In this document: positions 1 to 52,500 of the stretch, piece after piece
Numbering within the stretch: position 1 is the first letter of the stretch
Layout of the letters: each line of letters starts with the position of its first letter
Assembly: GCA_002239005.1 (NCBI GenBank)
Contig: MPNL01000012.1
Coordinates: 1-52,500 of the forward strand
DNA from: Truepera sp. bin119
GTDB taxonomy: Bacteria; Deinococcota; Deinococci; Deinococcales; Trueperaceae
Direction of reading: 5' to 3'
Length of the DNA: 52,500 nucleotides
Notes under the pieces: generated by a model
What the model was told of the DNA's origin: nothing
The model's database searches: none
What the model saw: only the letters and a program-made list of their open reading frames with translations
Translations under genes and position numbers: made by a program

Positions 1-88
1 CCGCTCCGGTGCCGCCGGAACCCTCACCCGGACCTTACCTGGGGTTTCTCCCTCACCTGGCTTCCGGGGCACCGATTCCATCCGAGCC

Positions 89-116
89 GCGGGCTGGCCC
101 TCCCCAGCCAGCCCGC
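89..116. other. strong hairpin upstream of VOC gene
   Basis: Arms at 89-98 (GCGGGCTGGC) and 107-116 are perfectly complementary over 10 bp around an 8-nt loop. No T tract follows on either strand, so it is not a textbook intrinsic terminator. It may end a transcript from outside the window or lie in the leader of the VOC gene at 158. Confidence 0.4.
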
Positions 117-157
117 CTCACCTACCCCATCCATGACTAGCCACCGCGGGAGGCTCC

Positions 158-523
158 ATGGCGACCCGAGTTCACACCGTCATCATCGACACCGAACACC
201 TCGCCGAACTGGCTGAGTTCTACCGCGAGGGGCTGGACCTCGGTCCACCGAGAGCCGAACTCGACCACCTCGGCTTCGAATTGCAGGGAACCTACTTCGG
301 CATCGACCGGGTGGCTAGCCGACCCGGTCGTGAGCGCGGCAGCGTCTCCATCTGGTTCGAGGTCGACGACCTGGAAGTTGCCTTCGACCGGCTCATCGCT
401 CTGGGCGCCACCAGCTGCTACCCACCGGTCGAGAAACCGTGGGGTGCCTGGTTGGCGGCCGTCTTTGATCCCGACGGCAATCTTGTCGGCCTGACGGGAC
501 CGGCCCCGAAGCGGTCCCCCTGA
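158..523 (+). CDS. VOC-family (glyoxalase/bleomycin-resistance-like) protein
   Basis: A 121-residue single-domain protein, the normal length for one vicinal-oxygen-chelate module. It opens with HTVIIDTEHLAELAEFYREG, the usual first strand-helix unit (strand, then 'FYREGLDL'). The segments SVSIWFEVDDLEVAFDRL and VFDPDGNLVGL match the second half of the fold, where the DPDGN turn is typical. A GGGAGG ribosome-binding site ends four bases before the ATG. Family members include dioxygenases, glyoxalases and drug-binding proteins, and the metal ligands are not clear enough here to pick one. It lies upstream of an ABC exporter on the same strand, but about 380 bp and a separate promoter-like sequence separate the two starts. 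A stress or resistance role is possible but only inferred. The family call is firm and the substrate is unknown. Confidence 0.85.
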   Translation: MATRVHTVIIDTEHLAELAEFYREGLDLGPPRAELDHLGFELQGTYFGIDRVASRPGRERGSVSIWFEVDDLEVAFDRLIALGATSCYPPVEKPWGAWLAAVFDPDGNLVGLTGPAPKRSP

Positions 524-691
524 CAGCCTCCGACGAACAGCTCGGGAGTGATCCGGGTCGAGCAGATCCACCCCCGACCCAGGAATTTCACCGATCTCGG
601 CCTCCGCTTCGTGGCGACCCCGCTGCCCAAGCAACGGCTCGACCACACCAGGGGGCTGAACCTCTGGAAACGGAAGAACTCCTGCACCTCC

Positions 692-720
692 TTGTGATGC
701 CTGAACAATTAAGGTATAAC
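692..720 (+). promoter_or_regulatory. sigma-70-like promoter for ABC exporter operon
   Basis: A TTGTGA -35 box (692-697) and a TATAAC -10 box (715-720) are separated by 17 bp, the ideal spacing. Transcription would start near 727. This leaves a leader of about 177 nt before the TTG start at 904. Confidence 0.6.
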
Positions 721-781
721 GGCGGCTGCGTGCCCGCGAGGACCCCGAGACGAACGTCCTGGGGGCGGGTAATGGAGAGAA

Positions 782-810
782 GTGGCGGTGGAGCCTCACC
801 AAACCGCCAC
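782..810 (+). promoter_or_regulatory. inverted repeat in exporter leader
   Basis: GTGGCGGT at 782-789 and its complement at 803-810 form an 8-bp perfect dyad with a 13-nt loop, inside the predicted leader of the ABC exporter transcript. It could be an operator for a MarR- or TetR-type regulator or an RNA hairpin. No adjacent regulator gene is present to favour either. Confidence 0.35.
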
Positions 811-903
811 CAAACAGAAGCCGCCTCCCGTCCCGCGTGGGATCACACGGTGAGTAGTCCGCTCTTATACACTCTAGTCCGGCACCATGCCGGGAGGAAC
901 CCC

Positions 904-2700
904 TTGACTGTCTCCGCCTACTCAACCAGTTCCCAGCCCAACCGGGAGTTCCGGGTCGAGGGCGAGTACCGCTACAACCGGTCCGGACCGGTCCGGTGGA
1001 TCCTCTCCCACCTGCTGCGCTACAAGATCTTCCTGGCGAGCTTCATCGTCAGCGTAGCGCTGCTGAACGTATTTAACAGCACCATCCCTCGCCTCACGGG
1101 TCTGGCCTTCGATGAGGTGGCCGGAGGTGAAGCCAGCCTCCAGCGACTGCTCATGATCGCGCTGGTGATCCTGGGCGTCGTCCTGGTTCGGGGGGTGGTA
1201 GACCTGACGGGGGCCATCTCGACGGAGTTCCTGGCGCAACGGCTCGAGCGAGACACCCGCGAGGAACTCTACCTTAGCCTGCTCGCCAAGAGCCAGACCT
1301 TCCACAATCGGCAGCGGGTAGGCGACATCATGGCCCGCGCCGCCAACGACGTGCAGCAACTCAACCCCATGATCAATCCCGGGGTGGGGATGATCACCGA
1401 GTCGCTAATCGGCATCGTCACGCCGCTCGCTTTCATCGCCTTCCTGAGGCTCGAGCTGCTAGTGGCACCGGGACTGTTCGTGATCGTCTTCTACTTCGCG
1501 CTGCGCTCCTACATGCGGCAGCTCAACCCCGTCTCCGGCGCCATGCGCTACCAGTTCGGGGTCATGAACGCCGGCCTCAACGAGACCATCGTCGGCATCG
1601 AGGTGGTCAAGGCCACCGCCCAGGAGGCGCAGGAGAAGCGCAAGTTCCACCGCAACGCCAGCCGCTACCGCGACCACTTCGTTCAGCAGGGGCGGGTCCA
1701 GGCCCGCTACCTACCGCTACTGCTGATCGGCTTCGCGTTCACCGGGGCCTTCGCGCACGGGCTACTGCTGCTCTCCCGGGGCGATCTCTCGGTGGGAGAG
1801 CTGGTGGCCTATATGGGCCTGATGGGGGTGCTGCGCTTCCCCGCCTTCATCTCGATCTTCACCTTCGCGCTGGTGCAACTCGGCATCGCCGGGGCCGAAC
1901 GCATCCTCTCGCTCATCGAGGAGGAGACCGAACTCGACGAGAATCCCGGGGGGCATAGCGCAACCATCCGGGGTGAGATCGTGTTCGACCGCGTCACCTT
2001 CACCTTCGGTGGGACGAGCAAGGTCGCGGCCCTGCGAGATCTCTCGTTCCGGGTCGAGCCTGGCAGGACGGTCGCCATCGTGGGACAGACCGGCTCCGGC
2101 AAGAGCACCCTGACCCGGCTCGTGAACCGCATCTACGACGTAGACGCAGGCAGCCTCACCATCGACGGTCGCGACGTCCGCGAGTGGAACCTGGAGTCAC
2201 TCCGCTCCCAGATCTCGGTGATTGAGCAGGATGTGTTCCTGTTCTCGAGATCGGTCGCCGAAAACATCGCCTTCGGCCTCGGCCAGGGAGTGGACAGGGC
2301 GGAGATCGAGGCGGCCGCCCGGGCTGCTCAGGCGCACGACTTCATCACCGGCTTCCAGGACGGGTACGACACCGTGATCGGCGAGCGCGGAGTCACCCTG
2401 TCGGGGGGACAGCGGCAGCGGCTGGCGATCGCCCGGGCGCTGCTCACCGACCCCCGTATCCTGATCCTGGATGACTCCACCAGCGCCATCGACAGCGCCA
2501 CCGAGAGCGAGATTCAGAAGGCTATCAACCGGGTCCTCGAGAGCCGAACCACGTTCATCATCACCCACCGGCTCTCGCAGATCCGCAAGGCCGACACCAT
2601 CCTTGTCCTGCACCGAGGCGAGATCGCAGCCCAGGGAAGCCACGACGAACTGCTCGAGGACTCCGACATCTACCGGCGCATCTTCGCACACTACGAGTAG
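904..2700 (+). CDS. ABC exporter half-transporter with degenerate ATP site
   Basis: This is a type IV ABC exporter subunit with an N-terminal six-helix membrane domain and a C-terminal nucleotide-binding domain, about 598 residues long. The reading frame is open from 694, but the likely start is TTG at 904. It follows a GGGAGG site at 892-897 and gives a protein of normal family length; the upstream residues do not look coding. The ATPase motifs are Walker A VGQTGSGKST, Q-loop EQDVFLF, signature LSGGQRQ, Walker B ILILDDSTSAID and switch His in ITHRLS. Walker B has Asp where the catalytic Glu should be. That is the hallmark of the inactive-site half in heterodimeric exporters such as TM287/288 and BmrCD. 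The partner gene follows after 12 bp. Together they would form a multidrug or lipid exporter in the inner membrane. The substrate cannot be read from sequence. Confidence 0.92.
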   Translation: MTVSAYSTSSQPNREFRVEGEYRYNRSGPVRWILSHLLRYKIFLASFIVSVALLNVFNSTIPRLTGLAFDEVAGGEASLQRLLMIALVILGVVLVRGVVDLTGAISTEFLAQRLERDTREELYLSLLAKSQTFHNRQRVGDIMARAANDVQQLNPMINPGVGMITESLIGIVTPLAFIAFLRLELLVAPGLFVIVFYFALRSYMRQLNPVSGAMRYQFGVMNAGLNETIVGIEVVKATAQEAQEKRKFHRNASRYRDHFVQQGRVQARYLPLLLIGFAFTGAFAHGLLLLSRGDLSVGELVAYMGLMGVLRFPAFISIFTFALVQLGIAGAERILSLIEEETELDENPGGHSATIRGEIVFDRVTFTFGGTSKVAALRDLSFRVEPGRTVAIVGQTGSGKSTLTRLVNRIYDVDAGSLTIDGRDVREWNLESLRSQISVIEQDVFLFSRSVAENIAFGLGQGVDRAEIEAAARAAQAHDFITGFQDGYDTVIGERGVTLSGGQRQRLAIARALLTDPRILILDDSTSAIDSATESEIQKAINRVLESRTTFIITHRLSQIRKADTILVLHRGEIAAQGSHDELLEDSDIYRRIFAHYE

Positions 2701-2712
2701 GGGAGGCGGGCG

Positions 2713-4536
2713 ATGGGCTTCATCATGGACGGCCTCTCGGCCGAGGGGTACGACCGCAGCTACAGCGACGGGCAACTGCTCCGGCGCATCCTGAGATACT
2801 TCCGGCCGTTCTGGCCCACGATGGTCTTCGTCGCCGTCATGATCATCCTCGACTCGGCGATGAACGCCGCGCTGCCGCTGCTGATCGCCCGGGGGATCGA
2901 CACCCTCGTCGGCGCCGGAGAGGGCGAACGCGCCGAATTGGGTCGGGCAGCCTGGATCATCGCCGCCCTGCTCCTAGCCGGGGCGCTCGCCTGGACCTTC
3001 AACCTCTTCCGCCAATGGTTCACCGCCCGGACCGTGGGTAACGTGGTCCTAAACCTTCGTGAGGATGCCTTCGATGCAGTGATGGCGCGCGACCTCTCCT
3101 TCTACGACGAGTTCCCCACCGGCAAGATCGTAAGCCGCGTCACCTCCGACACCCAGGACTTTGCCACGGTGGTGACTCTCACTCTGAACCTTATGAGTCA
3201 ACTACTCCTAGTCGTTGTCATGGCCATCATCCTGTTCTCCATCAATGCCCGGCTAGCGCTCATCGCCATCGCCATCACTCCGCTCATCGTGACTGTAGCG
3301 CTGGCCTTCCGGCGCGTCGCAAGGCGCACCACCCAGCAGGCAAGACGGGTCCTGGCCGAGGTAAACGCCAAGGTCCAGGAGTCAGTAGCCGGTATCTCGG
3401 TCGCCAAGACCTTCCGCCAGGAGCCCACCATCTTCGGGGAGTTTCGGGAGCTGAACGCCCGCTCGTACGACCTCAACCTCCGGCAGGGGATGGTGTTCAG
3501 CTCGATCTTCCCGCTCCTGGGCACGATCGCCGGGGCAGGCACCGCCCTAGTCATCTACGCCGGCGGCGTCAACGTGATCGGTGGGGCGGTCTCGCCTGGG
3601 GAGTGGTTCCTGTTCGCTGAGAACGTCGCCCTGATCTGGTTCCCGCTGACGAGCGTGGCCTCGTTCTGGAGCCAGTTCCAGCTAGGTCTATCGGCCAGCG
3701 AGCGGGTCTTCGCCCTCATCGACGCTGAGCCTCGGGTCACCCAGACCGACGACCTCCAGGTCTCGCACCTCGGCGGGCAAGTCGAGTTCAGAGACGTGCA
3801 TTTCCGCTACACCGAGCAGGAGGAGGTCCTGCAGGGCTTCAACCTGACCATCCGGGCACAAGAGACCCTCGCCCTAGTGGGCCACACCGGGGCGGGCAAG
3901 TCGAGCCTCGGCAAGCTGATCGCTCGCTACTACGAGTTCCAAGGGGGCCAGATCCTGATTGGTGGCCTAGACATTCGCAGCTTCGATCTCGGCTCCTACC
4001 GGCGCCACCTCGGCATCGTCCAGCAGTCGCCGTTCCTGTTCGCTGGCACCGTCGGCGACAACATCCGCTACGGAAATCCCGATGCCGGGGACGACGAGAT
4101 CGCCGCCGTGGCCCATAGCATCGGCGGCGGGGATTGGCTCGCGGCACTCCAGAACGGCCTCGATACCCCCGTCAGCGAGGAAGGCAAGGGGATCTCCATG
4201 GGCCAGCGGCAGCTGGTCTCGCTCGCCCGGGTCCTCCTCAAGGACCCCGCCATCGTCATCCTCGATGAGGCCACCGCCAGCGTCGACCCCTTCACCGAGG
4301 CCCAGATCCAGGAGGGTCTCGACATAGTTCTCCGGAACCGCACCGCCATCGTCATCGCCCACCGGCTGACGACCATCAAGGCTGCCGACAGGATCATCGT
4401 GCTCCGGCAGGGCGAAATCGTCGAGGAGGGCAACCACAAGAGCCTGCTCCGCCGGGGGGGACACTACGCCGAGCTCTACAACACCTACTACCGCCACCAG
4501 GCCCCCGACTACGATCCAGAGGTCGTCGCCGGATAG
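2713..4536 (+). CDS. ABC exporter half-transporter, catalytic partner
   Basis: This 607-residue protein is the second half of the heterodimeric exporter. It begins 12 bp after the first gene behind a GGGAGGCGGG ribosome-binding site, so the two are one transcription unit. It has the same membrane-domain plus ATPase layout. Its motifs are Walker A VGHTGAGKSS, Q-loop QQSPFLF, Walker B IVILDEATASVD with the catalytic Glu intact, and switch His in IAHRLT. Its signature is altered to ISMGQRQ instead of LSGGQ. The altered signature pairs with the Asp-containing Walker B of the partner to make the degenerate site, while this chain supplies the hydrolytic Glu of the active site. The two sequences are therefore complementary in exactly the way known heterodimers are. 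The transported molecule is unknown. Confidence 0.92.
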   Translation: MGFIMDGLSAEGYDRSYSDGQLLRRILRYFRPFWPTMVFVAVMIILDSAMNAALPLLIARGIDTLVGAGEGERAELGRAAWIIAALLLAGALAWTFNLFRQWFTARTVGNVVLNLREDAFDAVMARDLSFYDEFPTGKIVSRVTSDTQDFATVVTLTLNLMSQLLLVVVMAIILFSINARLALIAIAITPLIVTVALAFRRVARRTTQQARRVLAEVNAKVQESVAGISVAKTFRQEPTIFGEFRELNARSYDLNLRQGMVFSSIFPLLGTIAGAGTALVIYAGGVNVIGGAVSPGEWFLFAENVALIWFPLTSVASFWSQFQLGLSASERVFALIDAEPRVTQTDDLQVSHLGGQVEFRDVHFRYTEQEEVLQGFNLTIRAQETLALVGHTGAGKSSLGKLIARYYEFQGGQILIGGLDIRSFDLGSYRRHLGIVQQSPFLFAGTVGDNIRYGNPDAGDDEIAAVAHSIGGGDWLAALQNGLDTPVSEEGKGISMGQRQLVSLARVLLKDPAIVILDEATASVDPFTEAQIQEGLDIVLRNRTAIVIAHRLTTIKAADRIIVLRQGEIVEEGNHKSLLRRGGHYAELYNTYYRHQAPDYDPEVVAG

Positions 4537-4548
4537 AGCCAGGAAAGT

Positions 4549-4728
4549 GTGCGGGGCCTGCGACTGATCGTCGATAACAAGGAGGCCCGAAGTGTGGCTG
4601 CGGCCGCCGGAGTAGAGCACTTGGGTACGGCCGGCGCACTGTGGGAAGCGTACTTGCGGCAGTGCCTTGACTTGGGACCACGCTTCGGGATCTCAGTCAG
4701 GTCTTGTGGCTCTCCCCAGCCGTCGTAG
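4549..4728 (+). pseudogene. C-terminal remnant of DUF3368/PIN-like toxin
   Basis: An open frame of 59 codons from a GTG reads LIVDNKEARSVAAAAGVEHL and then GTAGALWEA. This resembles the C-terminal part of DUF3368 (PIN-superfamily) proteins, where a 'DD+EAR+VA...G...GT.G.L..A' pattern is typical. The N-terminal acidic residues of the PIN fold are missing, since the frame starts just after the ABC exporter stop. A UPF0175-type gene, the usual antitoxin partner of DUF3368 toxins, follows at 4763. Both the match and the neighbourhood suggest a decayed toxin-antitoxin pair. The family call rests on a short segment by eye and is tentative. Confidence 0.45.
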
Positions 4729-4762
4729 CGGAAGTACTGAGACTCGCCCGGGAGGCAAAGAG

Positions 4763-5083
4763 ATGAAGAAGGAACAGATGGTGGGCACTAGACTCCCCTT
4801 GGAGTTGGTCCGTGAATTGGAGCTGATCGAGAATGTCGAGCAGTCCGACCGCTCAACCACTGTGCGTCGGCTGCTCTCGAAAGCGATCCGGCAATGGAAG
4901 CTGGAGCACTACGTCCGGTTGTATGGGGACGGAAAGCTCACACTTGCACGGGCAGCTCGCGATGCCGGGGTGTCCTTGTGGGAGATGATGGACTACGCAC
5001 GTGCCAGGAAGGTGCCAGTCCAATACGACCTCGAAGATCTAAAGCGAGATCTGGAAACCATCCAGAGAAGTGTGGGGGAGTAA
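4763..5083 (+). CDS. UPF0175-family (antitoxin-like) DNA-binding protein
   Basis: This 106-residue protein starts at the ATG at 4763, a few bases after a GGGAGG site, although the frame is open further upstream. The N-terminal segment (MVGTRLPLELVRELELIE) looks like a ribbon-helix-helix strand and helix. The C-terminal half (LYGDGKLTLARAARDAGVSL, then WEMMDYARARKVPVQYDLED) is the helix-turn-helix pattern of the UPF0175 family ('Y..GKIS...AA..AGVSLWEM'). Members are predicted antitoxins of DUF3368 PIN-like toxins. A toxin-like fragment lies upstream at 4549-4728, and no intact toxin is visible downstream. The gene looks intact, so it may be an orphan antitoxin left after toxin decay. The family call is good and the function is inferred. 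Confidence 0.75.
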   Translation: MKKEQMVGTRLPLELVRELELIENVEQSDRSTTVRRLLSKAIRQWKLEHYVRLYGDGKLTLARAARDAGVSLWEMMDYARARKVPVQYDLEDLKRDLETIQRSVGE

Positions 5084-5371
5084 GTGTGAGTTACCGTCTG
5101 AAGACGCAGGGAGTGAAGATTGGGGTTGAGCAGAAGCCCTAGTTCGACCCAGATTTCGACTTCCAGGTCGGGAAGTGCGACAATCCCCTTCGTCCGCTGG
5201 GCTTGATCGGCACCGCCTACCGCACCAATCCCCGAACAGCCGCCTTGTTTTCAAATGCGATTGCCCTGCCGTGAAATCCTTCGGGTGTGCAGGGGCCCTG
5301 GTAACGACTGGGGACGACGGGAGTCACACCGGTCGACTGGACGGAGCGCTCAGGCCGGAGGCCCCGGGCGC
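5084..5371. other. gap with no recognised gene
   Basis: Just after the UPF0175 gene, a plus-strand frame beginning with GTG at 5086 runs 18 codons to a TAG. It stays open afterwards (DPDFDFQVGKCDNPLRPLGL follows), giving about 60 codons broken once. It matches nothing I recognise and may be a small broken gene. Confidence 0.25.
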
Positions 5372-5662
5372 TCAGCTGCCGAAATCCAAGGTGACCTCCG
5401 CAGTCGTGCAGCGGGCCTGGCAGGCCAGCACGAGACCCCATTTCAGATCTCTATTCGAGAGCGCTGCGGTCGATCTCATCTGCACCTCCCCGCGAACGAT
5501 CCGGGCGCGGCAGCTTCCGCAGATGCCCGACCGACAGGAATAGGGCGGGTCGTGACCCGCGTCGAGGAGGGTTTGCAGGACGGTCTCCCCCTTGGGCACG
5601 CCCAGCTTGAAGCCGAGTGCCCCCAGGGCAGGCGCGCCCTTCCTGAGGAGGACTGGCAGCTT
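5372..5662 (-). pseudogene. truncated plant-type [2Fe-2S] ferredoxin domain
   Basis: The minus-strand frame carries GETVLQTLLDAGHDPPYSCR, then SGICGSCRARIVRGEVQM and VLACQARCTTAEVTLDF. This is the C-terminal ferredoxin domain of PaaE/Hmp-type oxidoreductases. The cluster cysteines are visible as C-x4-C-x2-C (CRSGICGSC) plus the distal Cys in LACQ. Its N-terminal strand is missing and a stop lies just upstream near 5664, so no flavin- or NAD-binding domain precedes it. A GTG at 5599 could start a 75-residue protein, but that would lack the first strand of the fold. It sits directly downstream of the sulfatase gene. It is best read as the tail of a deleted reductase gene; a minimal functional ferredoxin is less likely. 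Confidence 0.6.
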
Positions 5663-5689
5663 CTAGACCTGTGCAGGGACTGTGGGTGG

Positions 5690-7159
5690 TCACCGGCCAT
5701 CCCGATCTGCAGCGTTGAACACCACCTCCTCGTCCGGTGTCGGTGAGTTGGTGAAGGCGCCACGCCGGCGGACCACCTCCTCACCGCCGAACGCCTCGAC
5801 CCTCGCCCGCTGGTCGGCCTTCGCCAGCGCGTCGACCGCCTCCGGATCGAGCAGGGACCGGAGCCGGGCCTCGAACGCCCGGAGCCGTCCCCGGTGCTCA
5901 GGCTCCCCGGCCAGGTCGACCAGCTCCTGCGGGTCGGTGCTGAGGTCGAACAGCTGGGGCGGGTCGTTCAAGTAGTGGATGTACTTGCAGGTTGCGTCCC
6001 TGAGCATGTAGGCGGCGTGCCTCGAGCCCACGGCGTGGTACTCGCTGAACACCGTCCGGTCGCGGTCTGGAGCCCGCGCAATCTCCCATAGCGACTCCCC
6101 GGGCAGGTCGCTGTCCCCCTCCACCGGCCGGGCCCCGACCGCCTCGAGGACGGTCGGGAAGAGGTCGACCAGCGAGACGGGGGTCCGGACGACCTTGCCC
6201 TCGGGGACGCCGGGACCAGCAAGGATCATCGGGACCCCTACCGACTCCTCGTAGCAGGTGAATTTACCGTACAGGCCCCGCGCACCGAGCGACTCGCCGT
6301 GATCAGAGGTGTAGATGACCCGGGTGCTGTCCGCCAACCCTAGCCCTCCGAGCGCCTCGAGGACCCTCCCGATCTGGCTGTCCAAGTGGCTGCAGGCACC
6401 GTAGTAGGCTACCTGGACCCGGCGGGCGGTCTCGTCATCCGGGGGCTCATCGAGGGAGAAAAAGCGCCGGAAGTAGTCGAGGGCGGGGTGATCAGGTCGG
6501 TCCTCGAGCCTCCCCTGCGGGGGCGCCGGAAGGTCGGCAGCGAGGTAGCGGTCGAACCACCCTGGCGGCCCGACGAAGGGCGGGTGAGGACAGACGAACG
6601 ACAAAAAGAGCACCCAGGGCGTCCGGTCGCCCGCATGCTCGCTCAGCCACCGGCAGGCGCTATCAGCGTTGCGCACGTCGTAGCGCAGATAGCTAGAGTC
6701 TCCCCCGCGCGCCTCGAGCAGGCCCGGGCGGAAGTCGCGGAAGGGGGGGGCGTCACGGATGCAGCTGAGCAGATCGCCGACGCCCCCGACGACATGCAGC
6801 GGCTCGACCTCCTCGGCGAAGCCGTTGTCGTCCTCCTCGCTGCGGAAGTGCAGTTTGCCTATCGAATCGGCACGGAACCCCTGCGCGTTCAACCGGTGAC
6901 CCCAGCCTGAGACGGAGCCGTCGTAGGGAGAGCCGTTGTCCCAGAAACGGATCTCATGAACGTAGCGTCCGGTGTGTAGCGAGGCGCGCGCGGGCACGCA
7001 GATCGGACAGTTGGTGTAGGCGTTCTCGAAGCGGGTGCCGGCTGCGGCCAACCGGTCTAGGTTGGGGGTCGCTACCACGGGGTGTCCCTGGCAACCCATG
7101 GCGTCGCAACTATGTTGATCCGAGAGGAGGAAGAGCAGGTTGTGCGGCTCCATACCCAC
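5690..7159 (-). CDS. sulfatase of the alkaline phosphatase superfamily
   Basis: This 489-residue type I sulfatase would hydrolyse sulfate esters using a formylglycine residue. The activation motif C-x-P-x-R is present as CVPAR with Cys54, followed by ASLHTGRY. The N-terminal metal site LLSDQHSCD contains the Asp and Gln ligands. Downstream SDHGESLG and GKFTCYEESVGVPMI fit the second half of the metal site and the family core. No signal peptide is visible, so a cytoplasmic location is likely. That resembles choline-sulfatase-like and other intracellular sulfatases more than secreted polysaccharide enzymes. The start is GTG at 7159 or ATG at 7153. It begins 7 bp after an SDR gene and probably shares its transcript. 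A maturation enzyme is not in the window. The substrate is unknown. Confidence 0.9.
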   Translation of the reverse strand: MGMEPHNLLFLLSDQHSCDAMGCQGHPVVATPNLDRLAAAGTRFENAYTNCPICVPARASLHTGRYVHEIRFWDNGSPYDGSVSGWGHRLNAQGFRADSIGKLHFRSEEDDNGFAEEVEPLHVVGGVGDLLSCIRDAPPFRDFRPGLLEARGGDSSYLRYDVRNADSACRWLSEHAGDRTPWVLFLSFVCPHPPFVGPPGWFDRYLAADLPAPPQGRLEDRPDHPALDYFRRFFSLDEPPDDETARRVQVAYYGACSHLDSQIGRVLEALGGLGLADSTRVIYTSDHGESLGARGLYGKFTCYEESVGVPMILAGPGVPEGKVVRTPVSLVDLFPTVLEAVGARPVEGDSDLPGESLWEIARAPDRDRTVFSEYHAVGSRHAAYMLRDATCKYIHYLNDPPQLFDLSTDPQELVDLAGEPEHRGRLRAFEARLRSLLDPEAVDALAKADQRARVEAFGGEEVVRRRGAFTNSPTPDEEVVFNAADRDGR

Positions 7160-7166
7160 CCGGAGC

Positions 7167-7904
7167 CTAGCCGTCCCGGCGCATCAGACTGAAGCTCTGC
7201 GCCGTCGGCCCAACATCCGGCTGGGTCGCCAAGAATAGGGCCAGCGGCACCACGTCCTCTGGCTGCTTGCCCCACTCGCTCTGCCCGCTCCCGGCGGGTT
7301 GGCTGGCGGCGGGGTTCATGGCGGTGGCCACCGGCCCAGGGATGAGGTCGTTGACACTTATCTTGTGCCGCCACAGCTCCTGACCCAGAACCCGGGTGAG
7401 CATCCACAGGCCCGCCTTGGAGGCCGCATAGGCAGAGCCGCCCTCGACCCCTCGGTGCCCAGCCCCGGAGCCCACCGTGATGATCTTCCCTGCCCCCTGG
7501 CTCCTGAGCTGGGGGATAATGGCGCGGGCGCAGTGGTAGACGCCGAAGAGATTGACCCCCACAACCCACCTCCACAGCTCCGGATCGCTCTCCTCCACCG
7601 GGTTGCGGGGGATGTCGACACCCGCGTTGAGGACCGCGATGTCGATGCCACCGAAGGTCTCGGCAGCAGCCGCCACCATCCCCTCTACCTCGTCCAGCTT
7701 CGTCACATCGGCCGGAATGGCGACGGCGCGCCCGCCACCACCTTTGATCTCTCCAGCGACGGCCTCGATCTCTTCCAAGGTACGCGCCGAGCAGCACACC
7801 GCGGCACCCGCTCCGGCGTAGCCGCGGGCGATCGCCCGACCGATCCCCCTCCCCGCTCCGGTAACGATAGCTACCTTGCCCTCGAGGGGCCTACCCCTAT
7901 CCAT
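7167..7904 (-). CDS. SDR-family NAD(P)-dependent oxidoreductase
   Basis: This is a classical short-chain dehydrogenase/reductase of 245 residues. The cofactor motif is TGAGRGIG at about residues 15-22. NAG in AVLNAGVD stabilises the central sheet, and the catalytic Ser, Tyr and Lys appear in VGSGAGHRG...SAYAASKAG. A GAAGGAGG site precedes the ATG by eight bases. The C terminus is short and lacks the usual 'TG..l.vDGG' ending (it ends PTAQSFSLMRRDG), so the extreme tail is unusual. It lies immediately upstream of the sulfatase, suggesting a shared pathway for a sulfated alcohol or sugar, but this is inference. The substrate cannot be assigned. Confidence 0.88.
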   Translation of the reverse strand: MDRGRPLEGKVAIVTGAGRGIGRAIARGYAGAGAAVCCSARTLEEIEAVAGEIKGGGGRAVAIPADVTKLDEVEGMVAAAAETFGGIDIAVLNAGVDIPRNPVEESDPELWRWVVGVNLFGVYHCARAIIPQLRSQGAGKIITVGSGAGHRGVEGGSAYAASKAGLWMLTRVLGQELWRHKISVNDLIPGPVATAMNPAASQPAGSGQSEWGKQPEDVVPLALFLATQPDVGPTAQSFSLMRRDG

Positions 7905-8096
7905 AGCCTCGGCCTCCTTCTATCCTGACGTACCCTACCTCACGACCGGGGTGATTACGATGGGCTCTGAGGGGGAGCCCGAGTGGAAGACCTGTGCACC
8001 GGCGTCAAGCGTGGCGGCGGGCTACTGCGCTACGGAATCGCTCCGCAACGGAGGTGTCCCCGTCGACGTTCCCCCCGCTGAGCGGTCCGTGGTGCG

Positions 8097-10331
8097 CTAC
8101 TTCTCGGGCCCGTCCAGCAGCCGCTCGCCCGCCCGCTCGGAGCGCACCAGCACCGTCCCCATTCGCCAGGTGAGGTCCTGGCCGAGGAGGTGCCGGACGA
8201 AGGCTGCGCGTACCTGCTCGACCCCTGAGACCTCAAGGCGCTCACCGAGGCGGTCGGCAAACGAAGGCCTGCCGTCGGTCCCCCCGGGTGTAAACCAGCG
8301 CCGCAGGGTCTGCTCCCCCACAGTCCAGACGACCTCGTGAACGAGGGTGCGGATGCGGACGCCGGTCAGGCCAGCAGCCTCGGCGGCGGCGGCGATGGCA
8401 GGGCCGCCGGCGGCGCCCCGGTAGATATCCTCCTCGGCCGCGCGCAACCCGGCGAACAGCTCCGCTGGCAGGGCCCCCGCTGGCAAGAGGCGGTGGAGCC
8501 GCTGTGTGTTCTCGGGATCCGGTTCGATCACGACCAGGGTGCCGGCAGCGGCGAGGAGCGGGACGACCGCCGCGAACAGCTCCGGCCCCGAGCCGCGCTT
8601 AAGCACCCCACGAGCGAAGATCACGTCGAACCGCAGGGCCGCCTCAGACCGCTGGACGACGAGGCGACCGACATCCCCGAGGGGCCCGGAGAGGACGACC
8701 GGTCGGTCGAGCCCGTCGAGTCGGTCCGCCAGCTTAAGCAGTAGTTCGGCCTCTTCGGGGGTCTCGGTGACAGCCCAGATCTGCCCCTCCGGGGCCCGCC
8801 GCAGGCCCTCCCAGGTGAACAGACCGCTGCCCGCTCCCAAGTCGAGGAGCAGGTGGTGCCGGAGCACTCCGGCGAGTTCGAAAGCGGTATCGCGGATCGC
8901 CGCCAGTCGCTCCCCTGCCCTGGAGGTAACCTGCGCCAGCCAGCTGTCGCGCACCCGGTCGGGCGGGCTCAGGGTGAGGATCTCACCGGGACCTGAGTTG
9001 CCGCGCTCGAGCAGCGCCGCGAGTTGGACCTCGCGCCGCCTTAAGACCTCGTCGCGGACGGTCCGCTCGTGCCCCTGCCCGGTCGGCTGATAGAACACGC
9101 GGCCCTGGAGGGGGCCAGGGAGGTACTGCTGTGCCACCCAGTGGTCCCGGTAGGCATGCGGGTAGAGGTAGCCCTGCCCGTGCCCGAAACCTTCGCTGTC
9201 GCGGCTGCCGTCCCGGAGGTGGGCGGGCACCTCGGCTTCGCGCTCGTGGTGGACGACCTCGAGCGCGTCGAAGAAGCCGAGGGTGCTATTGCTCTTCGGG
9301 GCGGTAGCGAGGTGGAGCGCCGCCTGCGAGAGGGCGAAGCGGCCCTCAGGAAGGCCCACATAGTCGAACGCCTGCGCCGCCGCCACCACCACCCCGAGGG
9401 CACCCGGGTCGGCTAGGCCGACATCCTCGCTGGCGAACACCAGCATGCGCCGGAAGATGAACCTGGGGTCCTCCCCAGCGTAGACCATGCGCGCCAGCCA
9501 GTACAGAGCAGCGTCCGGGTCGCTGCCCCGGAGGCTCTTGATGAAGGCGCTGATAGTGTCGAAGTGGGCGTCGCCGTCCCGGTCGTAGAGCACCGCACGG
9601 CGCTGGATGCTCTCCTCGGCGACCTCGCGGTCGATGTGGATCGCTCCACCCACCGCCAGCGTGGTCTCGACGGCCAGTTCGAGGGCGTTGAGGAGAGCCC
9701 GAGCATCGCCGTTAGCGACGTTCACCAGATGATCGAGGGCGTCCGCATCGAGTTCGACGCGGCGATCGCCGTAGCCCCGCTCGCGATCAGTCAGCGCTGC
9801 GGTCGCCACCTCGAAAAGCTCCGCCTCGGTGTGGGGCCTGAGCCGGAATATGCGGCTGCGGCTCACCAGCGCCTTGTTCACCTCGAAGTAGGGGTTCTCG
9901 GTGGTGGCACCGATCAGGACCACGGTACCGTTCTCCACCCAGGGGAGCAGCGCATCCTGCTGCGCCTTATTGAAGCGGTGCACCTCGTCGATGAAGAGAA
10001 TGGTGCGGCGCCCCTCGAAGTCGAGTCGTTGCCGCGCCGCCGCCACCGCCTCGCGAATCTCCTTGACGCCCGAAAGCACCGCATTGAGGCTTACGAAGGC
10101 GGCCTCGGTGGTGTTGGCGATGACCCGGGCCAGGGTGGTCTTGCCGGTGCCGGGCGGGCCGTGGAAGATCAGGCTGGCGAGGCGATCGGCCTGGATCGCC
10201 CGGCGCAGCAACCGCCCCGGCCCCAGGATGTGCGACTGGCCGATGAATTCGTCGAGGACCCGGGGGCGCATCCGGGCGGCAAGGGGCTCGGCATCGGTGG
10301 GGCGGAAGAGGGGATTGGAGGTGTCGGTCAC
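8097..10331 (-). CDS. rarA: RarA/MgsA AAA ATPase fused to methyltransferase-like domain
   Basis: Residues 1 to about 430 are a complete RarA (MgsA/WRNIP1 family) replication-associated ATPase. They include PLAARMRPRVLDEFIGQSHI, Walker A GPPGTGKTT (58-66), Walker B FIDEVHRF (113-120), sensor-1 GATTENP and the C-terminal tetramer region ending GQGYLYPH. RarA acts at stalled replication forks. Residues from about 430 to 744 are extra. They hold an S-adenosylmethionine-binding motif I (LLLDLGAGSG, 494-503) and a Rossmann-like continuation (DVIFARGVLKRG, AGTLVVIEPD), then a tail of unknown fold. Fusions of RarA to an 'unknown domain' are known in cyanobacteria; this resembles that architecture. 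The start is GTG at 10331 with no clear ribosome-binding site. There is no sign of a frameshift at the junction, so it is one chain. The role of the C-terminal domain is unknown. Confidence 0.9.
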   Translation of the reverse strand: MTDTSNPLFRPTDAEPLAARMRPRVLDEFIGQSHILGPGRLLRRAIQADRLASLIFHGPPGTGKTTLARVIANTTEAAFVSLNAVLSGVKEIREAVAAARQRLDFEGRRTILFIDEVHRFNKAQQDALLPWVENGTVVLIGATTENPYFEVNKALVSRSRIFRLRPHTEAELFEVATAALTDRERGYGDRRVELDADALDHLVNVANGDARALLNALELAVETTLAVGGAIHIDREVAEESIQRRAVLYDRDGDAHFDTISAFIKSLRGSDPDAALYWLARMVYAGEDPRFIFRRMLVFASEDVGLADPGALGVVVAAAQAFDYVGLPEGRFALSQAALHLATAPKSNSTLGFFDALEVVHHEREAEVPAHLRDGSRDSEGFGHGQGYLYPHAYRDHWVAQQYLPGPLQGRVFYQPTGQGHERTVRDEVLRRREVQLAALLERGNSGPGEILTLSPPDRVRDSWLAQVTSRAGERLAAIRDTAFELAGVLRHHLLLDLGAGSGLFTWEGLRRAPEGQIWAVTETPEEAELLLKLADRLDGLDRPVVLSGPLGDVGRLVVQRSEAALRFDVIFARGVLKRGSGPELFAAVVPLLAAAGTLVVIEPDPENTQRLHRLLPAGALPAELFAGLRAAEEDIYRGAAGGPAIAAAAEAAGLTGVRIRTLVHEVVWTVGEQTLRRWFTPGGTDGRPSFADRLGERLEVSGVEQVRAAFVRHLLGQDLTWRMGTVLVRSERAGERLLDGPEK

Positions 10332-10461
10332 CTAGACCACTATTGTACCGGTCCCGATGTCGAAGTCCCTGATCCACTGGCGATCTCCGGGGCCTCGAAA
10401 CTGTGAGAGAGCAACCTCTACGCTGCGCTCTAGGGGCTTTTCTACTCTGGGTCTCCCCCGT

Positions 10462-10489
10462 CAAGTTAATAAGAGCAGAAGCTATAGCA
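10462..10489 (+). promoter_or_regulatory. possible promoter for Gfo/Idh gene
   Basis: A weak TCAAGT (10462-10467) and TATAGC (10484-10489) pair with 16-bp spacing lies in a locally AT-rich patch about 40 bp before the ATG at 10531. The adjacent rarA gene is divergent, so a promoter is expected here, but the match is poor. Confidence 0.3.
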
Positions 10490-10530
10490 TAAAACCAAGG
10501 ACACGGCTCTTAGAAAGGATAAGGTGCCCC

Positions 10531-11628
10531 ATGAGTTACAAGGTGATCCAGGTCGGTACCGGTGGGCGAGGGAAGACATGGTGTTCGGAGATCCTCCCTC
10601 CCCATATCGAGGATGGGCTTGTCGAGGTCGTCGCGGCTGTCGACCTCGACGCCGGAGCCCTCACCAACGCCCAGGAGTATCTCGGCCTGGCTCCAGAGCG
10701 ATGCTATACCGACATCCACAGGGCCTTCGCCGAGAACCCCGCCGACTTCTGTACCGTGGTGGTCCCCCCTACCTTCCACGAGGACGTGGTCGACGTAGCC
10801 CTGGCACACGGTACGCATATCCTGTCGGAGAAGCCGATCGCCGACACCATGCTCGGGTCGTGCCGCATCGCCGAGAAGGTCGCCCGGGCCGAGGTAAAGA
10901 TGGGGGTGACCATGAGTCACCGCTTCGATCGGGACAAGACCACCCTGCGGAGCGAACTCCGCTCCGGGGCCTACGGGGAGCTCGACTATCTGGTCTGTCG
11001 CTTCACCAACGACATGCGTGAGTTCAACGACTGGGGGGCGGTGTTCCGGCACCAGATCATCGATCCCCTGATGGTCGAGGGCTCCGTGCACCACCTCGAT
11101 ATCCTGGCCGACCTGGCCGGTGCGAGGTGTGACACCCTCTTCGCCACCACCTGGAATCCGCGCTGGGGGAAGTATGGTGGCGACTCGCAGGGGTTGGTGA
11201 CGATGCTATTCGAGAATGGGGTGAAGGCTAGCTACGAGGGGGCGAAGACAAACGCCGTCGGCCTCAACGGTTGGATCAACGAGTACATCCGAGCGGAGTG
11301 CGAACTGGCAACCCTGATCATGGACCGACGCCAGATCGAGCGTTTCCCTCACCGGCCGGAGGAGCGCTCCGTCTACGTGCGCGAGGGAGAGGGGGAGGTC
11401 GTGCCGCTGCTCGAGCAGCGCAAGTGGACCGACGTCTGGTTGGTCGAGAAGTTCATCCGCTGGCTTGGTGGTGGGGAGCCGATGGAGACCAACGTGGCAG
11501 ATAACCTCCAGTCCGTGGCCCTGATCTTCTCGGCGATCGAGAGCAGTCGCACCGGGAAGCCGGTTGCAGTTCAGGCGTTCCTGGAGAAGGCGCGGGAGGA
11601 GGCAAGGCGCTCCCTCGACGGCGCGTAG
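10531..11628 (+). CDS. Gfo/Idh/MocA-family oxidoreductase
   Basis: This 365-residue NAD(P)-dependent sugar-type dehydrogenase starts at ATG 10531 behind AAGG (10521). The longer open frame upstream is not coding-like. The N-terminal Rossmann motif is VIQVGTGGRGKTW, and EKPIADT matches the family 'EKP' active-site signature (Lys of EKP binds cofactor and substrate). The C-terminal domain includes MVEGSVHHLDILADLAGA, where the conserved 'GSHxxD' type His is present. The family oxidises inositols, glucose derivatives and amino sugars. It stands alone and divergent from rarA, with only decayed mobile DNA downstream, so context gives no substrate. Confidence 0.9.
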   Translation: MSYKVIQVGTGGRGKTWCSEILPPHIEDGLVEVVAAVDLDAGALTNAQEYLGLAPERCYTDIHRAFAENPADFCTVVVPPTFHEDVVDVALAHGTHILSEKPIADTMLGSCRIAEKVARAEVKMGVTMSHRFDRDKTTLRSELRSGAYGELDYLVCRFTNDMREFNDWGAVFRHQIIDPLMVEGSVHHLDILADLAGARCDTLFATTWNPRWGKYGGDSQGLVTMLFENGVKASYEGAKTNAVGLNGWINEYIRAECELATLIMDRRQIERFPHRPEERSVYVREGEGEVVPLLEQRKWTDVWLVEKFIRWLGGGEPMETNVADNLQSVALIFSAIESSRTGKPVAVQAFLEKAREEARRSLDGA

Positions 11629-11732
11629 GCCTTCGTTGCGCGTGCCATGTAGTGGGGTGCATCGCCGCCACGGGGTCACGGATGGGACTGACGACCCCCA
11701 TCTGCAATTGAGACGGAGTGGCCGACCTCGGA

Positions 11733-11900
11733 TCATTGATCCCCCCAGCACCGCAGCAGCCAGGCTGCGTGGTGGCGGGTGCAGCCGGTCAACCCCATGT
11801 ACTCCTCAATGATCTGCCCTTTCTTCTTCTTGGACGCCTACCGTTAGCGCTTGGCCATCTGGCTGGCGACCGCCTTCTGCTGCTCCACGGTGAGCCCCAT
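11733..11900 (-). pseudogene. N-terminal integrase/transposase remnant
   Basis: The minus-strand frame from the ATG at 11900 reads MGLTVEQQKAVASQMAKR, then two stops, then ASKKKKGQIIEEYMGLTGCT followed by RHHAAWLLRCWG. It resembles the N terminus of rve-type integrase/transposase proteins ('LT.eqrkaVt...AkRYrrAsKkeKg.iLdE...LTGynR.yA...LR'). Two in-frame stops at codons 19 and 21 and a terminal stop at codon 56 show it is dead. No catalytic DDE region follows. Confidence 0.6.
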
Positions 11901-12004
11901 CTCCTTTGACCTCCGCCGCCACAGTGGCGACATCGTCCGAGTGAGTGTTTCGATGAGGCATCAGCTTGCGTTCGAGTGGATTTTGGATGAGTCAATGCGT
12001 GCGC

Positions 12005-12035
12005 TTGGCGTACAAATTCCTGTACGTAATAATAT
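12005..12035 (+). promoter_or_regulatory. promoter with YefM-type operator
   Basis: CGTACA (12009-12014) and TGTACG (12021-12026) form a perfect 6-bp dyad with a 6-nt centre. It lies between a TTGGCG -35-like box (12005-12010) and a TAATAA/TAATAT -10-like box (12027-12035). The half-sites resemble the TGTACA cores reported for YefM-YoeB operators in E. coli. The yefM-like gene starts 40 bp downstream, so autoregulation by the antitoxin complex is the natural reading. Confidence 0.5.
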
Positions 12036-12073
12036 CAGGAATAGAGAGCCTGAGCCTCAGAAGGCGCACGCAC

Positions 12074-12356
12074 ATGGCGAGTGAACGGATCACGAACTAC
12101 ACCGAGGCGCGCCAGAACCTCAAGTCGGTGTATAGACAGCGTGACCGAGGATCGCGTACCGGTGATCATCACGCGGACGACGGGCGACCCGGTGATCATG
12201 CTGGCCAAGGCCGAGTACGACGCGACGATGGAGACGTTCCACCTGCTGCGCTCACCGCGAAACGCGGAACGCCTGCGCGACGCAATTGCCGATATCGAAG
12301 CGGGCAACGTGGTGCATGCCGACCTCGTCGATGGGGAGATCGCAGAGCGGCAGTGA
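12074..12356 (+). pseudogene. frameshifted YefM-family antitoxin
   Basis: The ATG at 12074 begins a typical YefM N terminus (SERITNYTEARQNLKSV), but the rest of the protein is in another frame (IDSVTEDRVPVIITRTTGDP, then HLLRSPRNAERLRDAI). An extra base near 12130, in the run 'gtgtatagac', explains the switch. Repaired, the protein would be about 93 residues, normal for the Phd/YefM fold that binds DNA and neutralises YoeB. The stop overlaps the yoeB GTG start by four bases (GTGA), the usual coupled arrangement. It could be a sequencing indel, but the toxin is broken as well, so decay of the whole module is likely. Confidence 0.75.
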
Positions 12357-12411
12357 GCCGGGAAGACCCGGCAGCCATCGCGTTCTCCCGGCAGGCCTGG
12401 GCAGGCTACTA

Positions 12412-12717
12412 CCTCTGCACAGTAATTTTGACCGATTGGAACAGGTCGGTTATTGCAAGACCAGAAGATCCTCTGAGGTGACGAGCACTTCGAGACTGCG
12501 GGGCCGTCCCGGAGTGCGAGAAGGAGCCCCAGGCGTTCCAGGCCCGGCAGCATCTGGTGAGCACTCGGCGCGGTGACTGTGAAGAACCGCTGCAGGTCGG
12601 CCTGGGCCGGTGGGCGGCCGTCAACCTTGGTATAGGCATGAATGAACGTCAGAAATTGGCTCTGTCATTCGGTGTACGATCAGGCCGCCTGAAACAGTCA
12701 AAACTACTGTGCAGAGG
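12412..12717. mobile_element. 306-bp MITE-like element with TIRs and TSD
   Basis: Terminal inverted repeats lie at 12412-12434 and 12695-12717 and match at 21 of 23 positions, starting CCTCTGCACAGTA. Both ends are flanked by TACTA (12407-12411 and 12718-12722), a 5-bp target-site duplication. The element interrupts yoeB, and its precise removal restores the reading frame. It is too short to encode a transposase and must be moved in trans, if at all. It carries a decayed small helix-turn-helix gene on the minus strand. Confidence 0.85.
12450..12668 (-). pseudogene. degenerate small HTH (LexA/MarR-like) gene inside the element
   Basis: On the minus strand one frame reads QFLTFIHAYTKVDGRPPAQ, then ADLQRFFTVTAPSAHQML and PGLERLGLL. 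This is a winged-helix DNA-binding pattern like the LexA N-terminal domain. The natural ending (RTPGRPRSLEVLVTSEDLL, stop TAA at 12452-12450) lies in a different frame, so there is a one-base shift near 12505. Another shift or stop lies just after the ATG at 12668. Intact, it would be about 73 residues filling almost the whole element. Small proteins of this kind are familiar from transposon-associated contexts, but I cannot name the family precisely. Confidence 0.55.
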
Positions 12718-12939
12718 TACTACCAGTACTGGATTCAGCACGACCGAACGGTGGCACGCCGGATCGCCCAACTGATCGAGGAGTGCCTGCGGGATCCCTT
12801 CCAGGAGGTCGGCAAGCCGGAACCGCTGAAGCACGAGTTCGCTGGCTACTGGTCGCGCCGGATCACCAAGGAGTACCGCCTCGTATACTGGGTAACGGAG
12901 GACCGGTGCACCGTCGTCCAGTGTCGCTACCGCTACTGA

Positions 12940-13166
12940 ACCGAACGATATGGAAAGGACGAGCCCGTCGGCTTCGTGGTCCTGCAGGTGTGTCTCAGGG
13001 CGCGGGCAGCACGGTCGAACCGAACTGACCGACGACCAGCCCGTTGTTGACCGCCCGCGAGCCGGAAATATAGGCTCCGCGGCACACTACCCTCCCAAGG
13101 GTCATCCATGAAACTCCGTAGATTAAATGCGTCAGAGGGATAATCGCGTTCTCATAGCGTGGTAGT
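12940..13166. other. noncoding gap between yoeB and CRISPR-like sequence
   Basis: No gene is recognised. A minus-strand stretch reads GSRAVNNGLVVGQFGSTVLP and could be the tail of a deleted protein, but it has no clear match and is not called. Confidence 0.2.
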
Positions 13167-13203
13167 CTTCCAACCCAAGCCCCGCTTAGTAGGGGATTGA
13201 AAC
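13167..13203. repeat. solitary CRISPR-repeat-like sequence
   Basis: The 37 bases ending AGTAGGGGATTGAAAC look like one copy of a type I/III CRISPR repeat. They carry the GATTGAAAC terminal signature and an internal CCCC/GGGG dyad (13180-13183 with 13191-13194). I found no second copy in the window and no cas gene. It may be an orphan repeat left from a lost array, or a chance match. Confidence 0.35.
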
Positions 13204-13321
13204 TCGAGCCCGCCCGCAGCCTCGCCGGTGAACTGCCAGAGAGGTGCCTTGACCCCGCCGCGCCGCGAGGTTCACATTCGGTTTCATATTGGCGGTTTCC
13301 AGCCAGCATAGGAGGTGGGTC

Positions 13322-13918
13322 ATGTCCAGACTTCAGACAATTCCGGCGCGAAGCGGGAAGGCTGCCCCGGTTGCCAGGGGCCAGAAGATCAAGGTCGTCA
13401 ACACCCACGGGCAGCAGGTCGTGGACACCTGGGCCTTCGCGCAGCGGGACCTGCGCGAGTTCATGTCGATGGAGCACACCCGCGCAACCTTGACGAAAAT
13501 GCGCCCGGAGGTAGGCGACGCGCTCTATAGCAACCGCCGCCGACCGATCCTGACGCTCGTCGAGGACACCTCGCCCGGCGTACACGACACGCTGATGGCG
13601 GCCTGTGACGACTATCGTTACGGCTTGCTTGGCTGCACGGAATATCACGACAACTGCACGGACAATCTGGCTGCGGCCCTCTACGAGCTTGGCCTGAAGC
13701 CGCCGGAGACGCCCTCCCCTCTCAACCTCTTCATGAACATCCCCTGGGAGGACGGCGACCTTACCTTCGCGGCGCCGGTATCGAAGGAAGGTGACTATGT
13801 CCTGTTCGAGGCCAATCTGGATGTCATCGTCGCCTTCTCTGCCTGCCCACAAGACATCCTGCCGATCAACGGCGAGGCACGCGCGCCGACGGAAGCGCAT
13901 TTCCAGATTCTCGACTGA
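13322..13918 (+). CDS. DUF1989 / urea carboxylase-associated family protein
   Basis: This 198-residue protein starts at ATG 13322 behind a strong AGGAGG site (13310-13315). VNTHGQQVVDTWAFAQRD, EFMSMEHTRATL and LLGCTEYHDNCTDNLAAAL match the DUF1989 family, in which His and Cys residues of 'SM.HTR' and 'EYHxNC' probably bind a metal. Family proteins are found beside urea carboxylase or in guanidine and allophanate degradation; their reaction is not well fixed. No urea or guanidine genes are nearby, and the flanks are decayed mobile DNA, so the gene may have arrived alone. The family call is firm and the role is unknown. Confidence 0.85.
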   Translation: MSRLQTIPARSGKAAPVARGQKIKVVNTHGQQVVDTWAFAQRDLREFMSMEHTRATLTKMRPEVGDALYSNRRRPILTLVEDTSPGVHDTLMAACDDYRYGLLGCTEYHDNCTDNLAAALYELGLKPPETPSPLNLFMNIPWEDGDLTFAAPVSKEGDYVLFEANLDVIVAFSACPQDILPINGEARAPTEAHFQILD

Positions 13919-14457
13919 CCCACCATAGTCGAGTTGTAACACCATCGCCTTGAGGTAGCCGGATTCCGCCGCGTCGGATGCACCAGATGGTCGGGCGTTG
14001 CGCCGGCCGCGCACAGCGCGCAGTGTCAAGCTGGTGCAAGCGCATCCGGTATGTGCCGCTTGTTTTGTTAACCCCGATGGCGCGCTCCAGTAATCGGTAG
14101 CAGGACTACTACGACCAGCGCAGAGCGGTGGAACGAGTCAACAGCCGGTTGGCTGGCGGGTTCGGAAGCCCTGGCAAAGATGCGGCTGCTCGTCCCATGG
14201 CGATGACTCTCATGCTGACGATGGCGCCGATACGCGATGGCGCCTGCTTACTTCCCGCTTGCCTGATGGCGGGTAGCCATCATGTCAATCGGATGAAGTG
14301 TTTAAGGGTATTCTGGTCCACGGGGTACCTCCACACGAATGGGCTTGGTACCCCCATCATTTGTGGACACAGAATTAAACACAAGATACGTTACGCCACC
14401 CATCACCCCTCAGGTTTGATCGCTTCAGTGTCAGCACGCCTGTTCTGATATTTTTGA
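13919..14457. other. intergenic DNA around transposase remnant
   Basis: Apart from the transposase remnant at 14104-14265, no gene, tRNA or array is visible. The last 100 bases become AT-rich ahead of the merR promoter. Confidence 0.3.
14104..14265 (+). pseudogene. C-terminal DDE transposase remnant
   Basis: The frame reads DYYDQRRAVERVNSRLAGGF and later PMAMTLMLTMAPIRDG. This resembles the C terminus of IS4/IS1182-type DDE transposases ('...RRtAVERvnsRL...fG.e...vRGl.KMrl...aLalmLamAl.r'), including the catalytic Glu of AVERVNSR. The expected KMRLLV segment is in a neighbouring frame, so it is frameshifted. The rest of the gene and the ends are gone. Confidence 0.5.
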
Positions 14458-14492
14458 GACACTTGTTTTTATCATTGCTAGTGTCGTATACT
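14458..14492 (+). promoter_or_regulatory. leaderless merR promoter with embedded operator dyad
   Basis: TTGTTT (14463-14468) and TATACT (14487-14492) are separated by 18 bp. The start codon ATG (14500) falls where transcription should begin, so the mRNA would be leaderless. GACACT (14458-14463) and AGTGTC (14480-14485) form a perfect 6-bp dyad with a 16-nt centre filling the -35/-10 spacer. This is the classical position of a MerR-family operator. Confidence 0.7.
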
Positions 14493-14499
14493 GTCCGCG

Positions 14500-14931
14500 A
14501 TGTCGAATGAAGACGATCGAATCGGGATAGACGAGCTGTGTGCCTTGGTGAACCTGCCCCGGCGTACCGTCCGTTACTACATCCAGGAGAGACTCGTTGA
14601 TCGGCCCGCGGGGGCCAAGCGCGGTGCCTACTACACGAAGCGTCACGTTGAGCAACTGATGACGATTCGCACCTGGCAGCGCGCCGGCCTGAGCCTGGAA
14701 CGGATCCGCGAGTTGGTGTCCGACGAGGGAGAGAGCTCTTCTCCCCTGCCGCCGCCACGCCAGCGACGTCCCGGAGACGTGACGTTGCGTACCCACGTCA
14801 CGCTCGGCCCGGGGGTCGAACTAGTGATCGATCCGCAGGAGGCCGGCCTCAGCGCTGAGGCCGTGCGAGCGGTCGTCCGTCGAGCGGCATCACTCATCAA
14901 TGAAGCACGCAAGGAGGATACAGAGAGATGA
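14500..14931 (+). CDS. MerR-family transcriptional regulator
   Basis: This 143-residue protein has an N-terminal winged helix-turn-helix of MerR type (IGIDELCALVNLPRRTVRYY, then KRGAYYTKRHVEQLMTIRTW and GLSLERIRELV). A short linker rich in Ser and Pro leads to a C-terminal region ending VRAVVRRAASLINEARKE. The long dimer helix and metal-binding cysteines of classical MerR are absent, so the signal is probably not a metal. Its stop overlaps the start of the VIT/vWA gene by four bases (ATGA), showing translational coupling. The promoter upstream carries a dyad in its spacer, so the protein likely represses or remodels its own operon. MerR regulators next to VIT-vWA genes are a recurring pair, but their signal is not known to me. 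Confidence 0.88.
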   Translation: MSNEDDRIGIDELCALVNLPRRTVRYYIQERLVDRPAGAKRGAYYTKRHVEQLMTIRTWQRAGLSLERIRELVSDEGESSSPLPPPRQRRPGDVTLRTHVTLGPGVELVIDPQEAGLSAEAVRAVVRRAASLINEARKEDTER

Positions 14932-17129
14932 GATCGATCTTGGCAGCAACGATGGAGAGTGCTCAGGGACAGGTGGTGCTGGAGGAGGTCGGCATCGACG
15001 CCGCCGTCGACGACCTCATGACCGTGGTCAGCGTGCGTCAGCGCTACCGCAACCCCGGCACGAAGCACCTCGAGGCGGTCTACACCTTTCCTCTGCCCCT
15101 CGAGGCCGTCCTTCTGAACTTCGAAGTGGAGCTCGGCGATAGGAGGATGGCCGGCACGGTTATCGCCAAGCCCGATGCGGAAGCGCGGTACGAGGATGCC
15201 ATCACCGACGGCGACGCGGCGGTGCTCCTCGAACAGGCACAGCCCGGGCTCTACACCGCAAGCGTCGGCAACCTGGCTCCGGGTGAGACGGCGACCATCC
15301 GCTTCCGCTACGGGCTGCTGCTGCGCTGGAACGGCGACACCGTCCGGCTCATGATGCCGACGACCATCGCCCCACGGTACGGTGATCCATCTGCTGGCGG
15401 CCTTTCCCCACACCAGTCGCCGGAGTTCAGCTTCGACGCGGAACGTTCCTTTCACCTGCAGATCGCGGTCCGAGGCGTCCTGCACGACGCGCGCTGGTCA
15501 TCGCCTTCGCACGACATCGCCGTCACCCCGGACGGTCGGCAGACGGTGATTGAGATCGCCCGGCCCGCGGCCATGGATCGCGACTTCGTGCTGGAGGCTC
15601 GCTCCACCGGGACGGCTGGTACGCGGGCGCTGCTCGCCCGTGACGACGGGGACTGGGTGGTTCTGGCAAGCTTCCGGCCCGAGATACCCGACCTGAGCGA
15701 AGGCGCCGCGCACCGCAGTCTCAAGATCGTTGTGGATTGCTCTGGATCGATGGGCGGCGACTCGATCGCTCAGGTGCGGATCGCCGGGGAGCGGATACTC
15801 GACAGCCTGAGGCCTAGCGACCTGTTCGACATCGTCGCGTTCGGCACCGGGCACCGCGTGCTGTTCGACCGCGAGACGGCTGCATCCCGGACGAACGTCG
15901 CCCGAGCGCGGCGCTTCGTGCGCAGCCTGGACGCCAACATGGGAGGCACGGAGATCGCTGCCGCGCTGCGGGCCACCTACGGCATCGCCGGCGAACCCGG
16001 CATGCCCCACGACCTGCTGCTGATCACCGACGGCGAGGTGTGGGACACCGATGGCGCCGTCGCGGAAGCGCGTGCGTCGGGCCACCGCATCTTCACCGTC
16101 GGCGTGGGCAGCTCCGTCGCCGAACCGTTTGTCCGCGCCCTCGCCCAGGCGACCGGCGGCGCCTGCGAACTGGTAGCGCCGCGGGAGGGCATGGCTGAGC
16201 GCATCCACCGCCACTTCCAGCGGATCCTCGCCCCGCCCGCGAGCAGCGCTCGCGTCACCTGGCCGGCTCCCGTGCAGCGGGCGGTCCCCGATCCCCTGCC
16301 GCCGCCGTACCCCGGCGACACGATGCACCTGTTCGGATCGTTCGCGGAGCGGCCTCAGGGCCCGGTCGTCCTCGAGCTGGAGCTTTCCGACAGCCATACG
16401 ATCACCCACCGGATGGAGATCGACGCATTGCCGACCGACACCGCCGACGTGGAACGAACGAGTGCTACCCGATCCGACTTGGCACGCATGGGCGCCGCTC
16501 AGCGGTTGCCAACGATTGATGATGAGGCGGCGACGGAGTTCGCCGTTCGCTATCAACTCCTCTCCGAGTGGACGGACTATCTGGTCGTCCACGTGCGAGC
16601 GGAGGCCGACAAAGCGACCGAGTTGCCGAGCCTGGTCAAGGTCCCGCAGGTGATCGCCGCGGGCTGGCATGGGCTCGGAACCGTACACGAAGCGCCGCAG
16701 GAGCACGTTCTCAGCGGCACCGTAGAGTCGGCCCCGCGATTCATCCTCGAGGATCTCCACAAAGTAGATGAGTTGGTCTCGGACTCTAGGTCCGCGCCGA
16801 TCACCTCACTGATCGAATTCGTCGAGGCGCTGAACGCGCATCCGCTGCCAACCGTGCCGACGCTCGACGACCTGTGGGCCCGCGATCTCCCCGACGAGAT
16901 CATCGAAGACCTCTGGGAATTGGTCGAAAGCGACGATGACTCTAGGACCGTGGCGATCATCTTCCTGTACCTGCTGCGCGGATCACCGGCCGGCAGTACG
17001 CTGGATCGCCAGCAGCGCCGGCTGATCCTCAGCGCCTACAAGAAGCTGTCGCCCGACGCGGCAACGGTCGGTGCCGTCCGGCGCGTCTGGCAGGAGTGGA
17101 ATCCACCCGGCGGAGGCGGCCTCGCCTGA
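14928..17129 (+). CDS. VIT domain and von Willebrand A domain protein
   Basis: This is a 733-residue protein. Residues from about 1 to 135 form a VIT (vault/inter-alpha-trypsin) domain (VVSVRQRYRNPGTKHLEAVY, then TFPLPLEAVLLNFEVELGDR and VGNLAPGETATIRFRYGL). A vWA domain begins near 264 with the MIDAS metal motif D270-x-S272-x-S274 in VVDCSGSMGG. The second and third MIDAS segments are present as MGGTEIAAAL and LLITDGEVWDTD. The C-terminal part (about 430-733) includes TEFAVRYQLLSEWTDYLVV, usual for bacterial VIT-vWA proteins. There is no signal peptide, so it is probably cytoplasmic. It is coupled to the merR gene by an ATGA overlap. Its biochemical role is unknown; vWA domains commonly bind protein partners through Mg2+. 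Confidence 0.9.
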   Translation: MRSILAATMESAQGQVVLEEVGIDAAVDDLMTVVSVRQRYRNPGTKHLEAVYTFPLPLEAVLLNFEVELGDRRMAGTVIAKPDAEARYEDAITDGDAAVLLEQAQPGLYTASVGNLAPGETATIRFRYGLLLRWNGDTVRLMMPTTIAPRYGDPSAGGLSPHQSPEFSFDAERSFHLQIAVRGVLHDARWSSPSHDIAVTPDGRQTVIEIARPAAMDRDFVLEARSTGTAGTRALLARDDGDWVVLASFRPEIPDLSEGAAHRSLKIVVDCSGSMGGDSIAQVRIAGERILDSLRPSDLFDIVAFGTGHRVLFDRETAASRTNVARARRFVRSLDANMGGTEIAAALRATYGIAGEPGMPHDLLLITDGEVWDTDGAVAEARASGHRIFTVGVGSSVAEPFVRALAQATGGACELVAPREGMAERIHRHFQRILAPPASSARVTWPAPVQRAVPDPLPPPYPGDTMHLFGSFAERPQGPVVLELELSDSHTITHRMEIDALPTDTADVERTSATRSDLARMGAAQRLPTIDDEAATEFAVRYQLLSEWTDYLVVHVRAEADKATELPSLVKVPQVIAAGWHGLGTVHEAPQEHVLSGTVESAPRFILEDLHKVDELVSDSRSAPITSLIEFVEALNAHPLPTVPTLDDLWARDLPDEIIEDLWELVESDDDSRTVAIIFLYLLRGSPAGSTLDRQQRRLILSAYKKLSPDAATVGAVRRVWQEWNPPGGGGLA

Positions 17130-17418
17130 CCATGAACTGCGTGCCCGGACGTGCCGGCAGGAAGGCGCCGGCCGTTCGGGTACGCTGCGTCTGGAGGTTC
17201 AATGAGCTTACACGGATCGACTTCGGCTGGCCGACTCGGTCGAACTGGATCGGCCCGAGATCACATAGCCCGACAGTACCCGCCCGGCTACTGACGGCAC
17301 CTGCGGCGAATACCCTGCTCACCGTGCAGCGCGTGAACCGGTAGCTAGCGCCATCTCCTGCACCACTGCACCGCAAAGCGACTCGCCCGGATCAACAGAG
17401 TGTAGCACAGTGGCGCGC
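17130..17418. other. intergenic gap after VIT/vWA gene
   Basis: GCCGGC at 17153-17158 and again at 17167-17172 can pair as a short GC hairpin just after the VIT/vWA stop. No T tract follows. Nothing else is recognised. Confidence 0.25.
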
Positions 17419-18680
17419 ATGAGATTCACGCTGGTCACCATTATTGCCACTGTCGCAGCACTGGGTGCCTATGCCAGCACCGACCCGGAATCCGCCGGCC
17501 AGTCCACGTCGGCCGAGCCTCCGGGCACTATCGAACTCGGTGCCGGCGAGGCGGTGCAGATCCGTTCATTGCTGTCGCTCACCGGCGGGTCGTCGCCGGG
17601 AATGTCGTTGCACTACGTTGTCGAGTTGGCTGTGGGCGACTCCACGACATACATGGCCACGCGATCGAGCTCGGCGACCCAGTAGACAGCGGGTGCGCGC
17701 CGGAACGCGGCAGCGAGGGCGCGCAGCAGATCGCAGCCGACGCGCGGGTGATCGGCGTCATCGGTACTGGGTGCTCCGCGGCGGCGGTGGCGGCCTCGCC
17801 GCTGCTCAGCGCGGCGGGACTGGTGATGGTGTCGCCATCCAACACGTCGCCGGTGCTCACCTCGGACCTGGCTAGCAACGCCGGTCCCCACTACCACCCC
17901 GGCTACTTTCGCGTAGCCAACAACGATCTCTACAGCGCTATCGCCGTCGCCGACTTCGCCTATGGCGAACTCGGCCTGCGGCGGATGGCGGCTGTGCACG
18001 ACGGAGATCCGTACACGACGGGCCTGGTGAATGCCTTCGGCAATGCGTTCCGTGACCGCGGCGGAGAGGTGGTAGCCATCGCCGCTATCGACAAGGGCGA
18101 AACCGACATGACAGCGGTCCTTGCCGAATTCGCGGCCGCCGGACCGGATGGGCTGTTCTTCCCGTTGTTCGTTGCGGAGGGGTCGGCGTTCGCACAGCAG
18201 GCGCGGGCATTCGACGGCCTGCGGGAGGCGATGCTCATTACCGGCGACGCGATGCTGGAACTGGAGTTCCTGGGTGAGCCCCATTCCGAGGGAATCTACT
18301 TTGCCGGGCCGGAGCCAGCCCAAGGCACCAGCGTCAACATCGCAACCGGCAAGGACGTGGCCGCTGTGCTCGATGACTTCCAAGCCACCTACGGCACTAC
18401 TCCCACCTCGCTATACTGGGCGTACACCTATGACGCTACAACACTGTTGCTCAGCGCCATCGATTCGGTGGCTGTAGCGGAGGGCGGCAAGTTGTCCCTG
18501 GACCGGGAGGCGCTGCGTGTGGCGCTGACGGCCACACACGGCTTTCAGGGCATCACCGGCGTCCTGTCCTGCGACGCATTCGGAGACTGCGGTACAGGTC
18601 GCGTCAACATCTACTACCACCAGGACTCTGGTATCACCGATGCCGCGCAGCTTCCGGTGGTGTACCGGTTCTCCCCGTGA
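17419..18680 (+). pseudogene. frameshifted ABC branched-chain-type solute-binding protein
   Basis: The 5' part from ATG 17419 encodes a signal peptide (MRFTLVTIIATVAALGAYAS) and the start of a periplasmic-binding fold (VQIRSLLSLTGGSSPGMSL, then HYVVELAVGD). The frame then shifts near 17645. The continuing frame reads GHAIELGDPVDSGCAPERGS, VIGVIGTGCSAAAVAASPLL and onwards to VVYRFSP. Together they are a LivK/leucine-isoleucine-valine-type receptor of about 420 residues (Peripla_BP_6). No permease or ATPase genes are adjacent. The single shift may be real or an indel error; all the rest looks intact. Confidence 0.78.
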
Positions 18681-19027
18681 GCCGCTACACTATCGTGTGC
18701 TGTCGCGCTCCGCGCTCACTGAATCGCACGGCCCGCGGCGGGCGGCGTGGGCGCCCACTGGCGAGCCCTACCACACTCGTCTCAATCCATCCGCCTGCGA
18801 ACCGGAGCTGTTATCTATCCACCCCACACAGGCGGCGCCTGACATTGCATCGCTCGCTGATGGCGAATCCAAACCGCAAGCGGATCAGGCCGGTGCCGAG
18901 GCCGCCGTTTCAGACCCGTAGAGGCGGCCTGAGCAGTGCCTTATCACCTGTGCCTAGAGTACTCACAGACTGACTCACTCTTCAGGTCCAAGCCCCGAAG
19001 GGGAAGGTACTCCTGTTCCTCCCCGGT
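18681..19027. other. 347-bp gap between convergent genes
   Basis: The flanking genes converge here. A short CCCC-GAA-GGGG hairpin lies near 18994-19004. No coding region, tRNA or clear terminator was recognised. Confidence 0.3.
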
Positions 19028-20851
19028 TTAACCGCCACGCCCCTCGATAGCGGCAGCACGTTGTTGGACGCTGCGGATCCTCTCCAGATCGAACTTCCTG
19101 CTGCGATCGAACTTGTAGATCCCGTTCTGCTCCTGGTAGATGTCGGTGAGCTGAGTATAGCAGTAACCGAACATATAGGGGTCGTCGAGCAGCACGGTGC
19201 AGAGCCTCTCGAAGCGGTCGTAGAACTCCTCGATGCTCCTAGGCCGCTCTCCGTAGCCCCAGGAGTCCTCACCCGGAGTAAGATCTGGATTCCACCAGAT
19301 TCCTCCGAATTCGCTCACGAAGTAGGGCTGCCCCCGGTAGGGCAGCGACCAGACAGGATCGCCCAAGAAGCGCTCGAAGACTCCCCAGCTCTCGGCACTG
19401 TTCAGGTAGGGCTCACCCCGGGCCAGACCGGCGTGCCGCTCCCTGAACCGCTCGGGGTCCTGGGTATAGTCGTGACTGTCGTAGATGTCGGCCTCCGCCA
19501 CCCTGTGGGCGTAGCCCGAGGCGTCGAGGACGGGGCGAGTGGTATCCATCGCCTTAGCCGCCAGATACATGCCGCGGGTGACATCGTCGAGGGTAGTGAT
19601 GCGGTCGGTGATCGACTGCCAAGTTTCGTTCAGCGGGCACCAGCCGACGATGCTGGGGTGGGAGTAGTCGCGCTCCAGGACCTCGAGCCACTGGGTGATG
19701 TAGTCGGGCCCGGGCCTCTGATGCTCCCCGCTTAGCGGTCCGCTGTGCTGACAACCCCAGTCACCGAACTCCCCCCAGACGAGGTAGCCCATCCGGTCGG
19801 CGTGGTAGAGGAAGCGCTCCTCGAAGACCTTCTGATGCAACCGGGCACCGTTGAACCCGGCCTCGAGGGCCAGCTCGATATCGCGGCGCAGTGCCTCATC
19901 GCTAGGCGCGGTCATGATGCCGTCGGGGTAGTAGCCCTGGTCGAGGACCAGCCGCTGGAACACGACCTCACCGTTAAGCTTGATGGCCTTGCCATCGATG
20001 GCGATACTGCGGAGGCCTGCGTAGCTAGCGACCTCATCGACAACCTCACCATCCCCGCCTATCAGCGCGACGGAGAGGTCATAGAGGTGGGGATCGGAGG
20101 TCGACCAGAGGCGGCGGCGCTCCTCGGGGATGGCTAGGTCGAGGCGCGGGGTGAGATCGAGATCCGCCGCGCACTCGGCGACCGCGACCTCACCCCGCCC
20201 ATCGCTCAGGCTAGCCCTCAAGCGCAGCCCCGGCCGGTTGTTGCTGAGGGGCTGCTCGAGTCGGATCGCCCCGGCAGCGAGGTCGGGGGTGACGCGGGGG
20301 CGGCGCAGAGCGAGGTCGGGGACCGGCTCGAGCCAGACCGACTGCCAGATGCCGGTGGTCCGCAGGTAGATCGCCCGGTGGGGGCCGAACTCCTGCGCCT
20401 GCTTGCCGCGCGGTTGCGGCCGCTGATGATCATCCCTAGCCCGAGCTACGACGGTGACGGTCTCCCCCGGTGAGGCCGCGCCGCTCAGGTCGCAGTGGAA
20501 GGGCGAGAAGCCGCCCCGGTGGCGGCCCACCTCGACCCCGTTCACCCACACCGTCGTGTCGTAGTCGACGGCCTGGAAGTGGAGCAGCACCCTGCGCCCG
20601 GCCCACGCCTCGGGAATCATCACGGTCCGGCGGTACCAGACGGCATGCAGATAGTCGCGGTTGCCGATGCCAGAGAGTTCCGACTCCGGGCAGAAGGGCA
20701 CCACGATCGACAGCTCAAGCTCCCGCTCGAGTAGCCCCCGCTCCAAGCCGGAATCCCCCTGGTCGATCTCGAACTGCCACTCGCCATTCAAGCACAGCCA
20801 GTCCCGCCGGACGAACTGTGGCCGGGGGTATTCACTCCTGGGTACCTCCAT
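19028..20851 (-). CDS. glycoside hydrolase family 2 protein
   Basis: This is a GH2-type enzyme of 607 residues (beta-galactosidase, beta-glucuronidase or beta-mannosidase relatives). The ATG at 20851 follows a GGGGAGGG site and is preferred over the upstream start at 20878. The N-terminal sugar-binding domain runs PRPQFVRRDWLCLNGEWQFE through WYRRTVMIPEAW and VDYDTTVWVNGVEVGRHRGG. An immunoglobulin-like domain follows, then the TIM barrel (GFNGARLHQKVFEERFLYHA). The acid/base Glu is in CPLNETW and the nucleophile Glu in YFVSEFGG. No signal peptide is visible, so it probably acts in the cytoplasm on imported oligosaccharides or glycosides. It ends the minus-strand sugar cluster after KDG kinase. 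With that kinase next to it, a uronic-acid-containing substrate is attractive, but this is inference. Confidence 0.9.
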   Translation of the reverse strand: MEVPRSEYPRPQFVRRDWLCLNGEWQFEIDQGDSGLERGLLERELELSIVVPFCPESELSGIGNRDYLHAVWYRRTVMIPEAWAGRRVLLHFQAVDYDTTVWVNGVEVGRHRGGFSPFHCDLSGAASPGETVTVVARARDDHQRPQPRGKQAQEFGPHRAIYLRTTGIWQSVWLEPVPDLALRRPRVTPDLAAGAIRLEQPLSNNRPGLRLRASLSDGRGEVAVAECAADLDLTPRLDLAIPEERRRLWSTSDPHLYDLSVALIGGDGEVVDEVASYAGLRSIAIDGKAIKLNGEVVFQRLVLDQGYYPDGIMTAPSDEALRRDIELALEAGFNGARLHQKVFEERFLYHADRMGYLVWGEFGDWGCQHSGPLSGEHQRPGPDYITQWLEVLERDYSHPSIVGWCPLNETWQSITDRITTLDDVTRGMYLAAKAMDTTRPVLDASGYAHRVAEADIYDSHDYTQDPERFRERHAGLARGEPYLNSAESWGVFERFLGDPVWSLPYRGQPYFVSEFGGIWWNPDLTPGEDSWGYGERPRSIEEFYDRFERLCTVLLDDPYMFGYCYTQLTDIYQEQNGIYKFDRSRKFDLERIRSVQQRAAAIEGRGG

Positions 20852-20886
20852 GGTCCCTCCCCATCTTGTCTGTCCCACCCCGGCGT

Positions 20887-21849
20887 TCAGCGGGAGATGT
20901 CCTTGTGCACGCCGGACATGACCTGCTCGAGTTCCGGCCGCGTGGCGGCCACCATATCGCCGCGCTGGCCCAGCACCAGAGCCGCCAGGGCGACGCCGCG
21001 CCGCATCCCGGCGACCACGTCGCCGTCGAGGAAACCGTCAAGCAGGCCGGAGGTGAAGCCGTCGCCAGCACCCAATCGGTCGACCAGCTCAACGGGGACC
21101 GCAGCTACCTCGACCAGGGTGCCAGCCACCACCGAGGCCGCCCCCTGGTCAGACCGGGTCAGGACGATGTGCCGGGCCTCAGTCAGTCCAGCGAGACCCT
21201 CTAGGACCTCAGCCGGCTCGCCCCCTAAGCCGAAGACGGTCGCGGCGTCACCCTGGCCACAGACCAGGATGTCGACCAGCGGGAGCAAGGCCCCCAGTCG
21301 GCTACCCGCCTCCACGGGGGACCAGAGCTTGGTGCGGTAGTTCACGTCGAAGCTCACGACGACCCCTCGCTCCCGCGCGCGGTGCATCGCCTCGCTGACG
21401 AGGTCGGCGCAGCTCGCGCTCAACGCCGGCGTGACACCGGTCAGGTGAAGGATGCGGCTGTCGAGGAGGTAGTCCCAGTCGACCTCAGCGGAGGTCAACT
21501 CCGTCACGGCAGAGTCCTTCCGGTCGTAGATGACCTCACTGCTACGGGGCGGGGCAGCGAACTCGACGAAGTAGGTGCCGACCCGGGTCCCTGGGGCCAT
21601 GACGACGGCCCCGGTGTCGACCCCGGCCTCCCGCAGGCCACGGATCACCAAGCGGCCCAGCGGCCCGTCGGGCAACCGGCTGAGCCAGCCACAGCGGCGT
21701 CCGAGACCGGCCAGGGCGGCGCACACGTTGCTCTCGGTGCCACCGGGATGGACGTCGAAAACCTTGGCCTGCTCGAGGCGAACGCCGACGGGCACGCTAA
21801 GCCTCACCATCGTCTCGCCGAAGCTGGTGAGGTCGAACCGGGGATTCAC
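20887..21849 (-). CDS. 2-keto-3-deoxygluconate kinase-like PfkB sugar kinase
   Basis: This is a 320-residue PfkB/ribokinase-family kinase. The N-terminal FGETMVRLSVP and PGGTESNVCAALAGLG segments match KDG kinases. The C-terminal signature LVDRLGAGDGFTSGLLDGFL holds the catalytic Asp in GAGD with the anion hole. KDG kinase phosphorylates 2-keto-3-deoxygluconate in uronate breakdown. Related 5-dehydro-2-deoxygluconokinases and ribokinases are possible alternatives. The GTG start overlaps the stop of a 42-codon ORF by four bases. It sits between that ORF and the GH2 gene in one unidirectional cluster, consistent with catabolism of a uronic acid or aldonic acid. Confidence 0.85.
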   Translation of the reverse strand: MNPRFDLTSFGETMVRLSVPVGVRLEQAKVFDVHPGGTESNVCAALAGLGRRCGWLSRLPDGPLGRLVIRGLREAGVDTGAVVMAPGTRVGTYFVEFAAPPRSSEVIYDRKDSAVTELTSAEVDWDYLLDSRILHLTGVTPALSASCADLVSEAMHRARERGVVVSFDVNYRTKLWSPVEAGSRLGALLPLVDILVCGQGDAATVFGLGGEPAEVLEGLAGLTEARHIVLTRSDQGAASVVAGTLVEVAAVPVELVDRLGAGDGFTSGLLDGFLDGDVVAGMRRGVALAALVLGQRGDMVAATRPELEQVMSGVHKDISR

Positions 21850-21974
21850 GCGCCGTCCCCGGAGGAGTGCCCCACCTCGAGGGCGCGCACCCGCCCAAGC
21901 AACTCGGTCGACGCCCGGTCGGTGTCCCAGCGGTAGTCGCCAATAGCGATTGTGTACTGTCGCGACGGGTCCAT
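21846..21974 (-). CDS. 42-residue ORF coupled to KDG kinase
   Basis: The frame begins with ATG at 21974 and starts MDPSRQYTIAIGDYRWDTDR, then continues ASTELLGRVRALE. Its TGA overlaps the kinase GTG start (GTGA), the same coupling used by true gene pairs in this window. It may be a tiny gene in its own right or a leader peptide for the kinase. It is also possibly the surviving N terminus of a larger enzyme. I recognise no family. It lies 27 bp after the zinc dehydrogenase stop. Confidence 0.4.
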   Translation of the reverse strand: MDPSRQYTIAIGDYRWDTDRASTELLGRVRALEVGHSSGDGA

Positions 21975-22001
21975 GCTGGTCCCGCAGGGTACCACTCGGG
22001 T

Positions 22002-23055
22002 TCAGGGGAGGTCGATGACGATCTTGTGAACACCCTCCGCGTAGCGCTCACCTAGGGCGAACGCCTCGGGGGCCTTGGCGAGCGGGAAGTGATGAGAGAC
22101 GAGGTCGTCGAGGTCGATCCTGCCCGCTGCCGCCAGCGAGATCGCCCGCGGGTAGGTGTGCTTCATGCGCCGAGACATCAGGATGGTGAGGCCCTTGCGG
22201 CGGGCGGTAGAGTGCTTCAACACCAGCCGGTCGTCGCCAGGGATGCCGACTAGCACCAAGCGACCGTCTGGGCGGACCATCTCTGCGGCCAAGGCGACAC
22301 TCTCATCCGACCAGGCGGCCTCGAACACCACATCGACGCCGCGGCCGCCGGTCGCCTCGTAAACCGCCGCCGCCGGATCGGCCTCCGGCTCGACCCGCAA
22401 CGCCTCCGTCGCCCCCCAGGAGCGCGCCTTGTCGACCCGCCACGGGTACAGATCGAATCCGTACACGGCGGCCACCCCGGAGAGCGCTGCCAACCTCAGG
22501 AGCAGGAGTCCGACCGGGCCGCAGCCGAGAACCGCAGCGGTCTCGGCGACCTTGAGCTGCCCGAGGTCGACTGCGTGCAGGGCCACACCGAGGGTCTCGA
22601 GCAGGGTCCCAGCCCCGTCACTGATCAGGTCGGGGAGGGGGAAGCAGTTGCGCGCCGGCACCACCATCGCCTCCCGCAACGCCCCATCCTCCGGATGGAG
22701 GCCGTAGAACACCTTGGGGACGAGGTTGGGGTGCCCCTTCTCGTAGAGCTCGTGGCGAGTGTCTGGCAGGGCGGGGTCCACCGCGACCCGCTGGCCCGGG
22801 AGCAGGGGGGTGTGGTTCCCGTCCTCGGCAGCGGGACCGACCGCGACAACTGTGCCCATGAACTCGTGGCCCAGGATCGTCGGCGCAGTGTAGACGGTGT
22901 CACCGATGCGCCCATCCTTGTAGCTGTGGAGATCCGACCCGCAGATCCCGGACGGCTCCGATCCGGAGCAACGCCTCACCGGGACCAGGGCCCGGCGGCG
23001 GCGGCAGCTCCTCGACCCTGAGGTCCTCCGGACCGTACAGCCGGACGGCCCTCAT
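22002..23055 (-). pseudogene. frameshifted zinc-dependent alcohol/polyol dehydrogenase
   Basis: The natural start is ATG 23055, overlapping the stop of the DUF4380 gene (ATGA). It encodes [20 protein letters not shown] up to about 22953. One extra base in the run 'gtccggg' then shifts the frame. The remainder from [10 protein letters not shown] is open to 22002. The joined protein of about 350 residues is a medium-chain zinc dehydrogenase. It has catalytic zinc ligands in GICGSD and TILGHEFMG, a cofactor motif VLGCGPVGLLLLRLA, and FDLYPWRVDKA for NAD binding. It is closest in style to sorbitol, idonate or threonine dehydrogenase. The structural zinc loop seems reduced. If the shift is an error, this is a working sugar-acid or polyol dehydrogenase of the cluster. 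Confidence 0.8.
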
Positions 23056-23993
23056 CGGGGGAGGGCCGGTGCGACCGCCGCCTGCGCTCGGCGGACCAGC
23101 GGGAGGAGCGTCGCCTCGACCTCGGCGTCGCCCCCGGGCGCCGCTACCCCCTCGAACAGGAACCAGTCTTCGATATGTTCGGCCGTCCCGCCCGGTTCCA
23201 ATCTCTGGACCCGACCGAGGGTCTCGAGTTCGAGCATAAAGTCGTTAGTAAAGACCTCCACGTTCGACCCCAAGTCGGGATAGCGCCCACCCGGGGCCCG
23301 CGCGAACAGTTTCACGAAGGCATAACCGCCGACCACATAGGCAACCCAGCCATCGCGAACGTCGGCACCGAACTTCTGCGGCCCGGTCGCCACCTCATCC
23401 TGTCGCAGGAGGATATAGCGCTCTCCCCAGGTCCAGCGCGGGTCCGACATGTCGGTGTAGGGCCACAGGGCGAGAGTGTTGACGGGCAGAAGGTTTTCGG
23501 GGTGGGGCCCCCGAGGCGGCAGGGGGATCACGCCGGTGCCGCCGGCGGTCATGACCGAGAGCGCCCAAGGAGCAAGCGTGACCTGCCACAGGTTGCGATT
23601 GATGAGGCGGTGGGTGATGCGGACGTGGGCGGCGGCGTCCCCCATCTCGATATCGAGCTCCTTCTGGATTCCGGTGGCCACCTCAAGGGGCTGGACGACG
23701 CGCACCACCCCACTGCACTCACCGACTTCGACGGGAGTGTTGTCCGGCTGGTAGGTCCGCAGCGGGTCCTCCGGGGCGTGCCAGAAACGGTGCCCACCAT
23801 ACATCCGCCACGCATCGCCGCCGGTGCGGCCCAGCTCCTCGGCGACTTCGCAGAAGAGGTTGCCCTGACCGCTGAAGCCGAGCCGGATGATACGCGGGCC
23901 GACCTGACCGGTGACCACCAGATCGATCACCCCGTTGCTCAGGCGATGGCAGCTATCCCAGCCGCCGTAGGGGACGGTCTCGAGCTTCGCCAC
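23052..23993 (-). CDS. DUF4380-family protein (sugar cluster)
   Basis: This 313-residue protein is taken from GTG 23993; the open frame extends to 24074, but that part overlaps a preceding small ORF. The N-terminal [20 protein letters not shown], then [17 protein letters not shown] and [13 protein letters not shown] match DUF4380. In style these are galactose-mutarotase-like beta-sandwich proteins with conserved 'GPRI' and 'GGH..W..PE'. Such proteins often accompany polysaccharide or sugar catabolism genes. Its stop overlaps the dehydrogenase ATG (ATGA), so the two are coupled. An aldose epimerase-like or carbohydrate-binding role is plausible but unproven. No signal peptide is visible. Confidence 0.78.
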
Positions 23994-23997
23994 GGCG

Positions 23998-24153
23998 CTA
24001 GCTGAAGCGGTACGGCCCGAGGCCCCTGAGGGCCTGGTGAACCGGGGGGTAGACACGCAACTGGTCGACGGCAACGAAGTGCCTGTGGCTGCTCTCGCAG
24101 ACCTGGGGCCAGCTGGTGCCGGGGCGGCCTTCAGTGGACTCAGACAGAGCCAT
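23998..24153 (-). CDS. 51-residue ORF between kinase fragment and DUF4380
   Basis: The ATG at 24153 begins three bases after the ribulokinase fragment's stop, and the TAG ends four bases before the DUF4380 GTG. The sequence includes SSHRHFVAVDQLRVYPPVHQ, then ALRGLGPYRFS. It looks protein-like and could be the C-terminal tail of a deleted sugar enzyme placed here by the same deletion that truncated the kinase. I cannot assign a family. Confidence 0.3.
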   Translation of the reverse strand: MALSESTEGRPGTSWPQVCESSHRHFVAVDQLRVYPPVHQALRGLGPYRFS

Positions 24154-24156
24154 ACG

Positions 24157-24480
24157 CTACTCCTCGATGGTCTGGAGCGGGGTCCCGTCGACTTTGACGG
24201 GCAGCATGGTGCAGGCAGTGAAGTCGATTCCCAGACCGATGACCTCCCCGGGATCTATACCACTCTCGGCAAGCACCGCCGGCACGGTGGCCTTCACTGC
24301 GGCGATATAGTCGAGAGGGTCCTGAAGTTCCCAGTCCGGAGGCAGGTCCCGCTCGCTGCCCGGCAGACGCTCGTTGATGACACCGTGGGTGTAGTCGAAC
24401 ACCGGGGTGGCAACCTCGCGTACGTCGACCAGCAGGGCCCGGGCGGAGAGTGTCCCAAAATCGATCCCGACAGTGTACAT
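24157..24480 (-). pseudogene. N-terminal fragment of L-ribulokinase-type FGGY kinase
   Basis: The frame starts MYTVGIDFGTLSARALLVDV and continues GVINERLPGS, DLPPDWELQDPLDYI and GLGIDFTACTMLPVKVDGTP, then stops after 107 residues. These are the first ATP-domain strand and substrate loop of L-ribulokinase (AraB), whose full length is about 550 residues. The phosphate-binding GIDFGT and the DFTACTMLPV motif are exact in style. The rest is absent. The break is followed at once by an unrelated 51-codon ORF, suggesting an internal deletion. It marks the start of the sugar cluster and hints at former pentulose use. Confidence 0.8.
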
Positions 24481-25437
24481 GCCGCTAAGCTCCCCCCAGA
24501 GTGTCTTGCCTGAAGCGGCAGGTTAAACCTATGATCACCGCTGCCTTTGCTATCACGTCGACGACCTCCCCTTCTTCGCCCGCGCCGAGCACCCCCGGGA
24601 TATCCCGCTCGCACACCTCATTTAGAGCATTGCCCTCCCCAGGTTCGTTTCGGTGAAGGCCCTGTGGCTTCCCGAAGCGAGATGCGCTGGAACTCCTCAA
24701 TGTCGCTGTCGCATCTTGTACTCGGTGAGGCGCGGGTCCGGGGGCGTGGTCGCTCCCGACGCCGGGTCGGATATCGACCCGGTCCACCCACGCCCCTCGC
24801 CCACGTCCGACCAGCGCGATATAGTCATCGAGCCATGCCCATCCAGACGTGGAGAGCCCACCCATCAATCGTCGGACTACGGCAGCTGACGACAACCCCT
24901 TCTCCCGCTGCTGTGCAACCCCCGGGTAGTCTTTCGGTTCACCGCAAGCGTGTTTGCAGGACCGTGTATGCATGTGCATGAGAACTGAATCGTCGCCCAT
25001 TTCACGCCACCCGCATCCGCCCGTCAAGCCCTGATTCTGGGTGCGAGCCTCCACCGAATAATCCTACCCTGCCCACATCCCGTCCCGATATGTCAAGGGG
25101 CGACTACTATAGACAGGGCCGCGTCATGTGATTGTGGAACTTGGTCGCTTATGTGGGCTGATCTTCAGCCTCGCAGTGCACTCACCATGCGATTCGTACC
25201 ATACGGACAACGGGGCGCTCCACCAAGGTCCCGCTCCCCGGCAACTCTGCGGAGACTCATGCCACCGGGGGATTTCACGAGCGACTGTCCGATCGACTCG
25301 CCGGACAGCACGGGATCCTTCAGGAACTGGACATAGCTAGACCGTTTGAGCCAGATCCGATCTCCACCACTCTCTTGCATGATGATGGGGCCGGTCGAGC
25401 ACCGGCTCGAGAGCCCTCTAGTCGACTGGGATGACTC
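24481..25437. other. 0.95-kb region with no recognisable gene
   Basis: Open frames exist (for example minus 24485-25054 and 25165-25380), but neither matches a family. The first lacks codon bias and the second reads GDRIWLKRSSYVQFLKDPVL in a protein-like way. It probably holds decayed genes at the head of the sugar cluster. A TTGACA is present on the minus strand near 25091-25096, without a -10 box at proper spacing. Confidence 0.3.
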
Positions 25438-26859
25438 TTAAGAAGTCAAAGAAGGTACCCGACCCAGCGCCTTGGCTTTCAGATACTCGTAGTACTCCAC
25501 TACCCAGTCCAGATCCAACGGCGACTCTCGCCGGTAGACCTCGTACCAGCCCGCGCCAGCCGCTACCAGCCGCTCTCCCATTACCGCAAACCCAAATACC
25601 ATCAGCGGGATCGAGATCGTGCCCATCACGGGGATTAGCGGTGGGAACATCAAAGCTGTAGCGACGACCAAGGCCGACATAGCAGCGCCGCCGGCCCCCG
25701 CCAAAGCAACCTCTTCGCCGATTTTGCTGAGCATTTCGTCTGCGGTGATCTTGCCCTCCTGGTACTGCAACCCGTAATCGAGCACAGCGACCGCACCTGC
25801 CACTCCTAGCGAAGCCAACCCCACCCTTGCGCCCATCTTGGTCGACTCTTCAAGTATGGAATTAACGTTTATCCTTCGTAATACCCGCCTTGCCGCACTG
25901 ATCTCCTCTTTCGTCATCGAGTCCTTGCCTCGGGATCGATTGAGGGACGAGTCCTCAAAGATGCCATCTTCAGGGCCATCGTTCCAGTCTTCGATATAGG
26001 GCTCGAAGTGGCTCCAATCCATGTTCTGCAAGTACGCCTTTGTGGCTCCTTGCCCCTGGGCTCGAACCCCGGCTGGGATCGTCTCCCAGACCCCTTTTGC
26101 CGCTGTAATGCTGCGCTGAGCCCCTCGCATCCCGGCCTTCAGGTACTTGGTCGGGTCGATATTCGACCAATTCAGATTGCCTGCGTATCTCGACAGGCTT
26201 GAGTACGCCTCTAGGAAGGGGGTCGGATTGCTGATCATGGCTAGCATCCAGCCCCCACTTTCTCCGAAGATGTCCAACGCTTCCCGCGCCATCCCATACG
26301 ACCCCAGCAGGATGTCCCACAGGTACTCGAATACCTTGGAAGTCGCCGCTACTGCCGCGACGTATAAACCTACGGTTCCGCGAATACTCCTGGCAAAGAT
26401 GCCCGGCTCCAGTCGCTGGTAAGCAGCGGTGCCTTGGAGCGCTTCTCGATCCGTGGCGTAGTCCCTGGGGAAGAGGTTGGCATGGTCCCGAGCCCCCACC
26501 TTTGCCCCGGCGTTGAGCAGGACTTCGATGACGCCGGGGTTAAGGTTGTACCTGGCCGCAAGGTGCAGGGGGGAATAATAGCCTTCCTCAGACTTGGCTT
26601 CCAACTCCGCTCCGGCAGCTATCAGCGCTACAGTGATATAGCGGTTGTCGTTGAGCGCGGCTGCGAAGTGCAGGGGGGTCATGCCGTACTCTCCCTGAGC
26701 ATTCACATCCGCTCCGGTAGAGATGCAAGCCACCACGTCGGCGATCGTGGCGGTCGAGAAGAACAGGCCTGTGTCCCATCCCTCACACCCCTCCTGGGCA
26801 AGCCCCTGACTCGCCAATGTGAACACACTTGCGGCCACCAGCAGGTGTCTCAGTCTCAT
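25438..26859 (-). CDS. secreted/membrane ankyrin-repeat protein
   Basis: This 473-residue protein is taken from ATG 26859, behind a GGAAGG site, which begins a clean signal peptide (MRLRHLLVAASVFTLASQGL, cut after AQ). Residues from about 45 to 135 hold two to three ankyrin repeats: DVNAQGEYGMTPLHFAAALN, GAELEAKSEEGYYSPLHLAA and AGAKVGARD. The middle (about 150-330) has no known domain. The C-terminal part (about 350-450) has hydrophobic stretches (VGLASLGVAGAVAVLDYGL and ALVVATALMFPPLIPVMGTI) likely to be membrane helices. The ankyrin part would lie outside the cytoplasm and mediate protein contacts. It stands alone at the 3' side of the peptide-use operon. Its role is unknown, and the architecture does not resemble a common named family. 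Confidence 0.8.
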   Translation of the reverse strand: MRLRHLLVAASVFTLASQGLAQEGCEGWDTGLFFSTATIADVVACISTGADVNAQGEYGMTPLHFAAALNDNRYITVALIAAGAELEAKSEEGYYSPLHLAARYNLNPGVIEVLLNAGAKVGARDHANLFPRDYATDREALQGTAAYQRLEPGIFARSIRGTVGLYVAAVAATSKVFEYLWDILLGSYGMAREALDIFGESGGWMLAMISNPTPFLEAYSSLSRYAGNLNWSNIDPTKYLKAGMRGAQRSITAAKGVWETIPAGVRAQGQGATKAYLQNMDWSHFEPYIEDWNDGPEDGIFEDSSLNRSRGKDSMTKEEISAARRVLRRINVNSILEESTKMGARVGLASLGVAGAVAVLDYGLQYQEGKITADEMLSKIGEEVALAGAGGAAMSALVVATALMFPPLIPVMGTISIPLMVFGFAVMGERLVAAGAGWYEVYRRESPLDLDWVVEYYEYLKAKALGRVPSLTS

Positions 26860-27118
26860 GCCACGCCTTCCACTAAACTCGACCCGCCCTCTCTTACTGA
26901 CTCTCACCGTCGCCTATTCGTCAGGGACGTTGTTTCTGTAGGACGCTCAACTCCTACCTATAACATGATCCCGATCACAAACAAGATGACGACAAAAAAG
27001 AGCACGGGGAGCAGCCATCACGGGCAGGGCCATTATCCTGAAAAGAGCCACAAAGGGCAGCGTCACTATCGAGAAGAGGCATCCCACTGCAAGAATCCCC
27101 TCTGCTTATACCGAAAAT
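26860..27118. other. gap with hydrophobic short frame
   Basis: On the minus strand a hydrophobic stretch around 26960-27090 reads LFSIVTLPFVALFRIMALPV in one frame and VLFFVVILFVIGIML in the next. It looks like a small broken membrane protein gene. No start with a ribosome-binding site is clear. Confidence 0.25.
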
Positions 27119-27934
27119 CTATCCCCTCCGCGACCGAGGATCTAACAGGTCGCGGAGCCCATCTCCCAGCAGGCTCCACCCCAGCACCGTAACCACGATT
27201 GCGAGGCCGGGGACCAGCGCTGGGAACGGGCTCAGCGTGAGGAATCCCTGAGCCTCCCGGAGCATGTTCCCCCAACTAGGTACGTCGGGTGGGGTGCCAA
27301 GGCCGAGGAAGCTAAGGGCGGCCTCTGCAAGGACCGCCACCGCGAGGCTCAGGCTCGCCTGGACGACGATGGGAGAGATGGCACTGGGAAGGATGTGATA
27401 GCTGAGCAGGCGGGCGTGACCCGCGCCGAGGGCACGGCCGGCCTCGACGAAGTCCTGCTCCTTGATGGTGAGGACCGAGGAGCGGGTGATGCGGGCAAAG
27501 ATGGGCACGGTGGCGATGCCGATTGCCACCATCGCCGTGAGCGTTCCCGGCTCGAACACGGCCGCAAGGAGGAGCGCCATCAGGATGGCAGGGAAGGCGT
27601 AGAGAGTGTCGATCAGACGCATGAGTACCTCGTCGGTGAGACCACCTAGATAGCCGGCCACAGAGCCCACGAGCCCGCCGACGGTGAGGGCGATCCCGAC
27701 CGAGATGAAGCCGACGTAGAGGGTACTCCTCGAGCCGACCAGGAGGCGGCTAAAGAGGTCGCGACCGAACTCGTCGGTCCCGAGCCAGTGCTCGCGGCTG
27801 GGGCCTTGGAGTTGTGCCCGGAAGTCGAGGGCCTTGGGATCGTAGGGGAGCCACAGGAAGCTGACTAGCGCAGCGACCACGATGCTCCCTATCAGGGCGC
27901 TGCCGAGGATCAGATTGAGACGGCGGATGGCCAT
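27119..27934 (-). CDS. dppC: dipeptide/oligopeptide ABC transporter permease DppC
   Basis: This 271-residue inner-membrane permease has the usual DppC/OppC layout. An N-terminal helix (SALIGSIVVAALVSFLWL) precedes an extracytoplasmic loop with HWLGTDEFGRDLFSRLL, the hallmark of the C-type subunit. The ABC-interaction (EAA) loop is EAGRALGAGHARLLSYHILP. The ATG overlaps the dppB stop by one base (TGATG). It completes a binding protein and two permeases, but no ATPase genes (DppD/DppF) are in the cluster, so they must be shared or located elsewhere. Substrates are presumably peptides, given the adjacent peptidases. Confidence 0.9.
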   Translation of the reverse strand: MAIRRLNLILGSALIGSIVVAALVSFLWLPYDPKALDFRAQLQGPSREHWLGTDEFGRDLFSRLLVGSRSTLYVGFISVGIALTVGGLVGSVAGYLGGLTDEVLMRLIDTLYAFPAILMALLLAAVFEPGTLTAMVAIGIATVPIFARITRSSVLTIKEQDFVEAGRALGAGHARLLSYHILPSAISPIVVQASLSLAVAVLAEAALSFLGLGTPPDVPSWGNMLREAQGFLTLSPFPALVPGLAIVVTVLGWSLLGDGLRDLLDPRSRRG

Positions 27935-28878
27935 CAGGTGTAGCGGATCCGCGGATCGAGGAAGCCGTAGGAGATATCGACGAGAAAGCTTAGCAGGACG
28001 ATCGTTCCGGCGTAGACGAGGATCTCGCCTTGGAGGAGAGGGTAGTCGCGGGTACCGATGGCGGTGAGGGCAAGCCGCCCCAGGCCAGGAAGGGCAAAGA
28101 CCTGCTCGATGATGATCGAGCCGATGAAGATGTTGGAGAGGCTAAGTCCAAGGATCGTTACGATGGTGATCAGGGCGTTGCGAAGGACATGGACGCGGAC
28201 CACCTGCGCCTCAGCCAAACCCTTGGCCTGGGCGGTCCGGACGAAGTCTTGGCTCAGTACGTCGAGCACGGCAGCCCGGGTCATCCGGGTCATCACCGCC
28301 GCTTGGCCGAGCCCCAAGGCAAAGATCGGCAGAACCAGGCTCCGGAGGGTCTCTAGAGGGGCGCGCTCCCAGGGAATATACCCGCCCGCCGGGAGCCATC
28401 GCAGGTTCACCGCAAAGAGGAGGATAAGCATGAGCCCCAGCCAGAACGAGGGGATGGCCGCGCCGACCTGAGCGAGGGTGGTGACGAGCGGGTCGATGGC
28501 GGTGCCCCGGCGGCGGGCCGCGAGGATACCGAGGGGGATGGCCAAAAGGGTCGCGATCAGCGCCCCCCCGAGTGCCAAGGGAACCGACACCAGAAGCCGG
28601 TCGGCGATGAGACCGCCGACCGGCTTCTGGTAGTTGAGACTCTCCCCAAAATCGCCTCTGGCGACCCCGGCGAGCCAACTCAGATAGCGCTGCAAAGCGG
28701 GGACATTCAATCCGAGCTTCTCCCGGAGCGCCTCAAGAGCTTGTGGGCTGGCGTTGAGACCGAGGATGATCTCGGCAGGGTCGCCCGGGATGGCGAGCAC
28801 CGCAGCAAAGACCAGGGCCGAAGCCAACCCGATGCTGACCAGGGCGGAGACGAAACGCCTGAGAACGTACCTGAACAT
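27934..28878 (-). CDS. dppB: dipeptide/oligopeptide ABC transporter permease DppB
   Basis: This 314-residue permease has the N-terminal MFRYVLRRFVSALVSIGLAS helix typical of DppB/OppB. A long periplasmic loop follows (ADVARGDFGESL-like segment: LAGVARGDFGESLNYQKPVG). The EAA loop is VRTAQAKGLAEAQVVRVHVL, followed by RNALITIVTILGLSL. It follows dppA after 41 bp that contain a strong hairpin, and is joined to dppC by a one-base overlap. It forms the membrane channel with DppC. A ribosome-binding site is weak here, and the hairpin may reduce its expression relative to dppA. Confidence 0.9.
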   Translation of the reverse strand: MFRYVLRRFVSALVSIGLASALVFAAVLAIPGDPAEIILGLNASPQALEALREKLGLNVPALQRYLSWLAGVARGDFGESLNYQKPVGGLIADRLLVSVPLALGGALIATLLAIPLGILAARRRGTAIDPLVTTLAQVGAAIPSFWLGLMLILLFAVNLRWLPAGGYIPWERAPLETLRSLVLPIFALGLGQAAVMTRMTRAAVLDVLSQDFVRTAQAKGLAEAQVVRVHVLRNALITIVTILGLSLSNIFIGSIIIEQVFALPGLGRLALTAIGTRDYPLLQGEILVYAGTIVLLSFLVDISYGFLDPRIRYT

Positions 28879-28885
28879 GGCCAGA

Positions 28886-28907
28886 GGCGAGGGGTTACCC
28901 CCTCGCC
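28886..28907 (-). promoter_or_regulatory. intercistronic hairpin between dppA and dppB
   Basis: GGCGAGGGG (28886-28894) and CCCCTCGCC (28899-28907) form a perfect 9-bp stem with a 4-nt loop in the 41-bp dppA-dppB gap. No T tract follows on the transcribed strand. It may be a processing or stabilising element that leaves more binding-protein mRNA than permease mRNA, a common arrangement in ABC importer operons. Confidence 0.6.
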
Positions 28908-28919
28908 ATGGAGCGAGCT

Positions 28920-30425
28920 CTAGGGAGCCCGGTAGACCTCGGTCATATTGATGGACGGGGTAGGCTGGTTCTGCCAGAAGCCGTACACGTCGTCCGCGGC
29001 GGCGACCAGGTAGGGCGGGCTGAACACCCAGACGTTCACCGCGTCCTCGGCGATGATCCGGGCGATGGTCTGGTAGGCGGCGATCTGGTCGGCCTCGTCC
29101 TGAGCGGCTTCGGCGGCCGCGAGCAGCTCCCCGATGGCCGGGTTGTCGTACTTGTAGTAGTAGTCGGGATTTCCGTAGATATTGATGTCGCGCGGTTCGC
29201 TATGGCCGATGATGGTCATGTCGTAGTCGCCGCCGAGGAAGATCCGCTGAATCCAGGTGCCCCACTCGACAACCGACAACTCGACATCGATCCCGACCTC
29301 GGCGAGCTGTTGGGCGATGACCTGACCGCTCCGGCGCTCAATGTTGTAGGGCTCGGGGAGTTCGAAGGAGATCGTGAGGCTACCATCGCCGTAGCCCGCC
29401 TCCTCGAGGAGCTGGCGGGCCCGCTCGGGGTCGTAGGGGTAGGTTTCGGTCAGGTCGATGTAGTACGACTCCGCGGGACTCATGTGGGTACCGATCACGG
29501 TGCCGAGGCCGAACATCGCCCCCTCGACGATAGCGTTCTTGTCGATGGCGTGGGTGATCGCCTGGCGCACGCGCCTATCCTTAAGCGCACCGCGGGAGTT
29601 GTTCATGGCGAGGGTGATCTCGGTGGTGGCGGTCCCCTCCGTACACCTGAGGCTGGCATCTCCCCTGATCTGGATACACTGTTCGGGGCTCAGAGCCACC
29701 CCGATCATGTCTAAGTCGCCAGCCCGTAAGGCGGCGAAACGGGTGTTCGGGTCGCCGATGATGCGGAAGGTCACGGCGTCTAGGTAGGGCACGCCGTCGA
29801 GGTAGTAGTCCTCGAAGCGCTCGAGCCGGACTTCGCTCCCCTCGATATAGTCGACGAAGCGGAAGGGGCCGGTTCCGATCGGTTGACTCCGCTGCGTCTC
29901 GGCCTTGTCGGCCGGGTAAATTACCGAGTCGGGCCGGGCAAGGTTGTAGAGCAGACTCGAACTCGGAGTTGAGAGACGGAAGGTGACGCTGTTGGTGGCC
30001 TCGTCAGCGGTGATGGTCTCGATAGCCGCGTAGTATTCGGGGTGGGTATGCCCTGAGTCGGGGTTGCGGGCCCGCTCGAACTTGGAGACCACATCACCCA
30101 GGGAGAGGTCGGTACCGTCGTGAAACTTTACCCCGCTGCGAAGGTAGAAGGTCCAGGTGAGACCGCCATCGGTCATCTCCCAGCGCTCCGCGAGGGCGGG
30201 AACGATCGCACCCTCACGGTCGAAGCGGACAAGGCCCTCAAGCACGTTGTGGTAGACCACCCGGGGGATCTCCTGTGAGGTGGAGGCGCTCGGGTCCCAA
30301 CCGGGAGGGTCGGCGGTGATCGACACAGCTACCTCGCCTCCATAGACCGGCTCAGGGGCGTCCTGGGCGAAGGCCAGCCCCGCCATCACGGCGAGGAGGA
30401 TAGGGGACATCAGAAGCCTGTTCAT
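28920..30425 (-). CDS. dppA: peptide-binding ABC transporter substrate-binding protein
   Basis: This family 5 extracellular solute-binding protein (SBP_bac_5) has 501 residues from ATG 30425, set by an AAGGAG site eight bases upstream; the frame is open further back. It has a signal peptide (MNRLLMSPILLAVMAGLAFA, cut before QDAPEP) and no lipobox Cys. YGGEVAVSITADPPGWDPSA starts the mature fold. AERWEMTDGGLTWTFYLRSG and VKFHDGTDLSLGDV are the family signature region. It delivers peptides, or possibly glutathione or opine-like ligands, to DppBC. The gene precedes dppB and dppC and follows the M20 peptidase, so import and cleavage are likely linked. The ligand is not proven. Confidence 0.92.
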   Translation of the reverse strand: MNRLLMSPILLAVMAGLAFAQDAPEPVYGGEVAVSITADPPGWDPSASTSQEIPRVVYHNVLEGLVRFDREGAIVPALAERWEMTDGGLTWTFYLRSGVKFHDGTDLSLGDVVSKFERARNPDSGHTHPEYYAAIETITADEATNSVTFRLSTPSSSLLYNLARPDSVIYPADKAETQRSQPIGTGPFRFVDYIEGSEVRLERFEDYYLDGVPYLDAVTFRIIGDPNTRFAALRAGDLDMIGVALSPEQCIQIRGDASLRCTEGTATTEITLAMNNSRGALKDRRVRQAITHAIDKNAIVEGAMFGLGTVIGTHMSPAESYYIDLTETYPYDPERARQLLEEAGYGDGSLTISFELPEPYNIERRSGQVIAQQLAEVGIDVELSVVEWGTWIQRIFLGGDYDMTIIGHSEPRDINIYGNPDYYYKYDNPAIGELLAAAEAAQDEADQIAAYQTIARIIAEDAVNVWVFSPPYLVAAADDVYGFWQNQPTPSINMTEVYRAP

Positions 30426-30477
30426 GCTGGGATCTCCTTCCCTGGGTGCTCTAAGCCGGGACCGCAGTGCCCCGCCC

Positions 30478-31761
30478 TTAGGTCGATTCATCAAGGTCTT
30501 CGGGTCCACAACCTGCAGACCCACAACCAAGGTACAAGATTGCACTGGCAGCGTAAAGGCGCGCCGCCTCGACCAACTCGCCGGTACGGACAAACTCGTC
30601 GCACCGATGCGGGATGGTCCGGTCTCCGGGGCCGATGGTCACGACTGGAACTCCAGCTGTAGCGCTCAGGAAGGTTCCGTCGGTTGCGCCTGGCACCCCG
30701 CCATATCGGGGAGCCGTTCCCAGGATCGCGGGATAAGCACGCTCGACCGCCCTCACCAGCGGGTCGTCTGCAAACGTCTCGGTCCAGGGGCGCGATTCGA
30801 AGCAGTCGAGAGAGACCGACAGCCCCAGTGAGCGGCGCTCGACCTCCCCGGCGATCCCCTGCAGGGCCTCGAGGATGTCGGCGTGGACCTGGCCGGGTAT
30901 GGTGCGAATGTCCAGGGAGAGGTCGGCAAGGGCGGGCATCACATTGAGCTGCGCCTCCCCCCCCGGGGGTGCCCGGACGACCGTCGGAGTGAACCAGGGA
31001 AGGCCGAGCTGGGCATGCGGACCCAGACGCTCCTGCTCCTGTCTCTGGAAGGACTCGGTCCTACCGACGAAGTCGGCCAGAGCGGTGATGGGGTTCACCC
31101 CAGCGTAGGGCATGGCGCCGTGCGACATCACGCCAGCGAAGCGCACCCCTACCCGCATAGCCCCCTTCTGGAACAGGCAGATCTCATTCTCCTCAGGCTC
31201 GCACACGATGGCACCGTCTACCTCATCGGCCCAGCCCCGAGCGATGAAGTGCTTGATGCCTAACATCATGCCCTCCTCATCGACCACGAAGCCGAGCCTG
31301 ATGCGACCCCTGAGGTCAGGGGCGACGGCTCTGATCGCCTCAAGAGCAGTGATGGCGGCGGCGACGCCCCCCTTCATGTCGGCACTGCCCCGACCGTATA
31401 GGCGGCCCTCAACCAAGTCGGCGGCGAAGGGGGGGCGGGTCCACAAGGCCGAGTCCCCCTCCGTAACGACATCGGTATGCCCTTCGAACATCAGGGTGCG
31501 GTCCCGAAGTGGGTCGAAGTCGGTTCCAGACCAGTCGCAGATGATATTGGGCCGGTCGGGTGCAACCTCCTCGACCAGGGGTTGGAGCCCTGAGTCGGTG
31601 AGGATGGCGGCGACGAGCGCCGCCGCCTCGGCCTCAGTAGTGCCAGCCTCCGTGTCGACCACGCTCCGGACCCGGACCAGATCGCGGGTCAGCCCGATCA
31701 CACGTTCCGGATCGACCCGGTTCGCGGCCTCAAGAGCCAGCCGCGAGAGGCCGTCGGTCAC
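30478..31761 (-). CDS. M20-family metallopeptidase (ArgE/DapE type)
   Basis: This 427-residue dinuclear-zinc peptidase or deacylase is taken from GTG 31761, which overlaps the SDR stop by four bases (GTGA). The longer open frame upstream lies inside the SDR gene. Metal ligands are visible in FEGHTDVV, YGRGSADMKGG and VVDEEGMMLG (catalytic Glu pair), and the C-terminal His is in RTIPHRCDEF. The dimerisation domain lies between (MSHGAMPYAGVNP). The family includes ArgE, DapE, carboxypeptidase G2 and aminoacylases. Here it stands in a peptide-transport operon, so a role in hydrolysing imported dipeptides or N-acyl amino acids is likelier than lysine synthesis. The exact substrate is unknown. Confidence 0.9.
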   Translation of the reverse strand: MTDGLSRLALEAANRVDPERVIGLTRDLVRVRSVVDTEAGTTEAEAAALVAAILTDSGLQPLVEEVAPDRPNIICDWSGTDFDPLRDRTLMFEGHTDVVTEGDSALWTRPPFAADLVEGRLYGRGSADMKGGVAAAITALEAIRAVAPDLRGRIRLGFVVDEEGMMLGIKHFIARGWADEVDGAIVCEPEENEICLFQKGAMRVGVRFAGVMSHGAMPYAGVNPITALADFVGRTESFQRQEQERLGPHAQLGLPWFTPTVVRAPPGGEAQLNVMPALADLSLDIRTIPGQVHADILEALQGIAGEVERRSLGLSVSLDCFESRPWTETFADDPLVRAVERAYPAILGTAPRYGGVPGATDGTFLSATAGVPVVTIGPGDRTIPHRCDEFVRTGELVEAARLYAASAILYLGCGSAGCGPEDLDEST

Positions 31762-32537
31762 AGCGGGGGGGTGTAACGGCCGTCGACCGCCAACCAGCCA
31801 CCGTCGACTATGAGGAGCGATCCGGTCACGTAGCTCGACGCCTCGCTGGCCAGATAGACGACTGCTCCAACCATCTCGCCCGGTTGGGCCCACCGGCCGA
31901 GTGCGCCCTTCTCCGCATAGGCGCGGTACCACTCGGGCCGGGTCCTGATCTGTTCGGTGAGGGGGGTCTCGACCACGCCCGGGGCGATGGCGTTCGCCCG
32001 TACCCCTTGAGGTCCGAGCTCGGCAGCCAGGGCCCTGACCATCTGGAGTGTCGCCGCCTTGGTTCCCGCGTAAACCCCCTGGCCGGGCTCGACCACCTGG
32101 GCTCGGATCGAGGAGAAGAGGATTATGCTCCCCCTGCCGCGCTCACTCATGCGCTTGCCGGCAGCCTGCAGGGCGAACAGGCTGCCACGCATATTGAGCG
32201 CCACCACCCGGTCGAACTCGGTCGCAGTGATCTCGAGGAGGGGTTTGCGAACATTGATGGCGGGGGTGCACACCAGGACGTCCAGGGGGGAGGCCGCCTC
32301 CACCACCGCCGCCACGTCGGCGGCATCGGTCAGGTCCACCCGCCTAGCAGAGGCCTGGCCGCCCTGGGACCGGATGCGCTTTGCTGTCTCTTCGCACCCG
32401 GCAAGGTCGACATCCGCACAGAGAACCTGGGCGCCGAAGGCGGCCAGTCCCTCGGCAGAGGCGGCACCGATGCCGGAGCCCGAGCCGATCACCAGGGCGG
32501 TGCGGCCCGTCAGGTCGAAGAGGCTTCGGTAGCTCAT
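31758..32537 (-). CDS. SDR-family oxidoreductase in peptide operon
   Basis: This 259-residue short-chain dehydrogenase has the cofactor motif VIGSGSGIG, the catalytic Ser in LFSSIRAQ and Tyr-x3-Lys as YAGTK. The C-terminal SYVTGSLLIVDGGW is the normal family ending. Its ATG overlaps the stop of the upstream oligoendopeptidase F gene (ATGA), and its stop overlaps the M20 start, so it is firmly inside one operon. It could act on an amino-acid-derived keto or hydroxy acid, since its neighbours handle peptides. CTPAIN replaces the usual NNAG-type motif, which is unusual for the family. The substrate is unknown. Confidence 0.88.
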   Translation of the reverse strand: MSYRSLFDLTGRTALVIGSGSGIGAASAEGLAAFGAQVLCADVDLAGCEETAKRIRSQGGQASARRVDLTDAADVAAVVEAASPLDVLVCTPAINVRKPLLEITATEFDRVVALNMRGSLFALQAAGKRMSERGRGSIILFSSIRAQVVEPGQGVYAGTKAATLQMVRALAAELGPQGVRANAIAPGVVETPLTEQIRTRPEWYRAYAEKGALGRWAQPGEMVGAVVYLASEASSYVTGSLLIVDGGWLAVDGRYTPPL

Positions 32538-34348
32538 AACATCCCTGCCAGCCTCTCGAAGAGCTCGACCCGTTCGGCGGCGATGGCGAGGCTCGAGCGC
32601 CAGAACTCCAGATCCTCAATATCGATACCGAACTCGGCTGCCAAGTCTTGTACCGAGGCCATACCGGTCCGCGATAAGAAATCGGCATAGCGGTCCGCAA
32701 ATCCGTCGGGACGGTGCCTGTACTCGGCGAAGAGGCCGAGGGCGAACAGGTGCCCAAAGGTATAGGGGAAGTTGTAGAAGCTCAGCCCGTCCAGGTAGTA
32801 GTGGCTCTTGTGCGCCCACATCAGCGGGTGCCGTTCGTCCTCGGCCAGCGCCTCTCCATAGGTGGCCGCCTGGCAGTCCAGCATGATCTCCTTAAACTCT
32901 TCGATCGAGAGGTCGCGCTCACGCCTCTTGGTGAAGATGGCCCGTTCGAAGCGGAAGCGGGAATCGATATCCAGGATCAACTGGGTGGTAACGAGGAGGT
33001 CCTGGTCGAGAATGAGCAGTTGCTCACGATCATCGGTGCGCTCGAGCATAGCGTTGACCACTAGCGTTTCGCAGAAAGTACTGGCGGTCTCAGCGAGGGT
33101 CATCGGAGTCGAACTCTGCAGGCAGGTCCGGCAGGCGGCGTCTAGGCACCAGTTGTGGTATCCGTGGCCGAGCTCGTGAGCGAGGACAAACACGTCGTCG
33201 AGGCTCCCGCCGAAATTGAGCAGGATCCGAGATTCCGATCTCCCCGGCACCGCCATGCAGAAGGCTCCGTTCTGCTTGCCGAGACGGGGCGGGACGTCGA
33301 TCCAGTCCTGCTCGAAGGCCCGCCTTGAGAATCGTGCCAACTCCACATCGAACGCCCGAAACGGCTCCAACACCAGCGCTTTAACCTGGTCCCAGCTGTA
33401 CCTCCTATCGACCCTCCCAACCGGAGCAAGGAGGTCGTACCACGCGAGCGCGTCGAGGCCGAGGAGTTTGGCCTTGACCCTAAGGTAGCGGCGGAAGACC
33501 GAAAAGTTCTCCTGCGTCGCGCTCCGCAGGGCGTTCAGGGCCTCACGGGTGATCCCGGCCTGGTGCAGGGCCTGGTCCAGAGGGCTCCCCCAGCCGCGGG
33601 ACCTGCTCAGCGTATCGACCTGGCCCTTGATTCCATTTAGAGCGGCAGCGAAACTCACCGCATTCCCCTCAAGGAGGTCGAGCTCGGCAAGGTATGCGGC
33701 CCGACGGAGTTCACGGCTAGGCTCGTACTGGAGGTTCTGCAGCTGTGAGAGGGTGTAGCGCTCGGGCCCCTCGTTCCCGGGGAGGTGCCTCTCGATCGTG
33801 GTCCGGCTGATGAGGTCGCCGTGGAGGGTGGACCAAGCCCGTCCGCTACTGATGTTGAGGGAGGCGGCGAGCTCCTCGGCCTCAGGAGTCATCAGGTGGT
33901 CCGCCTCTACCTTGGCCCTCTCGAGTCTGAAGCGGTGGGAAGCTGCCACAGCCGATCTCGACATCAACTCAGCCGTGTCGATGCCGCCTATCGCAGCGGT
34001 GAAGCGGGTGCCGAGGACCTTGAGCCGGCTGACCAGGGGTTGGAGTCCCGAGAGTTCGGCCTGGGCTTTGTCATCGAAGGCATCGGTGGAGGTGAGTCCC
34101 GTCAGGAAGGCCAAGAGATCGGAGTGGATCGTCAGGAGGCGGTTCAGCTCCGTCAGGGCGCTCTCTACTGCAGACACCCTGGCGTCGTCCAAGGGGCTAG
34201 AGACAGCGCTGGAGGCGGGCAACGGCCAGTCCGCCTCGAGTCGCGAAATGCCGACCTCCAGATCTACCTTGGCCTCCTGGTAGAGGCCGCTCTCCAGTGA
34301 CGGGAAGATGCTTGAGAGCTGCCATCTGGGTAGCGTGGTGGTAGACAT
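32534..34348 (-). CDS. pepF: M3-family oligoendopeptidase F
   Basis: This 604-residue zinc metallopeptidase begins MSTTTLPRWQLSSIFPSLES, the usual 'W.L..ifps' opening of PepF-like enzymes. The zinc motif is H391-E-L-G-H in VLAHELGHGYHNW, with the third ligand expected in the helix after TPMTLAETASTFCE. It cleaves oligopeptides in the cytoplasm. A G-rich ribosome-binding site (AAAGGGGGG) lies just before the ATG. It is the first gene of a minus-strand operon with an SDR, an M20 peptidase and DppABC. That puts an endopeptidase and an exopeptidase together with peptide import. It is one of three M3 peptidases in the window. Confidence 0.92.
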   Translation of the reverse strand: MSTTTLPRWQLSSIFPSLESGLYQEAKVDLEVGISRLEADWPLPASSAVSSPLDDARVSAVESALTELNRLLTIHSDLLAFLTGLTSTDAFDDKAQAELSGLQPLVSRLKVLGTRFTAAIGGIDTAELMSRSAVAASHRFRLERAKVEADHLMTPEAEELAASLNISSGRAWSTLHGDLISRTTIERHLPGNEGPERYTLSQLQNLQYEPSRELRRAAYLAELDLLEGNAVSFAAALNGIKGQVDTLSRSRGWGSPLDQALHQAGITREALNALRSATQENFSVFRRYLRVKAKLLGLDALAWYDLLAPVGRVDRRYSWDQVKALVLEPFRAFDVELARFSRRAFEQDWIDVPPRLGKQNGAFCMAVPGRSESRILLNFGGSLDDVFVLAHELGHGYHNWCLDAACRTCLQSSTPMTLAETASTFCETLVVNAMLERTDDREQLLILDQDLLVTTQLILDIDSRFRFERAIFTKRRERDLSIEEFKEIMLDCQAATYGEALAEDERHPLMWAHKSHYYLDGLSFYNFPYTFGHLFALGLFAEYRHRPDGFADRYADFLSRTGMASVQDLAAEFGIDIEDLEFWRSSLAIAAERVELFERLAGML

Positions 34349-34847
34349 AACCCCCCTTTCGACCGATGGTCTCGGTTCGTGCTAGACCGGCAGTACAGAT
34401 GTGTGCCCCGGATAGTCTACCAGGGAGCCGAGGTGCACCCTCAGCACCCGGTGGAAGGTGCCATCGCAGAGACCTGCATCCTGCTTCTATACTAGGCGTC
34501 GACGAACTGCAGGAGTTTCGGAGAGCTGCAGTCAGAAGGCGCCGCCGAGTCATGAGGTCGGCAGTACCTATTAAGACCGAGCCAACTGTGTGCGGGCTGA
34601 GGAGATAGAAGTCGGGGTAGCTAGGAGATCCTGGGTGTGCGAACTCGTCATCCGCCCGAGTAGCTTAAGAACGCCCGCCCAGAGATCCCATGCAAGCAGC
34701 TTCGATTCGGAACCGCACCCTTACAAATCAGGGTACATAACCTTGCTAGGCCCAAAGCGAAGGTCGCACCGAGTGATGCGCGAGCGAAGGTGGGGCCGGC
34801 CGCCAAGCGAGCAGGGGCCAAGGAGGTCGACCCCATCACGGTCAGGT
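34349..34847. other. 0.5-kb gap between convergent/divergent genes
   Basis: This gap separates the head of the peptide operon from the tail of the pseudouridine synthase gene. On the minus strand a TATAGA lies near 34485, a possible -10 box without a good -35. A tRNA-Thr-like loop resemblance near 34715-34745 was examined and rejected. No gene was recognised. Confidence 0.3.
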
Positions 34848-35780
34848 TCACAGGGCCTCTTCGGGGGGCCAAGTGCCACCGAGTTTCAGCCAGGCCTCGA
34901 TTATGTCGAGGGGGGAATCGGCCAGGAACGTAATGGCCATATTATCTCGGGGGTGCGGCAACGAGAGCCGCAGAGCGTGCAGGGCCTGACGGTCGATGGC
35001 TGCCGACGGACGACCGTAGGCCTCATCACCCAGGATCGGCGTGCCGAGGTGGAGGAGGTGGACGCGTATCTGATGGGTCCGCCCCGAATGCGGTCTGGCC
35101 CGTACCAGAGTGTATCCGGGTGCCCTGGCGATGGTGTGAAACCTGGTGACAGCGGTCTTCGGGTTGGTTCCCCCTATGGTCATCGTCTGCCGTCGGACCG
35201 GGTGCCGCCCGATCGGGGCATCGAGTTGCACGTCGTCGGGCACCTGACCGGTGGCGATTGCGAGGTACTCCTTCTCGGTCAAGCGCTTCTGGAATGATGA
35301 GGCCAAGTGCCTATGGGCCGCGTCGTTCTTCGCGACCACCATGACACCGGAGGTATCCCGGTCGAGCCGGTGGACGATGCCGGGCCGGTAATCGTCCTCA
35401 GCAGGGTCAAAGAGCTTCTCCTTGGAGAGTTCGAAACGCCCGAGGAGAGCGTTGACTACAGTTCCCGTGCGCACCGTTGCGGTCGGATGGGCGACCAAGC
35501 CGGCAGGCTTGTCAATGGCAACGAGGTCGCTATCCTGATAGAGGATTTCGATAGGAATCGATTCCGGTACCACGGGTATAGGTCGGAGGGGGGGCAGTGT
35601 CACGGAGACGAGTTCTGCACCGCTCAGTCTAGTGGCGGGCTTCCCCACGGGGCGACCATCCAGAACGACAAAGCCGTCGTTCACGAGGTCCTTGGCGTAG
35701 GTGCGAGACAGCTCGAGGGCCAGAGCGATAGCGATGTCGAGACGCTCCCCGGCCGGAGCTTGAAAGGTGCGGACCTCCAC
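34848..35780 (-). CDS. RluA-family 23S rRNA/tRNA pseudouridine synthase
   Basis: This 310-residue protein is taken from GTG 35780; the open frame to 35861 would overlap plsX. An N-terminal S4 RNA-binding domain (ERLDIAIALALELSRTYAKD, then LVNDGFVVLDGRPVGKPATR) is followed by the catalytic domain with HRLDRDTSGVMVVAK, which holds the active-site Asp. RPHSGRTHQIRVHLLHLGTP is the RluA/RluD signature. It converts uridine to pseudouridine, most likely in 23S rRNA (RluD-like because of the S4 domain). It is divergent from plsX with 55 bp between starts. A TACACT lies six bases before the GTG, so the message could be leaderless. Confidence 0.9.
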   Translation of the reverse strand: MEVRTFQAPAGERLDIAIALALELSRTYAKDLVNDGFVVLDGRPVGKPATRLSGAELVSVTLPPLRPIPVVPESIPIEILYQDSDLVAIDKPAGLVAHPTATVRTGTVVNALLGRFELSKEKLFDPAEDDYRPGIVHRLDRDTSGVMVVAKNDAAHRHLASSFQKRLTEKEYLAIATGQVPDDVQLDAPIGRHPVRRQTMTIGGTNPKTAVTRFHTIARAPGYTLVRARPHSGRTHQIRVHLLHLGTPILGDEAYGRPSAAIDRQALHALRLSLPHPRDNMAITFLADSPLDIIEAWLKLGGTWPPEEAL

Positions 35781-35835
35781 AGGATCAGTGTAGCGCGGCC
35801 GGGTCGGGAAGGGACGCCAACATATACTGGGGGAG

Positions 35836-36855
35836 ATGAAACCGATCGCTCTCGACGCCATGGGTGGTGACTACATGCCTGAAGCCTCTGTCGAAGGCGC
35901 CAGGTGGGCGGCCGCCGAGGGAGTCCCCGTAATCCTGGTAGGGGATAAGGTCCGGATCGAAGAGGAGTTTGACAAGCGCGGGTCCGAACTCCCAGTCGCT
36001 CATGCGTCCGATGTGATTGAGATGGATGACCACGCAGCTGATGTGAGGCGGCGACGAGACTCGAGCATCTCGGTCGCGATGCATCTAGTCCGGGATGGAG
36101 AGGCCAGCGGCTGCATATCGATGGGCCACTCGGGGGCGACGATGGCCGCTGCCCTACTGACCTTGGGGCGAATCAAAGGGGTCGACCGGCCCGCAATCTT
36201 CACGAGCATACCGGCCGGTGACCACTATGTCGGGCTCCTCGACGCCGGGGCGAACGCCGACTGCCGACCCCGCTACCTTCAGCAGTTCGCCGTCATGGGC
36301 TCCCTCTACGCGCAAGACGTGCTCGGGCGGGAACGTCCTACGGTCGGCCTCCTCTCTATCGGTGAGGAGTCGCACAAGGGCAACGAACTCACCCGGGAGG
36401 CGCACCGGCTTCTGATGGACACCCCCGGTATTGCCTTCTACGGTAATGTCGAGGGACGCGACCTGTTTGCAGGGACGACAGATGTCGTCGTGACGGACGG
36501 CTTCACGGGCAACGTGGCCCTGAAGCTGGCAGAGGGGGAGGCGAAAGCCCTGTTCGCATGGATCCGCGAGGCCCTCAACTCAAGCACAGTGGCCAAGCTC
36601 GGCGCCCTCCTAGTCCGGTCGGCGCTACGCAGGGTTGCGAAGCGGCTCGACCCGGCAGAGTACGGTGCTCAGCCGCTCCTTGGAGTGGCTGGCTACGCCT
36701 TCATCGGGCACGGAAGTTCGAGTAGCCGGGCCGTCTACAGCGCCCTGAAAAGCGCCCGCAACACCATTGAGTCGGGCGTCGTAGCGACGATCACAAACGG
36801 GCTGGCGAGTCTCGAGGACACTACCCCTATAGGACCGTCCCCCAAGGGCACCTGA
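35836..36855 (+). CDS. plsX: phosphate acyltransferase PlsX
   Basis: This 339-residue enzyme makes acyl-phosphate from acyl-ACP, the first committed step of the PlsX/PlsY phosphatidic acid pathway, as a peripheral membrane protein. It opens MKPIALDAMGGDYMPEASVE, the universal PlsX start. SMGHSGATMAAALLTLGRIK, LSIGEESHKGNELTREAH and VVTDGFTGNVALKLAEG are family signatures. A GGGGGAG ribosome-binding site is adjacent to the ATG. A TATACT -10-like box lies at 35823-35828, only seven bases upstream. The trmB gene follows after 17 bp. No fabH or acpP neighbours are present. Confidence 0.95.
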   Translation: MKPIALDAMGGDYMPEASVEGARWAAAEGVPVILVGDKVRIEEEFDKRGSELPVAHASDVIEMDDHAADVRRRRDSSISVAMHLVRDGEASGCISMGHSGATMAAALLTLGRIKGVDRPAIFTSIPAGDHYVGLLDAGANADCRPRYLQQFAVMGSLYAQDVLGRERPTVGLLSIGEESHKGNELTREAHRLLMDTPGIAFYGNVEGRDLFAGTTDVVVTDGFTGNVALKLAEGEAKALFAWIREALNSSTVAKLGALLVRSALRRVAKRLDPAEYGAQPLLGVAGYAFIGHGSSSSRAVYSALKSARNTIESGVVATITNGLASLEDTTPIGPSPKGT

Positions 36856-36872
36856 CGCCTGGACACTGAACA

Positions 36873-37838
36873 GTGGGGCCCTGGTATGTCTGGCGCGGCG
36901 GTGTCTTCCCAATCGACTGGGAGGTCGAATTCGGCTCTGCGGGACCACTTCACTTCGAGATCGGTTTCGGGGATGGGCGCTACACCGTACGTAGGGCCGC
37001 TGCCAGCCCGTCAGAGCGCTTCGTCGGAGTAGAGCGTTCGGGAGCCAGCCTGTACCGGGCGATCAAGAGGGTACGCCGCGCCGGCCTGGACAACATTCGC
37101 CTCCTCGCCGGGAGTGCCGAGTTCGCTGTCCGCCACCTCTTCGCACGGGGGGTGCTAGAGACGATAACGGTGAATTTCCCGGACCCCTGGCCCAAGGAAC
37201 GACACCGGCGGAACCGACTCCTGAAGCGGAGCTTTTTCGACCTGGCCGCGACCCGCCTCAGGCAGGGGGGAAGGATCCTCCTTGCCACCGATCACAAGGA
37301 CTACCTCGAAGGTGCTGTGGCCGAGGCTCGATCCTCGGATCTCTTCCGCGTGATCGAACTCGATCCGCCGCCAGCTGTGTTCGAGACAAAGTACGCGCTC
37401 AAATGGAGATCACTCGGGAAACCACTCCACTACCGCGCCTTCGAATACCATGGTGGCGCAGAGGAGCTGTCCTATCCCATTCTGGAAAGGCCGCAAATTA
37501 TGCCTCACGCCCTCCTGACCGGTGTCCTAGCCGACCGGATCCCCTTTAAGAAACAGGTCTTGCCCTTCGCCGACGGTCACGTGATCGTCCATGAGGCTGC
37601 CCAAACCCTGAACGATGGGGGCGGTCGGTGGCTATTCCGGGTGACCATCGACGAACCCGATCTGAAACAGCAGCTTCTAGTGGCGGTCCAACAGCGGTCC
37701 GCCGGGGAGTTGATCGTAAGGCTTGAATCGTTCGGTGACCCGATCGTGACGCCTACAGCCCGGGGTGCCATTCACGCCGTAACCGAGTGGCTCTTAAACC
37801 AGCTTCCGGACCTGAAGGTCAGAGCGAGGAACTACTAG
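36873..37838 (+). CDS. trmB: tRNA (guanine-N7)-methyltransferase, extended form
   Basis: This 321-residue SAM-dependent enzyme methylates G46 of tRNA. Motif I is FEIGFGDGRYTVRRAA. The catalytic and tRNA-binding stretch ITVNFPDPWPKERHRRNRLL is exact for TrmB. The domain ends near residue 200. About 120 further residues follow (from PHALLTGVLADRIPFKKQVL to the end), where E. coli and Bacillus TrmB stop at about 215-240. Long C-terminal extensions of this sort are known from Aquifex and Deinococcus-Thermus relatives. The start is GTG, 17 bp after plsX. The function of the extension is unknown. Confidence 0.92.
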   Translation: MGPWYVWRGGVFPIDWEVEFGSAGPLHFEIGFGDGRYTVRRAAASPSERFVGVERSGASLYRAIKRVRRAGLDNIRLLAGSAEFAVRHLFARGVLETITVNFPDPWPKERHRRNRLLKRSFFDLAATRLRQGGRILLATDHKDYLEGAVAEARSSDLFRVIELDPPPAVFETKYALKWRSLGKPLHYRAFEYHGGAEELSYPILERPQIMPHALLTGVLADRIPFKKQVLPFADGHVIVHEAAQTLNDGGGRWLFRVTIDEPDLKQQLLVAVQQRSAGELIVRLESFGDPIVTPTARGAIHAVTEWLLNQLPDLKVRARNY

Positions 37839-38208
37839 ATGCCCCCACTCTACTCTTTCGAGAGCTCGCCGCCGAGCTTCCTTGAGCAGTCATGCCTGGG
37901 GAGAGGAATATCTACCATACGGCCCCAGTAGACCCCAAGGTGAGCGTCACACTCTACGGCGCCCCGGACACTCCCCAACCGGGCCGTCTTCCCCTTCCAG
38001 TTCTGGACGATATCAGCGGTTTGGAACTCGACGAGACTGGGCGCCATCGCACCGGCCCGTTCAACACGTGGGGGCGAAGGGGAAGGCTGCGCCGGGCTCG
38101 ATTTCGGCTACACCCATCACCCTCCCGCTCTGCTATCACTGTGCTCCGGCTGCACACCCCTCCACCCCACAACCGCCTCGGAGTCGCGGTAGGTATGGGA
38201 GCGGGGTT
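37839..38208. other. 370-bp gap before PgeF gene
   Basis: Apart from the weak ORF listed at 37892-38212 there is nothing recognisable. A 65-codon minus-strand frame (37850-38047) overlaps it and cannot be excluded. Confidence 0.25.
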
Positions 38209-38212
38209 ATGA
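37892..38212 (+). CDS. hypothetical 106-residue ORF coupled to PgeF
   Basis: The frame starts MPGERNIYHTAPVDPKVSVT, then LYGAPDTPQPGRLPLPVLDD. It ends with a TGA that overlaps the ATG of the next gene (ATGA). The first half looks protein-like, while the second half is rich in Arg, Pro and His and looks less so. The upstream ribosome-binding site is poor. It could be a small real gene or the shadow of the minus-strand frame. No family is recognised. Confidence 0.25.
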   Translation: MPGERNIYHTAPVDPKVSVTLYGAPDTPQPGRLPLPVLDDISGLELDETGRHRTGPFNTWGRRGRLRRARFRLHPSPSRSAITVLRLHTPPPHNRLGVAVGMGAGL

Positions 38213-38961
38213 CCGATCTCGAATTCATTACAGCTCCGGCCTTGGGAGCTCCCCACGCGTTCACGACCCGAGCCTCCGGGGTCAGCCTTGCCCCTTTCGA
38301 TGGCCTGAATCTCGGACTGAGCACGGGGGATCGTCCCGAGGCGGTCGCGCAGAACCGGGCAGCTGTACTCGCGGCGTTCGGGACCGAGCCGGAGCAGGTT
38401 TGCGCCCTCCATCAGGTCCACGGGACGCGCATCCTCGAGGCCAGAGCCAGCTGGTTCGAAGAGCGTGCGGATGGGATGACGACCGATCGGACCGATCTCA
38501 CTCTAGTCATTGGAGCCGCCGACTGCCATCCACTACTGTTTCACGATCCAGTTCGTGGCGTCGTCGGTGCCGCCCATGCCGGCTGGCGAGGCACGGTCCA
38601 GAGCATCGCGAGCACCATGGTTGAGACGATGCGCGAGCGATATGGCTCAGATCCGGAAGACCTGTGGGTGGCCTCTGGACCCGGGATCCAAGGGGACTGC
38701 TATCAGGTAGGGACCGAGGTGATCGAGGCCTTCGAAGCCGAGGGGTTTGACCCCGCAGTCGCATGGCCCGATGAGGAGGGTCGCTACCGGCTGGATCTCT
38801 TTGCGGCGAATCGTGGTCGGCTCATCCGCGCCGGCGTTCGACCTGATCGGATCGAGACAACTGGCCACTGCACACACTGCGATCCGGTGCGATTCTACTC
38901 GCATCGGCGCGAAGGCGGAAAGACCGGACGTCACTGGGCCCTGATACGCCTGCCGCGGTAG
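38209..38961 (+). CDS. pgeF: PgeF/YfiH-family multicopper-type purine/peptidoglycan-editing protein
   Basis: This is a 250-residue protein of the 'laccase domain' (DUF152/YfiH) family. In family members this enzyme has adenosine or purine-nucleoside phosphorylase and deaminase activity, and PgeF in E. coli edits peptidoglycan precursors. Motifs are FTTRASGVS, CALHQVHGTRI, IGAADCHPLLF, GAAHAGWRGTVQSIAS and TGHCTHCDPVRFYSHRR, the last holding the zinc-type Cys and His. The frame is open to 37882, but the start is ATG 38209 behind GGGAG. It is followed nine bases later by mazG, a second nucleotide-related enzyme, in a run of same-strand housekeeping genes. Confidence 0.9.
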   Translation: MTDLEFITAPALGAPHAFTTRASGVSLAPFDGLNLGLSTGDRPEAVAQNRAAVLAAFGTEPEQVCALHQVHGTRILEARASWFEERADGMTTDRTDLTLVIGAADCHPLLFHDPVRGVVGAAHAGWRGTVQSIASTMVETMRERYGSDPEDLWVASGPGIQGDCYQVGTEVIEAFEAEGFDPAVAWPDEEGRYRLDLFAANRGRLIRAGVRPDRIETTGHCTHCDPVRFYSHRREGGKTGRHWALIRLPR

Positions 38962-38970
38962 CATGATGCC

Positions 38971-39576
38971 ATGCAGGAGCTTCTAAAGGTCATGAGGCGG
39001 TTGCGCGCCCCAGACGGCTGTCCATGGGACCGGGAACAGACCCACGAGAGCCTTCGGCCCTATCTGATAGAGGAGGCCGCAGAAGCGGTCGACGCCCTCC
39101 ATAGTGGGGTAACAGAGGCCATCGTCGATGAACTTGGGGACGTCCTCCTCCAGGTGGCCTTCCACGCCGAAATCGGTGCGGAGGAGGGGCGCTTCGACTA
39201 CAACACTATCGAGCAGGCCATCGTAGACAAGCTCGTGCGACGTCACCCCCACGTCTTCGGAAGTGCTGAGGTGGACAGCGCCGATGAGGTCGTGTCGAAC
39301 TGGGAGGCGATTAAGCGTAGAGAGAATGGGGAGGTCGATCCCGAGTCTCGAGTACCTCGCAGTCTGCCTGCCCTCAAGCGCGCCGCGGAACTCTCGAAGG
39401 CCCTGGGATGGCTGGAGGAGGGTCCGCCGGTAGACGGAGGGTGCGAGGAGCTTGAGAGCCGACCCGAGCAGATCGGCCCCATGCTTCTCTACCTCGCTCA
39501 ACTCGCTGTGCGAAAGGGGCTCGACCCAGAATTGGAACTTCGCGATACTCTAGCATGCAAGCTTCGGGCTCCGTGA
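38971..39576 (+). CDS. mazG: nucleoside triphosphate pyrophosphohydrolase MazG
   Basis: This 201-residue enzyme hydrolyses NTPs to NMP and PPi and helps remove abnormal nucleotides. The N-terminal MRRLRAPDGCPWDREQTHES and SLRPYLIEEAAEAVDAL (EExxE metal-binding helix) are followed by DELGDVLLQVAFHAEI. This is the classic MazG domain with Mg2+ ligands E-E-x2-E and E-x2-D. The region RRHPHVFGSAEV is the conserved linker. The C-terminal half is shorter than the second repeat of E. coli MazG (263 residues), so the protein is close to single-domain plus a helical tail. The NUDIX gene overlaps its end. Confidence 0.92.
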   Translation: MQELLKVMRRLRAPDGCPWDREQTHESLRPYLIEEAAEAVDALHSGVTEAIVDELGDVLLQVAFHAEIGAEEGRFDYNTIEQAIVDKLVRRHPHVFGSAEVDSADEVVSNWEAIKRRENGEVDPESRVPRSLPALKRAAELSKALGWLEEGPPVDGGCEELESRPEQIGPMLLYLAQLAVRKGLDPELELRDTLACKLRAP

Positions 39577-40148
39577 CGGAGCCAGAGATCCCAGCTGTCC
39601 TCCAGATCGGCCTCGCTCACCGCCAAAGGGAGACGTTCCACATTGAGGGGTTTCGGCGGGCCGCGGTTCTCGTCCCACTACTCTCCGGGCCCGAAGGGGT
39701 GAGACTCCTCTTCACCGTAAGGGCAGCGCACCTTTCAAATCACGGAGGTCAGATTGCGTTTCCCGGTGGACAGGTTGAGGCTGGGGAGGATGTTGTCGAG
39801 GCGGCACTCCGAGAGACGTTCGAGGAGACAGGGCTGCGTATCGACCCTGGATCGGTGGTCGGCCTCCTCAACGATCATCCGACACCGACGGGATACGTGG
39901 CCACTCCAGTGGTAGCGGTCCATACCGGGGACCAGTCACTGCAACTGAACCCCGATGAGGTGACCGAGGCGTTCACCGTACCGCTGGAGGAGCTTCGCCG
40001 GATCGAGCCTCAGAGCGAGGTTCGGCGGCTACACCAGCACCCTCGCCGCATTTTCAGCTACACCTACCGGAATCGTCGCATCTGGGGCTTTACCGGAAAT
40101 GTGGTCCAGAACCTACTCCAGATCCTCGAACTGGCCGATCCCCCATGA
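39555..40148 (+). CDS. NUDIX hydrolase, CoA pyrophosphatase type
   Basis: This is a 197-residue NUDIX enzyme. The Nudix box is GGQVEAGEDVVEAALRETFE-ETGL (G-x5-E-x7-R-E-x2-E-E-x-G-x with metal-binding Glu). The preceding segment LSNHGGQIAFPGGQ is the signature of NudL/YeaB-like CoA pyrophosphatases that cut coenzyme A to 4'-phosphopantetheine and 3',5'-ADP. An ATG at 39555 overlaps mazG by 22 bp. A GTG at 39573 would give a four-base GTGA overlap, the pattern common in this window. Neither start has a good ribosome-binding site, so the true start is uncertain. Confidence 0.88.
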   Translation: MQASGSVTEPEIPAVLQIGLAHRQRETFHIEGFRRAAVLVPLLSGPEGVRLLFTVRAAHLSNHGGQIAFPGGQVEAGEDVVEAALRETFEETGLRIDPGSVVGLLNDHPTPTGYVATPVVAVHTGDQSLQLNPDEVTEAFTVPLEELRRIEPQSEVRRLHQHPRRIFSYTYRNRRIWGFTGNVVQNLLQILELADPP

Positions 40149-40160
40149 TAGCCTTCAGGG

Positions 40161-41618
40161 GTGAAGAGGCGTAACCTTCGCGTGGTTTCCGGCGGAGAGA
40201 AGTACCCCTTCTCAACCGGCGAGTTGGTCGAGGCCCTTCAGGGTGCCGGAGTCCTCACGGACCAGGCCATCGGCCTCTCGCGGGAGCTCGAAAAGCACTA
40301 CCGGAGCAAGGGGCTCAAACGCATCGAACTCCAGGATCTGATGGATCATCTCTCACGGCGGCTCGAGGAGGAGCACGGCCCGGAGATAGCGGAGAGACTG
40401 AGGAGTCAGACCCCCCCCTTCATCCCGCTGATGATCGATCGCGATGGTGTGAGAGAGGCATTCTCGAAGCGAACTCTGACAGCCGGCCTCGAGAAGATTG
40501 GGCTCACCTTTAAAGAGGCCTACTCCATCGCCGATCAGGTCGAAAAGAGCCTCCGTGCAGAGGGACACGAGATCGCCCTGCAACGGGATTGCAACCACAC
40601 TATCGCCCTCCTGCTCGAAGCCCGTCACGGCACCGAGTACCGGCACCGCTTTGAGGCCGAGACTCGTCAGCTCGAGGAGCTTCTGGTGGCTGAGCCAGGA
40701 GGGTTTACCCTACCCTACTCTCGCGGTATCCTCGCCCGCTCCCTAATGGTAACGGGGTTGGGTCCGGACCTCTCGCACTCCCTCGCCCGGCGGATGGAGG
40801 TGATCCTGTGGAAGCGGAACGAATGGACGATCCAGCGACAACAACTCCGTGCTGAGGTCGAGCAGCTTCTCGCCGAGGAGGCGGGGGAGGAATTCGTCCG
40901 CAGGTACACGCTCATTCACCGGCTCAAGCAGCGGGATCGACCGACGGTAATCCTCATCGGCGGCACCCCCGGTGTCGGCAAGAGTTCACTCGCAGCTGAA
41001 CTCGCCTACCGCTTGGGCATCGCTAGGATCGTGGCCTCGGATTCGGTACGTCAAGCGCTACGATCGCTCATCGGAGCCGATCTGAGCCCGGCGCTACATA
41101 GCTCCAGCTACGCCCTATGGCGAACCGAGTTGCTGCCCTCGGAGCGGATGGACGCCAAGCCGAAACGCAAGCGGGTCATTCGCGGGTTCCTCAGTCAAGT
41201 CCGGCAACTCGGTACTGCACTTGGGGGAATCGTCGAGCGCAACGTCTTCGAATCCGTATCCGTTGTGATGGAGGGAGTCCACCTCGTCCCGGGGATTGCC
41301 CCCGATGTAGATGTTGACGCGACCGTGATCGAACTGGTGCTGACCTTGGAGGATGAGGAGGCCCACCGCAAACACTTCGTGATGCGCGAGGGTCAGACAC
41401 GAAGAGCCCGCTGGCAGGAGCGTTACCTCGATCACTTCACCGAGATCCGCTATCTTCAGGAGTTCGTCGCCCGACAGGCCCAACTAGCCGGGGCGCCTGT
41501 GGTGGAGACCTCGGACTTCGATCGGGCCATCGAGACCGCCCTCGATCATGTCCTTGACATCCTCCTCTCGCAGGACGGAGCGGAGGACTCGGTCCCCTCT
41601 GATAAGAAGCCGGGTTGA
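40161..41618 (+). CDS. 2-phosphoglycerate kinase with ATP-cone modules
   Basis: This 485-residue protein ends with a P-loop kinase domain (Walker A GGTPGVGKSS, residues 267-276), followed by ARIVASDSVRQALRSLIG and VVMEGVHLVPGIAPDVD. It matches 2-phosphoglycerate kinase, the first step to cyclic 2,3-diphosphoglycerate in some methanogens. The N-terminal part has three ATP-cone-like segments: residues 14-75 (PFSTGELVEALQGAGVLTDQ), 90-160 (REAFSKRTLTAGLEKIGLTF) and 183-250 (YSRGILARSLMVTGLGPDLS). Each has the 'R/S-x-x-L-...L...G' cone pattern. The start is GTG 40161 just after AGGG. No cyclic 2,3-diphosphoglycerate synthetase is in the window, so the bacterial role (osmolyte, phosphate store or regulatory) is unclear. 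Confidence 0.82.
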   Translation: MKRRNLRVVSGGEKYPFSTGELVEALQGAGVLTDQAIGLSRELEKHYRSKGLKRIELQDLMDHLSRRLEEEHGPEIAERLRSQTPPFIPLMIDRDGVREAFSKRTLTAGLEKIGLTFKEAYSIADQVEKSLRAEGHEIALQRDCNHTIALLLEARHGTEYRHRFEAETRQLEELLVAEPGGFTLPYSRGILARSLMVTGLGPDLSHSLARRMEVILWKRNEWTIQRQQLRAEVEQLLAEEAGEEFVRRYTLIHRLKQRDRPTVILIGGTPGVGKSSLAAELAYRLGIARIVASDSVRQALRSLIGADLSPALHSSSYALWRTELLPSERMDAKPKRKRVIRGFLSQVRQLGTALGGIVERNVFESVSVVMEGVHLVPGIAPDVDVDATVIELVLTLEDEEAHRKHFVMREGQTRRARWQERYLDHFTEIRYLQEFVARQAQLAGAPVVETSDFDRAIETALDHVLDILLSQDGAEDSVPSDKKPG

Positions 41619-41934
41619 CCCGGACATGAGCACTGCCCTTCGTAGCGAAACTGGTGAATCTTACACTTCAAGGTCGGCGAGGAAGGGATGTCGATAGCGA
41701 CAATCGGAGCCGAAGAGTATCGACCCAAGAAGCCACAACTCGCTCCCAATGGTGCAGGATCTCAGTTCCCGCCCCAATCCCGCTGAGGTGTGCGACCTCC
41801 TCGGCCCGAACGGAGCCAGACGGTAGTGATCCGACCGGTATCAAAACTGGCCTCTCCGACTTTGGGATCGGTGCGGGTGCTGCCCGTCAACCCGTCCAAG
41901 CAACCCTCCATTCGCAGGATCGTGCCCTGATTGA
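41619..41934. other. intergenic DNA, probably decayed coding sequence
   Basis: Short protein-like stretches appear in different plus-strand frames (TVVIRPVSKLASPTLGSVRV, then LPVNPSKQPSIRRIVP at about 41820-41930). They suggest a broken gene whose end is the remnant at 41935-42090. No family was recognised. Confidence 0.3.
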
Positions 41935-42090
41935 GATCTCCGCAGCCTCTATCTGTATCCCATCGGCCGTGCAAACCCCAGGCCACATGGGAGGCTCACA
42001 GGTGGGATCCCCGAAGCCTGGATTAGTGAAGTGCCCGGCAAGGTGAGGCTCGGCCCTTTGGCCATCCTGACCAAGTGGATGGATTCCTAG
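41935..42090 (+). pseudogene. C-terminal remnant of unknown protein upstream of SPOR gene
   Basis: A plus-strand frame of 51 codons reads DLRSLYLYPIGRANPRPHGR and then LTGGIPEAWISEVPGKVRLG, PLAILTKWMDS, ending TAG three bases before the SPOR gene ATG. It is protein-like in composition and placed as the last part of an operon gene. A stop precedes it directly, and earlier segments lie in other frames. I recognise no family. Confidence 0.35.
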
Positions 42091-42093
42091 TCG

Positions 42094-42462
42094 ATGCCGG
42101 GCCTGCCGGCGTTCGGGGTGATCCTGGCTGCCCTACTCGGCCTAGCCCAGGTGAGCCCTACCATCCCCTATACCGTGCAGGTCATCATCGCTTCGGACCA
42201 GAGCACCGCCCTATCACTTCAGACTGAACTCCGCCTCGAGGGCTTTCCTGTCTACGTCGTCCGTGCCAGCACTGGCCAAGGGGATTTATATCGGGTGAGG
42301 GTGGGAGCGTTCGCCAACCGTGACGCCGCCTTGAGCTACGCCGGTCGGATGCCTCCGCTCGGCGGGAGTAAGCCGGTACCTATCCTTAGCGGAGTCGATT
42401 CCCCAGAGGACCATTCCCCTCGCCACTCGGCTCCTCGCGGAGCTCCCTCTCGAGGAGGGTAG
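42094..42462 (+). CDS. SPOR-domain protein, N-terminal piece
   Basis: This 122-residue ORF begins with a signal-peptide-like MPGLPAFGVILAALLGLAQV. A SPOR peptidoglycan-binding domain follows (IPYTVQVIIASDQSTALSLQ, LRLEGFPVYVVRASTGQGDL and YRVRVGAFANRDAALSYAGR). SPOR domains bind denuded glycan at division sites, so it is likely exported to the periplasm. The frame ends in a low-complexity tail of Ser, Pro and Arg. The +1-shifted frame continues convincingly into the next ORF (AESIPQRTIPLATRLLAELP up to 42482), so this may be one gene interrupted by a frameshift near 42385-42400. As two genes they would be adjacent on the same strand. Confidence 0.78.
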   Translation: MPGLPAFGVILAALLGLAQVSPTIPYTVQVIIASDQSTALSLQTELRLEGFPVYVVRASTGQGDLYRVRVGAFANRDAALSYAGRMPPLGGSKPVPILSGVDSPEDHSPRHSAPRGAPSRGG

Positions 42463-42481
42463 ATCGCATCGAGGTGTACCC

Positions 42482-43144
42482 GTGGGGCGACTCCCTAGCC
42501 CTCAAGGGGTGCCGCCCGGCGCGCCCGCGCTAGCCCGCTATGTCATCATCGGGGAGGGTGGGGTAGCCGAGTTCTCAGCCTTCGAGGCAGTCCCGACCAA
42601 GGCGGGAGAGGTACTAGCCGTGAGACCCTTGACGCTCTGGCCAGCTAACTGGCAGGAGGCCAGCGCTGAGGCCCGGGAGATGCACCGGGCTTCCCTCATC
42701 AGATTCGTGGCGTCCAACCTCGGTCTGCCCCAGAGCACGGTGATGGACTCTCAGGTGACTGGGGATGAGACCCCACCGTACCTTGTGGTCCTTGAGAGGT
42801 TCGTGCCCAGTGAAGACGCCCCGGGTACCGTGCTTGCTATCGGTCAGCGCGTCGAGGCAGCGGATCCACCCCTTATTGTCCTGCTCGACGGGGAGGGGGT
42901 GCTGGAAGGTCCCGCCGCACCCGACCCACTTTTCGAGGCCTCAAACTCGGAACCATCCACCCCCAGCGAGGTCCTCGGGAACGGTTGGCGGGCTATGGCT
43001 GACGATGGTTTCCTGCGGTTGGAGGTCCTCAACGGGAGCCAGACATGGCGGGCCGCGATAGGCTCGCCGCTGTGGAGCGATGGTCGTCACCTCGTGACGC
43101 GCGAGGGGAGAAGGGTCCTTTTATACGACTTCCTACCCCGCTGA
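42482..43144 (+). CDS. hypothetical beta-rich protein, probable C-terminal part of SPOR gene
   Basis: This is a 220-residue frame from GTG 42482. It reads YVIIGEGGVAEFSAFEAVPT, then PLTLWPANWQEASAEAREMH, PYLVVLERFVPSEDAPGTVL and ends GRRVLLYDFLPR. The alternation of short hydrophobic strands suggests an all-beta fold, and I recognise no family. It has no signal peptide, which would leave it in the cytoplasm unless fused to the upstream SPOR part. The frame is open upstream into the SPOR gene (LLAELPLEEGRSHRGVPVGR), so I think the natural protein was about 350 residues with an N-terminal SPOR domain. The convergent trxB gene ends 21 bp further on. Confidence 0.65.
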   Translation: MGRLPSPQGVPPGAPALARYVIIGEGGVAEFSAFEAVPTKAGEVLAVRPLTLWPANWQEASAEAREMHRASLIRFVASNLGLPQSTVMDSQVTGDETPPYLVVLERFVPSEDAPGTVLAIGQRVEAADPPLIVLLDGEGVLEGPAAPDPLFEASNSEPSTPSEVLGNGWRAMADDGFLRLEVLNGSQTWRAAIGSPLWSDGRHLVTREGRRVLLYDFLPR

Positions 43145-43165
43145 GCAGCCATCCACACCCCAACG

Positions 43166-44155
43166 CTAGACCGAGGTCGCTACTGTCACAGCCTCCGGCT
43201 CCATCCGTGCCGGGGGACTGCCCTGCTCAGCCAGCCAGCGCTCAGCTGCCATCGCGGCCCTGGTACCAGCGCCGACGCTAGTCGAGAGCTGCCGGTAGAT
43301 ATCGTCCGAAACATCACCCGCAGCGAAGATCCCCTCGACGCTCGTATAGATCTCTTCCTCAACGTCGACATAGCCGGTTTCGCAGAGTGCAACGACACCC
43401 TCAAGATAGCCGGTGTTCGGGATGTGGCCGATGAATACGAACACGCCGTCAGTTTCGATGAGTCCCCCCTCGCCCGTCTTAACGTTGCGGGTGCGTACCC
43501 CCGTCACCTGGCCCCCCTCGCCGACGATCTCCTCGACAACAGTGTCCCAGACCCAGTACATCTTGTCGTTGCTGAAGGCACGCTCCTGCGCAACCTTGTT
43601 GGCGCGAAGTTCGTCACGACGGTGGATCACCGTGACCCTGTCGGCAAACTTGGTGAGGAACATCCCCTCTTCGATGGCCGCATCTCCCCCCCCGACAACG
43701 ACGACACGCCTACCCCGATAGAAGAACCCGTCACAGGTAGCGCAGGTGGATACCCCCCGGCCATAGTAGACATCCTCGCCGGGAATCCCTAGGGCGCGGG
43801 GATTGGCACCGGTCGCAAGGATCACGGACCGGGCGTGGTAGTCGGCGTCATACCCGTTGACGACGAAGCCCCCCCCCTCTTTCACCGCAAGCCCGGTAAC
43901 CTCTTCCATGACGATCTTGGCACCGAACTTCTCCGCTTGGCGAACCATGCGCTGCGACAGCTCGGGACCAGCGATGATCTCGTCGAACCCGGGGTAGTTC
44001 TCAACCTCTTCGGTTAGGGCGATCTGCCCACCCGGGAGACCCTTTTCGAGGATGATGGTGTCGAGCTGGCCACGACCGGCGTAGATTCCGGCAGTCAGGC
44101 CCGCAGGCCCAGCTCCGATGATGACAATATCTGTGTGGATCTGTTCCTTGCCCAT
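43166..44155 (-). CDS. trxB: thioredoxin-disulfide reductase
   Basis: This is a 329-residue FAD- and NADPH-dependent enzyme that reduces thioredoxin. The FAD motif is [18 protein letters not shown]. The redox-active disulfide is C138-A-T-C141 in [13 protein letters not shown]. The NADPH motif is [12 protein letters not shown], and the C-terminal [12 protein letters not shown] is the FAD-binding Asp segment. The tail ([16 protein letters not shown]) is longer than in E. coli. An AGGAGG site lies eight bases before the ATG. It is transcribed convergently with the SPOR gene. No thioredoxin gene is in the window. Confidence 0.95.
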
Positions 44156-44347
44156 GCAGAGTGCCTCCTACAACCTAACGGATATCCTAGCACCAAGGGG
44201 GGGTAGGCAGTCGGTTAATAACCTGTAGGGGTGTTTCCACAGGGGGAAGGCGGAGTTTGGGTCTGCCAAGCTTGAGGCACGCCTCTACACCCTGTCCAAA
44301 GGCAGTAGTACCGCTACGGTTGAGGTCGCCCCTTCTGGGGTAGCTAC

Positions 44348-44455
44348 CTTGCGGCCTCCCTGCTCTCGCAAGAAGCTCTCTTGCTCAACGTGCATCAAGA
44401 CCTCGAGTTCGTCCCGGATAACATCTTTGACGGCATCGCGGACCCGAAGCAAAAA
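44348..44455 (-). pseudogene. IS256-family transposase N-terminal remnant
   Basis: The minus-strand frame reads FLLRVRDAVKDVIRDELEVL, then MHVEQESFLREQGGRK. It matches the N terminus of IS256-type Mutator transposases ('vREaVkdVirdELe.lm.vEqeaFLre.GGRKNGYY'). It breaks off at GGRK, where NGYY would follow. Only about 36 codons survive and neither IS end is visible. Confidence 0.55.
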
Positions 44456-44499
44456 CGGTCAAAGCCGGAGTCCCCCGCTGGGAGTACAGACTCTACGGG

Positions 44500-44569
44500 T
44501 CCAACGAAGCCGCCCTTGTCCATCCTTTGACCCGAAGCTCCAACGAAGCCGCCCTTGTCCGTCCTTTGG
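44500..44569. repeat. 31-bp direct repeat, 39-bp period
   Basis: The 31-bp unit at 44500-44530 recurs at 44539-44569 with one mismatch (A at 44522, G at 44561). The unit begins TCCAACGAAGCCGCCCTTGT. The copies are separated by 8 bp, next to the IS256-like remnant. It is probably a tandem duplication in decaying DNA. Confidence 0.8.
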
Positions 44570-44797
44570 ACTCTCAGGCTATCCCGGTCCCTGGGGTGCC
44601 TCCAAAATGGATTGGGTACCCCTTATATCTTTGACTATAGTCCGTGACACAGAAGTGCTTGTGCTACCGTTAAGGCTGCGCAAGGTCTGTGTCTGAGGTG
44701 CCCAATAATCCAACGCACCAATGGGCAAAGGTTTGAGACTGTACACTGTTCCTATGAGCTGAACGGTTGCAAATTGCGGCCACCGGGAAGGCACTGC

Positions 44798-46834
44798 ATG
44801 AACCCGATCCTGTCTCAAGACTTCCGGATCCCATTTGGGATCATTGAAACTTGCCACGTCGCCGAGGGGATACGTGAGGCCCTCTGTCAAGCAGAGAGGG
44901 ATCTGAATGCGATCGTCGAGGGGAGGGGGCCTCGCACCTACGCCAACACCCTCGGCGCGCTGGAGGCGCTGCGGGAGCGGCTCGGGCGACCGATCCAGAT
45001 CGCCTCTCATCTGGTGACTGTGGTGAGCAGCCCGGGGCTGCGCCGGGAGTACCGCAAAGTCCTTCCCGAGTTCTCGACCTTTTACGCAGAACTCGCTATG
45101 AATGAGGGACTGTGGAGGGCGATCCAGGACTTCGCCGGGACAGAGGAAGCGGCCGCCCTTACCGGCGTCAAGCGGAGGCACCTCGAGAAAACGCTCCTGG
45201 AGTTCCGGCGAGGGGGCGCAGACCTCAGGGATACCGAGAAGGCACGATTTAAGGAAATCATTGTCGAACTTAAGGCTCTGCAAACCCAGTTCTCCGACAA
45301 CGTGCTTGATGCGACCAACGCTTTTGAACTGATCCTAAAGAATGAGGAAGACCTCGCCGGACTGCCGGAGTCGGTGCGCGCGCTGGCCAGGAGATCGGCC
45401 GAGGAGAGGGGCCTGGACGGGTACAGGTTCACGCTGCAGTACCCCTCGGTGCACCCCTTCTTGCAGTATTCGGCGCAACGGGGCCTCCGCAGGAAGATGT
45501 ATGAGGCCATGGTGGATCGAGGAGCATCTGCGAAGTTCGACAACCGAGCGCTCATGAGCCGGATCCTGACATTGCGCAGAGAGCAGGCCCGAATGCTGGG
45601 CTACCGGGACTATGCTGACTACAGACTTGAGATGAATATGGCGAGCCGCGGAGAGGTCGCGGTCGACTTCGAGAAGGAACTCTTCGAAAAGACTTTGCCT
45701 TACTTCGAAGAGGAGGTGCGAGGCATGGAGCGATTCGCCCGTGCTCTGGGCATCGACGAGCTCCAGCCGTGGGACATCGCCTACCTGATCCAGAGGATGA
45801 GGAAAGATCAGTTCGAACTCGATCCCGAGGAGTTGCGCCCCTACTTCCCCCTGGATCACGTCTTGAAGGGCCTATTCGAGATCAGCCGTCGCCTCTTCGG
45901 GGCAGTGATCACCCGGAGCGAGAACCTCGACGTGTGGGATCCCTCTGTGGAATTCTACGAACTTCATGATGAGAGCGGCACGCTCCTCGGCGCGTTCTAC
46001 ACGGACCTGTTCCCGCGTGAGTCGAAGCGGTCCGGAGCCTGGATGAACTCGCTGATCACCGGCGGCCCAACCGACAACGGCTTCTCGCCTCACCTAGGAT
46101 TGATGGCGGCCAACTTCAGGCCTCCCCAGGGGGATCTTCCCGCTCTGCTCACTCACGGAGAGGTGTGCACCACCTTCCATGAGTTCGGCCACCTCCTTCA
46201 CCACCTGATATCCCAGGTAGAGGTCCGCGACCGTGCCGGTACCAATGTGGCTCGCGACTGGGTCGAACTTCCCTCCCAGCTTATGGAGAACTGGGCCTGG
46301 GAACGTGAGGCGCTCGACCTGTTTGCCCGACACGTGCATACGGGCGAACAGTTCCCCGACCACCTATTCGAGCGGATAGTCTCCAGCCGACACTTCATGG
46401 AAGCTTTATCGCAGATGCAGCAGTTGAGCTACGGCACTGTGGACCTGGCTTATCACATCGACTTCGATCCACAAGGAGAAGAGGGGGTGATCGCCTTCGG
46501 CCAAAGGATCATGGAGCCCTTCTTCGTCCGCCCCGAGTTCGCCCACACCAACCTTCTAGCGTCGTTCGCTCACGTCTTCTCAGGTGGCTACGCGGCCGGA
46601 TACTACAGCTATAAGTGGAGCGAGGTCCTCGATGCTGACGCCTTTGCGCGCTTCCGCAACGAGGGCATCTTCAACCGATCGACGGGCAGGGAGTACGTCG
46701 AGCATATCCTCTCGCGCGGGGACAGCGACGACCCTGATGTGCTGTTCGTTCGATTCATGGGTCGAAAACCCGATGTGAACGCCCTCTTCGAGCGCGACTT
46801 CGGTCGGCCCAGCCCAGCGCCGACCGACGGTTGA
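44798..46834 (+). CDS. M3A-family oligopeptidase (oligopeptidase A-like)
   Basis: This 678-residue zinc metallopeptidase is taken from ATG 44798 behind GGGAAGG, seven bases upstream; an upstream TTG at 44774 is less likely. The zinc motif is H461-E-F-G-H in TTFHEFGHLLHHLIS, and the third ligand Glu lies in the following helix. The C-terminal RPEFAHTNLLASFAHVFSGG, then YAAGYYSYKWSEVLDADAFA is the thimet oligopeptidase/PrlC signature. It cleaves cytoplasmic oligopeptides to about 20 residues. The next gene, another M3 peptidase, starts at its stop (TGATG), so the two are co-translated and may act in turn on the same peptides. Confidence 0.93.
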   Translation: MNPILSQDFRIPFGIIETCHVAEGIREALCQAERDLNAIVEGRGPRTYANTLGALEALRERLGRPIQIASHLVTVVSSPGLRREYRKVLPEFSTFYAELAMNEGLWRAIQDFAGTEEAAALTGVKRRHLEKTLLEFRRGGADLRDTEKARFKEIIVELKALQTQFSDNVLDATNAFELILKNEEDLAGLPESVRALARRSAEERGLDGYRFTLQYPSVHPFLQYSAQRGLRRKMYEAMVDRGASAKFDNRALMSRILTLRREQARMLGYRDYADYRLEMNMASRGEVAVDFEKELFEKTLPYFEEEVRGMERFARALGIDELQPWDIAYLIQRMRKDQFELDPEELRPYFPLDHVLKGLFEISRRLFGAVITRSENLDVWDPSVEFYELHDESGTLLGAFYTDLFPRESKRSGAWMNSLITGGPTDNGFSPHLGLMAANFRPPQGDLPALLTHGEVCTTFHEFGHLLHHLISQVEVRDRAGTNVARDWVELPSQLMENWAWEREALDLFARHVHTGEQFPDHLFERIVSSRHFMEALSQMQQLSYGTVDLAYHIDFDPQGEEGVIAFGQRIMEPFFVRPEFAHTNLLASFAHVFSGGYAAGYYSYKWSEVLDADAFARFRNEGIFNRSTGREYVEHILSRGDSDDPDVLFVRFMGRKPDVNALFERDFGRPSPAPTDG

Positions 46835-48645
46835 TGGAAGTCCTCGAACCATGTCTCAGACGGGAGGTACCCCAGCAGGAGCGGTGGAATGCCGAGAGCG
46901 TGTTCGCTACTCCAGACGACTGGGAGTCGGCCTTTGAGGCTGTCGAGCGCGAGCTAGCGACTGCAGAGAGATTCTGTGGCCGCCTCGCCGAAGGGCCGGA
47001 GTTGCTCGCCGACTGGCTTGCGTACACTGAGGATTTAGGGCGCAGGTTCTCCGCGCTTGCCGTCTATGCGAACATGGCCTTTCACACCGACGCCACCGAT
47101 CACGTCGCGTCCGATCGCTACGACAGGACAAATGGGTTGGCGGCAGCTCTTGCGGAGGCCCTGTCGTTCGAGCGACCAGAACTCCTAGCTATAGGCGCCG
47201 CCACACTCCGCGAGTGGACCGAGAGGGAACCCAGGCTGGCTCACCTGGGGCACTTCGTAGACAGGTTGGAGGCAGCGGCCGGACACACTAGGTCTGCTGA
47301 GATCGAAAGTCTCCTTGGGAGCCTAGCCTCCCCGTTCACCTCTGCCACAGCGGTACACGGGATCCTCGCGAATGCGGAACTCGACTTCGGGTCGGCCACG
47401 GATTCCACCGGGCGGGAGCACGTCATCACCCAGAGCACCAACCAGAAACTCCTCAGCAGTCCCGACCGGGTGCTCCGCCGATCCGCCTATACCCTCTACG
47501 CCGATGCTCACCTAGCCCTTCAGAACAGCATGGCGGCCCTGCTGAAGACGGGGGTTCGCCAGAACATCTTCATGGCCCGGGCGCGCAGGTACGCCTCGCC
47601 CCTCCACGCCGCCCTCGAGCCTGAGAATCTTCCCCCCGAGGTGTTCCACAACCTGATCGCCACCTTCAGGGCGAATCTGCCGATCTGGCACCGCTACTGG
47701 AGGGCGAAGAGGAGGGCGCTAGACCTAGAATCGTTCACCCCCTACGACATCCCTGCACCGCTGAGCGAGGAGCCCCCCATCATCCCCTATCAGAAGGCCG
47801 TAAGGTGGCTTGCTGAGGCCATGAGCCCGCTGGGTCGCGAGTATATATCAGTCATGCAACGCGGCGCCCTCGCAGACCGCTGGGTCGACCGCAATCCGAA
47901 TCGAGGAAAGTGGATGGGCGCCTTCTCCTGCGGGGCACAGGGCACCCACCCGTTCATCATGATGAGCTGGACCAACGATGTGTCCGGCATGAGCACCCTG
48001 GCTCACGAACTCGGCCACTCGATGCACTCCTACCTTGCGTGGTCCCATCAGCCTTGGGTGTATAGCAGCTACAGTCTCTTCGTGGCTGAAGTGGCCTCGA
48101 ACTTCAACCAAGCCATGCTCCGCAACTACCTCTTCCGAATCTTTAGGGGGAACCGCACGATGGAACTCGCCCTCATCGAGGAGGCGATGTCGAATTTCTA
48201 CCGTTACTTCTTCGTGATGCCGACGCTAGCTCGGTTCGAACTCGAAATTCACATGCGGGTCCAGCGGGGGGCGACCCTAGGTGCTAAGGAGGCGATCGAC
48301 CTCATGGCCGAGCTGTTCGCGGAAGGCTACGGCGACGAGGTCGAGTTTGAGGTGGAGCGAGTCGGCATCACCTGGGCGCAGTTCCACACCCACCTCTACT
48401 CGCACTTCTATGTCTACCAGTACGCTACCGGGATCTCTGGGGCTCACACCCTCGCCCATAGAGTGCTAGACGGGAACGACGGCGCTGCGGAACGGTATCT
48501 GGACCTCCTCAAGGCAGGGGGGTCAAGGTATCCGCTCGACGCCCTGCACACCGCAGGTGTCGACCTGCTATCACCCGCACCTGTGGAGGAAACTTTCGGC
48601 GTTCTGTCCGAGCTTGTAGAGCGCCTTGAGACGCTCGGCGGCTAG
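46834..48645 (+). CDS. pepF: M3-family oligoendopeptidase F, second paralogue
   Basis: This 603-residue PepF-type zinc peptidase is co-translated with the M3A gene (one-base TGATG overlap). The zinc motif is H391-E-L-G-H in TLAHELGHSMHSYLAW. The helix SSYSLFVAEVASNFNQAML carries the third zinc ligand Glu. The C-terminal SHFYVYQYATGISGAHTLAH is family-typical. It differs in sequence from the PepF at 32534-34348, so the two are paralogues with separate operons. Substrates are oligopeptides in the cytoplasm. The gene converges on the DUF3810 gene with 65 bp between stops. Confidence 0.92.
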   Translation: MEVLEPCLRREVPQQERWNAESVFATPDDWESAFEAVERELATAERFCGRLAEGPELLADWLAYTEDLGRRFSALAVYANMAFHTDATDHVASDRYDRTNGLAAALAEALSFERPELLAIGAATLREWTEREPRLAHLGHFVDRLEAAAGHTRSAEIESLLGSLASPFTSATAVHGILANAELDFGSATDSTGREHVITQSTNQKLLSSPDRVLRRSAYTLYADAHLALQNSMAALLKTGVRQNIFMARARRYASPLHAALEPENLPPEVFHNLIATFRANLPIWHRYWRAKRRALDLESFTPYDIPAPLSEEPPIIPYQKAVRWLAEAMSPLGREYISVMQRGALADRWVDRNPNRGKWMGAFSCGAQGTHPFIMMSWTNDVSGMSTLAHELGHSMHSYLAWSHQPWVYSSYSLFVAEVASNFNQAMLRNYLFRIFRGNRTMELALIEEAMSNFYRYFFVMPTLARFELEIHMRVQRGATLGAKEAIDLMAELFAEGYGDEVEFEVERVGITWAQFHTHLYSHFYVYQYATGISGAHTLAHRVLDGNDGAAERYLDLLKAGGSRYPLDALHTAGVDLLSPAPVEETFGVLSELVERLETLGG

Positions 48646-48686
48646 ACCTTACCGAACGGCGGCTGCGATCTGTCTCCGTGGCCTGG

Positions 48687-48728
48687 GGTTCAGGAGTCGG
48701 ACAGGCGACCTTACTCCAACCCTGAACC
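48687..48728. terminator. possible bidirectional terminator hairpin
   Basis: GGTTCAGG (48687-48694) and CCTGAACC (48721-48728) form an 8-bp dyad between the convergent pepF and DUF3810 genes. It overlaps the last codons of the latter. A further GAGT/ACTC pairing lies inside. No T tract is present. Confidence 0.3.
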
Positions 48729-49742
48729 GAGTTGAACGAGCCCGGCCTCCCAGGCGCGAACGAGGAGAAGCGATGCGCGATCGTAATCCCTTGCCACCCC
48801 CTGCACCCGAAGGTACCGGTCGTAAACGGTCGTGAGGGGTCCGGCGAGCCCGGGCCGCAAGTAGCGCCTGGCACTCTCTCTCCGGTGGGTGAGGTCGGCG
48901 ATAGCGCGATCTGAAAGGGTGTCGCGCACCTCGGCCTGGACCCCCCTCGGAAGGGCTGGCAGGATGCGATCGAGTTGACTCAGGGCGACGGCGTACCTGG
49001 CGTACGGGTGGTCCGCTCGTAGACCGGCGGCAGCCGCAGCGAACTCCGCCTCTGCCTCTCGTGCGAAACCCGCGATGTGGGCGAGCCCGTGGGCGCCCAC
49101 AGCAACCACCGCCGCTGGTGGAAGGCCTCCGTCATGATGTGCTTCCAGGAGAAAGGGGGAGATCACCCCTGCAAAGCCGAATGTCAGGAGAAGGCCCTCT
49201 GGCAAAGCCTTCGTCCGACGAGGCAGAGATATGACGCTTCCCGTCCAGGACAGGGTAATCTCCTCTAGCGAGGTCGCGATCGCCGACACTGCAGCCCCAA
49301 CGTCCTCCTCCGCACTCACCTCCTCCGCAATCAGGGCTGCCAGGGCCTGAGCGAGGGGGACAAGGTCGGCCTCGGCCTCCATTTTTGGGGAGAGGGGGAG
49401 GAAATGTTCCAAAGGAGGACGCTGATAGTTAAACCCCCAGACAAGGTAGAACCACGCCCCGATCCCTGCTGCGGAGGCGGTCGCGACGAGCAAAACCCTG
49501 CTCGGACGCCTTCGGATCCTGAGCAGAGACCAGGTCACCGCTAACGGAACCAAGGCCGTAAGCAGCACCGCGCTCAGGGAGGGGGAGAAACCGCCCATCG
49601 CCGGTGCCAGAATGCGTTCGAGCGTCGGGTAGACCCAGCTTCCGTAGATGGAGTTGATCCACGGTGGCGGCAGGACCTTGGAGAGGCCGACGATCACAAC
49701 CATGCTGGTCACAACTGTCCATCCCACCAGGATCCGCGTCAC
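48711..49742 (-). CDS. DUF3810-like membrane protein with altered zinc motif
   Basis: This 343-residue protein is taken from GTG 49742, seven bases after the GNAT gene stop. It has several N-terminal membrane helices (VGWTVVTSMVVIVGLSKVLP, SPSLSAVLLTALVPLAVTWS and VLLVATASAAGIGAWFYLVW). WGFNYQRPPLEHFLPL matches DUF3810 ('WGfNYxR.pl'). The normal family zinc-protease-like signature 'HELAHxxGF.rE.EANF' appears here as AHGLAHIAGFAREAEAEF, in which the catalytic Glu of HExxH is Gly. So the protein probably binds metal weakly, if at all, and is not an active peptidase. It would be in the inner membrane with the C-terminal half outside. No function is known. Confidence 0.7.
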   Translation of the reverse strand: MTRILVGWTVVTSMVVIVGLSKVLPPPWINSIYGSWVYPTLERILAPAMGGFSPSLSAVLLTALVPLAVTWSLLRIRRRPSRVLLVATASAAGIGAWFYLVWGFNYQRPPLEHFLPLSPKMEAEADLVPLAQALAALIAEEVSAEEDVGAAVSAIATSLEEITLSWTGSVISLPRRTKALPEGLLLTFGFAGVISPFLLEAHHDGGLPPAAVVAVGAHGLAHIAGFAREAEAEFAAAAAGLRADHPYARYAVALSQLDRILPALPRGVQAEVRDTLSDRAIADLTHRRESARRYLRPGLAGPLTTVYDRYLRVQGVARDYDRASLLLVRAWEAGLVQLGSGLE

Positions 49743-49746
49743 CGGC

Positions 49747-50811
49747 TCAGGACCCCTGCTCGCCCGCCAGGAACCGCTCCACTCGGTCCACTCCCAGCTG
49801 CCAGACTGTTTCAGCAATGTAGGGTTTAAAACCGAGCCTGTGGTTGATGGCGAGCATCGCCCCGTTCGAGTCAGCGTTCCCCGTACGGATCCTTAGGATC
49901 TGGGGTCGTTCAGCCTGGACCTTTCGTAGCATCGTCGCCTTGAGCCACTTCCCGAGTCCATGTCCCCGGTGAGAGGGAACCACAGCCGTATCTCCCTGCC
50001 ACAGTGTCTGAGGTGTTTCGGGATGCCAGAACACTTCAGTGTAGCCGACTAGGGCTCCCGTGACCCTGTGACGAGCGTGCAGGGACCACCGTTCCGTCCC
50101 TTGTCGGGCATTATACTCCTCGTACTGACGCAGCATCTCCGGCGTGATCTTCTCATCCTCAATCTGGAGATCGTCCCTGGGTTCGGTATTCATCGTCTCC
50201 TGAAGAGCTGCGATCTCCTCTAACTCTTCCTCAGGGTAGGAGCTAGTCCACTCCCCGAGGCGGTACTCTTGAGCGCTGCTCTGGCCCAAGGCGCACCAGT
50301 TCTCCAAGAGGTCGCAATCCAACTCAGCCAGAACCAGTTGGTTGGTGTGCGACAGCTGGCCGGCCTCCGCTCCCAGCCGCCTCGCGAAACCTGCCCCGGA
50401 GGGCACCCTATCTGTCGTATAGCCCATCATCAGGGTGCGGTCGTTCGCGCGCGCGAACGACGCCGCCTGCTTAAGGAGGCAGCGGCCTAGGCCCTCTCGG
50501 CGGTAGGGGGCCAGCACGGAGATGGAGACAAAGACCAGATGTCGGTTGTCCTCTCGGAGCGTGATGCGGCTGAGGCAGTCGCCGACCACAAGGTTGCCCT
50601 CGCGTGCAAGCCAGAGGTCGAAGATGACGTCGTCGAAGAGCTTCCATCCCTCGAAGTTGCGGCGGTAGGACTCGAGGCTTCGGGGTGGATCCTCCGGCTG
50701 AGCCTCCTGCCTGATGGTATTGGAGAACGAGCAGTAGGCCTCGAGCTCGTTCTCGTCCAGGGGGTCGATGTTGAAACGACTGAGCCTGAACCTCCGTCGG
50801 GTGAGGGTCAT
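49747..50811 (-). CDS. double-GNAT acetyltransferase
   Basis: This 354-residue protein has two GNAT domains in tandem. The first has ISVLAPYRREGLGRCLLKQA as the acetyl-CoA-binding 'R/Q-x-x-G-x-G/A' motif. The second has TAVVPSHRGHGLGKWLKATM and ends NGAMLAINHRLGFKPYIAET, the usual GNAT finish. The arrangement resembles mycothiol synthase-like and other tandem GNAT proteins of Actinobacteria and Deinococcota. The acceptor is unknown. It is followed within five bases by the DUF3810 gene, so the two share a transcript. The MTLTRRRFRLSRF start is clear, but no strong ribosome-binding site is visible. Confidence 0.85.
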   Translation of the reverse strand: MTLTRRRFRLSRFNIDPLDENELEAYCSFSNTIRQEAQPEDPPRSLESYRRNFEGWKLFDDVIFDLWLAREGNLVVGDCLSRITLREDNRHLVFVSISVLAPYRREGLGRCLLKQAASFARANDRTLMMGYTTDRVPSGAGFARRLGAEAGQLSHTNQLVLAELDCDLLENWCALGQSSAQEYRLGEWTSSYPEEELEEIAALQETMNTEPRDDLQIEDEKITPEMLRQYEEYNARQGTERWSLHARHRVTGALVGYTEVFWHPETPQTLWQGDTAVVPSHRGHGLGKWLKATMLRKVQAERPQILRIRTGNADSNGAMLAINHRLGFKPYIAETVWQLGVDRVERFLAGEQGS

Positions 50812-50849
50812 GCGGGTACCTCCGTCGGTCTAAGGATCTGTTCCATAAG

Positions 50850-50937
50850 TCGCGAGTGGTCCTGATGTGTGGTAATCCGGTTCGATCTGGGAATCAAACC
50901 GGGAGGACAACATGCCTTGGAACAGGACCACTCGCGA
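50850..50937. repeat. 15-bp perfect inverted repeat
   Basis: TCGCGAGTGGTCCTG at 50850-50864 is the exact complement of 50923-50937, with 58 bp between. The right arm lies inside the first codons of the IS5-like remnant. The left arm lies between it and the GNAT gene. It may mark an inverted duplicate of the transposase start or an element end. Confidence 0.8.
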
Positions 50938-51043
50938 GGAGTATAAGCGTGAAGCGGTGCGCTATGAAAGTGACATTGCCGACGTGGAATGGGCACTTGT
51001 TGAGACGCCAATTCCCAGACCGGGTCAGATGGATCGTCCGTGA
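50912..51043 (+). pseudogene. IS5-family transposase N-terminal remnant
   Basis: From ATG 50912, behind a GGGAGG site, the frame reads MPWNRTTREEYKREAVRYES and DIADVEWALVETPIPRPGQM, DRP, then stops. This is the N terminus of IS5-type transposases ('MpWn.ttR..YkR...RYaSDltd.EWaLieplLP'). Only 43 codons are open, and no DDE domain follows. It is a truncated copy. Confidence 0.7.
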
Positions 51044-51275
51044 GAGAGATGTTAATGTCGTCGCCGGAAGGGGGTGAACTATAGACCGCCAACCGGCACT
51101 GGCGAAATACCTGCACCTCTACGACCTCCTTGGGATAGACCGACCCCAGATCGGGGCTTGGGCCGAACTGCCTGGGCAACGCTTATATGGCCACCAACAC
51201 CCCGCCCCTATTTCCAAGTGCTAAAATGCTGCCCGGCAACCCACAAGCGGGTGCCGATTCCTTTGGAGATGCACT

Positions 51276-51584
51276 ATGCCTGTTTACATATATAAGAATC
51301 TCGCGACCGATGAGACGTTCGAGATCGTTCAGCGCATCAGCGATCCGGCGCTGACCAAACACCCCGAAACCGGAGATCCGGTGAAGCGCCTGATTCAACC
51401 CGTCGGCATCGCATTCAAGGGTTCGGGATTCTACGTAAACGACTCTCGCAGCACATCGACCACTGCGAATTCGGCCGGTGAGGCGAAAGCGTCCGAAGAG
51501 CCGAAGGTATCCTCGTCTGCAGAGGATTCGACAAAGAGCGAGGGCGTGAGTAAGCACTCCGAGAGTAAGGGCAGCGACAGCTGA
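51276..51584 (+). CDS. FmdB-family protein lacking zinc-ribbon cysteines
   Basis: This is a 102-residue protein. The first half matches FmdB-family regulators (MPVYIYKNLATDETFEIVQR, then ISDPALTKHPETGDPVKRLI and GIAFKGSGFYVNDSRS). In normal members the two CxxC knuckles lie at 'YEYRCExCGHxFE' and 'CPECGG'. Here they are YKNLATDETFE and HPETGDP, so no Cys remains and no zinc ribbon can form. The tail (about 60-102) is low-complexity Ser, Glu, Lys and Thr, probably disordered. A GGAG site precedes the ATG by eight bases. The gene is convergent with the glutamine cyclotransferase gene. Cysteine-free members like this are known in Deinococcus; the function is unknown. Confidence 0.85.
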   Translation: MPVYIYKNLATDETFEIVQRISDPALTKHPETGDPVKRLIQPVGIAFKGSGFYVNDSRSTSTTANSAGEAKASEEPKVSSSAEDSTKSEGVSKHSESKGSDS

Positions 51585-51626
51585 ATCCACAAAGGCTTGG
51601 TGATCCTATCCCGGGCTCGGTAGGCC

Positions 51627-52409
51627 TCAGGAGCTTGGCCGAGCCACCCAGCGAACCTCGAATAGGCGGGGCCAGTGCTTCCCCGTGAGGTAGAAGGTCT
51701 CTGACTCTGAATTGTAGGCAATGCCGTTCAGAACCTCGCCGGGGAGAAGCGCGTCCCGCTCCTCGTCGCTAAGCAGACCCGAGGCATCGATCTCTGCCAC
51801 CACCCGGCCCGACTGCTTGTCGATGCGGACGATGGTGTCTGTCAGCCACACATTCGCGTACACGTGCTCTCCAACGCACTCCAGTTCGTTGAGGCGAATC
51901 AGTGGCTCCCCGCGCAGCTTTACCGTGACCGATTCCTCTTCCTCAAAGCTGTCGGGATCGCGACGAAAGAGGGTTGACGAACCGTCCGTCATATAAAGGT
52001 GATCGCCGTCGTGGCAGAGCCCCCAGCCCTCCGTGACATAGCGGTGGGCCCCTAGAGGATCGAAGGTTTCAAGGTCGTAGACGAAGGCCCGGCCACGCTG
52101 CCAGGTAAGCTGAATTAGCCGGTTCCCGACCCGCGCAAGTCCCTCTCCGAAGTACTGGGGCTCGAGGGGACGGAGTCGCTCAATGTTGCCACTCTCGATC
52201 ACGACCTCCCGAACTGAGGAGGCACCACTTATACCCGTGCTCTCGAAGAGTCTCCCCTTGTAGAACAAGAGCCCTTGCGTATAAGCGGTGGGGTCGTGTG
52301 GGAAGGAGGCAATCACCTCAGCCGAGAGTTCTTGGAAGCGCTGCCGGCACCCGGTCAGCAGCAGGACGGAGGTGAACAGCATAAGCATAAGGGTTTGCGT
52401 TCGGATCAC
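51627..52409 (-). CDS. glutaminyl-peptide cyclotransferase lipoprotein
   Basis: This 260-residue protein is taken from GTG 52409, which follows GGGAGAAG by eight bases and overlaps the preceding stop (GTGA). The signal peptide (MLMLFTSVLLLTGC) ends in a lipobox Cys, so it is a lipoprotein anchored in the membrane facing the periplasm. The mature part is a five-bladed propeller of bacterial/plant glutamine cyclotransferase type: FPHDPTAYTQGLLFYKGRLF, ESTGISGASSVREV, YFGEGLARVGNRLIQLTW, LNELECVGEHVYANVW and LNGIAYNSESETFYLTGKHW. It converts N-terminal Gln to pyroglutamate. Its partner peptides are unknown. Confidence 0.88.
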   Translation of the reverse strand: MIRTQTLMLMLFTSVLLLTGCRQRFQELSAEVIASFPHDPTAYTQGLLFYKGRLFESTGISGASSVREVVIESGNIERLRPLEPQYFGEGLARVGNRLIQLTWQRGRAFVYDLETFDPLGAHRYVTEGWGLCHDGDHLYMTDGSSTLFRRDPDSFEEEESVTVKLRGEPLIRLNELECVGEHVYANVWLTDTIVRIDKQSGRVVAEIDASGLLSDEERDALLPGEVLNGIAYNSESETFYLTGKHWPRLFEVRWVARPSS

Positions 52410-52500
52410 GAACCCATCTTCTCCCGAACCGTCTCCCAGATGACCAAGGCAAGTTCTTCCTCGGGTAGGAGCGCGTCGAGGACGACCCAACTCGGGTCAC
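52406..52500 (-). CDS. thymidylate kinase-like protein, C-terminal end (partial)
   Basis: The minus-strand frame runs into the window from the right edge and ends DPSWVVLDALLPEEELALVI, then WETVREKMGS with TGA at 52408. 'W.vLDa.lp.eel...vW..v' is the typical C-terminal helix of thymidylate kinase (Tmk). The stop overlaps the cyclotransferase GTG by four bases. Only 31 residues are visible, so the family call is tentative. Confidence 0.5.
   Translation of the reverse strand, partial: DPSWVVLDALLPEEELALVIWETVREKMGS

What the first reader, a model, noticed from the sequence alone, without database searches (positions are those of the whole stretch)
12407..12722. 306-bp inverted-repeat element with TACTA duplication splits yoeB and carries an HTH relic
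Seen: 23-bp ends matching at 21 positions, identical 5-bp flanks (TACTA at both ends), and exact excision restoring a 91-codon yoeB frame. The minus strand holds a broken winged-helix gene of about 73 codons that nearly fills the element. Small elements whose only cargo is a tiny HTH protein are not a standard IS type. They could be transposase-dependent passengers that encode their own regulator.
Basis: partly seen in the sequence, partly recalled or inferred. Interest (0 to 1): 0.75.

Follow-up and report, generated by a model that had tools for sequence, protein, structure and literature searches.

The report
Miniature leftover of a two-gene transposon
A 310-base mobile DNA remnant sits inside a bacterial toxin gene; it is a transposon that lost its enzyme gene but kept its ends and a broken piece of a small regulator gene that its full-length relatives carry intact.

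Summary
Window 12407-12722 is an inverted-repeat element inside a yoeB-like gene. The genome has a second full copy (93% identical) at an unrelated site and a truncated third. The target repeat is not TACTA: the second copy's flanks rule that out; TA (or 4 bp, CTAC/CTAG) fits both.
The element is an internal deletion of a 1.5-kb IS630-family insertion sequence. Complete relatives carry a DDE transposase and, about 30-60 bp away and divergent, a gene for a small LexA-type winged-helix protein, inside the same ends (CTAGTACCTCTGCACAG). The window copy keeps left end, last four transposase codons, most of the winged-helix gene, right end. No copy in this genome has a start codon for the HTH; window and second copy share a frameshift, so they spread after it, presumably by transposase in trans. 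No matching transposase was found in the assembly.
The element itself is ordinary (a MITE). Its parent is more interesting: of the 80 closest HTH relatives kept, 60 lie beside such a transposase; the HTH is under purifying selection and co-diverges with it. My searches of open-access papers found no description of this pairing; ISfinder could not be checked.

The parts
12410..12719 (.). Element core, TACC...GGTA, 310 bp (12409-12720 if the target repeat is TA)
   Evidence: 288 of 310 aligned positions identical with the C28 copy
12410..12437 (+). Inverted repeat beside the HTH stop codon (parental right end)
   Evidence: same ends as L040, L070, L069 and others
12690..12719 (-). Inverted repeat of the parental left (transposase) end
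12678..12692 (+). Last four codons and TGA stop of the parental transposase gene (D-Q-A-A-stop; relatives L030 K-Q-A-A-stop, L069 L-A-A-stop)
   Evidence: first 44 nt of the element match the L040 left end at 38 of 44, next best place 20 of 44
12673..12680 (.). Internal-deletion junction: transposase 3' end joined to the start of the conserved HTH part
   Evidence: about 1.19 kb present in L040 is absent here
12450..12674 (-). LexA-type wHTH relic, no start codon, one frameshift, one in-frame TGA
   Evidence: family from the C24 copy
12406..12409 (+). Left target repeat CTAC (TA at 12407-12408)
   Evidence: parse supported by the C28 copy
12720..12723 (+). Right target repeat CTAC (TA at 12721-12722)
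12081..12356 (+). yefM/Phd-like antitoxin frame (its first part seems to lie in another frame)
12353..12409 (+). Left piece of the interrupted yoeB-like gene (GTG start chosen by eye)
12721..12939 (+). Right piece of the interrupted yoeB-like gene

Best explanation
A non-autonomous, MITE-like internal deletion derivative of an IS630-family (Tc1/mariner-type) insertion sequence. The parent is about 1.5 kb: inverted repeats CTAGTACCTCTGCACAG..., a DDE transposase, and a divergent gene for a LexA-type winged-helix protein. One deletion of about 1.19 kb (size taken from L040) removed all but the last codons of the transposase, the intergenic region and the first HTH codons (shown by alignment). 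Copies then moved within this genome into TA/CTAG-like targets, one into a yoeB-like gene (shown by different flanks). Movement used a transposase supplied in trans that is not detectable here (inferred). In intact parents the HTH probably regulates the transposase promoter or the ends (inferred). The window copy lacks a start codon and an intact frame for it.
For: Three copies in the genome, two with both ends and unrelated flanks. HTH relatives sit divergently beside IS630 transposases: annotated as IS630 in 5 of 7 plasmid regions opened, a transposase match in 7 of 7 (in L034 only 72 residues at 40%); adjacent in 60 of 80 genome loci. 42 of 87 loci have paired ends 1400-1600 bp apart (recounted). 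The first 44 nt of the element match the L040 left end at 38 of 44; the 19 nt inside the repeat match at 15 of 19, reached by 0 of 2000 shuffles tested at 12 placements around that spot. The rest matches the L040 HTH and right end. The transposase has DDE_3 (PF13358, 3e-31). Window and C28 copies share the deletion junction and the frameshift.
Against: No autonomous partner in the 96.8% complete assembly: the one IS630-type transposase found there with the L035 query is 45% identical, broken, and has other ends. No element DNA match in the other 110 genomes of the phylum set (only part of the first-look candidates was scored), so the parent's donor is unknown. The left tip of the window copy is C where relatives have G. 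18 of 80 HTH loci have no adjacent transposase. Mobility in trans was not tested.
Confidence: 0.93

Rival explanations
1. A distinct class of tiny element whose functional cargo is its own HTH regulator, kept because the protein controls the transposase or the element's copy number.
For: The HTH fills most of the element; HTH genes in this family are under purifying selection (median dN/dS 0.22 over 1801 pairs, none above 1; 607 of these pairs are between loci with a long transposase match, median 0.21). L071 (Myxococcaceae) is another shortened element (638 bp) that kept the HTH with part of the transposase.
Against: In none of the three own-genome copies does a listed ORF with ATG/GTG/TTG cover the HTH start in frame; window and C28 share a frameshift yet spread. 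Cargo-free elements of about 143 bp with the same ends also exist (L166, L167).
Confidence: 0.05
2. The IS630-type copy elsewhere on the same contig (C71:64035-65249) is the autonomous parent.
For: It is the only IS630 transposase found in the assembly with the L035 query at E 1e-3.
Against: Its ends read CTAGTATTCCGTCACG, no HTH match lies there, its transposase frame is broken and 45% identical to the HTH-linked group.
Confidence: 0.02

Closest known systems
IS630 family / Tc1-mariner insertion sequences (ISY100, IS630)
   Same: TA-type target repeat, about 24-30-bp imperfect ends, DDE_3 transposase in the parent; ISY100 transposase mobilises mini-elements carrying only 30 bp of each end (passages of PMC2170065)
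   Different: A passage of PMC2170065 describes IS630 members as carrying single transposase genes; the parents here carry a second, divergent wHTH gene
MITEs / internally deleted IS
   Same: Short, both ends kept, no transposase, more than one copy, target repeat
   Different: Keeps most of a companion gene as relic; only two copies with both ends seen in this genome
LexA DNA-binding domain (PF01726; PDB 3k2z, 1lea)
   Same: Same domain family by profile
   Different: About 76-100 aa, no LexA peptidase domain seen; encoded inside an IS

Membership tests
MITE / internal deletion derivative | Both terminal repeats present, transposase absent | tested here: met
MITE / internal deletion derivative | Sequence continuous with ends of a full-length IS | tested here: met
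   (L040)
MITE / internal deletion derivative | More than one genomic copy at different sites | tested here: met
MITE / internal deletion derivative | Mobilised in trans by the partner transposase | not testable with these tools
   No partner found in this assembly
IS630 family | TA target duplication | tested here: inconclusive
   TA fits window and C28; 4-bp CTAN fits both too; L166 favours TA
IS630 family | DDE transposase of IS630 type (parent) | tested here: met
   Parents L040 and L035: PF13358, PF13565; annotated IS630 in 5 of 7 plasmid regions. Absent in the window copy
IS630 family | Single transposase gene, as a passage of PMC2170065 puts it | tested here: not met
   Parents carry a second gene: 60 of 80 HTH loci; 27 of 29 transposase rows in 16 selected genomes have the HTH within 300 bp
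Element with 5-bp TACTA duplication | Identical 5-bp flanks in each copy | tested here: not met
   C28 flanks TAGTA/TACTA

The most novel reading that the evidence does not exclude
A widespread IS630 subgroup is a two-gene transposon whose LexA-type wHTH protein is an integral regulator that binds the shared divergent promoter or the inverted repeats; short deletion derivatives that keep the HTH can act as trans-acting repressors of full-length copies, and the window element is the decayed end point of such a derivative.
Probability: 0.2. Interest if true: 0.55.

Novelty: new member of a known kind. Interest (0 to 1): 0.33.

Why it matters
The element itself explains an interrupted toxin gene and is ordinary. 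The lead it gives is that small 'MarR family' or 'SOS repressor' orphan genes annotated on rhizobial and other plasmids, and their homologues in many other genomes, are often the second gene of an IS630-type transposon, so they should not be read as host regulators without checking; and an IS630 regulator would be a new handle on how these elements control their activity.

Tried and rejected
TIR-like single hits in G011 (L009, L010) have three mismatches and no second end in that search, and were dropped as chance; the one HTH match of G011 lies on another contig. G111:C1:1938991 (L204) looked like an HTH-only copy, but the transposase-side end is replaced by unrelated sequence; L205 is a longer remnant. 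L165 (about 637 bp, Mesorhizobium temperatum) has related ends but neither gene. A defence-gene role for the HTH found no PADLOC match. C24's missing left end: a weak CCTCTTCACCAGTA resemblance lies beside it; not pursued. The 18 HTH loci without an adjacent transposase (plus 2 counted as contig-edge; L045 and L056 also start within 320 bp of an edge) were not resolved: L041, L056, L074 and L087 keep a recognisable right end, 14 others show none at the expected place with up to 4 mismatches to three patterns. My first wording of the yoeB spacing rested on an aromatic residue that only some orthologues have; it was restated.

Full report
Observation. Window 12407-12722 holds two 31-nt arms, 87% complementary, 254 nt apart. 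The end motif CCTCTGCACAGTARTTTTGAC (3 mismatches allowed) occurs twice in the window; 100 shuffles give none. The left neighbour is a Phd/YefM-like antitoxin frame and the right neighbour a YoeB-like toxin piece. So a real insertion lies in a yoeB-like gene.

Copies. The genome (G000, 3.2 Mb, 91 contigs, 96.8% complete, 3% contamination) has three copies: the window, C28:42068-42383 (93%) and C24:26823-27094 (92%, one end missing). A search with the end motif finds five ends: two, two and one. Flanks are unrelated. Window and C28 are identical at 288 of 310 aligned positions, C24 and C28 at 261 of 273, C24 and window at 251 of 273. None of the other 110 genomes searched in the phylum set matches the element DNA (the tool scored only part of its candidates).

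Boundaries. Reading the element as TACC...GGTA gives CTAC/CTAC in the window and CTAG/CTAG in C28, compatible with a TA duplication plus conserved tips. A related element of about 143 bp is flanked by CTAG and CTAA (L166), which favours TA. Against a clean TA reading, the window's left tip is C where relatives have G, and some relatives have altered flanks (L058, L060, L071, L097). I compared the two yoeB pieces separately with orthologues from 13 loci. One search printed nine of them, eleven; together 12 of 13 show the spacing hydrophobic-x7-[Y/L]-x-x-W, and L131 was read by neither. L122-L124 carry one sequence at this place in three genomes, so the independent number is smaller, and the pattern could find only this spacing. 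By that spacing the two pieces share one codon, which agrees with the corrected boundaries and not with the five-base one.

The HTH. The C24 copy reads as a 76-residue LexA-type DNA-binding domain (PF01726, E 8e-12; a profile of eight relatives finds LexA repressor structures, best 6e-9). No listed ORF (60 aa or more in the C24 and C28 loci, 40 aa or more around the window element) starts early enough to cover its N-terminal part in frame. Window and C28 share a frameshift in the C-terminal part which C24 lacks; the window has also an in-frame TGA. So the HTH is a relic here, and the frameshifted form had been copied.

The parent. tblastn with the C24 HTH finds 94 plasmid records, 40 Bradyrhizobium and 33 Rhizobium. 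I opened seven regions: in five the HTH is divergent to an annotated IS630-family transposase; in the other two none is annotated but tblastn finds transposase remains in the same place. In those five, paired ends enclose both genes: CTAGTGG(C/T)TC...CACAG in three, CTAGATCCTCGGCACAG and CTAGTGTGACGTC in the other two; the script found none for L032 and L034, though both keep a right end of the CTAGTACCTC type. Of these 80, 60 have a divergent IS630 transposase within 400 bp (one, L071, only its C-terminal part), 2 were set aside as contig-edge and 18 have none. 42 of 87 loci scanned (80 plus the seven plasmid regions) have paired ends 1400-1600 bp apart (recounted); the others were not sorted by cause, but contig ends, decay and loci without ends all occur among them. 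In 20 genomes that hold relatives, 19 carry the CTAGTACCTCTGCACAG-type end with up to 3 mismatches over a 25-nt pattern; the reversed control pattern found none.

Deletion. L040 (a gammaproteobacterial MAG) has a 1503-bp element whose HTH is 80% identical to C24's; L041 is 82% identical but its contig begins just before the HTH. The first 44 nt of the window element (HTH-sense orientation) match the left end of L040 at 38 of 44 positions, next best place 20; the 19 nt inside the inverted repeat match at 15 of 19, and 0 of 2000 shuffles do so at 12 placements around that spot. They carry the transposase tail D-Q-A-A-stop, as K-Q-A-A-stop in L030 and L-A-A-stop in L069; L040 itself has Q-A-A-stop in a neighbouring frame, its own transposase frame running on into the repeat, and L070 ends otherwise. 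The remainder matches the L040 HTH and right end (242 of 297 aligned positions identical; the global alignment contains a few spurious short blocks). Thus one internal deletion of about 1.19 kb, by L040's measure, made the element. Other shortened forms exist: L071, 638 bp, with HTH and transposase C-terminus; L166/L167, about 143 bp, without either.

Is the HTH part of the parent? For 33 distinct loci (44 before removing identical pairs; loci with gaps in the HTH match or transposase matches of about 300 aa or less left out) HTH and transposase distances correlate (Mantel r 0.73, 0 of 5000 permutations). dN/dS of the HTH has median 0.22 in 1801 pairs with 0.1<dS<1.5, none above 1; in the 607 pairs where both loci have a long transposase match the median is 0.21. 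In 16 genomes chosen because they hold relatives, 27 of 29 transposase matches (E 1e-60) have the HTH within 300 bp, the two others being C-terminal fragments (matched by hand). In 12 of those genomes with a looser limit there are 48 rows: of 25 rows of 62-100% identity, 20 have the HTH beside them (of the other five, two are pieces of counted copies and three are fragments, one of them an N-terminal piece without HTH), while 0 of 23 rows of 28-35% identity have one (by hand; HTH limit E 1e-8). The choice of genomes biases this towards HTH-bearing elements. The intergenic space is mostly 30-60 bp in the rows, many with back-to-back GGAGG-like motifs.

Mechanism. ISY100, an IS630-type element, needs only its transposase, moves mini-elements with 30 bp of each end and duplicates TA (passages of PMC2170065), so a 310-bp element with both ends should be mobile if a matching transposase is present. 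In this assembly the other IS630-type copy found has different ends, no HTH and a broken gene. The partner was therefore probably lost or not assembled; this is inference. That the HTH controls the transposase gene or the ends is inference from gene order, conservation and family.

Known or new. Ten literature searches were made. Those pairing IS630 with MarR/LexA terms returned no paper; in the other listings the titles and abstract beginnings shown do not mention it (one search listed 15 of 106). The library is open-access only and ISfinder was not available, so this is not proof of novelty. I read passages of PMC3606827 (an IS630 member with TTAA repeats and a transposase split over two ORFs, a different arrangement) and of PMC2170065; no paper was read whole.

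Verdict. A real, multi-copy, non-autonomous IS630 derivative with a relic of its parent's second gene: ordinary in itself, useful as a pointer to a two-gene IS630 subgroup.

Noticed in passing
window 13180-13203 (+): A single CRISPR-repeat-like stretch (likeness recalled, not searched), CCCCGCTTAGTAGGGGATTGAAAC; no second copy in the window with up to 3 mismatches.
   Followed up: partly
window 12081-12356 (+): By eye the yefM-like antitoxin is split over two reading frames near its start, so both genes of the toxin-antitoxin pair look broken.
   Followed up: no
L039:1536-2750 (G000:C71:64035-65249): A second IS630-type relic on the same contig, other ends (CTAGTATTCCGTCACG), no HTH match there, broken frame.
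   Followed up: partly
L002:1798-1817: The C28 copy lies at the 3' end of a lactate/malate dehydrogenase-family ORF (PF02866, PF00056), whose last codons and stop lie in the element's inverted repeat; a FUR-family gene lies on the other side.
   Followed up: partly
L042, L043, L046, L064, L066, L067, L068, L078, L083, L085, L089, L096, L106, L116: HTH homologues with no IS630 transposase match in the locus and no recognisable end at the expected place: perhaps stand-alone or domesticated genes.
   Followed up: no
window 44500-44568: Two 30-nt direct repeats, 97% identical, 39 nt apart start to start.
   Followed up: no
L166:412-555, L167 (genome of L060, Acidisphaera sp. S103): Two copies of a cargo-free element of about 143 bp with ends like those of the window element.
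   Followed up: partly

What the first reader, a model, noticed from the sequence alone, without database searches (positions are those of the whole stretch)
14458..17129. Leaderless merR-VIT/vWA operon with a dyad inside the -35/-10 spacer
GACACT-N16-AGTGTC lies within an 18-bp spacer promoter, and merR starts at the predicted +1. merR and the VIT/vWA gene overlap by four bases. The MerR lacks metal-type cysteines, so the inducing signal is unknown. A cytoplasmic VIT-vWA protein under a MerR switch could be a self-contained sensing and response unit.
Basis: partly seen in the sequence, partly recalled or inferred. Interest (0 to 1): 0.65.

Follow-up and report, generated by a model that had tools for sequence, protein, structure and literature searches.

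The report
Self-regulating merR–VIT/vWA accessory gene pair
A two-gene bacterial unit, a small switch protein plus a large protein-binding protein related to human PARP4, carries its own conserved control site right at the start of its message, and in other bacteria it often sits next to anti-phage defence genes, so it may be an undescribed self-regulated defence or stress unit.

Summary
GACACT-N16-AGTGTC is at 14458-14485; its extended form has one perfect copy in the genome. TTGTTT-N18-TATACT overlaps it, merR (14500-14931) begins 7 nt after the -10, and it overlaps the VIT/vWA gene (14928-17129) by four bases.

Correction: the dyad is not "inside" the spacer; its left arm abuts the -35. In relatives the conserved symmetry axis is at 14478: an ACAGT-N3-ACTGT-type palindrome between -35 and -10, flanked by extra half-sites.

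75 of 83 homologous loci, from several phyla, keep merR beside VIT/vWA. The operator is present in 61 of 71 paired loci tested, in a held-out viral contig, and in none of five merR-less homologues. In 50 of 60 measurable cases the start codon lies 4-8 nt after the -10, almost never with a Shine-Dalgarno. Spacers of mostly 16-18 bp favour auto-repression over classical MerR activation. There is no constant third gene. Flanking genes are enriched in anti-phage defence genes over a same-genome control (8-10 of 59 versus 1 of 50).

Best reading: a mobile, auto-repressed MerR-VIT/vWA module, plausibly defence-linked. Signal, target and transcription start are untested.

The parts
14458..14463 (.). 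outer-left half-site GACACT (abuts and overlaps the -35 by one base); left arm of the reported dyad
   Evidence: conserved CACTT/CAGTT in the family profile, positions 0-4
14463..14468 (+). -35-like element TTGTTT
   Evidence: profile positions 3-8; promoter weighting
14471..14485 (.). inner operator palindrome, family consensus ACAGT-N3-ACTGT, axis at 14478; in the window left arm degenerate (ATCATT 14471-14476), right arm AGTGTC 14480-14485
   Evidence: symmetric on both strands in most relatives
14487..14492 (+). -10 element TATACT, 18-bp spacer
14490..14495 (.). outer-right half-site ACTGTC, overlapping the -10
   Evidence: read; the same element lies in front of the start codon in relatives (e.g. 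L054 TAACTGTCATG)
14500..14931 (+). merR: 143-aa MerR-family regulator (winged HTH 1-77, linker, beta-hairpin 98-110, C-terminal helix 119-142)
   Evidence: PF13411 E 1e-15; model pLDDT 84; 36-85% identity to 58 aligned orthologues
14928..17129 (+). VIT/vWA protein, 733 aa: VIT 18-128, vWA with intact MIDAS (D270, S272, S274, T341, D368), beta-rich domain to ~570, disordered 581-624, helical C-terminal domain 628-724
   Evidence: PF08487 E 4e-26, PF13768 E 4e-14; model pLDDT 86.8; MIDAS residues in 66 of 66

Best explanation
The locus is an accessory, horizontally mobile two-gene operon, merR-VIT/vWA. Shown by sequence: the genes are coupled and co-inherited, and an operator palindrome sits between -35 and -10 of a promoter whose -10 lies 4-8 nt before the first codon, so the message is predicted to start at or within a few bases of the merR ATG. 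Inferred: the MerR dimer binds the ACAGT-N3-ACTGT palindrome (and neighbouring half-sites) and represses its own operon, because the spacer is already near-optimal (mostly 16-18 bp) and the half-sites cover -35 and -10. A signal, which may reach MerR through its short hairpin-helix tail or through the VIT/vWA protein, relieves repression and gives a burst of both proteins. The VIT/vWA protein, a cytosolic metal-dependent adhesion (MIDAS) module with no catalytic domain, acts as a protein-binding scaffold or sensor. The genomic setting suggests a role in anti-phage defence or a related stress; this last step is a hypothesis.
For: Pair retained in 75 of 83 loci, including two plasmids, with correlated MerR and VIT/vWA distances (Mantel r 0.79, largest of 999 permutations 0.09). 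Operator in 61 of 71 paired loci, in a held-out viral-contig pair (L193, 26.1 bits, ATG 4-5 nt after the -10), and still at the operon head in L065 where gene order is VIT-then-merR. Operator absent from five merR-less homologues. Almost no other sites above 15 bits in 1.27 Mb scanned. Start codon 4-8 nt after the -10 in 50 of 60; Shine-Dalgarno core in 2 of 51 with a short leader. Spacer 16-18 bp in 40 of 56, against 19-20 bp in classical MerR promoters (PMC8113463). Defence neighbours, PADLOC E<=1e-60: ZorA1 (L073, with ZorB1 beside it), type III MTase (L084, with a type III REase beside it), HmaA (L049), DUF499 (L071), type I MTase (L096, L098), TmtA (L047), AbiLi (L109), plus two families whose protein was not resolved; control 1 of 50. 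Fisher p 0.01-0.04 by protein, 0.007-0.03 by locus. Patchy: only this genome among 111 of its phylum has the close homologue (next best 31% identity), and 2 of 200 in one family of Pseudomonadota.
Against: No expression, binding or phage data. The window copy itself has no defence neighbour. PADLOC hits are single models, not complete systems, and accessory genes in general cluster in islands; the control was other MerR genes, not other island-borne genes. About 10 of 71 paired loci lack a clear operator at the threshold, and about 9 have a longer leader (e.g. L044, about 64 nt). The helical C-terminal domain has no assigned function.
Confidence: 0.6

Rival explanations
1. Classical MerR activator: MerR sits on the spacer at all times and, on binding a small molecule, kinks and untwists the DNA to activate the operon.
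For: The conserved palindrome lies between -35 and -10 as in CueR/CadR/BmrR-type promoters, and the wHTH matches CadR, PbrR and CueR structures.
Against: Spacers are mostly 16-18 bp, not 19-20 (PMC8113463); no metal cysteines; no effector domain, only a hairpin and one helix after the wHTH.
Confidence: 0.22
2. A stress or homeostasis module unrelated to phage, riding in genomic islands; the defence neighbours are only fellow passengers.
For: No catalytic effector domain in VIT/vWA; the window copy and many others lie among metabolic genes; no PADLOC model for the VIT/vWA protein.
Against: Enrichment over a same-genome control across unrelated defence types and several lineages.
Confidence: 0.3
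3. The dyad and leaderless start are chance features of an AT-rich intergenic patch.
For: The generic promoter scan finds nothing; one perfect 12-base dyad in 3 Mb is not by itself improbable.
Against: Leave-relatives-out profile score above all 1000 shuffles, operator in 61 of 71 relatives and in the held-out L193.
Confidence: 0.02

Closest known systems
MerR family, CueR/CadR/PbrR group
   Same: Winged HTH (residues 1-77) and operator palindrome between -35 and -10.
   Different: No metal cysteines, no effector domain, spacer mostly 16-18 bp, short hairpin-helix tail, leaderless self-promoter.
Eukaryotic cytosolic VIT-vWA proteins: PARP4 (vault PARP); by fold inter-alpha-trypsin inhibitor heavy chain 1
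   Same: VIT-vWA block and the following beta domain: PARP4 E 6.7e-74 over profile positions 4-566; ITIH1 top Foldseek hit, E 8e-34.
   Different: No ADP-ribosyltransferase or BRCT part, no secretion signal; bacterial helical C-terminal domain.
TIGR03788 marine proteobacterial sortase target protein
   Same: VIT/vWA core, partial match E 3e-71.
   Different: 240.7 bits against a cut-off of 551.7; no LPXTG/sortase context or membrane segment seen; MerR partner instead.
Leaderless -10-adjacent genes of Deinococcus-Thermus (PMC12340547)
   Same: -10 element directly in front of the ORF.
   Different: Here the arrangement travels with the gene pair into other phyla and is combined with an operator.

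Membership tests
MerR transcription factor family | N-terminal MerR winged HTH | tested here: met
   PF13411 58 bits, cut-off 21.6; Foldseek CadR E 6e-5
MerR transcription factor family | Dyad operator between -35 and -10 | tested here: met
   Conserved palindrome with axis at 14478; binding not tested
Metal-sensing MerR activators (CueR/CadR/MerR) | Metal-binding cysteines | tested here: not met
   0-1 Cys in 60 of 72; the only widespread Cys is in the HTH
Metal-sensing MerR activators (CueR/CadR/MerR) | 19-20-bp promoter spacer | tested here: not met
   18 bp in the window; 16-18 bp in 40 of 56
VIT/vWA proteins | VIT domain followed by a vWA domain with MIDAS | tested here: met
   56 of 56 have both; MIDAS residues 66 of 66
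Sortase-target VIT/vWA (TIGR03788) | Score above the equivalog cut-off | tested here: not met
   240.7 against 551.65 bits
Known anti-phage defence systems (PADLOC 2023) | Match to a model of a known or candidate system | tested here: not met
   VIT/vWA: none. MerR: only a weak HTH match to mad1, 28.8 bits, with no MADS operon around it
Anti-phage defence system (functional sense) | Confers protection from phage | not testable with these tools
   Only neighbourhood enrichment is available

The most novel reading that the evidence does not exclude
merR-VIT/vWA is an undescribed, self-repressed two-gene anti-phage (or abortive) module in which a cytosolic MIDAS adhesion protein, related to the VIT-vWA core of vault PARP4, is the sensor or effector and is released by a leaderless MerR switch.
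Probability: 0.25. Interest if true: 0.85.

Novelty: new variant of a known kind. Interest (0 to 1): 0.6.

Why it matters
VIT-vWA proteins are best known from animals (PARP4, inter-alpha-trypsin inhibitor), and no bacterial role turned up in the papers searched. A pair with its own conserved, compact control site gives a direct handle: the operator, the promoter and both proteins are defined, so the signal and the function can be screened. If the defence association is functional, it adds a new kind of module; if not, it is still a clear case of an operator and leaderless start that travel with a gene pair between phyla.

Tried and rejected
Full-length MerR search in near relatives gave only unrelated MerRs. 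MADS membership (mad1/mad2 matches) rejected: a 60-aa HTH match and ordinary N6-methyltransferases. Recurrent third gene: clustering of neighbours found none beyond a WYL-regulator cluster near 9 loci. Additional effector domains in VIT/vWA: none of note in 56 members. Transposase remnant upstream of the window operon: not recognised by Pfam as an ORF; only the peptide YYDQRRAVERVNSRL looks transposase-like. 16S for host placement: not in the assembly. Literature searches for a described MerR-VIT/vWA pair found none. First neighbour scan (set A4) was hand-picked, so it was replaced by an automatic rule with a control.

Full report
Observation. The sequence reads as described: GACACT 14458-14463, AGTGTC 14480-14485, TTGTTT 14463-14468, TATACT 14487-14492, ATG 14500. 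merR (143 aa) and the VIT/vWA gene (733 aa) overlap by four bases. Pfam gives MerR_1 for the first and VIT plus vWA for the second. The extended dyad has one perfect match in the 3.2-Mb genome.

Host. The window lies in a 3.2-Mb, 91-contig assembly without a 16S gene. Its phylum group of 111 genomes contains DdrB in 9 members, and among the named controls only Deinobacterium chartae rings, which points to Deinococcota; this is an inference. Only this genome in that group has the close homologue, and its nearest relatives are in MAGs labelled Spirochaetia (75% identity over the aligned columns) and Rhodospirillales, so horizontal transfer is likely, with the caution that MAG labels can be wrong.

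Distribution of the pair. tblastn found the pair on plasmids of Massilia sp. H6 and Aquabacterium olei. A scan of 84,980 species genomes with an alignment of the three VIT/vWA proteins kept 80 loci. With the window and the two plasmids, 75 of 83 encode the MerR beside VIT/vWA; three of the other eight are contig edges or a truncated gene (L056, L125, L090). The tree spans Pseudomonadota, Thermodesulfobacteriota, Verrucomicrobiota and single MAGs of Myxococcota, Planctomycetota and Spirochaetota. MerR and VIT/vWA distances correlate (r 0.79). ATGA overlap is possible in 37 of 74. One genome, Polynucleobacter sp. GWA2_45_21, carries three copies (L073, L079, L083).

Operator. A gapless EM on 65 non-redundant upstream regions converged on one 40-bp motif. 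Its symmetry axis is at position 18 (window 14478), far stronger than the axis of the reported dyad. Minus-strand matches share that centre in most loci. The window scores 15.2 bits with itself and its two nearest relatives left out, above all of 1000 shuffles; 58 of 65 loci beat all 30 of their own shuffles. The EM motif was fitted to these sequences, so the held-out tests carry the weight: the viral-contig pair L193 scores 26.1 bits at the merR start, L065 keeps a site (16.6 bits) in front of VIT although merR comes second there, and five merR-less homologues have none.

Leaderless start. Of 61 sites scoring 15 bits or more, 60 have a measurable start; 50 lie 4-8 nt after the -10 and one at -2; of these 51 only two have a Shine-Dalgarno core. 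Others have leaders of 18-64 nt, as in Massilia (L044). Leaderless expression with the -10 next to the ORF is common in Deinococcus-Thermus (PMC12340547).

Mode of control. Best -35/-10 pairs give spacers of 16-18 bp in 40 of 56 loci. Classical MerR activators act on 19-20-bp spacers (PMC8113463). This, with half-sites that cover -35 and -10, favours repression; it is an inference.

Proteins. The MerR model has a wHTH, a linker, a beta-hairpin and one helix, with no effector domain; the wHTH matches CadR, PbrR and CueR. The VIT/vWA protein has an intact MIDAS in 66 of 66 sequences; the window copy shows no stretch hydrophobic enough for a membrane segment, and 13 of 66 relatives show one weak one. 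Its best solved sequence relative is human PARP4, and its best fold match is inter-alpha-trypsin inhibitor heavy chain 1. No catalytic domain was found.

Neighbourhood. No third gene is constant. Taking the nearest ORF of 200 aa or more on each side in 32 genomes by an automatic rule, 8 to 10 of 59 proteins match PADLOC models at E<=1e-60; around other MerR genes of the same genomes 1 of 50 does, a DinG-like helicase. Fisher p is 0.01-0.04. This is modest evidence, and the window copy itself does not show it.

Conclusion. The unit is a self-controlled accessory pair. Its function is open; defence is the most interesting reading that the data allow, not a demonstrated one.

Noticed in passing
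L073, L084, L049, L071, L047, L096, L098, L109: Anti-phage defence genes beside the pair in unrelated genomes (Zorya, type III and type I R-M, HmaA, DUF499, TmtA, AbiLi).
   Followed up: yes
L089, L091, L101: VIT/vWA homologues without merR and without the operator; a WYL-domain regulator-like gene lies nearby, possibly replacing MerR.
   Followed up: partly
L065:2472-4881: Gene order swapped (VIT then merR), operator still at the operon head.
   Followed up: yes
L193: The pair with its operator lies in an IMG/VR viral contig (60,950 bases).
   Followed up: partly
window 14108-14160: Peptide YYDQRRAVERVNSRL in frame 3 resembles the end of a transposase; possible insertion-sequence remnant just upstream of the operon.
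   Followed up: partly
window 12081-12356: Phd/YefM-type antitoxin ORF, PF02604 E 7e-13; no partner toxin checked.
   Followed up: no
window 17410-18680: Periplasmic binding protein (Peripla_BP_6) that looks split: a short ORF at 17410-17685 and the main domain from 17748; may be a frameshift.
   Followed up: no
window 8097-10331: Rar A/MgsA-type AAA+ ATPase with an extra C-terminal region of about 300 aa.
   Followed up: no
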